This document shows, one piece after another, positions 1 through 43,443 of a DNA stretch of 43,443 nucleotides. This DNA is from Flavobacterium sp. Lineage in GTDB: Bacteria > Bacteroidota > Bacteroidia > Flavobacteriales > Flavobacteriaceae. The stretch is from assembly GCA_010365135.1 (NCBI GenBank), contig JAAFGY010000010.1, forward strand, positions 1-43,443. The letters run 5' to 3'. Each line of letters begins with the position of its first letter. Position 1 is the stretch's first letter. Under the pieces are notes generated by a model. That model was given only the letters and a program-made list of their open reading frames with translations. It had not been told where the DNA came from and did no database searches. Both the position numbers and the translations under genes were made by a program.

Positions 1-1596
1 GAATATTATAATACAAATTTAGAGTTGATAAAGGATTTTGAATTTGTATTAAAACATCCTATTTCACAAAAAAATAGTATTGTTTTGGGACTTTTTTATT
101 CAGAAAATGAAGTTCAAATTGTAGAAATTTTTTATAATATAAAAGAAAAAGCATTTGTTTGTCAGACCAATATAATTTCGGAAGAATTTAAAACTTCAAA
201 GAAAGAGTTATTTCGATTTACCAGAGATGAAATGCGAAAATATGGCTCCTTTTCATTAGACTATCTATTTTTCAAGCGAAACAATGAAATTTGGTCTTTC
301 AATAACTCTGGGGACATTTCGTCAGAAAGTGATTATTCAAAAAATGCATCGTTAGATAAAATTTTGCCTTTCAATAACTATGAGAACATTTCGTCAGAAA
401 GTGATTATTCAAAAAATGCATCGTTAGATAAAATTTTGCCTTCCAATAATTCTATAAATAATGCAGTTTATGAAAATAAAATTCCCAAAAATGATTTAGT
501 CAGGTCGTGGGAGAATAGATATAAAAACAATGGAAGTGGTTCGGATATTAAAATGGTTGTAAATGAGGATAAAACTGCATTTGCAATCGCAATTGATTTT
601 AACAGCCAAAAATCAGAACTCCTTAAGGCATATTTGTTTGATAATAGAGGTGCTAAAAAAATAGAATCAATATTTGAAAGAGAAGTCAAGGATAAAAACT
701 ATTTTTTTCAAAACATACAAGTTTCAGAAGATGGAAACTCCTTGTATTTATTAGGGAAATCATATGCTGACATTCAAAATTCAAAAACACTAGGAGGAAA
801 ATACCAATTTGAGTTAACAAAATTCACTGGCAATTCACAAAAATCACAATATATTGATCCTAAAGAACATTTTATTACGAAGCTAAAAACCGTCTATCAT
901 AAAGATGAAATTATTTGTTTAGGCTTTTATTCAGACATAAATGATTATCAATATACAGGGATTAGTTATTTTAAAATCGATCCAAATTCACTTGTATTAC
1001 TAAATGAAAATCACACTCCATTTACAGAACAATTTATTATAGATAAATATGGAAAACTTAAAGAAAAGAATTTAATTGATTTAGCATTTAGAAATGTATT
1101 TTTTACAAAAACTAACGAACTAATTCTTACCGCAGAAGAAGAAAGTATATTTGAAATAGAGCATACAGGTGTCAGTCTAACTGGTAATGATATAAATTAT
1201 TCATTTGAAGATATTATTACTGCAAAGTTAGACTCAGAGGGTAAGTTGCTTTGGATAAGAAATATTAATAAAAAACAACATACATTTGACGATCCTTCAT
1301 TTATTTCCTATACATCTGCTTTCATAAATAATGAAACTTATTTTTTTATAAATGCTAACGAAAAAATAAAGAAATTAAGCAATGACCGTATTGAATTTGG
1401 AGACGCTAGCAAAAGCAATTTAAATTTAAATATCATTCGCATGAATCAAAATGGAGAGTTTGATTTTCAAAAAATTCTTGACAGCGAGGAAAATGAAGTT
1501 CCATTTATGGTTGCGAAAGGTAAATTGATAGATGATTCCGTATTGTTTTTAGGCAGAAAAGGCTCAAAAAAACAACTATTAAAAGTTAGTTTATAA
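1..1596 (+). CDS. Hypothetical protein, 5'-truncated by window edge; C-terminal part resembles a beta-propeller-type repeat protein
   Basis: Frame open to base 1 (EYYNTNLELIKDFEF...); track ORF starts at TTG 25; 'ITAKLDSEGKLLWIRNI' style segments. Confidence 0.6.
   Translation, partial: EYYNTNLELIKDFEFVLKHPISQKNSIVLGLFYSENEVQIVEIFYNIKEKAFVCQTNIISEEFKTSKKELFRFTRDEMRKYGSFSLDYLFFKRNNEIWSFNNSGDISSESDYSKNASLDKILPFNNYENISSESDYSKNASLDKILPSNNSINNAVYENKIPKNDLVRSWENRYKNNGSGSDIKMVVNEDKTAFAIAIDFNSQKSELLKAYLFDNRGAKKIESIFEREVKDKNYFFQNIQVSEDGNSLYLLGKSYADIQNSKTLGGKYQFELTKFTGNSQKSQYIDPKEHFITKLKTVYHKDEIICLGFYSDINDYQYTGISYFKIDPNSLVLLNENHTPFTEQFIIDKYGKLKEKNLIDLAFRNVFFTKTNELILTAEEESIFEIEHTGVSLTGNDINYSFEDIITAKLDSEGKLLWIRNINKKQHTFDDPSFISYTSAFINNETYFFINANEKIKKLSNDRIEFGDASKSNLNLNIIRMNQNGEFDFQKILDSEENEVPFMVAKGKLIDDSVLFLGRKGSKKQLLKVSL
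297..451 (+). repeat. 72-bp in-frame tandem duplication (units 297-368 and 369-440, partial third from 441)
   Basis: Peptide FNN..ISSESDYSKNASLDKILP repeated; about 69/72 nt identical by eye. Confidence 0.9.
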
Positions 1597-1602
1597 TTAT
1601 TA

Positions 1603-1610
1603 TACTTTTG
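1603..1610 (+). promoter_or_regulatory. Bacteroidota -7 element TACTTTTG
   Basis: Matches TAnnTTTG, 33 nt upstream of ATG 1644. Confidence 0.5.
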
Positions 1611-1643
1611 CAACCCTTTTAAATAACTCAAAAAATAAAACTT

Positions 1644-2042
1644 ATGTCCTTCCAACCTATATTTGCCGAATTCTGGGAAAAAGTAAAAGAAAGCATCGAG
1701 AATAAAACCTACGCCAAATTGACTTTGGCAAAAACCATTGGCGACACCGAATTGAAAAATATTTATGTGCGTCCCGTTTTATTGGAAAATGATGTGTTCA
1801 GCTTATCGGTTACGGCACGTTACAAAACCGAAGAAATAGAAAGTTTCCATTCACTAGAAGAAGCTTTTTTTGTTTTGGCTCCGTATATGAACAATCCGTT
1901 TTTGACGGCATTATTATTCACCACAGAGAATGATATTACTTTTAAACTCAACAAAAAACGTGTGGGAAGTATCATCGAACAAGCACCGACTTTCAAGAAT
2001 GCTTCGGATGTAATTTTAGAAATGAAGGAAAAGGGAATTTAA
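1644..2042 (+). CDS. Conserved hypothetical protein, 132 aa
   Basis: Intact ORF with upstream -7 element. Confidence 0.6.
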   Translation: MSFQPIFAEFWEKVKESIENKTYAKLTLAKTIGDTELKNIYVRPVLLENDVFSLSVTARYKTEEIESFHSLEEAFFVLAPYMNNPFLTALLFTTENDITFKLNKKRVGSIIEQAPTFKNASDVILEMKEKGI

Positions 2043-2053
2043 TTTTAGTGGTC

Positions 2054-2141
2054 AGTGGTCAGGTTTTTAGTGGTCGGTATGTTTAAATAAATAAAAATTA
2101 GTGATCCGTTTTGGACTGAACACTAAAAAAACTGAACACTG
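2054..2141. repeat. Imperfect inverted repeat (cagtggtcaggtttttagtggtc / ctgaacactaaaaaaactgaacactg)
   Basis: Arms approximately reverse complementary, in a convergent intergenic space. Confidence 0.5.
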
Positions 2142-2145
2142 CAAA

Positions 2146-2799
2146 CTACTTCTCCCCGTCCCATTCTGCATAAAACTGCGAAAGGAATGTCATCATAAAC
2201 TGGTGTCTTCCTTGAGCGATTTGCTTGCCAGTTTTCGTGTTCATTTTATCTTTTAAAAGCAAGAGTTTTTCATAGAAATGATTGAGCGTTGGCGCTTCGC
2301 TATTTTTGTATTCTTCCTTACTCATTCGGAGTTTTGGAGCAATTTTTGGATTGTATAAAGGCCTGTTTTTAAAACCACCATAATTGAACATTCGAGCAAT
2401 CCCTATGGCGCCAATAGCATCTAATCGGTCTGCGTCCTGAACAATATTCAATTCGATAGAAATGAATAGCTTTTCTGTATTTCCACCTTTAAAAGAGATG
2501 TTCTCGATGATATTAATGATGTGTTGAATTGTGGCTTCGTCAACATTTTCACTTTCCAGAAATTCTCGGGCGATTTTTGGCCCAATAGTTTCGTCTCCAT
2601 TATGAAATTTACTATCAGCAATATCGTGAAGCAAAGCTCCTAATTTGACAACCGTATTATCACAAACTTCGCCATCGGCAATTTGCAAGGCGTTTTTATA
2701 AACTCTTTCAATGTGAAACCAATCGTGTCCTCCTTCGGCATTTTCGAGCTTTGCCTTGACAAAAAGTATGGTTTTATTGACTATTTCTGAATAATTCAT
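2146..2799 (-). CDS. HD domain-containing phosphohydrolase
   Basis: Motifs GGHDWFHIERV, LLHDIADSKF, IVQDADRLDAIGAIGIAR. Confidence 0.85.
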   Translation of the reverse strand: MNYSEIVNKTILFVKAKLENAEGGHDWFHIERVYKNALQIADGEVCDNTVVKLGALLHDIADSKFHNGDETIGPKIAREFLESENVDEATIQHIINIIENISFKGGNTEKLFISIELNIVQDADRLDAIGAIGIARMFNYGGFKNRPLYNPKIAPKLRMSKEEYKNSEAPTLNHFYEKLLLLKDKMNTKTGKQIAQGRHQFMMTFLSQFYAEWDGEK

Positions 2800-2816
2800 A
2801 TTTGAAAGGTTTATAA

Positions 2817-2858
2817 AAAAAGCTGATTTTTAAAAATTAAATTCAAAAATCAGCTTTT
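2817..2858 (-). terminator. Rho-independent terminator of the downstream minus-strand desaturase gene
   Basis: AAAAGCTGATTTTT / AAAAATCAGCTTTT stem followed by T run on minus strand. Confidence 0.6.
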
Positions 2859-2945
2859 AATAATTTAAAAAAAATCAATTGCAATGGCAATTTCAATGGC
2901 AAAAATCAAAAATTATTAATTTCAAATCAACTTTTCATTCCAACC

Positions 2946-3031
2946 AATCTAAAATCTGCATTCTAAAATCTGCATTCTGCATTCTGAAATCTGAAATCTG
3001 CCTTCTGCCTTCTGCCTTCTGAAATCTACAA
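2946..3031. repeat. Simple degenerate tandem repeat (aaatctgcattct / aaatctgaaatctg / ccttctg)
   Basis: Many 7-mer (NNNtctg) iterations; related tracts at about 29069-29143 and 42560-42606. Confidence 0.8.
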
Positions 3032-4012
3032 TCTCGCAGGTTCTACCCATTTAAATTGAAACGACTCTTGTGGAATCACCAATCTTTCTGAAATTCTAGC
3101 CATTCTAGCCGGCAATTTCATTAGAAAATCTCTTGCTTTTTCGGCTTCATCAGTCAAACCTGAAATTTTATCGATTTGCCATTTTTCGATTAATTTTTGC
3201 AAAATATCTACATAATCACTTGCCGTATAAACACCAATTCGCTGTGCAGAATCCGAAAAATGTTCGAAAGCCGAACTGATTTTTTGTCCTGATTCTCTCA
3301 AGAAATGCGCTGGCATCACGATTTTGGCTTTCATCATATATTGAAACGCAAGCATCATTTCGCTTGGATCAATTTTGAAAATCTGATTTACAAATTCGCT
3401 GTAAGCAAGATGATGACGCATTTCGTCGCCGGCAACCATTTTACACATTTTGGCTAATTTGGTGTCGCCATAATTTTTGGCCAATTGTGAAACTCGGTTG
3501 TGCGAAACATAAGTCGCTAATTCCTGAAAACTAGTGTACACAAAGTTTTTATAAGGATCTCTTCCAGTTCCTATGTCGAATCCGTCGTTTATCAAATGTT
3601 GTGTAGTCATTTCAATTTCACGCATATTCACACGACCTGACAAATAAAGGTATTTGTTCAATAAATCTCCGTGTCGATTCTCTTCTCCTGTCCATTGGCG
3701 AACCCATTGAGCCCACCCATTTCTTTCTAGATTATCAACGCCTTCCACTTCCATCAACCAATTTTCATAAGTGGGCAAAGCTTCCTCGGTGATCATATCG
3801 CCTACCATTGCAACCCAAAAATCGTACGGCAAATCTTTGGAGATTTCTCTCAATTCTTTTACTTCTTCTAGAAAAGTATCACTTTCGGTATTCGGCAAAA
3901 AATCAGACGGTTGCCAAATTTTTTCCACCGGAATCAAATATTGGTCAACATAATTGCTGACGTTTTTTTCCAGAAGTTGCATTACTTCTAATCGTATGTT
4001 TGTAAGAGACAT
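3026..4012 (-). CDS. Acyl-ACP desaturase (ferritin-like di-iron)
   Basis: EENRHGDLLNKYLYLSGRV and DEMRHHLAYSEFV di-iron motifs. Confidence 0.93.
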   Translation of the reverse strand: MSLTNIRLEVMQLLEKNVSNYVDQYLIPVEKIWQPSDFLPNTESDTFLEEVKELREISKDLPYDFWVAMVGDMITEEALPTYENWLMEVEGVDNLERNGWAQWVRQWTGEENRHGDLLNKYLYLSGRVNMREIEMTTQHLINDGFDIGTGRDPYKNFVYTSFQELATYVSHNRVSQLAKNYGDTKLAKMCKMVAGDEMRHHLAYSEFVNQIFKIDPSEMMLAFQYMMKAKIVMPAHFLRESGQKISSAFEHFSDSAQRIGVYTASDYVDILQKLIEKWQIDKISGLTDEAEKARDFLMKLPARMARISERLVIPQESFQFKWVEPARL

Positions 4013-4080
4013 ATATTTTTTGATTTATTTAGTTTACGATTTGGGATTTCTCCCAAAGAACATGCAAAGTTAGCACATTT

Positions 4081-4815
4081 TTAAAGTTTTATTCCCTGAA
4101 TAATAGCATTTTCTGTTTTTTCCATTATTTCAACAAATGGATAATCCTTAACTGCCAATGCCTCGTGAATGGTAAAAATAATGTGATTTCCTAAACCATA
4201 AGGAAAAATTCCGTAGCGAAAGAACTTCCAAGAATTATTAATGGAAATCGGTACCACGTAGGCTGAAGGCGCATATTTACACAATATTTTCAATCCGCTT
4301 TGCGCAAATTCTTTAGGTTTTCCCGTTTTAGTTCTGGTTCCTTCGGGAAAAATAACAGCGGATCGTTTGTTTTTTTCTATATATTCTGCCATTCCTTTGA
4401 TAGCTGGAATAGCTTGTTTTGGATCTTTTCTATCAATAAGTACCGAACCTCCGTGACTTAAATTGTAAGAAACGCTTGGGATTCCTTTCCCTAATTCGAC
4501 TTTGCTGACAAATTTTGGATGAAATTTTCGCAAAAACCAAATCATTCCTATTATATCGTACATCCCTTGATGATTGGCGACAAAAATGATGGGAACACCT
4601 GTTGGAATACCTTCTCTTCCTTCGATTTTAAAATTATTAAACAAAACGTGTCCAATTCTTAATAACAAAAAGTTCATATAATCTACACTTTTTTTATGGG
4701 CTTGGTAGCCAAAAACATTGAAGCAAATCCACTGAATAGGATGAAAAATTATCAATGTCAATAAAAATAATAGAATTGCAATAAAGGATATTGGATAGGA
4801 TATGATTTTTTGCAT
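4081..4815 (-). CDS. 1-acyl-sn-glycerol-3-phosphate acyltransferase (PlsC family)
   Basis: NHQGMYD and FPEGTRTKTG motifs. Confidence 0.9.
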   Translation of the reverse strand: MQKIISYPISFIAILLFLLTLIIFHPIQWICFNVFGYQAHKKSVDYMNFLLLRIGHVLFNNFKIEGREGIPTGVPIIFVANHQGMYDIIGMIWFLRKFHPKFVSKVELGKGIPSVSYNLSHGGSVLIDRKDPKQAIPAIKGMAEYIEKNKRSAVIFPEGTRTKTGKPKEFAQSGLKILCKYAPSAYVVPISINNSWKFFRYGIFPYGLGNHIIFTIHEALAVKDYPFVEIMEKTENAIIQGIKL

Positions 4816-4860
4816 TAGTTGCTTTTTTTGGCAAAAATAAGAAATATATTTTGGTTAATA

Positions 4861-4949
4861 AACCCAACGGTTGAAACCGTTGGCTATGGTATTTTAATTG
4901 TTGTATTTTTTTTGTATTTCAACTATCGCCCACGGTTTCAACCCTGGGA
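4861..4949. repeat. REP-like inverted repeat between tandem plsC paralogs
   Basis: cccaacggttgaaaccgttggctatggt versus reverse complement of actatcgcccacggtttcaaccctggg. Confidence 0.75.
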
Positions 4950-4979
4950 AAGGAAAATGGTTCTTGGTTGAGCTAAAAA

Positions 4980-5714
4980 TTAGACTTTTATTCCTTCAAC
5001 AATGGCGTTTTTTGTTTTTTGCATGATCTCATCGAAGGTGTAATCGCTGACTTTTAATGGTTTGTGAACCGTGAAAAAAAGATGGTGACCCACACTTAAA
5101 GGGAAGTAACCGTATTGATAAACTTTCCAAGAATTATTAATAGTTATTGGAACAATATAAGCTGAAGGCGCATATTTGCATAAAATTTTCAATCCGCCAT
5201 CGGCAAATTCGTTTGGAATTCCGGTTTTACTTCTTGTTCCTTCAGGGAAAATTACCGCTGAACGCCTTTCTTTTTCGATATATTCTGCCAGAGATTTTAT
5301 TTTTGGAATAGCTTGCTTGGGATTATTGCGATCAATAAGCACATATTTGCTGTGACGCAAATTATAAGAAATAGCAGGAATGCCTTTTCCCAATTCTTTT
5401 TTGGTCACAAAAGCAACATAAAATTTTCGCAAATACCAGATAATTCCACCCGTGTCCAACAAACTTTGATGATTGGAAACGAAAATAATCGGAACATTTT
5501 TCGGAATCAATTCCCTGTTTTCAAAAGTATATCGAATGCCTAAAATATGAGTGCATTTCAAAGTAAAATAAGCCACATAATCGAAGGAAACTTTCAATCC
5601 TTCATCCTTAAAAACCTTATAAGCAACCCACTGAATGGGATGAATAGTACACAAAACCACTAAATAAGCAAAATAATACAGTAGCGTTATTGGGTATAAT
5701 AAAATTTTCTTCAT
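4980..5714 (-). CDS. 1-acyl-sn-glycerol-3-phosphate acyltransferase (PlsC family), tandem paralog
   Basis: NHQSLLD and FPEGTRSKTG; strong similarity to 4081-4815 product. Confidence 0.9.
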   Translation of the reverse strand: MKKILLYPITLLYYFAYLVVLCTIHPIQWVAYKVFKDEGLKVSFDYVAYFTLKCTHILGIRYTFENRELIPKNVPIIFVSNHQSLLDTGGIIWYLRKFYVAFVTKKELGKGIPAISYNLRHSKYVLIDRNNPKQAIPKIKSLAEYIEKERRSAVIFPEGTRSKTGIPNEFADGGLKILCKYAPSAYIVPITINNSWKVYQYGYFPLSVGHHLFFTVHKPLKVSDYTFDEIMQKTKNAIVEGIKV

Positions 5715-5802
5715 CCGATTTTAAATTAGTCACACAAAAGTAATAAATAAATGTAGCGTTCGATTTTAATGCCGAACAATTATGCTGTTTAGGGTTTAAT
5801 CG

Positions 5803-5810
5803 TACCTTTG
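5803..5810 (+). promoter_or_regulatory. Bacteroidota -7 element TACCTTTG upstream of rnpA
   Basis: Matches TAnnTTTG, 23 nt before ATG. Confidence 0.5.
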
Positions 5811-5833
5811 TCTCCTAAATTTTCTATTATTTA

Positions 5834-6226
5834 ATGAAATTCACTTATCCAAAAAACGAAAAGCTTAAAAGTAAAATCACGATAGATTTGCTTTTTTCCA
5901 AAGGCAAGTCTGTGTCCAAATATCCTTTGAGACTGGTTTTTGTGGAAAGTGATTATGGCCTTCCCGAAGATTCAGACCAAATGCTAAAAATGGGCGTTTC
6001 AGTTTCTAAAAAATATTTCAAACACGCAGTGGATCGCAATTATTTCAAGCGAGTACTTCGCGAAACCTATCGATTGAACAAACACATTTTGATTGATAAT
6101 TTGGACAAAAAATATGCAATGATGTTTTTTTACCAAACTAAAGAGCGATTGACTTATGAAGAAATCAATACTAAAACCATTCATCTGTTTGAAAAGTTTG
6201 TGCAACAGCTGAAAAATGAGGAATAG
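5834..6226 (+). CDS. rnpA: Ribonuclease P protein component
   Basis: KLKSKITIDLLFSKGKSV...GVSVSKKYFKHAVDRNYFKRVLRETYR. Confidence 0.93.
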   Translation: MKFTYPKNEKLKSKITIDLLFSKGKSVSKYPLRLVFVESDYGLPEDSDQMLKMGVSVSKKYFKHAVDRNYFKRVLRETYRLNKHILIDNLDKKYAMMFFYQTKERLTYEEINTKTIHLFEKFVQQLKNEE

Positions 6227-6301
6227 CATCCTTGTTTTTTACTTAAATCTTATTGCATAATATTTCCTATTTTAGTACTCTAAAATTTATCCAAAGAAAT
6301 C

Positions 6302-7939
6302 ATGACTTCTCCTTTCAAAAAAAAATACATTATTCCAGTTGTAGCTTCAGCACTTTTATTCGTTGGTGTGAGTTTCAAAGACGATTTTTTTGAAATTGCC
6401 AAGCAAATAGAAATATTCACTACGCTTTTTAAAGAACTGAACAAGAATTATGTTGACGAAACCAATCCAGGCGATTTAATGGACAAAGCTATTAAGGGAA
6501 TGTTGGTCAGTTTGGATCCGTACACCGTATATTTTAATGAGCAGGACGTTCTAAAATTTAAAATAAACAACACCGGCGAATATACCGGAATTGGTGCAAC
6601 AGTGACGCGAAAAGAAGACAGATTAATCATTCGCGAACCGTATAAAAACTTCCCCGCTGACAAAGCTGGACTTAAAGCTGGTGACGAAATAATTCAAATT
6701 GGCGACATTTTATTATCTGATTTTAAGGATGATGCTTCTCAACTTTTTAGAGGTGCCAAAAACACCAAAATTGATATCAAATACATTCGACAAGGAAAAA
6801 CAAATGCAACCCAAATCATTCTTGACGAAGTTGCTATAAAATCGGTGCCGTTTTTTGGAAAAATAGACGATAAAACGGGTTACATCGTTTTATCTCGCTT
6901 CAATCAAAAAGCGTCGCTTGAAACCAAAGAAGCTTTGGAGCAATTAAAAAGAGAAGGCGTTGAAAGAATTATTTTGGATTTAAGAGGAAATCCTGGCGGA
7001 CTTTTGAACGAAGCTGTCAATATTTGCAATTTATTTGTGCCAAAAGACGAAATAATTGTAACCACAAAATCCCGAATTGAAAAACACAACAACACCTATA
7101 AAACATCACGAGAACCTATTGATACAGCGATTCCTTTAGCAATTCTAGTCAATGGAATGAGTGCGTCGGCATCAGAAATTGTGGCTGGAGCGTTGCAGGA
7201 TTTAGATCGTGCCGTAATCATTGGCAGCCGAAGTTATGGAAAAGGTTTGGTACAAAGACCCGTGGATTTGACTTATGGAACACAGCTGAAAGTCACAATT
7301 TCTCGCTATTACACCCCTTCCGGAAGATGCATTCAAGCTTTGGATTATGCCCACAAAGACAAAAATGGAGTCGCTATAAAAACTGAAGCTAAGAATTATA
7401 ATGCTTTCAAAACCCGCAAAGGAAGAACGGTTTATGATGGGGGAGGCATTCAACCCGATATCGAATTAGAGGAAACAAAGTGGAGTTCAATAACTCAAGC
7501 GTTGCAAAAAAACGATGGAATATTTAATTATGCAACCGTCTATTATTACAAAAATCCAAATTTAGGCAATCAAATTCCAACGTTTACCGATGCTGATTTC
7601 CAAGATTTTAAACAGTATTTAAAAACTCAAAAATTCTCTTTTGATACTGAAACGGAACTTGCTTTGAAAAACACTTTGGCTGTGGCCAAAAAAGAGAAAA
7701 TAGATGAAAGCATTAATCTTGAATACCAACAATTATTGAATGTGCTTCAAAAAAGTGAGGAAAATTTATTGGACAAAAATAAAGCGGAAATCAAAAATTT
7801 AATTGTGGATGAAATCATCAAACGTTACCAATATCAGGACGGATTGTATCAATATTACCTGAAAAACAACTCTGAAATCAAGAAAGCAACCAGCGTTTTG
7901 AACAACAATACCGAATATAAAACCATTTTAAAAATGTGA
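6302..7939 (+). CDS. S41 family C-terminal processing peptidase with PDZ domain
   Basis: GIGATV PDZ; DLRGNPGGLL; VNGMSASASEIVAGALQD catalytic Ser; SYGKGLVQ. Confidence 0.95.
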   Translation: MTSPFKKKYIIPVVASALLFVGVSFKDDFFEIAKQIEIFTTLFKELNKNYVDETNPGDLMDKAIKGMLVSLDPYTVYFNEQDVLKFKINNTGEYTGIGATVTRKEDRLIIREPYKNFPADKAGLKAGDEIIQIGDILLSDFKDDASQLFRGAKNTKIDIKYIRQGKTNATQIILDEVAIKSVPFFGKIDDKTGYIVLSRFNQKASLETKEALEQLKREGVERIILDLRGNPGGLLNEAVNICNLFVPKDEIIVTTKSRIEKHNNTYKTSREPIDTAIPLAILVNGMSASASEIVAGALQDLDRAVIIGSRSYGKGLVQRPVDLTYGTQLKVTISRYYTPSGRCIQALDYAHKDKNGVAIKTEAKNYNAFKTRKGRTVYDGGGIQPDIELEETKWSSITQALQKNDGIFNYATVYYYKNPNLGNQIPTFTDADFQDFKQYLKTQKFSFDTETELALKNTLAVAKKEKIDESINLEYQQLLNVLQKSEENLLDKNKAEIKNLIVDEIIKRYQYQDGLYQYYLKNNSEIKKATSVLNNNTEYKTILKM

Positions 7940-8730
7940 TGAAAAGAGGCTTAAAAATAGTATTTTTTTTATTTTTTGGCGCTCTAACAGCTCAAATAAA
8001 TACTGTTAAGTCTGTATATTTTGAATTGGATAAATTCTCTTTAAATCAAAAAGAAATTAATCAAATGGTTACGCTTTTGGATTCGGCTAATTTTTCGCGT
8101 TTTAAAGCTATTTATCTATACGGCTATTGTGATGACAGAGGAAGTTTAGAATATAACGATAAATTGTCGAAAAAAAGAGTTGCTTTTATCCAAAATTTAT
8201 TGCTTTCTAAAGGATATGCTCAAAATAAAATATTTATTTGTGAAGGCCGCGGAAAAGTAGTTTTGGATAAAGACACCGTCATAAACTTAAAAGAAGTACG
8301 GGACAAAAACAGACGTGTTGATTTAATTTTGGTTAAAAACGTTTTTTACACTTCCATTCCAGAGCACCCAAAAATTGGTGATAATATTGTTTTAGAGCGA
8401 GTTACATTTGAAATGGGTTCAAGCGAACTTTCGTTAAATGCCAAAAAGGAACTAGACCGAACTATTGTACTATTAAAAAAGCACAAGACGTTGCGTTTTG
8501 AGATTAAAGGTCACGTTTGCTGCACATCAAGAAAAAATACTGATGGTATTGATAAGGAAACCAATGAAAGAAATCTTTCAGAAAATAGGGCAAGAAATGT
8601 CTTTAATTATCTACGTTCTATGGGAATAAGTCCGTATCGAATGTCGTATAAAGGATATGGAAATCAATTTCCTCTGGGCAAAGGGGATGCTCAGGATCGA
8701 CGTGTAGAACTTTTTGTGACCAAATTATAA
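7936..8730 (+). CDS. OmpA family protein
   Basis: Two OmpA_C-like segments (LYGYCDDRGSLEYNDKLSKKRV; IKGHVC...NLSENRARNVFNYLRSMGI). Confidence 0.85.
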   Translation: MMKRGLKIVFFLFFGALTAQINTVKSVYFELDKFSLNQKEINQMVTLLDSANFSRFKAIYLYGYCDDRGSLEYNDKLSKKRVAFIQNLLLSKGYAQNKIFICEGRGKVVLDKDTVINLKEVRDKNRRVDLILVKNVFYTSIPEHPKIGDNIVLERVTFEMGSSELSLNAKKELDRTIVLLKKHKTLRFEIKGHVCCTSRKNTDGIDKETNERNLSENRARNVFNYLRSMGISPYRMSYKGYGNQFPLGKGDAQDRRVELFVTKL

Positions 8731-9177
8731 CGACTCCTTTTTCATCTCGATATGCGGAATATCGTCTTCGAGATACATTTCGCTGGTTTGCACAAAACCG
8801 TGGCTTTCGTAGAATTTTTTCAGATACAATTGAGCTCCAATAGTAATTTTAGTTTCGCCAAAATGAGTCTTAATTCCGGCAATGGCTTCTCGCATTAAGT
8901 CGTGACCCAATTTTTTATCACGAAAATTAGCATCGACCACCACTCTTCCAATGGAGGCGTTATCAAAAGAAATTCCGGTTTTAAAAAGTCGTGAATAGGC
9001 GACAATCTTGCCTTCGTATTCACCAAAAAGATGCAATGCAAGTTTGTCTTTTCCATCAGGATCGAGATAAACGCAGTTTTGTTCGACTACAAAAATGGCG
9101 CTTCTTAATCTCAAAATATCATAAAGTTCCTCAACCGTAAGTTTATCAAAAGGCTTTATGGTCCAGTGTATTTTCAT
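8725..9177 (-). CDS. GNAT family N-acetyltransferase (ElaA-like)
   Basis: RSAIFVVEQNCVYLDPDGKD...GRVVVDANFRDKKLGHDLM. Confidence 0.9.
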   Translation of the reverse strand: MKIHWTIKPFDKLTVEELYDILRLRSAIFVVEQNCVYLDPDGKDKLALHLFGEYEGKIVAYSRLFKTGISFDNASIGRVVVDANFRDKKLGHDLMREAIAGIKTHFGETKITIGAQLYLKKFYESHGFVQTSEMYLEDDIPHIEMKKESL

Positions 9178-9187
9178 CGATGTAATT

Positions 9188-10162
9188 TTAATTTAAAATA
9201 TGAATTGATTTGATAATAGATTCCAATTCATGCATCAAATCTCGTTCTTCTTTAGAAGGAGAGTAGCAAAATCCTTCTAAAACCAAGATTCTATCGTGCT
9301 GCTCATCAACAATTGCATAATTAATGAACGGCCCAGACATAAATTCATTTTTCAACTCCCAAGTTCCCTTGGTTTCAAAGGTTTCTTTGCCGTCTAATTT
9401 GATTTTAAAAAAATAGGGGGCATAACCTTCTTCGGTAATCATTTGAGAATCAGGCTCTGTTCCGTGAATATACATATCGCCAATGGAATCGCGCATTTTG
9501 ATGATATTACCAATACGGTTTAAGTTTTTTTTGATGGAACTTATTGGAACCTGATAAATCAAAATACTAGTGTTGCCACTTACAATTTCTTTTTTGAGCC
9601 AGATAAATTTACTTGTTTGAACGGCATACAGATATCCCGATGGAATCTTCATGGCGATGTTGAACTCTTTGGCGATTATCTGAGTATTAAGCAGCGATTG
9701 ATTGTTGATTCTTTGGTTTTCGACAATCTCAGTATCTTTTATGATCTGGATTATTTTCGCTGTATTTTCCTCTATAATTTCCACGATATCGGCATTTGTT
9801 TTCCCTGAAATATGAAACACGTTTTGGGGAGATGCGTATTGGTTTTTCTTGATTTCGAATTTGTTTATTTCGGCTTTTTTCACAACAATAATCGTTCGAC
9901 TATCACTCATAAATCCTTCCATAAGTTTCACGGGATATTGGTTTATGGTAAAAAGTGGCTCTTCTTGCGGCAATCCAATTACAGGGGACGCAAACTTATT
10001 TCGAATGCTGTCGCCTATTTCTCCGTTCCATAATTGATCGTCAATAATTACAGAAATGGTATTGATTTTACCAGTAGCTTTTCGCGGTAAATTGTCGTTT
10101 TTCTTATTACAAGAAAAAAACAGGAAGGCAAATAGAAGAAATAAAATAAGGTTTTTATTCAT
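9188..10162 (-). CDS. DUF4837-like lipoprotein
   Basis: Lipobox LFFSCNKK; length and composition typical. Confidence 0.65.
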   Translation of the reverse strand: MNKNLILFLLFAFLFFSCNKKNDNLPRKATGKINTISVIIDDQLWNGEIGDSIRNKFASPVIGLPQEEPLFTINQYPVKLMEGFMSDSRTIIVVKKAEINKFEIKKNQYASPQNVFHISGKTNADIVEIIEENTAKIIQIIKDTEIVENQRINNQSLLNTQIIAKEFNIAMKIPSGYLYAVQTSKFIWLKKEIVSGNTSILIYQVPISSIKKNLNRIGNIIKMRDSIGDMYIHGTEPDSQMITEEGYAPYFFKIKLDGKETFETKGTWELKNEFMSGPFINYAIVDEQHDRILVLEGFCYSPSKEERDLMHELESIIKSIHILN

Positions 10163-10252
10163 TGATTCCGTACTCTATAAAAATGTTATTTATCAAATAT
10201 AGAGAAAAAATACCTACTTTTATAGAAAGGGAAAAAGTGTTTTCAAGAAATT

Positions 10253-10915
10253 TTAATTGTACTCTTTCGAAATATTTTTTAAATGAATATTTCTGAAATC
10301 TATTGGTGTACCTTCATAATTTAAAGAAATTTTTCCTTCGGTTGATGAGGCTTCAAAACATTCATTTACCAATTTTCCATTCAAATATTGAGTGATTTTA
10401 CCCTTATAAGATATGATGGTAATTGAATTCCATTCTCCATAAGGCTTCTCATTGCTACTAAATTTGGGAGAAGTAACGCTTGCTCCAGCTTCAACTAATT
10501 TTCCGTTGACTACCGCAGTAACATTGTCTAGAAAAATAAAATCGCCAGTCGTATTTTCTTTTATTTGAAATTGTATTCCTTTAGGCCAAATGTTATCTGG
10601 CGAATCTACAGGGATGTTGTACATTACACCGCTATTTTTTTTGCCCGTACCTTTGTACTTTTCATCCAGATTCCACCTGAAATCCAGACTAAGCTCAAAA
10701 TTTTTATAGCTTTTTTTGGTCATCAAATAGCCAATATTCGCACCATACATTCTCACCATTCCATCTGTAAACTCATATACTTTTATGGGCTCAATTCTTT
10801 TGGTATTTGCTTTAGTAAAGGCATACCAATCCTTTTTTGAAAAGCTTTTTTGTTGAACAGCGCACGAATTTAAGAGAATTAGAATAGAAAAAGCAACAAT
10901 TATATTTTTGAACAT
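10253..10915 (-). CDS. DUF1080 / 3-keto-disaccharide hydrolase-like lipoprotein
   Basis: Lipobox LNSCAV; NFELSLDFRW...NSGVMYN..GEWNSITIISYKGKITQYLNGKLV. Confidence 0.85.
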   Translation of the reverse strand: MFKNIIVAFSILILLNSCAVQQKSFSKKDWYAFTKANTKRIEPIKVYEFTDGMVRMYGANIGYLMTKKSYKNFELSLDFRWNLDEKYKGTGKKNSGVMYNIPVDSPDNIWPKGIQFQIKENTTGDFIFLDNVTAVVNGKLVEAGASVTSPKFSSNEKPYGEWNSITIISYKGKITQYLNGKLVNECFEASSTEGKISLNYEGTPIDFRNIHLKNISKEYN

Positions 10916-10937
10916 TGGGGTAATTTTAAAACGAAAT

Positions 10938-12800
10938 TTATCCGTTTATTTTTAATTTCATTCCCGGTTTAAGGTCTTCTGAGCCAATATCATTCCATTT
11001 TTTAATGTCCGAGATGCTTACTCCAGGATATTTTTTGGCAATACTATATAAAGAATCTCCTTTTTTAACGTAATAATTAAGCGAATTATTTTTTGATTCT
11101 GAAGCTAAATTATCGCCTCTCTTGAATGTTTCGGCGATAGATTTAGTGATAATTGGAACTTCATTTTTGGATACAATTATAGTACTTCCTAACGCAATAT
11201 TATTATCGGATAAATGGTTCCATTCTTTTAAATCTGTCAACGGTGTGCCAAACTTTTTAGCGATATTTCCAAGATTATCACCTTTTTTAACTACGTATTC
11301 TATGTTTTCTAATTTTAGTGTGGAAGCCATTTCTTCAGTGGAACTTGCCTCATTTTTGGCAGCCACTAAAACTGCTATTTGTTGATTCTCAGATTTGATT
11401 TCTGAAGGAATTTTGTTTGTTTTAGATTCTTTTTTAATGGTTCTAACTACGCTTTCATTGGTAATGATTTTCAGGCTTTTGCCTCGAGCGACTGTATTGC
11501 TTTTTAGCTTATTCCACTTCTTTAAATCCGCAATAGAAACATTATATTTATCTGCAATTTCACCCAGGTTATCTCCGCGTTTCACGGTGTAATATTTTGT
11601 TTTTGGCAGTGTAATTCGTTGAACCGAGTAATTCAATGTGTCGTTCATTACGATAGCTTTTGTAACCTGAAACGGTTTTTCACGAAAATCCAAATCGCGT
11701 TGTACATATGCATAAACTTTGTCTTCGTTTGAAGCAAAAACGGCAATTTTATCCTTTGGTAATCTCAAAAAATGAGCTTGATCGTTATAAACTGGAATCA
11801 CATTCATTTTATAAGATGGATTCAAAAGCTGCAATTGAGCTACCGGAACATCGAGCAAATCCGAAATTTGTTTGAACGACATTTGCTTTTTAATCATAAT
11901 GGTATCCGTAGCAAATTGTTTGACCAATGCTCTGTCTGGCTTAATTCCATGTTCATTATGGTATTCGTAAATGTACATCGTTGCTAAAAAAGCAGGAACA
12001 TATCCTTGTGTTTCTTTTGGTAAATTTTTTCGAATATTCCAATAATTTTGTTGTCCACCAGAACGACGAATCGCTTTAGTAACATTTCCTGGTCCAGAAT
12101 TATAAGAGGCCAAAACCAAGTCCCAATCCCCAAAAATTTTGTACATATTTGTCATATATTGCGCGGCGGCTTCACTAGATTTTAATGGATCGCTACGTTC
12201 GTCAACATAGGAGTCAATTTTTAAATTGTACAATTTCCCAGTTTGATACATAAATTGCCAAAGTCCGGTTGCGCCCATTCTTGAAACCGCTTTTGGGTTC
12301 AAAGCTGATTCTACCACTGCCAAATATTTTATTTCTAATGGCACATTTTGTTTGGCCAAAGCCTCTTCAAACATTGGAAAATAATATTCCGATATGGCCA
12401 TTAATCTTGCAAAGGATTTCTTCCTATTCTTTAAAAAGGACTTGATGATGTTTTCCAGTCCTTGATTGTATTCAATATTGAAAGGGGATTTTGCATCCAT
12501 CGCCGCAAGTCGTTGTTTCAACAATTCCGTGGGCAACTCATAATCCACTTTTTCATCAATATTGATGTTTTTTATGTCATCAGAAATATCATTGTATAGA
12601 TCCAAATTCGCCAATTCCTTAAGCCAAAGACTGTCGACACAAGAGGCCATATCGTCTTTTACGAAAGTTTTTTTGATGGAATCTAAATAGAAATTATTAG
12701 TTTCGGTTTTGGCAATCCCTTTGTTTTCAAAAGATTTCTGTGAAAACAAAGAGAGTGACAATAATAGAAAAACCGATAGGGAGGTGTTTTTTATATTCAT
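10938..12800 (-). CDS. Lytic transglycosylase with C-terminal LysM domains (MltD-like)
   Basis: ESALNPKAVSRMGATGLWQFM..YNSGPGNV; several YxVKxGDxLxxIAxKY LysM segments; start taken at MNIKNTS with signal peptide. Confidence 0.92.
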   Translation of the reverse strand: MNIKNTSLSVFLLLSLSLFSQKSFENKGIAKTETNNFYLDSIKKTFVKDDMASCVDSLWLKELANLDLYNDISDDIKNINIDEKVDYELPTELLKQRLAAMDAKSPFNIEYNQGLENIIKSFLKNRKKSFARLMAISEYYFPMFEEALAKQNVPLEIKYLAVVESALNPKAVSRMGATGLWQFMYQTGKLYNLKIDSYVDERSDPLKSSEAAAQYMTNMYKIFGDWDLVLASYNSGPGNVTKAIRRSGGQQNYWNIRKNLPKETQGYVPAFLATMYIYEYHNEHGIKPDRALVKQFATDTIMIKKQMSFKQISDLLDVPVAQLQLLNPSYKMNVIPVYNDQAHFLRLPKDKIAVFASNEDKVYAYVQRDLDFREKPFQVTKAIVMNDTLNYSVQRITLPKTKYYTVKRGDNLGEIADKYNVSIADLKKWNKLKSNTVARGKSLKIITNESVVRTIKKESKTNKIPSEIKSENQQIAVLVAAKNEASSTEEMASTLKLENIEYVVKKGDNLGNIAKKFGTPLTDLKEWNHLSDNNIALGSTIIVSKNEVPIITKSIAETFKRGDNLASESKNNSLNYYVKKGDSLYSIAKKYPGVSISDIKKWNDIGSEDLKPGMKLKING

Positions 12801-12911
12801 ACTTTTTTTAATCAACGTGCTATATTTCAAACGATTGAAAACAAATCGTCTTTTGCAAACATAATACGTTAAAACTAAAAATTTCAGTAAATATTGTTAA
12901 AAATGCATTGT

Positions 12912-14099
12912 TTAGTCCAAAATAGCAGCAATTCCGGGTAAAATCTTACCCTCAAGCATTTCGAGCATGGCTCCTCCGCCAGTTGAAACATAACTCACTT
13001 TGTCTTCAAATCCAAACTGTTTTACTGCCGCAACTGAATCTCCACCGCCCACAAGTGAGAAGGCTCCGTTTGCTGTAGCTTCGGCAATAAAATTACCTAA
13101 TTCAATGGTTCCGTTTGCAAATTTTTCCATTTCAAAAACGCCTAATGGCCCATTCCAAAGTATAGTTTTTGATTCTAAAATTACTTTTTTGAAATTTTCT
13201 AATGATTTTGGTCCAGCATCCAATCCTTGCCATCCGTCAGGAATTTCACGAACATCAACAATTTTAGTATTGGCATCGTTCGAAAACGCATCTGCAGCAA
13301 CAACATCAACCGGTATATGAATTTGAACGCCTTTTTCTTTGGCTAATCTCAAAATTTCTAAGGCCAATTCTTGTTTGTCGTCTTCACAAATCGATTCTCC
13401 AATTTTTCCGCCCAAAGCTTTAACGAAAGTAAAAGTCATTCCACCTCCTATAATCATATGATCCACTTTGTCCAAAATGTTCTCGATAACAGTAATTTTC
13501 GACGAAACTTTTGAACCTCCAAGAACTGCCGTAACTGGTTTTTTAGAATCTTTTAAAACCTTGTTCAAGCTTTCGATTTCCTTTGCTAATAATAATCCAA
13601 AACATTTCTCATTTGGAAAAAATTGTGCAATTATAGTTGTCGAAGCGTGCGCTCTGTGTGCTGTTCCGAAAGCGTCGTTCACATAAATATCTCCAAATGA
13701 GGCTAATTCTTTTGCAAAATTTACATCTCCAGCTTCTTCTTCAGCATAAAATCGTAAATTTTCTAATAATAAAATTTGTCCTGCTTGCAAATTACTTACC
13801 GCTTTCTCAACTTGGGCACCAATACAATCTGGCGAAAAGAAAACAGTTTGCCCAAGAACTTCTGAAACTTTTTTTACTATATGTTCCAAAGAATATTTTT
13901 TTTCAAATCCTTTTGGTCGTCCTAAATGTGACATCAAAATTACGCTACCACCATCGGCAAGAATTTTATCAATTGTAGGTTTTGCTGCTTCAATACGAGT
14001 GGCATCCGTTACGTTAAAATTTTCGTCCAAAGGCACGTTAAAATCAACGCGGATAATGGCTTTTTTGTTTTTAAAATCGAAATCGTTTATAGTTTTCAT
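12912..14099 (-). CDS. pgk: Phosphoglycerate kinase
   Basis: [33 protein letters not shown]; start at MKTINDFDF. Confidence 0.97.
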
Positions 14100-14469
14100 G
14101 GTCTGTTTGTTTAATTTTTTTTGAAAGAATAACAAATATAGAACATTTTATAAACTTAAAAATAAGAATAGTTTTAAAATTATAGCAATCTATTAACGAA
14201 AACGTTATAATTAAATGAATTTTTCTATTTTTAAAAAAATGTTCAAAAGACTTGTCTATACTTTGTTTGAAATAATTAAAGGTTCGCCAAAAAAAAGCAA
14301 ATCAACAAAGCCTACAGAATTATTACATTTTCTACGGATATATCGTCCAAAACACTGTTTACTAAACTTGAGGATAAAACAACTTCGAATCATAAATTAC
14401 ATTAAAAATGATTTACTTTTTCGAAGGTTTCAAAGCAATAAGATTTTGCAGTTTTGATGCTTTTTATTC

Positions 14470-14477
14470 TATATTTG
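14470..14477 (+). promoter_or_regulatory. -7 element TATATTTG immediately upstream of holB
   Basis: Only 4 nt separate the motif from ATG 14482. Confidence 0.55.
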
Positions 14478-14481
14478 CCTT

Positions 14482-15630
14482 ATGCAGTTTTCAAAAATTT
14501 TAGGGCAAGATTACATCAAAAATCATTTAACGCGAAGTGCCAATTTGCGCAGAATTCCACACGCACAATTGTTTGTCGGACCAGAAGGAAGTGGCACTTT
14601 GCCAATGGCAATCGCTTATGCGCAATACATTTTGTGCAACAATCAACACGGTGAAAATTTGGGTTCTAATGAAAGTTGTAACCTTAAATTCGAAAAGATT
14701 TCGCATCCTGATTTGCATTTTGTTTATCCAACGGTAAGTACCGAGGAAGTAAAGAAAAACCCAAAAAGCATTGATTTCATTGCCGATTGGCGATTGTTTG
14801 TCACTCAAAATCCTTACGGCGGTTTGTTCGATTGGTATTCCGTTTTAGGTGTGCAAAATAAACAAGGCGAAATCCGTGTTGATGATGCTCAGGAAATTCT
14901 AAAATCTTTGGCTTTAAAATCCTACGAAGGCGGTTATAAAATTATGATTGTTTGGATGGCCGACAAAATGAATATTGCTGCCTCCAATAAATTACTAAAA
15001 TTACTAGAAGAACCACCCGAAAAAACAGTTTTTATTCTAATTTCAGAAAATGAGGAAGATATTATCCAGACGATACGTTCTCGTTGTCAAGTTTTGCATT
15101 TTAATGGATTAAGCGAGCAAATTATAGCAGCTGCCTTGGTTTCTCGTGAAAATATTGAACCAAAACTAGCCACAAAAATAGCGCATCAAGCACAGGGAAA
15201 TTACAACAAAGCCCTGCATTTGCTTAAAGACGACAACGACGAATTCCCGTTCGAACAATGGTTTGTGGTTTGGGTTCGTGCTGCTTTTCAAGCCAAAAAA
15301 AATGCAGCTGTAATTAGCGATTTAATTCATTGGAGTGAACAAATTGCAGCTTTGGGAAGAGAAACCCAAAAGAAATTCTTAGAATATTGCATCGATATTT
15401 TCCGCCAAGCCTTGCTGCATAATTATGAAACGCCAAGTTTAGTTTATTTTGAGCCCACGGTCGAAAAATTTACCATAGGTAAATTTGCGCCTTTTGTAAA
15501 CGGAAACAACATCAACGAAATATTTCAGGAATTGTCCGATGCCATTTACCATATTGAACGCAACGGAAATGCTAAAATTATTTTGACGGATTTATCCATA
15601 AAACTGACTCGTTTAATACATAAAAAATAA
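14482..15630 (+). CDS. holB: DNA polymerase III subunit delta'
   Basis: MQFSKILGQDYIKNHLTRSA..HAQLFVGPEGSG..NKLLKLLEEPPEKTVFILISE. Confidence 0.9.
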   Translation: MQFSKILGQDYIKNHLTRSANLRRIPHAQLFVGPEGSGTLPMAIAYAQYILCNNQHGENLGSNESCNLKFEKISHPDLHFVYPTVSTEEVKKNPKSIDFIADWRLFVTQNPYGGLFDWYSVLGVQNKQGEIRVDDAQEILKSLALKSYEGGYKIMIVWMADKMNIAASNKLLKLLEEPPEKTVFILISENEEDIIQTIRSRCQVLHFNGLSEQIIAAALVSRENIEPKLATKIAHQAQGNYNKALHLLKDDNDEFPFEQWFVVWVRAAFQAKKNAAVISDLIHWSEQIAALGRETQKKFLEYCIDIFRQALLHNYETPSLVYFEPTVEKFTIGKFAPFVNGNNINEIFQELSDAIYHIERNGNAKIILTDLSIKLTRLIHKK

Positions 15631-15699
15631 GTTTATGAACCATCACGGGCAATGACAATTTCTGCAATCAAAAATCATTAATCTTCAATCAATAATTAG

Positions 15700-16209
15700 A
15701 TGACTTCAAAACATCCTTCTGAATCCTTGACCGTATTAACTGATTTGGTTTTGCCAAGCGAAACCAATCCGTTGAACAACCTTTTTGGTGGCGAATTATT
15801 GGCTCGAATGGATCGTGCCGCCAGCATCGCCGCAGGAAGACATTCGCGCAGAATTGCCGTAACGGTTTCTGTAAATCATGTGGCTTTCAACAAGGCCATT
15901 CCGTTGGGAAGCGTTGTTATCATTGAAGCAAAAGTATCGAGAGCCTTCAAGACTTCAATGGAAATTTACCTTGATGTTTGGATCGAAGAAAAAGAATCTG
16001 GCCAAAGAACCAAGTCTAACGAAGCCATTTACACTTTTGTCGCGGTAGATGAAATGGGAACGCCTGTTGAAGTTCCTCATATAATTCCCGAAACCAAAAT
16101 TGAAGAACACCGTTATCATGACGCCTTGAGAAGAAAACAATTGAGCTTGGTCTTGGCTGGGAAATTGAATCCTCACGACGCTACTGAATTGAAGGCGTTG
16201 TTTGTTTGA
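15700..16209 (+). CDS. Acyl-CoA thioesterase (hotdog fold)
   Basis: NNLFGGELLARMDRAASIAAGRH. Confidence 0.9.
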   Translation: MTSKHPSESLTVLTDLVLPSETNPLNNLFGGELLARMDRAASIAAGRHSRRIAVTVSVNHVAFNKAIPLGSVVIIEAKVSRAFKTSMEIYLDVWIEEKESGQRTKSNEAIYTFVAVDEMGTPVEVPHIIPETKIEEHRYHDALRRKQLSLVLAGKLNPHDATELKALFV

Positions 16210-16221
16210 AAAATCTAATTT

Positions 16222-16268
16222 GCCACAGATTCACAGATTTCAAACCATCAAATCTGTGAAACTATGGC
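16222..16268. repeat. Inverted repeat of the gccacagattcacagattt type
   Basis: gccacagattcacagattt ... aaatctgtgaaactatggc. Confidence 0.7.
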
Positions 16269-16285
16269 GATGAAATGAAATAATT

Positions 16286-16304
16286 ATTTGCGAATTTGCG
16301 GTAA
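16286..16304 (+). repeat. Dispersed repeat atttgcgaatttgcggtaa
   Basis: Exact 19-nt reverse-complement match at 22430-22448. Confidence 0.8.
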
Positions 16305-16389
16305 ATTCCTTTTTAAAAACTAAAAGAAATTCCTATTGTTACTTCCAAAAAAAGAAGTATTTTTACAAAAAGATAAGCACAAAAAATAA

Positions 16390-17415
16390 ATGAAAGAAAA
16401 GGTAAAAGAGATGAGTTCAGAGAAAGAAGCCAAATTAAAAGCACTACAGCTTACACTTGACAAGCTGGATAAGACTTACGGAAAAGGCACCGTAATGAAA
16501 ATGGGCGACAAAGCCATCGTAGAAGTAGAAACTATTTCTTCTGGGTCTTTGGGAATCGATTTAGCCTTGGGAGTTGGCGGTTATCCAAGAGGAAGAGTGA
16601 TCGAAATATACGGTCCAGAATCTTCTGGGAAAACAACCTTGACTTTGCACGCTATTGCCGAAGCCCAAAAAGCCGGTGGAATCGCTGCATTTATTGATGC
16701 AGAACACGCTTTCGATAGAAATTATGCCGAAAAATTAGGCGTTGACATCGAAAATTTAATTATATCGCAACCGGATAATGGAGAACAAGCTTTGGAAATT
16801 GCCGAGAATTTAATTCGTTCAGGAGCAATCGACATTGTTGTTATTGACTCGGTTGCCGCTTTGACTCCAAAAAGTGAAATCGAAGGCGAAATGGGAGATT
16901 CTAAAATGGGTCTTCACGCTCGTTTGATGTCGCAAGCCTTGAGAAAATTGACAGGAACCATCAGCAAAACCAATTGTACCGTTTTCTTCATCAATCAGTT
17001 GAGAGAGAAAATTGGGGTAATGTTCGGAAATCCAGAAACCACAACAGGTGGAAATGCATTGAAGTTTTATGCTTCAGTTCGTTTGGATATTCGTCGTTCT
17101 ACACAAATTAAAGATGGCGACAACGTACTTGGAAACAGAACCAAAGTTAAAGTGGTAAAAAACAAAGTTGCTCCACCTTTCAAAACTGCCGAATTTGACA
17201 TTATGTATGGCGAAGGAATTTCAAAAACGGGCGAAATCTTGGATCTTGCCGTTGAGTTTGAAATTATCAAAAAAGCAGGTTCTTGGTTCAGTTATGGTGA
17301 AACCAAATTAGGACAAGGTCGTGATGCGGTGAAAGCTTTAATAAAAGACAATCCAGAATTAGCCGATGAATTAGAAGCTAAAATCAAGGCTTTGATAAAA
17401 GAAAAAAATGCTTAA
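16390..17415 (+). CDS. recA: Recombinase RecA
   Basis: [39 protein letters not shown]; alternative start ATG 16411 ([12 protein letters not shown]). Confidence 0.98.
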
Positions 17416-17435
17416 AATTGTTTAATAAAATTATT

Positions 17436-17470
17436 AAATGCTCAAACCAATCGTTTGAGCATTTTTTTTT
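17436..17470 (+). terminator. recA terminator
   Basis: aaatgctcaaac/gtttgagcattt stem plus T run. Confidence 0.9.
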
Positions 17471-17489
17471 AGTTAAATCAAATCAAGAA

Positions 17490-17517
17490 GCAACCTTTTA
17501 TAATTTCATTCCTCTTA
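17490..17517 (+). promoter_or_regulatory. Putative ECF-type promoter GCAACCTTTT-N13-TCTTA
   Basis: Same motif and spacing at 18072-18099. Confidence 0.5.
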
Positions 17518-17548
17518 TGATAAGATTATTAACTTAAACAAAATTAAA

Positions 17549-17959
17549 ATGAAAAGATTAAAATTGAAAGCTATCGCTTTAGTATTATTGGTAACAACAG
17601 GATTCGTCTCTTGCAACAATGATGATGACACTCCATCATTTACAACCAAAAAAACTTTGGTTAGCGTAGTAACTGGGCCTACAACTGGTGCTGTAAATCA
17701 AGAATTGACATTGAATGTTACCTTTGCAGTAGATAACAGCTGTGGTGCGTTTAATAAGTTTATTGAAACCACAACCGACAAAACCTCAGTTATTGAAGTA
17801 GAAGCCAAATATGAAGGTTCAAATTGTGGAACAACTGCTGCCACAAAAACTTCAACTTACAAATTTAAGGCTACAACTGTTGGAACTTATATCCTTAAGT
17901 TTAAAAAATCGGCTACTGAGTTTGTTACTCAAACCATTGTGATCACTGCTGCCCCATAA
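17549..17959 (+). CDS. Small lipoprotein, two Cys, predicted beta-sandwich
   Basis: Lipobox TGFVSC followed by NNDDD; same size and layout as 18154-18564 product. Confidence 0.8.
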   Translation: MKRLKLKAIALVLLVTTGFVSCNNDDDTPSFTTKKTLVSVVTGPTTGAVNQELTLNVTFAVDNSCGAFNKFIETTTDKTSVIEVEAKYEGSNCGTTAATKTSTYKFKATTVGTYILKFKKSATEFVTQTIVITAAP

Positions 17960-17982
17960 TTTTGCAACAAATTTTTTATACT

Positions 17983-18008
17983 AAAGGCTGGTTTTTCAAC
18001 CAGCCTTT
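17983..18008 (+). terminator. Terminator after first lipoprotein gene
   Basis: aaaggctggtt tttc aaccagccttt hairpin. Confidence 0.75.
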
Positions 18009-18071
18009 ATTGTTATAAACAGTATTTTAAATCGAAGATGAAAAAAATGAAAAAAAAATTGCTTTTTACAC

Positions 18072-18099
18072 GCAACCTTTTTCATATAACACAATCTAA
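18072..18099 (+). promoter_or_regulatory. Putative ECF-type promoter GCAACCTTTT-N13-TCTAA
   Basis: Same motif and spacing as 17490-17517. Confidence 0.5.
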
Positions 18100-18153
18100 A
18101 CATAAAAGCCCAAGTTGAGTAAAAAATTTAGTAATCCTTAAATTTTTAAAAAA

Positions 18154-18564
18154 ATGAAAAAAATCGTTTTATTTTTAATTCTAATCACCTCTGTTTTAAG
18201 TTGCACTCTTGATGATGACAATCCTACTTATACTTATAGTGTTTTGCCTGTTGATAGCTATGTTGTGCCTGATAGTTTTACTTTAGGACAAACCTATGAA
18301 ATAAAATTGAAGTACCAGAAACCGACTGCTTGTCACATTTATCAAGGAATTTATTATGACAAAAACTTAAACACCAGAACAATTGCCATTCAGACTGCTC
18401 TACAAAACGAGCAGGTTTGTACAACTGAAATCCCTCCTGTTTCAGAAGTTTCGTTTAACTTTACAGTTACGAATACTGGTTCCTATATCTTTAAATTTTA
18501 CAAAGGTGAAGATACTACTGGAAAAGATATTTTTGAAGATGTTGAGATTCCGGTAGTTCCATAA
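18154..18564 (+). CDS. Small lipoprotein, paralog-like to 17549-17959 product
   Basis: Lipobox SVLSC followed by TLDDD; ...TACHIYQ...QVCTTE...NTGSYIFKF. Confidence 0.8.
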   Translation: MKKIVLFLILITSVLSCTLDDDNPTYTYSVLPVDSYVVPDSFTLGQTYEIKLKYQKPTACHIYQGIYYDKNLNTRTIAIQTALQNEQVCTTEIPPVSEVSFNFTVTNTGSYIFKFYKGEDTTGKDIFEDVEIPVVP

Positions 18565-18576
18565 AAGAAAAAATCT

Positions 18577-19119
18577 GTGATATTAGAAAAGCTAATTAGT
18601 GACTGCAAAAAAAACCAACCAAAAGCTCAAGAACAATTGTATCGATTGTTTGAGAAAAAGTTTTTTGGGTTATGTTTGAAATATTCCTCTAGTTATGCCG
18701 ATGCACAAGATAATTTTCAAGAAGGATTCTTAATTATATTTCGAAAAATCAATCAATACAGCGGTAAAGGTTCTTTTGAAGGCTGGGCAAAAAGAATACT
18801 AATTAATAACGCACTTCAAAAATACAAAGGAGTGCGTTTTATGGAAGTATTAAACGATAATATCCCTGATGTTGATGTAGAAATAGACGAAGAAGAAATA
18901 TCTCTAGACTTTTTAATGCAAATTATTCACGAACTCCCCGATCAGTACCGAATTGTTTTTAGTTTATATGTATTAGATGATTATTCACATCAAGAAATTA
19001 GCGAAATGCTCTCCATTTCTACAGGTACAACTAAATCGAATCTTCATAGAGCGAGACTTATCTTGAAAGAAAAAATTGAAAAAAAAACAGTGACTAATCA
19101 AAAAATATCGGCAAAATGA
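18577..19119 (+). CDS. RNA polymerase sigma-70 family (ECF-type) factor
   Basis: Region 2 (DAQDNFQEGFLIIFRKINQYSGKGSFEGWAKRILINNAL) and region 4 (LPDQYRIVFSLYVLDDYSHQEISEMLSISTGTTKSNLHRAR); GTG start. Confidence 0.95.
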   Translation: MILEKLISDCKKNQPKAQEQLYRLFEKKFFGLCLKYSSSYADAQDNFQEGFLIIFRKINQYSGKGSFEGWAKRILINNALQKYKGVRFMEVLNDNIPDVDVEIDEEEISLDFLMQIIHELPDQYRIVFSLYVLDDYSHQEISEMLSISTGTTKSNLHRARLILKEKIEKKTVTNQKISAK

Positions 19120-20540
19120 AAGAAAATAAAAATATAGACCGATTATTTCAAGAACAATTCAGAGGCTTTGAGGAAACTCCGGACAATCAAGTTTGGTTGA
19201 ATATTGTAGCTGAATTAAAAAAAGATAAAAAACGAAAAGTAATTCCGTTGTGGATAAAATGCTCCGGAATAGCTGCGGCATTTTTACTTGGTTTGTTCAC
19301 TCTGAATATGAATCAACCCTTTGATTCAAAAACTGAAAACCGCATTGTTTTAGAAGCGAAAATTATAAAAGATTCCTCTAATAAAAAGCATATCTATCCC
19401 AAAAATAGTTCGAAAGAAAACCAAATTGTTATCCATTCCAAAGAAAATTCAAAGCACCAAAAAGAAATAATTAATACTAATTTTTCAAAATCAAATACTA
19501 ACGATGAAAAAAACGTTAACCCTTATGGTTCCCCAAAAGTCCTCGTTTACCAAAAAAAGAATCCTAATAATGCTGAAGTTTTTCTACCAAAAAGTAATTT
19601 GTCGTTAAATCAATTGGCAACAAATGAAAGCAACACGAACCACTCATTAAATGCGGAGAACATTACAAATTCAAACTCTTTAGCATACGAACCCAATCAA
19701 AACCTAGAAAAAAAGGATATCAGAGAGAAAGAAGAATCAAAAAAGGAAGTATTAACAAATACAGAAGTACCAAACGAATTAGAAGAAATTTTAAAAGCCA
19801 AATCTGCCAAAAAAATTACTATAATTTCTAATTCAACAAACAAATGGCATATTACGCCAAACGTTGCTCCATTGTACCTGAATGCAAATTCTGGAGGCTC
19901 TCCTATTGATGAACAGCTGTCAGATTACGAAAAAAAATCAGACAAAAGCGTTAGTTTTGGTATAGGCGTACAATATGCCGTCAGTAATAAAATAGTAGTT
20001 CGAACGGGAATTAATAAATTAGTCGTAGGCTACAACACGACCAACTTGTTGTATTCCACAGGATTAACAGCCAATAATTTGAGAAACATTGAATATTTTT
20101 CAAACAATGCTGTTAAATTTGTAGATGAAAAAAATTATGGTTTATTAACAACAACAGAAAAAGACATGCAAAGTACTAGTACGGGAAATTTAAACCAAAA
20201 AATGGGCTATTATGAACTACCCATGGAAATTTCATACGCTGTTTTAGACAAAAAATTTGGAATAAATCTAATTGGAGGGTTCAGTACTTTGTTCCTAAAT
20301 GAGAATAGAATTTCATTAAAATCTTCTCAATCAAATATTGAACTTGGCGAAGCAAAAAACTTGAATCAAGTCCATTTTAGCTCTAATGTAGGTTTAGGAT
20401 TTAAGTACCAAATCACAAAATCATTCCAAATTAATATGGAACCCATGGTTAAATATCAAATAAATACCTTTTCAAATAACTCTGGCGACTTTAAGCCCCT
20501 ATTTATGGGATTGTATTCTGGTATAAGTTATGGCTTTTAA
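19116..20540 (+). CDS. Putative dual-membrane-spanning anti-sigma factor: cytoplasmic N-terminus, TM helix, disordered linker, C-terminal outer-membrane beta-barrel
   Basis: ATGA overlap with sigma gene; TM CSGIAAAFLLGLFTL; Asn/Lys/Ser-rich linker; C-terminal alternating barrel strands ending in aromatic F (SGISYGF). Confidence 0.7.
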   Translation: MKENKNIDRLFQEQFRGFEETPDNQVWLNIVAELKKDKKRKVIPLWIKCSGIAAAFLLGLFTLNMNQPFDSKTENRIVLEAKIIKDSSNKKHIYPKNSSKENQIVIHSKENSKHQKEIINTNFSKSNTNDEKNVNPYGSPKVLVYQKKNPNNAEVFLPKSNLSLNQLATNESNTNHSLNAENITNSNSLAYEPNQNLEKKDIREKEESKKEVLTNTEVPNELEEILKAKSAKKITIISNSTNKWHITPNVAPLYLNANSGGSPIDEQLSDYEKKSDKSVSFGIGVQYAVSNKIVVRTGINKLVVGYNTTNLLYSTGLTANNLRNIEYFSNNAVKFVDEKNYGLLTTTEKDMQSTSTGNLNQKMGYYELPMEISYAVLDKKFGINLIGGFSTLFLNENRISLKSSQSNIELGEAKNLNQVHFSSNVGLGFKYQITKSFQINMEPMVKYQINTFSNNSGDFKPLFMGLYSGISYGF

Positions 20541-20564
20541 TTAGAATCTACTGGTGATTTACTG

Positions 20565-21341
20565 TTAGTTAAAAGGATTATTTAGCGACTTTTTCTTCTG
20601 AAAATCCAGTAATTGTTCGTGAATGACTTTCCAAGAATGACTTTTTAGATTATTTTTATCAGCCATCGCTTTTCCTTCAGTTTCAATAAATGAATGTACT
20701 TTTACCCGCATCAAACCTGGACTTCCACTAAAAAAAGTAAAGGAAAAACGTTCTTTATTGTCCCCAAAAGTTATTGGAACAATGGGTAATTGGTGTTCTA
20801 TAGCCAATCGAAAAGCACCGTCTTTAAAATGATCTAAAATAATGGATTCATCATCCGTTACACCACCTTCGGGAAAAATACAAATACTTAGTCCTTGATT
20901 GATTCTTTTTTGGGCACTTTCAAACACACGATGTTTGCTTCTGGAACTAGATCGATCGACCAAAATACAAGTTCGTTTATAGAAAAATCCAAATATGGGA
21001 ATTTTGACCAATTCTTTTTTACCTACAAAGACGAATGGTTTTCGTATCGTGACAAGCATCAGCATAATATCCACCATCGAAGTGTGATTGGCGATAAGCA
21101 TATAACTTTTGTCTTTGTCCAATTCCTGTTCTCTTTCGATTTTGTAATAAAATCCCATCCCAAAAAGAATAATTCGAGCCCAAATTCTCGCCATTTTAAA
21201 AAAATAAGGATAACCACTTTCGGTCAAAATGGACAGTACCAAGAAAGGAAACATCGCAAGAATGGGAATGGTCATTACAATGTAAAACCAAACGCGCCAA
21301 ATGGCCCAAAAAATAATTTTTAGTCCTTTCATAGTTTTCAA
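20565..21341 (-). CDS. 1-acyl-sn-glycerol-3-phosphate acyltransferase (PlsC family)
   Basis: NHTSMVDIM, FPEGGVTDDE motifs. Confidence 0.88.
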   Translation of the reverse strand: MKTMKGLKIIFWAIWRVWFYIVMTIPILAMFPFLVLSILTESGYPYFFKMARIWARIILFGMGFYYKIEREQELDKDKSYMLIANHTSMVDIMLMLVTIRKPFVFVGKKELVKIPIFGFFYKRTCILVDRSSSRSKHRVFESAQKRINQGLSICIFPEGGVTDDESIILDHFKDGAFRLAIEHQLPIVPITFGDNKERFSFTFFSGSPGLMRVKVHSFIETEGKAMADKNNLKSHSWKVIHEQLLDFQKKKSLNNPFN

Positions 21342-21445
21342 AAGTAAGTAAAACTATGCTATTATTTATAAAAGCATTAAATTTGGAAACTTTTAATAAA
21401 TTAAAACAATAATATTTGTAACCTTCGCGGTCAATAAAATTTATA

Positions 21446-22420
21446 ATGGCAAAAATACTCACTGGCGTTCAAAGTACAGGAACACCACATTTAGGAAACT
21501 TACTTGGCGCGATCATTCCCGCAATCGAATTATCGAATAATCCTGAAAATGAATCTTTTCTTTTCATCGCCGATTTACATTCAATAACTCAAATAAAAGA
21601 CGGAAAAACTTTAAGAGAAAACACCTACAGCACAGCAGCAGCTTGGTTGGCTTGTGGTTTGAATGTGGACAAAGTAGTTTTTTACCGCCAATCTGATGTG
21701 CCGCAAACTGCCGAATTATCTTGGTATTTGAGTTGTTTTTTTCCATTCCAAAGGTTGACATTGGCCCATTCTTTCAAAGACAAAGCCGATAGATTGGAAG
21801 ACGTAAATGCCGGATTATTTTCATATCCAATGTTAATGGCTGCCGATATCTTATTGTATGATGCAGAGTTTGTTCCCGTGGGAAAAGACCAATTGCAACA
21901 CGTCGAAATTACACGCGATGTGGCTTCTCGTTTCAATCATCAAATGGGTGAAACCTTTGTACTTCCTGAATCGAAAATTCAAAAAGAAAGTATGCTCATT
22001 CCGGGTACCAATGGTGGAAAAATGAGCAAATCGGCCAATAATATTATCAATATTTTCCTAGATGATAAAGCCTTGCGCAAACAAGTAATGAGCATCGAAA
22101 CCGACAGCACACCGCTTGAAGATCCGAAAAATCCAGAAACGTGCAATGCGTTTGCGATTTATTCTTTGTTAGCCAATGAAGAACAAATAGCCGAAATGAA
22201 AGCTAAATATTTAGGTGGAAACTACGGTTACGGCCACGCAAAACAAGCCTTGTTTGAACTCATTATAGAAAAATTCAAAACCGAAAGAGAGAAATACAAT
22301 TACTACATGAACAACCTCGCAGATGTAAATGCATTATTGAAAATTGGCGCTGAAAAAGCTGGAATTGTAGCTAGTGGAGTTTTAGCAAGAGTTAGAGAGA
22401 AATTGGGATTTGAAATATAA
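21446..22420 (+). CDS. trpS: Tryptophanyl-tRNA synthetase
   Basis: GVQSTGTPHLGNLLGAI (HIGH-like), GGKMSKSANN (KMSKS). Confidence 0.97.
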   Translation: MAKILTGVQSTGTPHLGNLLGAIIPAIELSNNPENESFLFIADLHSITQIKDGKTLRENTYSTAAAWLACGLNVDKVVFYRQSDVPQTAELSWYLSCFFPFQRLTLAHSFKDKADRLEDVNAGLFSYPMLMAADILLYDAEFVPVGKDQLQHVEITRDVASRFNHQMGETFVLPESKIQKESMLIPGTNGGKMSKSANNIINIFLDDKALRKQVMSIETDSTPLEDPKNPETCNAFAIYSLLANEEQIAEMKAKYLGGNYGYGHAKQALFELIIEKFKTEREKYNYYMNNLADVNALLKIGAEKAGIVASGVLARVREKLGFEI

Positions 22421-22429
22421 TAGATAAAA

Positions 22430-22490
22430 TTACCGCAAATTCGCAAATTTATTGATTTAAATGATTTACGAATTTGCGGTCTTTTTTTTT
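22430..22490. terminator. Long hairpin terminator between convergent trpS and dprA
   Basis: accgcaaattcgcaaat / atttacgaatttgcggt 17-bp stem (one mismatch) then T9. Confidence 0.8.
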
Positions 22491-23591
22491 CTAAATCGCC
22501 TCAAATAATTTCCCCGGCAAAGGTCGAATTACACCTTTCAATTCCATATTCAACAGCATTCCTGAAATTTTATAAATTGGGAATTCACATCGTAATGCGA
22601 TGATATCCATCAATTCTTTTCCGTTTTTTAAGAGGTAATCATACACCTTTTGCTCATCATTTTCGAGTGTGACAAAGAGTTGTTTTTGAATAGGTTTGGT
22701 TTTACTTTCAATATCCCAATTCAAGATATAAACTAAATCAGCAGCGCTGGTAAGCAGGTTTGCTTTTTGGGTTTTAATCAAATTATTGCAGCCTTGACTG
22801 TATTTATCGGTGGTTCTTCCCGGAACAGCAAAAACATCGCGGTTGTAATCATTGGCGATATTTGCCGTAATTAACGAACCTCCTCTTTCAGCAGATTCGA
22901 TAACAATAGTGGCTTCTGAAATTCCTGCCACAATGCGGTTTCTGCGCACAAAATTTTCTTTTTCAGGATTTGACGAGCTCCAAAATTCGGTCACAAAACC
23001 TCCATTCTGCTCTACTTTGGCTACGTATTTCTTGTGATTTTTAGGGTAAATTTGATTCAAACCGTGAGCCACAACACCAATCGTTTGCAAGTTGTGTTCC
23101 ATCGCTAATTGATGTGCCAAAATATCGACTCCATAAGCAAAACCACTAACAATTACAGGATCAAGAGGTGCTAAATCTTCAATCAGTTTTCGGCAAAATT
23201 CCATACCATAAGAAGTGATTTGGCGTGTTCCAACTATACTAATTATTTTCTTGTTTTTCAAGTCGATATTTCCCGACATAAACAACAAAACTGGTCCGTC
23301 GATGCAATGCTTGAGCCGATCTGGATAAATTTCGTCTTGAAAATAAGCAACATCAATCTTGTTTGATTGGATGAATTTCAGTTCTTGTTCTGCCTTTTCG
23401 AAAATGCTTTTGTCTTTCAATTTTTGTAATAATACAGATCCAATTCCATCAATGGAGGCAATTTGGGAAGATTTGGTTTTGAAAACCTCTGCAGCAGATC
23501 CACAATGCATAATTAGTTTTTTGGCCACAATATCGCCCACGCCTTCTACTTGTTGCAATGCCAATACATGAAATAAATCTTGGTCTGTCAT
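22491..23591 (-). CDS. dprA: DNA-processing protein DprA
   Basis: ISIVGTRQITSYG, VSGFAYGVDILAHQLAM, GGSLITANIANDYNRDVFAVPG. Confidence 0.95.
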   Translation of the reverse strand: MTDQDLFHVLALQQVEGVGDIVAKKLIMHCGSAAEVFKTKSSQIASIDGIGSVLLQKLKDKSIFEKAEQELKFIQSNKIDVAYFQDEIYPDRLKHCIDGPVLLFMSGNIDLKNKKIISIVGTRQITSYGMEFCRKLIEDLAPLDPVIVSGFAYGVDILAHQLAMEHNLQTIGVVAHGLNQIYPKNHKKYVAKVEQNGGFVTEFWSSSNPEKENFVRRNRIVAGISEATIVIESAERGGSLITANIANDYNRDVFAVPGRTTDKYSQGCNNLIKTQKANLLTSAADLVYILNWDIESKTKPIQKQLFVTLENDEQKVYDYLLKNGKELMDIIALRCEFPIYKISGMLLNMELKGVIRPLPGKLFEAI

Positions 23592-23680
23592 ACTAATTGT
23601 TTGAGGTTGAAAAGTATAAAATTTTAAGCGGATTGTTAATAAAAATTGTGAATAAAATTTTGATAAGTATTTTCAATGTA

Positions 23681-23688
23681 TAACTTTG
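23681..23688 (+). promoter_or_regulatory. -7 element TAACTTTG immediately upstream of SPOR gene
   Basis: 5 nt before ATG 23694. Confidence 0.5.
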
Positions 23689-23693
23689 TAACT

Positions 23694-24641
23694 ATGAACA
23701 TCGAACAATATATCTCGCAACTTTTGTACCGTTACCAATGTGTAACCGTTCCTGGTTTTGGGGCTTTTTTGACTGAAATCCAGTCGGCTCAATTAATTGA
23801 AAGTTCCCATTCCTTTTTTCCTCCAAAGAAAATGATTTCTTTCAATGCCCATCTAAAAAACAACGATGGATTATTGGCCAATCACATTGCTCAAGCTGAA
23901 AAAACTTCCTATGAATATGCCATTAGCGCGATTCAATATGAGGTTTTCAATTGGAAAAAAGCGTTGCAAGAAAACGACTTTTTTTCTATCAAAAACGTTG
24001 GAGATTTTTCGCTTAATGCCGATAAAAATTTAATTTTCACACCTTATGACCAAACTAATTATTTGACCGATTCTTTTGGATTAAGTGCTTTTGTTTCGCC
24101 AATGGTGAAAAGAGAAATTTTCGAACAAAAAATCGAGGCTCTTGAAGAAAACATTAATGAAAATGAAGTGATTGCTTTAATTCCAGAAAGAAGAGCAGCC
24201 AGTGTTTATTTAAAATATGCCGCTATATTTGTTCTTGGATTAGGTTTAACAGCCGCTGTTGGCTATCCTGTTTACCAACAACAAATCGCCAATGAAACGA
24301 TTATTGTAGAGCAATCTGTTCAAAAACAAGTTCAAAACAAAATTCAAGAAGCTACTTTCTTTATCAAAAATCCTGTGCCCGCTGTGACGCTAACGGTAAA
24401 GGAATCAAAAATGTCTTATCATATAATGGCAGGGGCATTTAGAGATGAGAGAAATGCCAAAAAAGCGTTTGAAAAATTATCTAGCCAAGGCTATAAAGCG
24501 CGACGAATTCCGCAAAATAAATATGGATTATATCCAGTTCTTTATGGAAGTTACGCCACTTTACCAGAAGCCGAAAAAGCAAAAAAGGAAATTCAAAATA
24601 CGGTTAATCCTGATGCTTGGATTCTGGTTGAATCACTATAA
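23694..24641 (+). CDS. SPOR domain protein with HU/CCDC81-type N-terminus
   Basis: MNIEQYISQLLYRYQCVTVPGFGAFLTE; C-terminal SPOR repeat MSYHIMAGAFRDERNAKKAFEKL. Confidence 0.85.
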   Translation: MNIEQYISQLLYRYQCVTVPGFGAFLTEIQSAQLIESSHSFFPPKKMISFNAHLKNNDGLLANHIAQAEKTSYEYAISAIQYEVFNWKKALQENDFFSIKNVGDFSLNADKNLIFTPYDQTNYLTDSFGLSAFVSPMVKREIFEQKIEALEENINENEVIALIPERRAASVYLKYAAIFVLGLGLTAAVGYPVYQQQIANETIIVEQSVQKQVQNKIQEATFFIKNPVPAVTLTVKESKMSYHIMAGAFRDERNAKKAFEKLSSQGYKARRIPQNKYGLYPVLYGSYATLPEAEKAKKEIQNTVNPDAWILVESL

Positions 24642-24644
24642 TTT

Positions 24645-24677
24645 AAAAGCCTATTCGAATTGAATGGGCTTTTTTGA
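24645..24677 (+). terminator. Terminator after SPOR gene
   Basis: aaaagcctattcgaattgaatgggctttttt. Confidence 0.7.
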
Positions 24678-24722
24678 TTATTTATTTATTGATCTGTTGA
24701 CTATTTTCAGCTCTTTTAAACT

Positions 24723-24755
24723 AGATTTGACAACTTTTAAAAAGTTGTCAAATCT
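24723..24755. repeat. 33-nt perfect palindrome agatttgacaactttt-a-aaaagttgtcaaatct
   Basis: Two perfect 16-nt arms. Confidence 0.9.
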
Positions 24756-24792
24756 TCAAACTGTTTCCATCCTCAAAAGATAAAGTGTTCTT

Positions 24793-27060
24793 TTATTTCA
24801 AACTCGCCTTAAACATTTTCAGTTCGTCCCAAGTGAATTTTTCGCCATAGTGTTCCTTCAAGCCGTTTAGCGTTTCTTCTTTATAGCCTTTGAAAGCGGC
24901 GGCTAAATCCAACAATTTATCTTCGGGCAAAACAGCGGTGATGGAGATTATTTCTGATTCTATGAGTTTGGCAATATGAGTTCCAATTGTTTGCGATGTC
25001 AGTTTTCTAATGGCAGCAATTTCTTTAATGGTGTTCTTTTCGAGCCACAATTCGTAGGTTTCCTGAACTGTAGATTTTTTGGGTTCTTTCTTTTCTTTTT
25101 CCTTTTTAGTGTAGCGTTCTAAATCAACTTCATCTTCAATTAAAGTTACATTTACGGCCTTGAAATCGTCTTGAATTGTCTTTAACTTGTTGATTTTGTA
25201 ATATTTAATTTCATCTGAAGACAACTTTTCCTTCGAAATCGTTTCTCCAGCAACCACGGTTTCAATCAATAATTTAGCTTTCATCAATCGCAAAACTGCC
25301 TTAGTTTGCAATTCTTCCAAAACCATTAATTCATCATAAAAAGCTTTGGCTTTTTTGAGGCGTTTAATTTCTTCGACTTTCCAAAGAATTTCAAAAACCA
25401 AATCGTCCATCAACTTGATAAAATAATTGTATGCGGCTTGGAAACGCTCCGAAACGTGATTTAAATCTACAGTTTCCGCATTGAAAATTTTATTCAATTG
25501 CACAATGAATTTTTGGGATGGATCCAAAAGTCTGTCGATGGCTTCCAATTGTTTTGCAGCCCAATTCGCCTGTTTGGATTTGACGGAAATCTCGGAATGC
25601 TCGGAATAACTGAACTTGTGATTACGCCATTCTTGTGCCAATTCTGACCAATCGAAGCTGTGTATTAAATAGTTATGAATGAAATTTTTTGTTTCTATTT
25701 GTAATGAATTTTCCAGAACTTCTTCTGATGCTTTGTTTAACGAATAATCCATCACGTCCTGATCGTTAGAAATGCCGTTCATTCGAAGCGGAGAAAGCAA
25801 AATCAAGCCGTTTAACGAGCGCAAACGCGATAAAGCCACATAAGCTTGTCCAGGAAGAAAAACTTGCGAAACATCGAGCGCAGCCTTGTCAAAAGTAAGT
25901 CCTTGGCTTTTGTGAACCGTAATCGCCCAAGCTAATTTTATTGGATAATGGACAAAAGTTCCTAACACTTCTTCCTCAATTTCTTTAGTATTTTCATCCA
26001 CTTTATAACGAATGTTTTCCCATTCGTATTTTTCGACTTCGATCGTTTTATTTTCTTCGGGGAAATGAACTAGGATTTCCTGACCAGAAAGCGATTTTAT
26101 AAAGCCCATTTTGCCGTTGAAATATTTTTTATCAAAATTCAAATCGTTTTTGATAAACATAATTTGTGCACCAACTTTAAGTTTTAAATTTTCTTCAACA
26201 GGAAATATTTTTTCTGGAAAATCACCCACAATTTCAGGTTTATAAATTACTAATTTTCCCTCCAAATCTTCCAAAGCTTGAGCATTGATCGAATCTGCTT
26301 TGGCATTGTGAGTTGTCAAAGTAATGTATCCTTTATTGGCTTTCAAATCGAAATTTGGATTTACATATTGATTCAGGTTTTGAATATCTGCCGAAGAAAT
26401 TTGATTGTTTCTCAAATTGTTCAAAATCGAAATAAAAACATCGTCCGTTTGACGGAAAATCTTGGACAATTCAATGTATAAAGGTGGATTTTGCTGGATA
26501 ACGTGAGAATGAAAAAAGAATTTTCCTTTGTAATAGGTTTTTAAAGTGCGCCATTCCTCATCCCGAATCACGGGCGGCAATTGCAACAAATCGCCAATAT
26601 ACAATACTTGAACACCCCCAAAAGGAGTGTTTTTTTTACGAACGGATTGCATCATAAAATCCAATGCGTCCAACAAATCGGCGCGGAGCATACTCACTTC
26701 GTCAATGATGAGCAATTCCATATTCTTGATAACCGCTTTTTTTAAACCACTCATTTTGAAATGTCTGCGCAAGGTTGCTTTAGTTTCAAATTTGGTGTTT
26801 TCGGAAAAATGTGGTGATGAATTATCAGGAATAAATCCGCCGAAGGGCAGCTGAAACATGGAATGAATCGTAACTCCGCCAGCGTTTAATGCGGCAATTC
26901 CTGTTGGTGCTACCACCACACAATTTTTATGCGTAGTTTGAATAATTTCACGCAGCAATGTCGTTTTTCCTGTTCCCGCTTTTCCCGTAAGGAAAATAGA
27001 ACGATGCGTTTGATTGATAAATCTCAGGGTGTAAATGGCGGCTTCGGAAATGGATTGCAT
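24793..27060 (-). CDS. AAA/PIF1-like (RecD2-like) DNA helicase with C-terminal helix-turn-helix region
   Basis: GKAGTGKTTLLREI Walker A; IIDEVSMLRADLLDALD; AWAITVHKSQGLTFDKA; C-terminal TVQETYELWLEKNTIKEIAAIRKLTSQTIGTHIAKLIE. Confidence 0.9.
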   Translation of the reverse strand: MQSISEAAIYTLRFINQTHRSIFLTGKAGTGKTTLLREIIQTTHKNCVVVAPTGIAALNAGGVTIHSMFQLPFGGFIPDNSSPHFSENTKFETKATLRRHFKMSGLKKAVIKNMELLIIDEVSMLRADLLDALDFMMQSVRKKNTPFGGVQVLYIGDLLQLPPVIRDEEWRTLKTYYKGKFFFHSHVIQQNPPLYIELSKIFRQTDDVFISILNNLRNNQISSADIQNLNQYVNPNFDLKANKGYITLTTHNAKADSINAQALEDLEGKLVIYKPEIVGDFPEKIFPVEENLKLKVGAQIMFIKNDLNFDKKYFNGKMGFIKSLSGQEILVHFPEENKTIEVEKYEWENIRYKVDENTKEIEEEVLGTFVHYPIKLAWAITVHKSQGLTFDKAALDVSQVFLPGQAYVALSRLRSLNGLILLSPLRMNGISNDQDVMDYSLNKASEEVLENSLQIETKNFIHNYLIHSFDWSELAQEWRNHKFSYSEHSEISVKSKQANWAAKQLEAIDRLLDPSQKFIVQLNKIFNAETVDLNHVSERFQAAYNYFIKLMDDLVFEILWKVEEIKRLKKAKAFYDELMVLEELQTKAVLRLMKAKLLIETVVAGETISKEKLSSDEIKYYKINKLKTIQDDFKAVNVTLIEDEVDLERYTKKEKEKKEPKKSTVQETYELWLEKNTIKEIAAIRKLTSQTIGTHIAKLIESEIISITAVLPEDKLLDLAAAFKGYKEETLNGLKEHYGEKFTWDELKMFKASLK

Positions 27061-27193
27061 AAGGCGTGTAATTTGAAAGCTAAAATATTGAAAATTTTGG
27101 TGGTTTTTCAAATTTTCTAGATGTATTTGAACTTCTTATAATTTTAGCCCCGAGTAAAGTGGAAATCCTCGAGATTTAGAAAGTGATTTTTTC

Positions 27194-27290
27194 TAGCCGG
27201 AAAAGAGCGACCAAAGGAAGCTCCTTTTCTGGTTAAGAAAAAACATTTGCTAAACGAGAGATTGCAACGAAAAGCGGGAAATAGCTTCAA
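27194..27290. repeat. Structured intergenic region, possible degraded dispersed repeat
   Basis: agccggaaaagagc / gctccttttctggtt imperfect hairpin. Confidence 0.4.
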
Positions 27291-27297
27291 AAAAAAA

Positions 27298-27319
27298 TGC
27301 CACGCAATCGCGTGACATT
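27298..27319 (-). terminator. Terminator of minus-strand Skp-like gene
   Basis: atgtcacgcgattgcgtggcat then T run on minus strand. Confidence 0.7.
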
Positions 27320-27340
27320 TAGTTTATTTTTTTGGTAAAA

Positions 27341-27898
27341 TTATTTCTTAGCTTCTTCTTTTGCTGGAGTTTTGTACTTGTCATTCAACAATTTGATAAT
27401 TTCTTTTGTGATGTCAAATTTGTCTTCGGCATATAGGATACTAGCGTTGGAGTCGCCTGTTCCATAAATGTAAGCATAGCCTTTCTCTTTGCCATAAGCT
27501 TTGATAGTTCTTTTCACATTGGCTACTAGACTGTCCATTTCAACTCCGCCTTCTTGTTGCAATTCTTGCGATAATGCCTGTTGAGCTTGACCCAATTGTT
27601 GCTCTCTTTTTTGCAATTCAACCCCTTTTTGTTGTGCCCAAGCTTGCCCGTTTGCTTGTGCTTGTGCTTGAAAATTGGAAGCTTCTTGTTTGAATCTATT
27701 GATTTCAGCTTGAAGTTGTCTTCCTTTTTCTTCTCCTTTTGCTTTGTATTTAGCATCAAGATCTTTTGTTGCTGTATATTCTTTCATTAAAACCGAAGTG
27801 TCCACATAAGCTGTTTTTACTTCTTTAACTTCTGCTACTGGTTTATCACAAGAAACAATTGAAATTGCAAGTGCAATAATTACTACTATTTTTTTCAT
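27341..27898 (-). CDS. OmpH/Skp-like chaperone with lipobox
   Basis: MKKIVVIIALAISIVSCDK; AYVDTSVLMKEY...coiled coil...YIYGTGDSNASILYAEDKFDITKEIIKLLN. Confidence 0.85.
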   Translation of the reverse strand: MKKIVVIIALAISIVSCDKPVAEVKEVKTAYVDTSVLMKEYTATKDLDAKYKAKGEEKGRQLQAEINRFKQEASNFQAQAQANGQAWAQQKGVELQKREQQLGQAQQALSQELQQEGGVEMDSLVANVKRTIKAYGKEKGYAYIYGTGDSNASILYAEDKFDITKEIIKLLNDKYKTPAKEEAKK

Positions 27899-28145
27899 TA
27901 TTAATTTTTTTCTAATTTTTAAAGATTGACAACAAAAATATAAAAAAATAAGCAGCATTATCAAAAAGTTGGAAAAATGCAGAAATATTTATAATATAAG
28001 AATTTGTTATTATAATTGCAGAATCAATAATTTGAACTTATCGAAATTGACTTTATCAGCTTCGAAATGATCAATGGTCTCAAAAAAGGCAACTCAATGT
28101 AGTTTTACCAACAAAAACGTTGCTTAAAATCGCTTAAAATGATTT

Positions 28146-28994
28146 TTACCTGTTTTTTAGGATGTAAATGTGTGAAGAATACTCAAAATTCTTCTTTGCT
28201 TTCCAATTTGATTGCAATCCGATGAAAAACGCTTTGATAAAATTCATTTTCCCGGATTTGTATTTTTCGGAAAGCAAACTCACATAAAATGAATCAAATT
28301 TCATTGGCAATATTTTTTCCAATTTCATTTCTTCTTTTTCGAAAAGCAATTGTATCGCTGTTTTCGAAAAATGCCAAAAGTGAATGGGCACATCGTAAGC
28401 AGCCCAAAATTTTCCGTAATGTTTTGCGTCGAAAGATTTAAAATTAGGAACAGCAATAATTAATGTCCCGCTGGGTTTTAATAAACGTTTCAATTCCTTG
28501 ATTTGTTTGTCTAAATCTGGAACGTGTTCTAAAACGTGCCACATCGAAATCACGTCAAAAGAATGGTTTTCTAATTCGCTGGTTTGTTCCACAAATGAAA
28601 CTCCTTTGCTTTTTGCAATAGCTTTTGCCTTATCACTTGGCTCCACTCCTATTGTTTGCCAGCCGTCATTTTTAGCAACCGACAAAAATTCTCCTGTCCC
28701 TGCTCCAATGTCTAAAATTCTTCCTTTTTGTGGTTGAAGCGAATTTATTAAATTCAGTTTGTTCATTAAAGCAATGCTTTTTATAAAATGGTACAGTTTT
28801 TCAAACAAAGAACGTTTATTGTCGGTATGTGAAATATAATCTTCGCTCTCGTAATATTTACCCAAATTTTCTAAATTGGGTTGCGGATAAGTGATTAACA
28901 TATCCAAAGTTTCGTCGTGATACAAATCGAAAGTTTCTTTAGAAACCGAATAATCTTTTACAGCGAGAAAATGTTTTTTGTTTGAAATGTCCAT
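28146..28994 (-). CDS. Class I SAM-dependent methyltransferase
   Basis: GRILDIGAGTGEFLSVAK, ISMWHVLEHVPDL. Confidence 0.92.
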   Translation of the reverse strand: MDISNKKHFLAVKDYSVSKETFDLYHDETLDMLITYPQPNLENLGKYYESEDYISHTDNKRSLFEKLYHFIKSIALMNKLNLINSLQPQKGRILDIGAGTGEFLSVAKNDGWQTIGVEPSDKAKAIAKSKGVSFVEQTSELENHSFDVISMWHVLEHVPDLDKQIKELKRLLKPSGTLIIAVPNFKSFDAKHYGKFWAAYDVPIHFWHFSKTAIQLLFEKEEMKLEKILPMKFDSFYVSLLSEKYKSGKMNFIKAFFIGLQSNWKAKKNFEYSSHIYILKNR

Positions 28995-29048
28995 TTATTT
29001 ATTTTATTCTTTTATTAAATTCTTAACAATATCAAGGGGTAACAAACT

Positions 29049-29064
29049 AGTTTCACGTGGAACA
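29049..29064. promoter_or_regulatory. parS-like site AGTTTCACGTGGAACA
   Basis: Two mismatches to TGTTTCACGTGAAACA. Confidence 0.6.
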
Positions 29065-29068
29065 AGTG

Positions 29069-29143
29069 CAGACTGTAGATTTTAGAATGCAGATTTTAGA
29101 TTCATCCACAATCTAAAATCTGAAATCTGAAATCTGAAATTAT
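29069..29143. repeat. Simple AATCTGAAATCTG-type repeat tract
   Basis: Related to 2946-3031 tract. Confidence 0.7.
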
Positions 29144-31011
29144 CTTCCCATATAAATCAACAATACGGAAACATCGCTTGGCGAAACTCCGCTTATTCTT
29201 GATGCTTGCGAAATAGTCACCGGACGTATCTTGCTTAATTTCTGTTTTGCTTCTATTGACATTGATTTTATTTTATTGTAATCAAAATTTTCAGGAATTT
29301 TTACGTCTTCTAATCTTGTCAATTTATTGGCATTGTTTCGTTCCTTTTCAATATAACCGGAATACTTTACTTGTATTTCGGCTTGTTCTAAGATTTCTTG
29401 ATCCAAATTATTTTCTGCAACATAAGCTGCAACCTTTTCGAATTTTATGATGTCTTCCAAATCAATTTGCGGACGAGAGAATACTTTAAACATTTTGTCG
29501 CCTTGCGTAATTAAGGCCGTATCTTTTGATTCTAAAATAGGATTTGCTTCCGCCATTGTAACACTCGTTTCTTTGAAAAACGCGACCATTTTTTCGGATT
29601 CATTCAGTTTGTGCTCCATTCGACGCAAGCGCTTTTCGGAAGCCAAACCTATTTCATAAGACATTGGTGTTAATCTAAAATCAGCATTGTCTTGACGCAA
29701 TAATGTTCTAAATTCGGCACGAGAAGTAAACATTCTATATGGTTCTTCGGTTCCTTTGGTGATTAAATCGTCAATTAAAACACCAATATATGCTTCATCT
29801 CTTTTTAAAATCAGAGGTGCTTTTTCTTGAACTTTTAAGGCCGCATTAATTCCAGCCATCAATCCTTGAGATGCTGCTTCTTCATATCCTGTGGTTCCGT
29901 TTATTTGTCCAGCGAAATACAATCCTTCGACTAATTTGGTTTCGAGAGTGTGTTTCAATTGAGTTGGAGGGAAATAATCATATTCAATCGCATATCCTGG
30001 GCGGAAAAATTTCACATTTTCAAATCCAACCACAGAACGCAACGCTTTGAATTGAATATCTTCTGGAAGTGATGTAGAAAATCCATTTACATAAACTTCA
30101 CAGGTATTCCAACCTTCTGGCTCCACAAACAATTGGTGTCTTTCTTTATCCGCAAAACGATTAATTTTATCTTCGATAGATGGACAATATCTTGGTCCGA
30201 TAGATTGTATTCTACCATTAAACATTGGCGAACGATCAAAACCTTCTCTCAAAATATTGTGAACTTCCAAAGAAGTATAGGTCATATGACACGATTTTTG
30301 GTGAGCCAATGGTTTGGTTACATCCGAATATGAAAATTTATCCGGTTTGGCATCGCCCTTTTCTTCATTCATTTTAGAATAATCCAAAGAACGACCATCA
30401 ACCCTTGGCGGCGTTCCTGTTTTCATTCTTCCTGCTTGAAAACCTGCATTGACTAAATCTTCGGTAATTCCATAAGCGGCACTCTCACCTGCTCTTCCTC
30501 CACCGAATTGTTTTTCGCCAATATGAATCAATCCGTTTAGGAAAGTTCCATTGGTTAAAACAACAGATTTCGAACGAATTTCAATCCCCAAAGAAGTTCT
30601 GATTCCCTTTATTTTACCATTCTCGATAATCAAGCCTTTAACCATTTCTTGGTAAAAATCAAGGTTTGGCGTTCCTTCGAGCATCAATCTCCATTCTTCG
30701 GCAAAACGCATTCGGTCGCTTTGGACTCTTGGCGACCACATTGCAGGCCCTTTGGATTTGTTCAACATCTTGAATTGAATCGCAGTATTGTCAGAAACAA
30801 TTCCGGAATATCCTCCAAGAGCGTCAATTTCCCGAACGATTTGACCTTTCGCAATTCCTCCCATAGCAGGATTGCAAGACATTTGAGCAATGTTTTGCAA
30901 ACTCATTGTCACCAATAAAGTTTTAGCACCCAAATTGGCAGCGGCGGCAGCAGCTTCAGAACCGCCGTGACCAGCTCCAACTACAATTACATCATATTCT
31001 TCTTGAAACAT
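29140..31011 (-). CDS. mnmG: tRNA uridine-5-carboxymethylaminomethyl modification enzyme MnmG (GidA)
   Basis: DVIVVGAGHGGSEAAAAAANLGAKTLL; CNPAMGGIAKGQIVREIDALGG; GQINGTTGYEEAASQGL. Confidence 0.98.
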   Translation of the reverse strand: MFQEEYDVIVVGAGHGGSEAAAAAANLGAKTLLVTMSLQNIAQMSCNPAMGGIAKGQIVREIDALGGYSGIVSDNTAIQFKMLNKSKGPAMWSPRVQSDRMRFAEEWRLMLEGTPNLDFYQEMVKGLIIENGKIKGIRTSLGIEIRSKSVVLTNGTFLNGLIHIGEKQFGGGRAGESAAYGITEDLVNAGFQAGRMKTGTPPRVDGRSLDYSKMNEEKGDAKPDKFSYSDVTKPLAHQKSCHMTYTSLEVHNILREGFDRSPMFNGRIQSIGPRYCPSIEDKINRFADKERHQLFVEPEGWNTCEVYVNGFSTSLPEDIQFKALRSVVGFENVKFFRPGYAIEYDYFPPTQLKHTLETKLVEGLYFAGQINGTTGYEEAASQGLMAGINAALKVQEKAPLILKRDEAYIGVLIDDLITKGTEEPYRMFTSRAEFRTLLRQDNADFRLTPMSYEIGLASEKRLRRMEHKLNESEKMVAFFKETSVTMAEANPILESKDTALITQGDKMFKVFSRPQIDLEDIIKFEKVAAYVAENNLDQEILEQAEIQVKYSGYIEKERNNANKLTRLEDVKIPENFDYNKIKSMSIEAKQKLSKIRPVTISQASRISGVSPSDVSVLLIYMGR

Positions 31012-31088
31012 TTGATTTCAGATTGTTGATTAACGATTAATGTTTTCAGATTTATTTTCTGAAACCAAAATCTTTATTTAAAAACATT

Positions 31089-31104
31089 TGTTCCACGTGA
31101 AACA
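31089..31104. promoter_or_regulatory. parS-like site TGTTCCACGTGAAACA
   Basis: One mismatch to canonical TGTTTCACGTGAAACA. Confidence 0.85.
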
Positions 31105-31157
31105 TTTGATTTAAGGTTTTTGATTTTCATCATAACAAAAAACAGCCTTTACAAAGT

Positions 31158-31173
31158 TGTTCCACGTGAAACA
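31158..31173. promoter_or_regulatory. parS-like site TGTTCCACGTGAAACA
   Basis: Identical to site at 31089. Confidence 0.85.
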
Positions 31174-31200
31174 AGATTGTAAAGCTATAAAAACAGATCG

Positions 31201-31620
31201 CTATTGTTCCACGTGAAACATAGCTAGTTTTTCATCTTCTTTACTTCTCATAAGAAGCTCGTCCTTTCCGGTTTTATCTTTGTACCCGCAGTAATGTAAA
31301 ACTCCGTGAACCAGAACGCGTTTCAATTCTTCATCAAAAGGGACATTGAAATCGACAGCATTATCTTTAACCCTTTCGACAGAAACAAAAACATCTCCGT
31401 TGATTTCATTTCCAATAGTGTAGTCAAAACTAATAATATCAGTCAATGTATCGTGGCCTAAATGCTCTACGTTTATTTTATGCAAATAATCATCATCGCA
31501 AAAAATGTAGTTTATCTCGCCTTCTTTCTTGTTTTCGGAAGTGATTACGTTAGAAATCCAGTTGCTAATCGCCTCTTCATTCTCTAGCGTAAATTCGGTT
31601 TCGTAATTAAAGTCTATCAT
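31201..31620 (-). CDS. ybeY: rRNA maturation endonuclease YbeY
   Basis: LGHDTLTDIISFDY; VLVHGVLHYCGYKDKTGKDELLM. Confidence 0.95.
   Translation of the reverse strand: MIDFNYETEFTLENEEAISNWISNVITSENKKEGEINYIFCDDDYLHKINVEHLGHDTLTDIISFDYTIGNEINGDVFVSVERVKDNAVDFNVPFDEELKRVLVHGVLHYCGYKDKTGKDELLMRSKEDEKLAMFHVEQ
31205..31220. promoter_or_regulatory. parS-like site TGTTCCACGTGAAACA inside the ybeY 3' end
   Basis: Identical 16-mer; encodes the C-terminal MFHVEQ of YbeY. Confidence 0.85.
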
Positions 31621-34600
31621 TTTTTATTAAAATATTCTTGAACTTTTTGATTAAAATTGGAGCGCAAAGGTAAGGATTGTCTATTTAATATTTCTATACT
31701 GTTTAAATAATCCAATAAAGCGGGCGGCAAGGGTTTAGATTGATTCGAAAACTCCTTTTTATTGGTTTCCGATTGGCGTTTGTTTTCTTGTCCTTGTTGC
31801 TGAATTGCCGTGTTTAATTTCAACAATTCTTGTTTTACATTCAAAATTCTTTGCAACGTTTCATTCTTAAAACCTTTGTCTAATAACTGCTTTTCTATCT
31901 GCTTCATTTGTTCCAAAGCATTCTGGCCGCTTCCTCCTATTCCTTGTTTGTTCAATTCGTTTTGTAATGCTTCGCGCAATTGCTTTTGCTCTTTATAAAT
32001 TTCCATAATCGCTTTTGCATCGCCTTCTCCATCTTCACCGTTTTCGCCTTCTGATCCAGATTTTTTGCCCTCTTTTCCTTTTTCGCCTTCTTTTCCATCG
32101 CCTGGTTTTTGACCTTTTTTCATTCCTTCTTTCATCTTTTCGGCCAATCCTTCCTGTTTCTTGATAATATCGGGCAATTGCATTCCTTCACCTTGACCGG
32201 GTTTTGGCTTTCCGGATCCTTCTCCCGACATCGACATTTGCATATTATTTAAAATATCTGCCAAGAAATCTGCTAATTTATTGGAAGAAGAAACAGCATA
32301 TTGTTGGTGCGAAATTCCTTTGGGAATTTGGGCATCAACAAGTGTTTCCAAGGATTTGTCTAAATTATACTGGGTGTTACCAATTTCTTTTGTGATGTTT
32401 TCACCAATTTTTGGATTACGCAACGACATTGCAAACAAACTATCGTCAATGTGTTTGAACTGTAATTTTAAATCCTGTTGAATTTTTAAATTTTTGTTGA
32501 ATGCTGGAGATCCTATTTTATAACTCTTAAACTTGTCCATCAAGTCTTCTTGTGAAAAAGAAAAAGCCAGAAGATTATCAAGAATTTGGCGTAGCATAGC
32601 AATATCTTCCTCTAATTGTTCCATTTCTCCTCCGTCCATACTTTCTTCCATTTTCTGGGACATTTGTTTCATCTTCTTGGCCGCACTTTTTTGCTTTGGT
32701 TTGGCATTTGATTTCTTGTCTTTTTGCAGTTCTTCAGATGCTTTCTTTAAATCCTCATCAATGCTTTTTTGTTGTTCTTTGTCATTTGGAATTTCCAAAG
32801 GTTTTTTGAGCTCCTTGTTTTCTTTGTCCAACTCTTGTAAATCTTCTTGAATCTTGTCAAATTCTTTGTTGATTTCGTCTTGATTTTCTGCGTTGTTTTC
32901 CTTTTCTTTATTTGACAATTCTTCTTGCTTTTCGGAAAGCTTATCGAGTTTGTCTTTTAGTTGTTCTGCTTTTTTCTGTACATAATACTTCTTGGTCAGT
33001 TCTACTAATTGTTCTAAACTTTTGGATTGATTTTTTGCATTTTGTTTGAACTTGTCCATTTTTTCCATCAAGTCTTCTTGCTTGATTTTATCATTCAGTT
33101 CTTTAAGTTCATCTAATAATTTTTTGTTTTTCTCCAAATCTTTGTCTACATTATCCAATCTTTTTTGCAATTCTTCCTTGAATTTGTCTTTTTTATCTGT
33201 TTTTGATTTGTCAAGATTATCTTTCATTTTCTCGGCAAAATCTTTCATCATTTTATCTTGCTGATTTTGACGTTTGATAAAATCATTGATTTTTTGTTGG
33301 TCTTTAAATTCAAGATTATCTTTTTCCTTTCCTGATTTTTGCAGTTTATCCATCTCTGAAATTTGCTTGTCCTGATTTTTTAATGATTTTTCTAAACCAT
33401 TGATACTTTCATTTTGCTGTTGAAAATCCTGATCTTCCTTTTCTTCGTCGGTTGCAATACGATTGGAGAAAACAGAAGACTTCGTGCTTTTGAAATTGTG
33501 AATCGCATCGTTGTCAAAAACCTCAAAATAATATTCATAAGAAACACCTTGATCGACGGGAAGCGAACTTGGAAAAGCAAAAATAAACTGGTCGTTAAGA
33601 TTCGACTTAACTGCAATTGTTCCACGTTTAACCAATTCTGGTTTGTTTTTAGGATAATAAACAACTTGTAGCTTGGACAGTCCATAATCATCCGAGATTT
33701 GTCCTAAAACATAGTTTTTTTCGACTTTTAAACTGTCAGGAGCGTTGTTTACGTTGATGGTTGGAAATTGATCTTTAATTACAGAAATCTGATAATTTAA
33801 TTTTTCATAATTTTTTACTTTGGCATTCGAAGTAAGGATTTGATATTCCGTGCTTTGAGAGATTTGTTTTGATAAAGAAAAATTGTTTTCAGACTTAACA
33901 AAAGAAGCATTCAAAGAAGCGTTTTTCCAAACCACATTTTGAGTTGCCAAAGCATTAATCTTCCAAGTAACGCGAGTACCTTCGGGAATAATGGCGTTTC
34001 CATTTCCTTTTATGATTTCTGGTTTTCTATTCAAATACGACGGGAAATTCAACTGCATTTCAAAGTTGGCAATCGACGGAACGGTAACTACATTCAATTC
34101 ATAATCTGAGGAAGAAACTGCATTTGCCTCCACGTGGAACAAAACATTGGAACTTGGATTTTCTATTGTGTATTGAAACTCTCCGGCTTTAGTAGTTTCC
34201 ATAAAATAACTTTCGTCACCAATGAAAATCATTGCGTTTTCGGGAACTATTTTTCCTTCGGTTTTTATGCGAACAATGAAATCCTTGTTTTGTTCCGTTT
34301 GCAAAGTGCTGTTCAAAACCACGAATTGAAATGGCGCGGGAGGCAAAAACTGCTCTTGAAAATGCACTACCCTATTCAAACTTTGAGAAAGTATTTTACT
34401 ATTTCCCGAAACATAAAAGAAAGCAAAAAACAAAATTGGCAGTATTGCCAAAGGCAAATATTTTCTGTTCGAATTAAAATTAATGGCGTTTCCAAAAGGT
34501 ATTGGCTGCAATGCATTTGCTTTTTGTTCGATGGAAGCCAACAACAATTCGGATTGATTTTCGTCATTCGACAATTGAAGAAAATTAGTCAGTTTGTCGT

Positions 34601-34913
34601 TCACTTCGGCAAAATGATTTCCAATGATGGCAGAAGCTTCGTTGTAATCGATTCCTTTTTGAAGTTTAAACAATTTGAAAATTGGAAACAAGATATATCG
34701 AAACAATAAGAAAATTTCTACTCCAATGAAAAGCCAAAACAAGACCGTTCTTCCCATTGGCTTGAGCCAAAGAAAATATTCCACGAAAAGCGTGAACAAG
34801 AAATACAACAATCCCAAACCGATAAAGAATATTATTCCTCGAATCAGTTCATTGGTGTAAAACTTCTTGATGAAAAGTTCCAGCTTTTGATATATGAAAT
34901 TTGATTGTTCCAA
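31617..34913 (-). CDS. DUF4175-like large membrane protein with long Lys/Gln-rich coiled-coil region
   Basis: N-terminal TM helices; extended coiled-coil; GEGSGKPKPGQGEGMQLPDIIKKQEGLAEKMKEGMKKG; 4-nt overlap with ybeY. Confidence 0.75.
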   Translation of the reverse strand: MEQSNFIYQKLELFIKKFYTNELIRGIIFFIGLGLLYFLFTLFVEYFLWLKPMGRTVLFWLFIGVEIFLLFRYILFPIFKLFKLQKGIDYNEASAIIGNHFAEVNDKLTNFLQLSNDENQSELLLASIEQKANALQPIPFGNAINFNSNRKYLPLAILPILFFAFFYVSGNSKILSQSLNRVVHFQEQFLPPAPFQFVVLNSTLQTEQNKDFIVRIKTEGKIVPENAMIFIGDESYFMETTKAGEFQYTIENPSSNVLFHVEANAVSSSDYELNVVTVPSIANFEMQLNFPSYLNRKPEIIKGNGNAIIPEGTRVTWKINALATQNVVWKNASLNASFVKSENNFSLSKQISQSTEYQILTSNAKVKNYEKLNYQISVIKDQFPTINVNNAPDSLKVEKNYVLGQISDDYGLSKLQVVYYPKNKPELVKRGTIAVKSNLNDQFIFAFPSSLPVDQGVSYEYYFEVFDNDAIHNFKSTKSSVFSNRIATDEEKEDQDFQQQNESINGLEKSLKNQDKQISEMDKLQKSGKEKDNLEFKDQQKINDFIKRQNQQDKMMKDFAEKMKDNLDKSKTDKKDKFKEELQKRLDNVDKDLEKNKKLLDELKELNDKIKQEDLMEKMDKFKQNAKNQSKSLEQLVELTKKYYVQKKAEQLKDKLDKLSEKQEELSNKEKENNAENQDEINKEFDKIQEDLQELDKENKELKKPLEIPNDKEQQKSIDEDLKKASEELQKDKKSNAKPKQKSAAKKMKQMSQKMEESMDGGEMEQLEEDIAMLRQILDNLLAFSFSQEDLMDKFKSYKIGSPAFNKNLKIQQDLKLQFKHIDDSLFAMSLRNPKIGENITKEIGNTQYNLDKSLETLVDAQIPKGISHQQYAVSSSNKLADFLADILNNMQMSMSGEGSGKPKPGQGEGMQLPDIIKKQEGLAEKMKEGMKKGQKPGDGKEGEKGKEGKKSGSEGENGEDGEGDAKAIMEIYKEQKQLREALQNELNKQGIGGSGQNALEQMKQIEKQLLDKGFKNETLQRILNVKQELLKLNTAIQQQGQENKRQSETNKKEFSNQSKPLPPALLDYLNSIEILNRQSLPLRSNFNQKVQEYFNKK

Positions 34914-35054
34914 AATTTATAACGCTTATTTATAACCGCTAAAAGTAACCATTTTTCAATTCTGTCACTGTTAAAAATATAATAAACGAGTGAATGGCTG
35001 AAAAAACGAAAATTATTCTCTTTTTCAAGTTTCTCATTTCACTAATTGAAATCG

Positions 35055-35062
35055 TATATTTG
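35055..35062 (+). promoter_or_regulatory. -7 element TATATTTG upstream of gltX
   Basis: Matches TAnnTTTG, 17 nt before ATG. Confidence 0.6.
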
Positions 35063-35079
35063 CACCAAAATTAATAAAA

Positions 35080-36903
35080 ATGTCGAAACAAGTTCGGGTG
35101 CGTTTTGCACCAAGTCCAACGGGACCTTTACATATTGGCGGTGTTCGTACTGCGCTATTCAATTATTTGTTTGCCAAAAAAAACAAGGGTGTTTTCTTTC
35201 TTAGAATTGAGGACACGGATCAAAATCGTTTTGTTCACGGTGCTGAAGAATATATTATGGAAGCCTTAGAATGGTTGGGAATTTCACCGGATGAAACCAT
35301 TGGGAAAAATGAAAAATTTGGTCCTTACAAACAATCCGAAAGGAAACATTTGTACAAGCAATATGCCGATGAATTAATCGATTCTGGAAATGCATATTAT
35401 GCTTTTGACACTGCCGAAGCTTTGGATTTCCATAGAAAACAACACGAAGAACAAGGAAAAACGTTTATTTACAACCATCACAATCGCGAGAAATTAGATA
35501 CTTCTTTGGTAATTTCAGCTGGAGAAACGGCTAAGAGAATTGCAGCTGGAGAAGATTTTGTAATTCGTTTTAAAACACCTGTAAACGAAACTTTGGTTTT
35601 GCAAGACATCATTCGTGGTGAAGTAAAATTCGAAACTAATCTTTTAGATGACAAAGTTTTATTCAAAAGCGATGGAATGCCAACCTATCATTTGGCTAAT
35701 ATTGTAGATGATCATTTAATGGAAACTTCGCACGTAATTCGAGGCGAAGAATGGTTACCATCAATGCCGTTGCACGTTTTATTGTACAGAGCATTTGGTT
35801 GGGAAGCCCCGGAATTTGCACATTTGCCTTTGATTATGAAACCTATTGGAAACGGGAAATTATCCAAACGTGATGGTGATAAAATGGGATTTCCTGTATT
35901 TCCATTAGATTGGAAAACGGCTGAAGGTATTTCGTCAGGTTATAGAGAAAAAGGATTTTTCCCGGAAGCTGTAATCAACTTTTTAGCTTTATTAGGATGG
36001 AATGACGGAACAGAACAAGAAATATTTTCACTCGAAGAATTAGTGGAGAAATTTGATTTGAGCAGAGTTCACAAAGCAGGAGCCAAATTTGATCCAGAAA
36101 AAAACAAATGGTTCAATCATCAGTATTTACAAAAACAAAGTGATGAAAGTTTGGCAAAACAATTTGTAAATTATATTCCACTTAAGGATTTAACGAAAAA
36201 ACTCCAAAAAACAGGAAATGAAAAAAATCATTTAATTGATGAATTAAATATTATTATGGGTGATTTAGGTAAACAACTTCAGAAAATAGGAAAAGAAAAT
36301 GCCCAAGTAATTAGTAACTTAAATATTCCTATGAATGATTTAGGCAAACAGCTTCAAAAAATAGGAAAAGAAAACGCCCAAGCAATTAGTAATTTAAATA
36401 TTTCTATGAATGATTTAGGAAAACAACTTCAAGAAATAGGAAAAGAAAACACCCAAGAAATTAGCAATTTAAGTGCTACAATGCTGGATTTAGGTAAGCA
36501 GCTTCAAAATTCATTGAAAGATTTAAATATTAATAAAACAATCTCATTAATAAAAGAACGTGCAGATTTTGTTTCTGATTTTTGGGAATTGAGTGATTTC
36601 TTTTTTCAAGCACCAACAGCTTATGACGAAAAAGCAAAGAAAAATTGGAAAGAAGAAACTCCATCTTTAATGCAAGAATTGATTTCGGTTCTTGGAGAAA
36701 TAACCGATTTTACTTCCTTGAATATCGAAACAATCGTAAAAGATTGGATGACGAAAAACGAAATTGGAATGGGAAAAGTAATGCAACCTTTCCGTTTAAG
36801 CTTAGTTGGCGCTTTGAAAGGACCACATTTATTTGACATCGTCGAACTCATTGGAAAAGAAGAAACGATTGCTAGAATAAACAAAGCTATCGTTAGTCTT
36901 TAA
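35080..36903 (+). CDS. gltX: Glutamyl-tRNA synthetase with repeat insertion
   Basis: RFAPSPTGPLHIGGVRTALFNYLFA (HIGH), KLSKRDGDKMGFPVFPLDW (KMSKS-type). Confidence 0.97.
   Translation: MSKQVRVRFAPSPTGPLHIGGVRTALFNYLFAKKNKGVFFLRIEDTDQNRFVHGAEEYIMEALEWLGISPDETIGKNEKFGPYKQSERKHLYKQYADELIDSGNAYYAFDTAEALDFHRKQHEEQGKTFIYNHHNREKLDTSLVISAGETAKRIAAGEDFVIRFKTPVNETLVLQDIIRGEVKFETNLLDDKVLFKSDGMPTYHLANIVDDHLMETSHVIRGEEWLPSMPLHVLLYRAFGWEAPEFAHLPLIMKPIGNGKLSKRDGDKMGFPVFPLDWKTAEGISSGYREKGFFPEAVINFLALLGWNDGTEQEIFSLEELVEKFDLSRVHKAGAKFDPEKNKWFNHQYLQKQSDESLAKQFVNYIPLKDLTKKLQKTGNEKNHLIDELNIIMGDLGKQLQKIGKENAQVISNLNIPMNDLGKQLQKIGKENAQAISNLNISMNDLGKQLQEIGKENTQEISNLSATMLDLGKQLQNSLKDLNINKTISLIKERADFVSDFWELSDFFFQAPTAYDEKAKKNWKEETPSLMQELISVLGEITDFTSLNIETIVKDWMTKNEIGMGKVMQPFRLSLVGALKGPHLFDIVELIGKEETIARINKAIVSL
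36181..36525 (+). repeat. In-frame 75-bp (25-aa) tandem repeats inside gltX
   Basis: Units at 36181 (diverged), 36256, 36331, 36406, partial 36481; consensus MNDLGKQLQKIGKENAQAISNLNIS. Confidence 0.95.
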
Positions 36904-36920
36904 AAAGTATCAATATAAAA

Positions 36921-36960
36921 AAAAGCACAAATTCAATAAAGGATTTGTGCTTTTTGCTTT
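36921..36960 (+). terminator. gltX terminator
   Basis: aaaagcacaaat / atttgtgctttt hairpin with T-rich tail. Confidence 0.85.
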
Positions 36961-36978
36961 TTTATAAAGAACTGTTTT

Positions 36979-37617
36979 CTACAAATAAATAATCAAATTA
37001 CCGTTCAATATTCCTGGATTCCCTTTGAAACTAACACCCAAATTTTGGCTGTTTAAATTTCCAAGCATATTATTTACGCCATATTGATAAGAAACATTCA
37101 AGCGAACGTGTCTTACCCCTGCTGTAATTCCTACTACTGGATAAAAATTGAATTTAGAAATATCTACAATGTCTTTGGCCAATAAGGTAGTTCCAGAAAT
37201 AATATTGGTTTCTTTACCTTTTTCGACATTTAATTTTCCGTTGATTTGAATTAAAGGACCCATTTCTATACTCAAATGATTTTCGACAATTTTATAGCTC
37301 AACATTAAAGATATTTGGGCGGACGAAACTTTATAATTGGTGTCTTCTGCTGTAAATCCACTATTTGTTGCCACTGAAAAATTATTTTCGCTGAACTGCA
37401 TCGCGTAAACCACATCCCAATTGTCATAGTAATTTCCTCGCATCGAAAGTCCTGCGTTCCATCCTGTTTCAGGTTTTGTCTCGAAATTATTGGTATTTAA
37501 TGTAAATTGATTAACACCAAAACTAATCCCAATTCGGTTGGAATCCCTATACTCGTATTGTGCAAAGCAAAACATAGTAATTAGAGAAAAAACAGATGTA
37601 AGAAATATCTTTTTCAT
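36979..37617 (-). CDS. Outer-membrane beta-barrel protein (porin family)
   Basis: Signal peptide MKKIFLTSVFSLITMFCFAQ; alternating strands, RIGISFGVNQF... Confidence 0.75.
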   Translation of the reverse strand: MKKIFLTSVFSLITMFCFAQYEYRDSNRIGISFGVNQFTLNTNNFETKPETGWNAGLSMRGNYYDNWDVVYAMQFSENNFSVATNSGFTAEDTNYKVSSAQISLMLSYKIVENHLSIEMGPLIQINGKLNVEKGKETNIISGTTLLAKDIVDISKFNFYPVVGITAGVRHVRLNVSYQYGVNNMLGNLNSQNLGVSFKGNPGILNGNLIIYL

Positions 37618-37695
37618 AAAATTTAATTATACTAAGACAAACCTAAAGATTTTTTGTAATTTAACAGTGATTTTTTTAACTTAAATTATATTTTT

Positions 37696-38679
37696 ATGAA
37701 CCCTGTATTAATTGTTTTTCTTGTATTTGGATTATTTATTTTTCTGTCTGCTTTTTTTACTGTCAAACAACAAAGCTCTGTAATTATTGAGCGTTTTGGC
37801 AAATTCCTGAGCGTGAGAAATTCTGGTTTGCAACTCAAAATTCCTTTGATTGACAGAATTGCTGGTCGTGTAAATCTTAGAATCCAACAATTGGATGTTA
37901 TGATTGAAACTAAAACCAAAGACAACGTTTTTATTAAAATGAAAGTTTCTGTCCAGTTCAAAGTGATTCAAAATCACGTTTACGAAGCTTTTTACAAATT
38001 AGAATATCCTCACGATCAGATTACGGCTTATGTATTTGACGTAGTTCGTGCCGAAGTTCCTAAATTGATTTTAGATGATGTCTTCGAGAGAAAAGATGAT
38101 ATTGCCATTGGTGTAAAACGCGAATTAAACGAAGCGATGATGACTTATGGTTACGATATTATCAACACCTTGGTTACCGATATCGACCCTGATATTCAAG
38201 TAAAAAATGCGATGAACCGGATTAATGCTGCCGATAGAGAAAAAACTGCGGCAATGTTCGAATCGGAAGCGCAAAGAATTAGAATTGTGGCCAAAGCCAA
38301 AGCCGAAGCCGAAAGTAAAAAATTGCAAGGTCAAGGTATCGCAGATCAACGTCGAGAAATTGCTCGCGGATTGGTAGAAAGTGTAGAAGTTTTGAATAAC
38401 GTTGGAATTAATTCGCAAGAAGCATCGGCATTGATTGTGATCACACAACATTATGATACTTTACAAGCCATTGGCGCAGACACGAATTCTAATTTGATTT
38501 TGTTACCCAACTCTCCGCAGGCCGCAAGCGATATGCTAAACTGTATGGTTACTAGTTTTACCGCTTCTAATATTATTGGGGAACAAATGAAAAAACAACC
38601 CAAAAGAGTGAAAAAACAAGATAATACCGCTATTGATTACAATCCGTCTGATACTTCAAGTCCCGTTGAACCGGCATAA
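37696..38679 (+). CDS. SPFH/band 7 (stomatin-like) protein
   Basis: VKQQSSVIIERFGKFLSVRNSGLQLKIPLIDRIAGRVNLRIQQLDV; coiled-coil EAQRIRIVAKAKAEAESKKLQGQGIADQRREIARG. Confidence 0.93.
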   Translation: MNPVLIVFLVFGLFIFLSAFFTVKQQSSVIIERFGKFLSVRNSGLQLKIPLIDRIAGRVNLRIQQLDVMIETKTKDNVFIKMKVSVQFKVIQNHVYEAFYKLEYPHDQITAYVFDVVRAEVPKLILDDVFERKDDIAIGVKRELNEAMMTYGYDIINTLVTDIDPDIQVKNAMNRINAADREKTAAMFESEAQRIRIVAKAKAEAESKKLQGQGIADQRREIARGLVESVEVLNNVGINSQEASALIVITQHYDTLQAIGADTNSNLILLPNSPQAASDMLNCMVTSFTASNIIGEQMKKQPKRVKKQDNTAIDYNPSDTSSPVEPA

Positions 38680-38696
38680 GAATAAAGGATTCTTAT

Positions 38697-38725
38697 ATAA
38701 AAAAGAGGCTTAATTGCCTCTTTTT
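38697..38725. terminator. Bidirectional terminator between SPFH gene and minus-strand operon
   Basis: aaaaagaggc ttaatt gcctcttttt. Confidence 0.8.
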
Positions 38726-38964
38726 CTTTTTGTTAACCAACTAATGAGAATTGGAATTGCTATGTTGACTATCGTTCCAGAATAGTGGGATAAAATCGAT
38801 TTATAATCTCCAATAAATCCTTTTATTAAATTTATTGGCATCACACTTTCTTTTGTCTTTTGAACGTCTAAAACTATCCGTTTAAGATTTAATGCTCTTT
38901 CCACTTTCAAAATTTCTAGTTCCAACTCTATTTGAGCATAAGATGAATATTTTTTTGTTCTCAT
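38710..38964 (-). CDS. Small hypothetical protein with C-terminal hydrophobic segment
   Basis: Intact ORF immediately downstream of holin-like gene. Confidence 0.6.
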   Translation of the reverse strand: MRTKKYSSYAQIELELEILKVERALNLKRIVLDVQKTKESVMPINLIKGFIGDYKSILSHYSGTIVNIAIPILISWLTKRKRGN

Positions 38965-38966
38965 AC

Positions 38967-39317
38967 TTATTCATTAAAAAAGATTTCTGAAAATTTCTGC
39001 AAAATTGAACCTTCAACCATTTTGTCTTTTATTAAAAACAAAAGTCCGGTAATTACTAAATATATTCCACCTACAATTAAAAATCCCAATGCTGAACTAT
39101 CCAAAACTTTTCCGATTGCAAAAGCACCTGCAACCGAACAAAATAACAAAACCATCATTAATGCTAATGCAATTAATGCAAACTTCAACATCATTGTGGT
39201 CGATTTCATTGCCACTTTAAAACCCCATAATTTATAATAAGCTAAGCTGTTTTCGATATAAGCCTGCGCTTGTTTTTGAATGTCTTCGGTATGTTCTTTT
39301 AGTTCTTCGAAAGCCAT
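38967..39317 (-). CDS. Phage holin family-like / Actinobacteriophage-holin-type membrane protein
   Basis: Two TM helices (LKFALIALALMMVLLFCSVAGAFAIG, SALGFLIVGGIYLVITGLLFL). Confidence 0.65.
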   Translation of the reverse strand: MAFEELKEHTEDIQKQAQAYIENSLAYYKLWGFKVAMKSTTMMLKFALIALALMMVLLFCSVAGAFAIGKVLDSSALGFLIVGGIYLVITGLLFLIKDKMVEGSILQKFSEIFFNE

Positions 39318-39337
39318 AAATATATTGTTTGAGAAAT

Positions 39338-39691
39338 TTAACTTTCTTGATTAGTTAATTGTTTTTTTTGAAGTTCGGCATTTTTCTCTTTCAAATCGGC
39401 CAACTTAGTTTCCAAGAAAGATATAACATCTTCCGTTTTATAACTCATATTAGAAACCATTTCTTCGTATGTTTCTTCTATATCGTGTTTTGATCCTTCA
39501 AACTTTTTTACCAATTGATGTGTGACGTCTTCAAATTTGTGTTTTAAATTATCTTTCACATCATCAAAACCATCTTTAATTTTTTCTCTGGTTGTTGAAC
39601 CTTTCTCTGGAGCAAATAAAATTCCTAGTCCTGCCCCAATTGCTGCACCTAATAAAAGTGCCAATACTGAATTACCTGCGCTATTTGACAT
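39338..39691 (-). CDS. YtxH domain-containing protein
   Basis: VLALLLGAAIGAGLGILFAPEKGSTTREKIKDGFDDVKDNLK. Confidence 0.9.
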   Translation of the reverse strand: MSNSAGNSVLALLLGAAIGAGLGILFAPEKGSTTREKIKDGFDDVKDNLKHKFEDVTHQLVKKFEGSKHDIEETYEEMVSNMSYKTEDVISFLETKLADLKEKNAELQKKQLTNQES

Positions 39692-39940
39692 AATTTTTAG
39701 AATTAAAATTAATACTGTTCTAAATATACAAATTTTATTAACACTAGGTTGTTAATAAGGCGTTAAAATGAATTGATTCCTATTCAAAACTCAAATAGAC
39801 CGTCCTGCTATTAAAAACTATTCATTAATGACAAAACACTTGTAAAACTTGAAAAAGAACCTTAAAATCAATTTATGAAAGCCGTTTTTGATTGTTAAAA
39901 TTGATTTAAATTTCAAAAGCAATCACAAAAACAAATGATA

Positions 39941-39966
39941 AAAAAAAGCGCTCCTAAAAAGCGCTT
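39941..39966 (-). terminator. glnS terminator
   Basis: AAGCGC/GCGCTT stem followed by T run on minus strand. Confidence 0.75.
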
Positions 39967-39975
39967 ATACTATTT

Positions 39976-42096
39976 TTATCTATTTAAAAATTGTTCTATA
40001 AATTCCTCTTCTCTTTCGGTTGTAGTTTTCGGAGGATTGGATTTTAATTTTAAAATTTCTTCTTTAAAAGAATTTACAAAATCAGCATCGTTTTCTAATT
40101 CCAATAAATTCAAAAGCGCTCTCGAACGAACAAATGTTGATTCGCTTCTCAAAGACATCAAATACAATTTAGTTAAATCTTCTTTTTCAAAATCAGAAGC
40201 TTTTAAACTCGAATATTTTAAAATAAATTGCGCAAACAACAAAGAAGTTTTATTATTGTTGATATTCTTTTTGAAAGAATTTTGCAATAAACTGTAATTG
40301 GCAATTCCGGCCAAGGTCGCTCCTATTGCATTTCGGATGGCAATACGTTCTTCACTGGTACCAACTTTGAAATATTTATTAATTTCTTTTAAAGCATTGT
40401 TGATGCTGTTTTCTTCTTTTTTTCCTTTCTCTTCCCAAGTGTCTTTAAGTCCAACTGTTTTGCTAAATACTAATTTTTCCGCCGTTGAATCTTTATCTAC
40501 ATTAAAATAACCCAAACGTTGAAACTGGAATTTATCTCCCAATTTCGCAGACACAAGACTTGGTTCTACAAATCCTTTGATAATTTGCAACGAATTTGGA
40601 TTCATAAAATCCAAAAAGTCTTTCTCTTTATGGCTGTCCGGCGCTTCGTCTATAAAAAGTCGATCGTATAAACGAACTTCAGCTTCCACTGCATGCTTTA
40701 TAGAAACCCAATGCAAGGTTCCGGCCACTTTTCTTTTTGAAGCTTCACTTCCACTTCCGCTCAAAGAATCCGTGTCATAAGAAACGTGAATTTCTGTAAT
40801 ATTTCCAGTTGCATCTTTTACAACACTTGCTCCTTTAATAATATAAGCATTTTTCAAACGTACTTCGTTTCCTAAAGACAAACGGAAAAATTTGGCGGGA
40901 GCTACTTCTAAAAAGTCTTCTCTTTCGATGTATAATTCTTTCGAAAAAGGTACGTTTCTAAAACCAGCTTCTTCATCTTCTTGATTGTTTTCGGCATCAA
41001 AAAGTTCCTCTTTTCCTTCAGGATAATTGGTAATAATTACTTTAATTGGATCTAAAACTGCCATAACTCTTGGAGCTGTTTTGTTTAAATCCTCACGCAA
41101 ACAAAACTCTAAAAGCGAAACATCAATCACGTTTTCTCTTTTGGCTACGCCAATAATATCACAGAATTTCCGAATAGAATTGGCTGTATAACCTCTTCTT
41201 CTCAAACCTGAAATCGTTGGCATTCTTGGATCATCCCAACCATTCACTATATTTTCTTGAACCAATTGCAATAGTTTTCGTTTGCTCATTACGGTGTAAT
41301 TCAAGTTCAAACGTGCAAATTCGTATTGGTTTGGTCTTACTTTTTTATCATCATAAATTTGGTCTAAAAACCAATTGTATAATTCTCTGTGCATCACAAA
41401 TTCCAACGTACAAATAGAATGCGAAATTTGCTCGATATAATCACTTTCACCGTGTGCAAAATCATACATTGGATAAATTTTCCAATCGTCTCCAGTTCTA
41501 TGATGATGACGGTGCAAAACTCTGTACATCAAAGGATCCCTCATCAACATATTGGTCGAAGTCATATCAATTTTAGCACGTAAAACATGACTTCCTTCCG
41601 AGAAATCGCCTTTTTTCATTCCTTCAAACAAAGTTAAATTTTCTTCAACTGAACGATTTCGAAATGGACCATCAATTCCTGGTTGTGTTGGAGTTCCTTT
41701 TTGTGTGGCCATATCTTCGGAAGATTGGCTGTCAACATAGGCTTTTCCCTTTTTAATCATTACAATTGCCCAATCGTACAACTGCTGAAAATAATCAGAA
41801 GCAAAACGTTCTTCGTCCCATTCGAAACCCAACCAGTGTAAATCTTCTTTGATCGCATCTACATATTCCTGCTCTTCTTTGGCTGGGTTGGTGTCATCGA
41901 AACGCAAGTTTACTGGTGCATTGTACTTTAGACCCAAACCAAAATTCAAACAAATGGATTTGGCGTGACCAATGTGCAAATACCCATTAGGTTCAGGCGG
42001 AAAACGGAAACGTAAATTCTTTTGGGGAAAACCATTTTCTAAGCTGTCTTCGATAATTTGTTCTATAAAATGAAGTGATTTCTCTTCGGTTGACAT
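39976..42096 (-). CDS. glnS: Glutaminyl-tRNA synthetase with ~150-aa C-terminal extension
   Basis: RFPPEPNGYLHIGHAKSICLNFGL (HIGH), VMSKRKLLQLV (KMSKS); start at MSTEEKSL. Confidence 0.97.
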   Translation of the reverse strand: MSTEEKSLHFIEQIIEDSLENGFPQKNLRFRFPPEPNGYLHIGHAKSICLNFGLGLKYNAPVNLRFDDTNPAKEEQEYVDAIKEDLHWLGFEWDEERFASDYFQQLYDWAIVMIKKGKAYVDSQSSEDMATQKGTPTQPGIDGPFRNRSVEENLTLFEGMKKGDFSEGSHVLRAKIDMTSTNMLMRDPLMYRVLHRHHHRTGDDWKIYPMYDFAHGESDYIEQISHSICTLEFVMHRELYNWFLDQIYDDKKVRPNQYEFARLNLNYTVMSKRKLLQLVQENIVNGWDDPRMPTISGLRRRGYTANSIRKFCDIIGVAKRENVIDVSLLEFCLREDLNKTAPRVMAVLDPIKVIITNYPEGKEELFDAENNQEDEEAGFRNVPFSKELYIEREDFLEVAPAKFFRLSLGNEVRLKNAYIIKGASVVKDATGNITEIHVSYDTDSLSGSGSEASKRKVAGTLHWVSIKHAVEAEVRLYDRLFIDEAPDSHKEKDFLDFMNPNSLQIIKGFVEPSLVSAKLGDKFQFQRLGYFNVDKDSTAEKLVFSKTVGLKDTWEEKGKKEENSINNALKEINKYFKVGTSEERIAIRNAIGATLAGIANYSLLQNSFKKNINNNKTSLLFAQFILKYSSLKASDFEKEDLTKLYLMSLRSESTFVRSRALLNLLELENDADFVNSFKEEILKLKSNPPKTTTEREEEFIEQFLNR

Positions 42097-42201
42097 AATT
42101 TTGTTTAATTTTAGCAAAGATAAAAATTTAGATGATAGATAATAGACAGATAGATAATAGATGCTGTTTATTTAACGAATTGCAAAGCGAATTATAAAAT
42201 T

Positions 42202-42561
42202 ATGGGAATTATAAAACTAAAAAACATCCGTACATATTCCTACCACGGTTGTTTAATCGAAGAAGGAAAAATTGGCTCTGATTATTCTGTTAATTTAGAA
42301 GTGAAAACTGATTTGCGTAAATCAGCTTTTTCAGATAATCTGGAAGATACCGTAGATTATGTTCTTTTGAACCGCATTATCGAGGAAGAAATGGCTATAA
42401 GATCCAATCTTTTGGAACATGTTGCCCACCGAATTATTAAAAGAATTTTTGATGAAGTGGCGGCAATTTCAAGAATTACTTTGGCAGTTTCTAAACTGAA
42501 TCCCCCTATTGGCGGTGATGTTGAAGCCGTTACAATAGAAATGGAAGAATACAGGAATTAA
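42202..42561 (+). CDS. folB: Dihydroneopterin aldolase
   Basis: IIKLKNIRTYSYHGCLIEEGKIGSDYSVNLEVKTDLRKSAFSDNLEDTVDY...KLNPPIGGDVEAVTIEM. Confidence 0.93.
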   Translation: MGIIKLKNIRTYSYHGCLIEEGKIGSDYSVNLEVKTDLRKSAFSDNLEDTVDYVLLNRIIEEEMAIRSNLLEHVAHRIIKRIFDEVAAISRITLAVSKLNPPIGGDVEAVTIEMEEYRN

Positions 42562-42652
42562 GATTTTAGATGGCAGATTTTAGATTTCAGAGTGCAGCAT
42601 TTAGAAAACTAAAATTTTTAAACTTTAAACTTTATACTTTTAAACTTTTACT

Positions 42653-42660
42653 TATATTTG
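42653..42660 (+). promoter_or_regulatory. -7 element TATATTTG for tRNA-Cys
   Basis: Matches TAnnTTTG, 17 nt before tRNA 5' end. Confidence 0.6.
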
Positions 42661-42677
42661 CACACCAATAAATAATT

Positions 42678-42748
42678 GGCGTCGTGGCCGAGCGGCTAGG
42701 CTGGGCTCTGCAAAAGCTCCTACTCCGGTTCGAATCCGGACGATGCCT
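42678..42748 (+). tRNA. tRNA-Cys (GCA)
   Basis: Acceptor GGCGTCG/CGATGCC, anticodon stem GGGCT/AGCTC with loop CTGCAAA, T-arm TCCGG-TTCGAAT-CCGGA, discriminator U73. Confidence 0.97.
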
Positions 42749-42975
42749 CTAAACCTTCAAAGCAATTTGAGGGTTTTTTTGTGGTTAATTTTTAAGAAAA
42801 ATTAGGTAAAGTTAGGGTTCGAATCCGGACGATGCCTCTAAACCTTAAAAGCAATTTGAGGGTTGTTTCTGTGGTTAATTTATATGAAAAAATTAGTTAA
42901 AGTTATGGTTCGAATCCGGACGATGCCTCTAAACAAAGCAATTTGAGGGTTTTTTTGTGGTTAATTTTTCAGGAA
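42727..42975 (+). repeat. Three tandem copies (~90 bp) of tRNA-Cys 3' end plus terminator region
   Basis: 28-nt core GGTTCGAATCCGGACGATGCCTCTAAAC at 42727, 42816, 42907. Confidence 0.95.
42749..42780 (+). terminator. tRNA-Cys terminator
   Basis: aaaccttcaaa gcaa tttgagggttt stem plus T run. Confidence 0.75.
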
Positions 42976-43027
42976 ATTAATATTGGGAAAATCTCTCTAA
43001 AAAAATGTGTAAATATTATAAAAACAG

Positions 43028-43411
43028 TTACTTTATTTCTAATATTGTTACTATTTTTAATAATATTTTTTCAATATTTTTTAAAGTAGCAAAGGTTTCT
43101 AAGCTATAATCAGGATTTTCAACACCAACTTTAACTCCTAATAATTCTGCCTGATTATTTTTTAATTTTTCATTCAATAAAACTGGAGCTTGTCCTCTTT
43201 TTAGAAACCAATAATGAACTTCAGGAAATTTTTTTATAATTCTCTCAATTAAATCATCACTAATATTATTTCTTCCTTTTAATATATGATCAATTGTAGA
43301 ATGACTTTTATAACCTAATTCAGTTGCAAAAGCAAGTGCCGAATATCTTAATGTTTCTAATAATTGTTTGATTATTTCAGAATCTGTAATAATTTTATTT
43401 TCTGTCTTCAT
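43028..43411 (-). CDS. XRE/CI-like helix-turn-helix regulator
   Basis: LRYSALAFATELGYKSHSTIDHILKGRNNISDDLIERIIKKFPEVHYWFLKRGQAPVL. Confidence 0.8.
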   Translation of the reverse strand: MKTENKIITDSEIIKQLLETLRYSALAFATELGYKSHSTIDHILKGRNNISDDLIERIIKKFPEVHYWFLKRGQAPVLLNEKLKNNQAELLGVKVGVENPDYSLETFATLKNIEKILLKIVTILEIK

Positions 43412-43443
43412 AATTTTTTTATTAAATATATATTTTACAAACT

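Follow-up and report, generated by a model that had tools for sequence, protein, structure and literature searches.

A Dma/Reo-type anti-sigma factor and its ECF sigma factor in Flavobacterium, with a predicted promoter element across the Flavobacteriaceae

The lipoprotein, sigma and anti-sigma genes

The window, the whole stretch of 43,443 nt that was analysed, belongs to a 3.64-Mb draft assembly of Flavobacterium and contains an operon of three genes preceded by a second lipoprotein gene. The features are as follows.

17490 to 17515, forward strand: promoter-like element GCAACCTTTT-N13-TCT before the upstream lipoprotein gene, with one mismatch to the conserved element
17549 to 17959, forward strand: paralogous small lipoprotein of 136 aa with SCNNDDD after the lipobox (phmmer 8e-9 to the operon lipoprotein)
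17983 to 18008, forward strand: terminator-like hairpin aaaggctgg...ccagccttt between the two lipoprotein genes, read by eye
18072 to 18097, forward strand: promoter-like element of the operon, GCAACC (-35) N16 ATCT (-10), before the lipoprotein gene at 18154
18154 to 18564, forward strand: small lipoprotein (ORF) with a CTLDDD export-type signal and a predicted Ig-like beta-sandwich
18577 to 19119, forward strand: ECF sigma factor of 180 aa (Sigma70_r2 4.6e-11, Sigma70_r4_2 2.6e-15)
19116 to 20540, forward strand: Dma/Reo-type anti-sigma factor of 474 aa, assigned from the model, profile comparison and conservation

The sigma gene has a GTG start 12 bp past the lipoprotein stop, and its product matched sigma regions 2 and 4 above the Pfam cut-offs. 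An earlier note on this DNA had given the coordinates of the lipoprotein, sigma and anti-sigma ORFs, the 12-bp gap and the ATGA overlap, all of them exactly. The lipoprotein paralogue and the promoter-like elements before both lipoprotein genes are absent from that note. The hairpin at 17983 to 18008 suggests that the two lipoprotein genes lie on separate transcripts.

The operon was found to be kept in about 60 loci. Dozens of Flavobacterium loci have the three-gene order, as do Winogradskyella, Mesonia, Salegentibacter and Zunongwangia, and where the gene order is conserved a short ATGA-type overlap of the sigma and anti-sigma genes is usual. Beside the sigma-anti-sigma pair of a Dokdonia MAG and of a MAG labelled Chlorobiota, no lipoprotein match was detected. 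The nearest named relative of the anti-sigma factor is that of Flavobacterium franklandianum (80% identity). In F. muglaense the operon lipoprotein is separated from the sigma gene by a third, unrelated lipoprotein of 168 aa, which has the same GCAACC element (2860-2885 of the locus). One contig, deposited as a Klebsiella pneumoniae MAG, carries a Flavobacterium-type Dma fragment (81% identity) and is probably misbinned.

The operon lipoprotein was modelled as a beta-sandwich with a pLDDT of 90, and a comparison of this model with the PDB gave no match at E below 0.001. In the alignment the lipobox cysteine and C60 never vary, and C89 hardly does; the paralogue at 17549 to 17959 is 22% identical in the alignment. 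The mature N-terminus reads CTLDDD here and CSLDDD in the family. Since it resembles the acidic export signals SDDFE and SDDDD that were tested for lipoproteins of F. johnsoniae and B. fragilis (PMC5080379), the operon lipoprotein is likely to be surface-exposed. An assignment to NigD was rejected: the profile comparison aligned the signal peptide and the acidic export motif only, and NF051862, the NigD family, was not among the NCBIfam matches of the protein. A NigD-like match elsewhere in the same genome was likewise discarded, since it looks like a match to the signal peptide of a periplasmic adaptor-like protein. The different lipoprotein partner that the earlier note had proposed for this operon was thus borne out.

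Architecture of the anti-sigma factor and its kinship with Dma/Reo

The anti-sigma factor was modelled by AlphaFold2 with 37 orthologs. Its parts, in gene coordinates, are these.

19116 to 19223, forward strand: presumed sigma-binding domain at the N-terminus, residues 1-36 (matched by hhalign to the N-termini of Bacteroidales Dma)
19251 to 19310, forward strand: transmembrane helix, residues 46-65 (helix of the model, preceded by Lys/Arg-rich residues)
19311 to 19769, forward strand: disordered tether, residues 66-218 (pLDDT below 50, 34% conservation, variable length)
19845 to 20537, forward strand: predicted outer-membrane beta-barrel, residues 244-474 (strands of the model, best Foldseek matches)

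In the model, helices 5-14 and 24-36 precede the transmembrane helix, and the Lys/Arg residues immediately before this helix are consistent with an N-inside orientation. The following 153 residues are disordered. A short helix (221-233) then leads to strands between residues 244 and 473, the barrel blocks mostly having a pLDDT of 75-94; as read from the strand list, the barrel is probably 8-stranded. When the model was compared with the PDB by Foldseek, the best matches were the outer-membrane barrels Pla, OmpT, OmpW and OmpA, with E-values that are weak to modest for a query comprising the whole chain with its tether; the top target-normalised TM-score was 0.60, with OmpA. The C-terminal half matched Pfam OMP_b-brl weakly (E 2.6e-5, below the curated cut-off). 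This was the sole Pfam match of the protein up to E 1, a FecR domain being absent, and no solved structure was found for its sequence relatives.

Conservation among the orthologs follows the same division, with 72% in the N-terminus, 34% in the tether and 67% in the barrel. The tether varies from 126 to 220 residues, and the barrel measures 228-239 residues in all orthologs but one. A C-terminal Phe is present in 36 of the 37. The earlier note had read from the letters an N-terminus, one transmembrane helix, a disordered stretch of about 150 residues and barrel-like strands ending in Phe; the model and the conservation support each of these, and the structure prediction it had proposed places a barrel in the C-terminal part.

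The Dma family that the note named is published. In Bacteroides thetaiotaomicron it comprises Dma1-Das1 and Dma2-Das2, and a Dma protein consists of an N-terminal sigma-binding domain, a transmembrane helix, a long disordered tether and a C-terminal barrel (PMC13088901, which cites Pardue et al. PNAS 2024); every architectural feature given in that paper is found in the protein studied here. The dma2 operon encodes a protein of unknown function (PMC13088901). A second pair, EcfO-Reo of Phocaeicola and Bacteroides, has a large anti-sigma factor that is predicted to cross the periplasm and to carry a barrel in the outer membrane; NigD lipoproteins belong to its regulon, and an outer-membrane stress response has been proposed (PMC9308784, PMC13114119). 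By description, EcfO-Reo and Dma are the same kind of protein.

The earlier note had also proposed an HMM comparison with Dma homologs. We found four Bacteroidales NigD loci in which the sigma gene is followed by a gene for a 409-425-aa protein with the Dma layout; these loci were picked by their NigD neighbourhood and layout, and no named B. thetaiotaomicron Dma is among them. Both ends of the anti-sigma factor matched these NigD-sigma-Dma proteins in hhalign, the barrel with 97.2% (E 3.5e-11) and the N-terminus with 95.4% (E 1.7e-8), at a low identity over the whole protein. By layout, neighbourhood and profile homology, we assign the product of 19116 to 20540 to the Dma/Reo type.

The N-terminal module with its transmembrane helix recurs in 10 sampled proteins encoded directly beside ECF sigma genes (E 1.8e-15 in hhalign between the N-termini). 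Their C-termini differ and include, by eye, a TonB-plug-like segment, a vWA-like region, a T9SS sorting-type domain and short forms. The constant part across these loci is the ECF sigma factor and the module, which, judged by sequence, form a modular anti-sigma superfamily with residues 1-36 as the presumed sigma binder. In a sigma tree, the module-linked sigmas, the Flavobacteriaceae Dma sigmas and the Bacteroidales NigD-Dma sigmas form one clade (SH-aLRT 90) apart from the 6 other ECFs of the same genome that were included; the tree comes from a quick search and has several long branches, which leaves its deep order unsure. The very different C-terminal parts of some of these relatives would fit an ordinary single-membrane anti-sigma factor whose C-terminal part is periplasmic, but the strand pattern, the constant barrel length, the conserved terminal Phe and the matches to outer-membrane barrels make this reading highly improbable here.

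A promoter-like element and the genes behind it

The element GCAACC-N-TTT-N11/12-ATCT was found upstream of the operon in 39 of 40 loci, against a shuffle expectation of 0.0085. In these loci GCAACC is followed by (T/A)TTT, and ATCT or CTCT stands 15-16 bases after GCAACC. When the 3.64-Mb assembly was searched with GCAACCNTTTN13TCT, two sites were obtained, 18072 before the operon and 17490 before the adjacent lipoprotein paralogue; the reversed control pattern also occurs twice, and the count alone is not significant there. Two further sites with one mismatch were set aside, as no fitting gene lies close downstream.

We then searched an evenly drawn sample of 201 Flavobacteriaceae genomes, nearly all from different genera. 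The anti-sigma profile matched in 166 of them at E below 1e-12, which indicates that most genera of the family possess a Dma/Reo-type device. These 166 genomes contained 536 sites of the element and 65 matches of the reversed control, an 8-fold enrichment, whereas the 35 genomes without a Dma match at this cut-off had 15 sites and 9 control matches. Seven of the 15 lie in one genome with a weak, divergent Dma copy seen at a looser cut-off; without this genome, 8 sites against 9 remain, which is the control level. Presence of the element and presence of Dma are associated with a Fisher p of 3e-16, a value in which lineage and genome size are partly confounded, as the Dma-less genomes are mostly small or reduced, and the control scales with them. 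Within 37 genomes of the genus Flavobacterium the same trend was observed.

The tie between the element and the Dma sigma factor, by position and co-occurrence, is correlative, and the mostly small size of the Dma-less genomes leaves some room for another sigma factor that reads GCAACC-N16-ATCT and merely coincides with Dma operons. The near invariance of the element before the operon itself and the fall of the Dma-less sites to control level speak against this, and we regard it as improbable. Upstream of the Bacteroidales nigD and sigma genes in Dma loci, the Flavobacteriaceae element was not seen. Upstream of four Bacteroidales nigD genes stands a comparable pattern, TGCAGC-N-TTT ... ATCT, whose letters may point to a related promoter code; three of the four genes adjoin a sigma gene that is accompanied by a short anti-sigma of another kind.

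The genes behind the element were then analysed in relatives. Of 62 distinct sites, mostly from the genus Flavobacterium, 35 have an ORF of 70 aa or longer whose start lies no more than 80 bp away. By a strict rule, 25 of these 35 encode lipoproteins, in some cases the operon's own and otherwise unrelated ones, compared to 2 among the window's 34 background ORFs. In other genera, 40 more sites were picked by hand among the matches listed that lie away from the operon. An ORF follows 24 of these sites; the rule classes 13 of the 24 as lipoproteins, and inspection by eye adds several. SusC-like genes were also found behind the element in relatives. The earlier note had called the lipoprotein a partner. 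Because unrelated lipoprotein families replace it behind the same element in relatives, it looks, from these sequences, more like a target and output of the sigma factor than like a core partner.

Two candidate microproteins were noticed at sites with short ORFs. At 8 sites in genomes of other genera a 28-aa single-pass peptide, e.g. MKILLIFSILIVINIILLVFSVNKKTDP, starts 25-34 bp downstream and ends in SVNKKTDP/EP; 57% of its single-base codon differences are synonymous, with 23% expected. In 25 loci we followed a second site that faces the opposite way; it lies about 1.15 kb upstream of the operon promoter, apparently beyond recA. At 12 of the 25 it is followed by a peptide of 28-31 aa with K(A/S/V)DGG at its C-terminus (42% synonymous, 24% expected) and then by a terminator-like hairpin; in other genomes the short transcript-like unit at this position lacks the peptide. 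Neither peptide was found in the window, and neither had a family match above the curated cut-off.

In three loci, element pairs stand about 180 bp apart. The first element is followed by a terminator-like hairpin with no ORF, a candidate small RNA, and the second by a basic peptide of 34 aa that begins MKEKIE. At a fourth locus, a single site without an ORF is accompanied by a hairpin. For 10 sampled loci whose sites lack a long ORF, Rfam gave no match.

A predicted switch between outer membrane and transcription

We consider it quite probable that the operon encodes a Flavobacterium Dma/Reo anti-sigma factor with its cognate ECF sigma factor, which together would act as a membrane-bridging switch that reads GCAACC promoters. 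The N-terminal domain would hold the sigma factor at the inner membrane and the barrel would sit in the outer membrane, with the tether spanning the periplasm. A disturbed outer membrane, a failed barrel assembly or a surface ligand may then trigger release, probably via proteolysis of the exposed periplasmic tether, as suggested by known anti-sigma biology. The comparative genomics points to a freed sigma factor that would read GCAACC-N-TTT-N11/12-ATCT promoters, amplify its own operon and direct the expression of lipoproteins with surface-export-type signals.

The domain order and the ECF sigma factor encoded alongside are shared with Dma1-Das1 and Dma2-Das2; the lipoprotein family differs, and the promoter element and the family-wide target list are described here. 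With EcfO-Reo, the operon shares a predicted periplasm-spanning anti-sigma factor with an outer-membrane barrel and lipoproteins as regulon or predicted output, whereas the NigD lipoproteins of that system are unrelated in sequence to the operon lipoprotein beyond the signal region. As in FecA/FecR/FecI, the state of the outer membrane would reach an ECF sigma factor through an inner-membrane anti-sigma factor; there, receptor and anti-sigma factor are separate proteins, whereas here they would be one polypeptide, without a FecR-type Pfam match. The E. coli sigmaE-RseA-DegS system likewise passes outer-membrane stress to an ECF sigma factor and on to envelope genes. In that case separate OMP C-termini activate DegS, whereas the predicted barrel here is part of the anti-sigma factor itself.

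Two other readings concern the signal and the output. Instead of responding to the general state of the outer membrane, the barrel, possibly with the operon lipoprotein bound to it, might recognise a specific ligand or glycan at the cell surface. Glycan sensing has been proposed for Dma2 (PMC13088901), and the operon lipoprotein with its export-type signal is nearly always present in these loci. However, the sigma-Dma pair is constant across lineages and the family of its lipoprotein is not (NigD, Ig-like, a type of about 290 aa), so that the lipoprotein is unlikely to be an obligate co-sensor, and we hold this reading to be a minority possibility. Similarly doubtful is vesiculation as the main output. 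Deletion of Dma1 and Dma2 in B. thetaiotaomicron leads to more vesicles (PMC13088901), but the operon lipoprotein is not of the NigD family and the related EcfO-Reo is tied to toxin protection and O-antigen length (PMC13114119, PMC9308784). Oxidative stress is, by citation, a further reported output of the design. The earlier note was right about the Dma family and its layout; as EcfO-Reo shares the design, the vesiculation it named is one of several reported outputs.

Dma/Reo proteins were described recently and have so far been studied in gut Bacteroidales (PMC13088901, PMC9308784, PMC13114119). The design as such is known, and the operon is a well-supported member; what is added is the family-wide presence, the predicted promoter code and the target set. 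With the membrane-bridging switch as the preferred reading, we lean towards a near-universal outer-membrane response of the Flavobacteriaceae that has its own promoter code and whose output would be surface lipoproteins and membrane microproteins of 28 and about 30 aa. The predicted promoter and targets make sensing and control testable with a reporter carrying the 26-bp element, and the microproteins are offered as candidates for an outer-membrane response. In a family with many free-living, non-gut bacteria, a Dma/Reo protein would connect the outer membrane with transcription through a single polypeptide.
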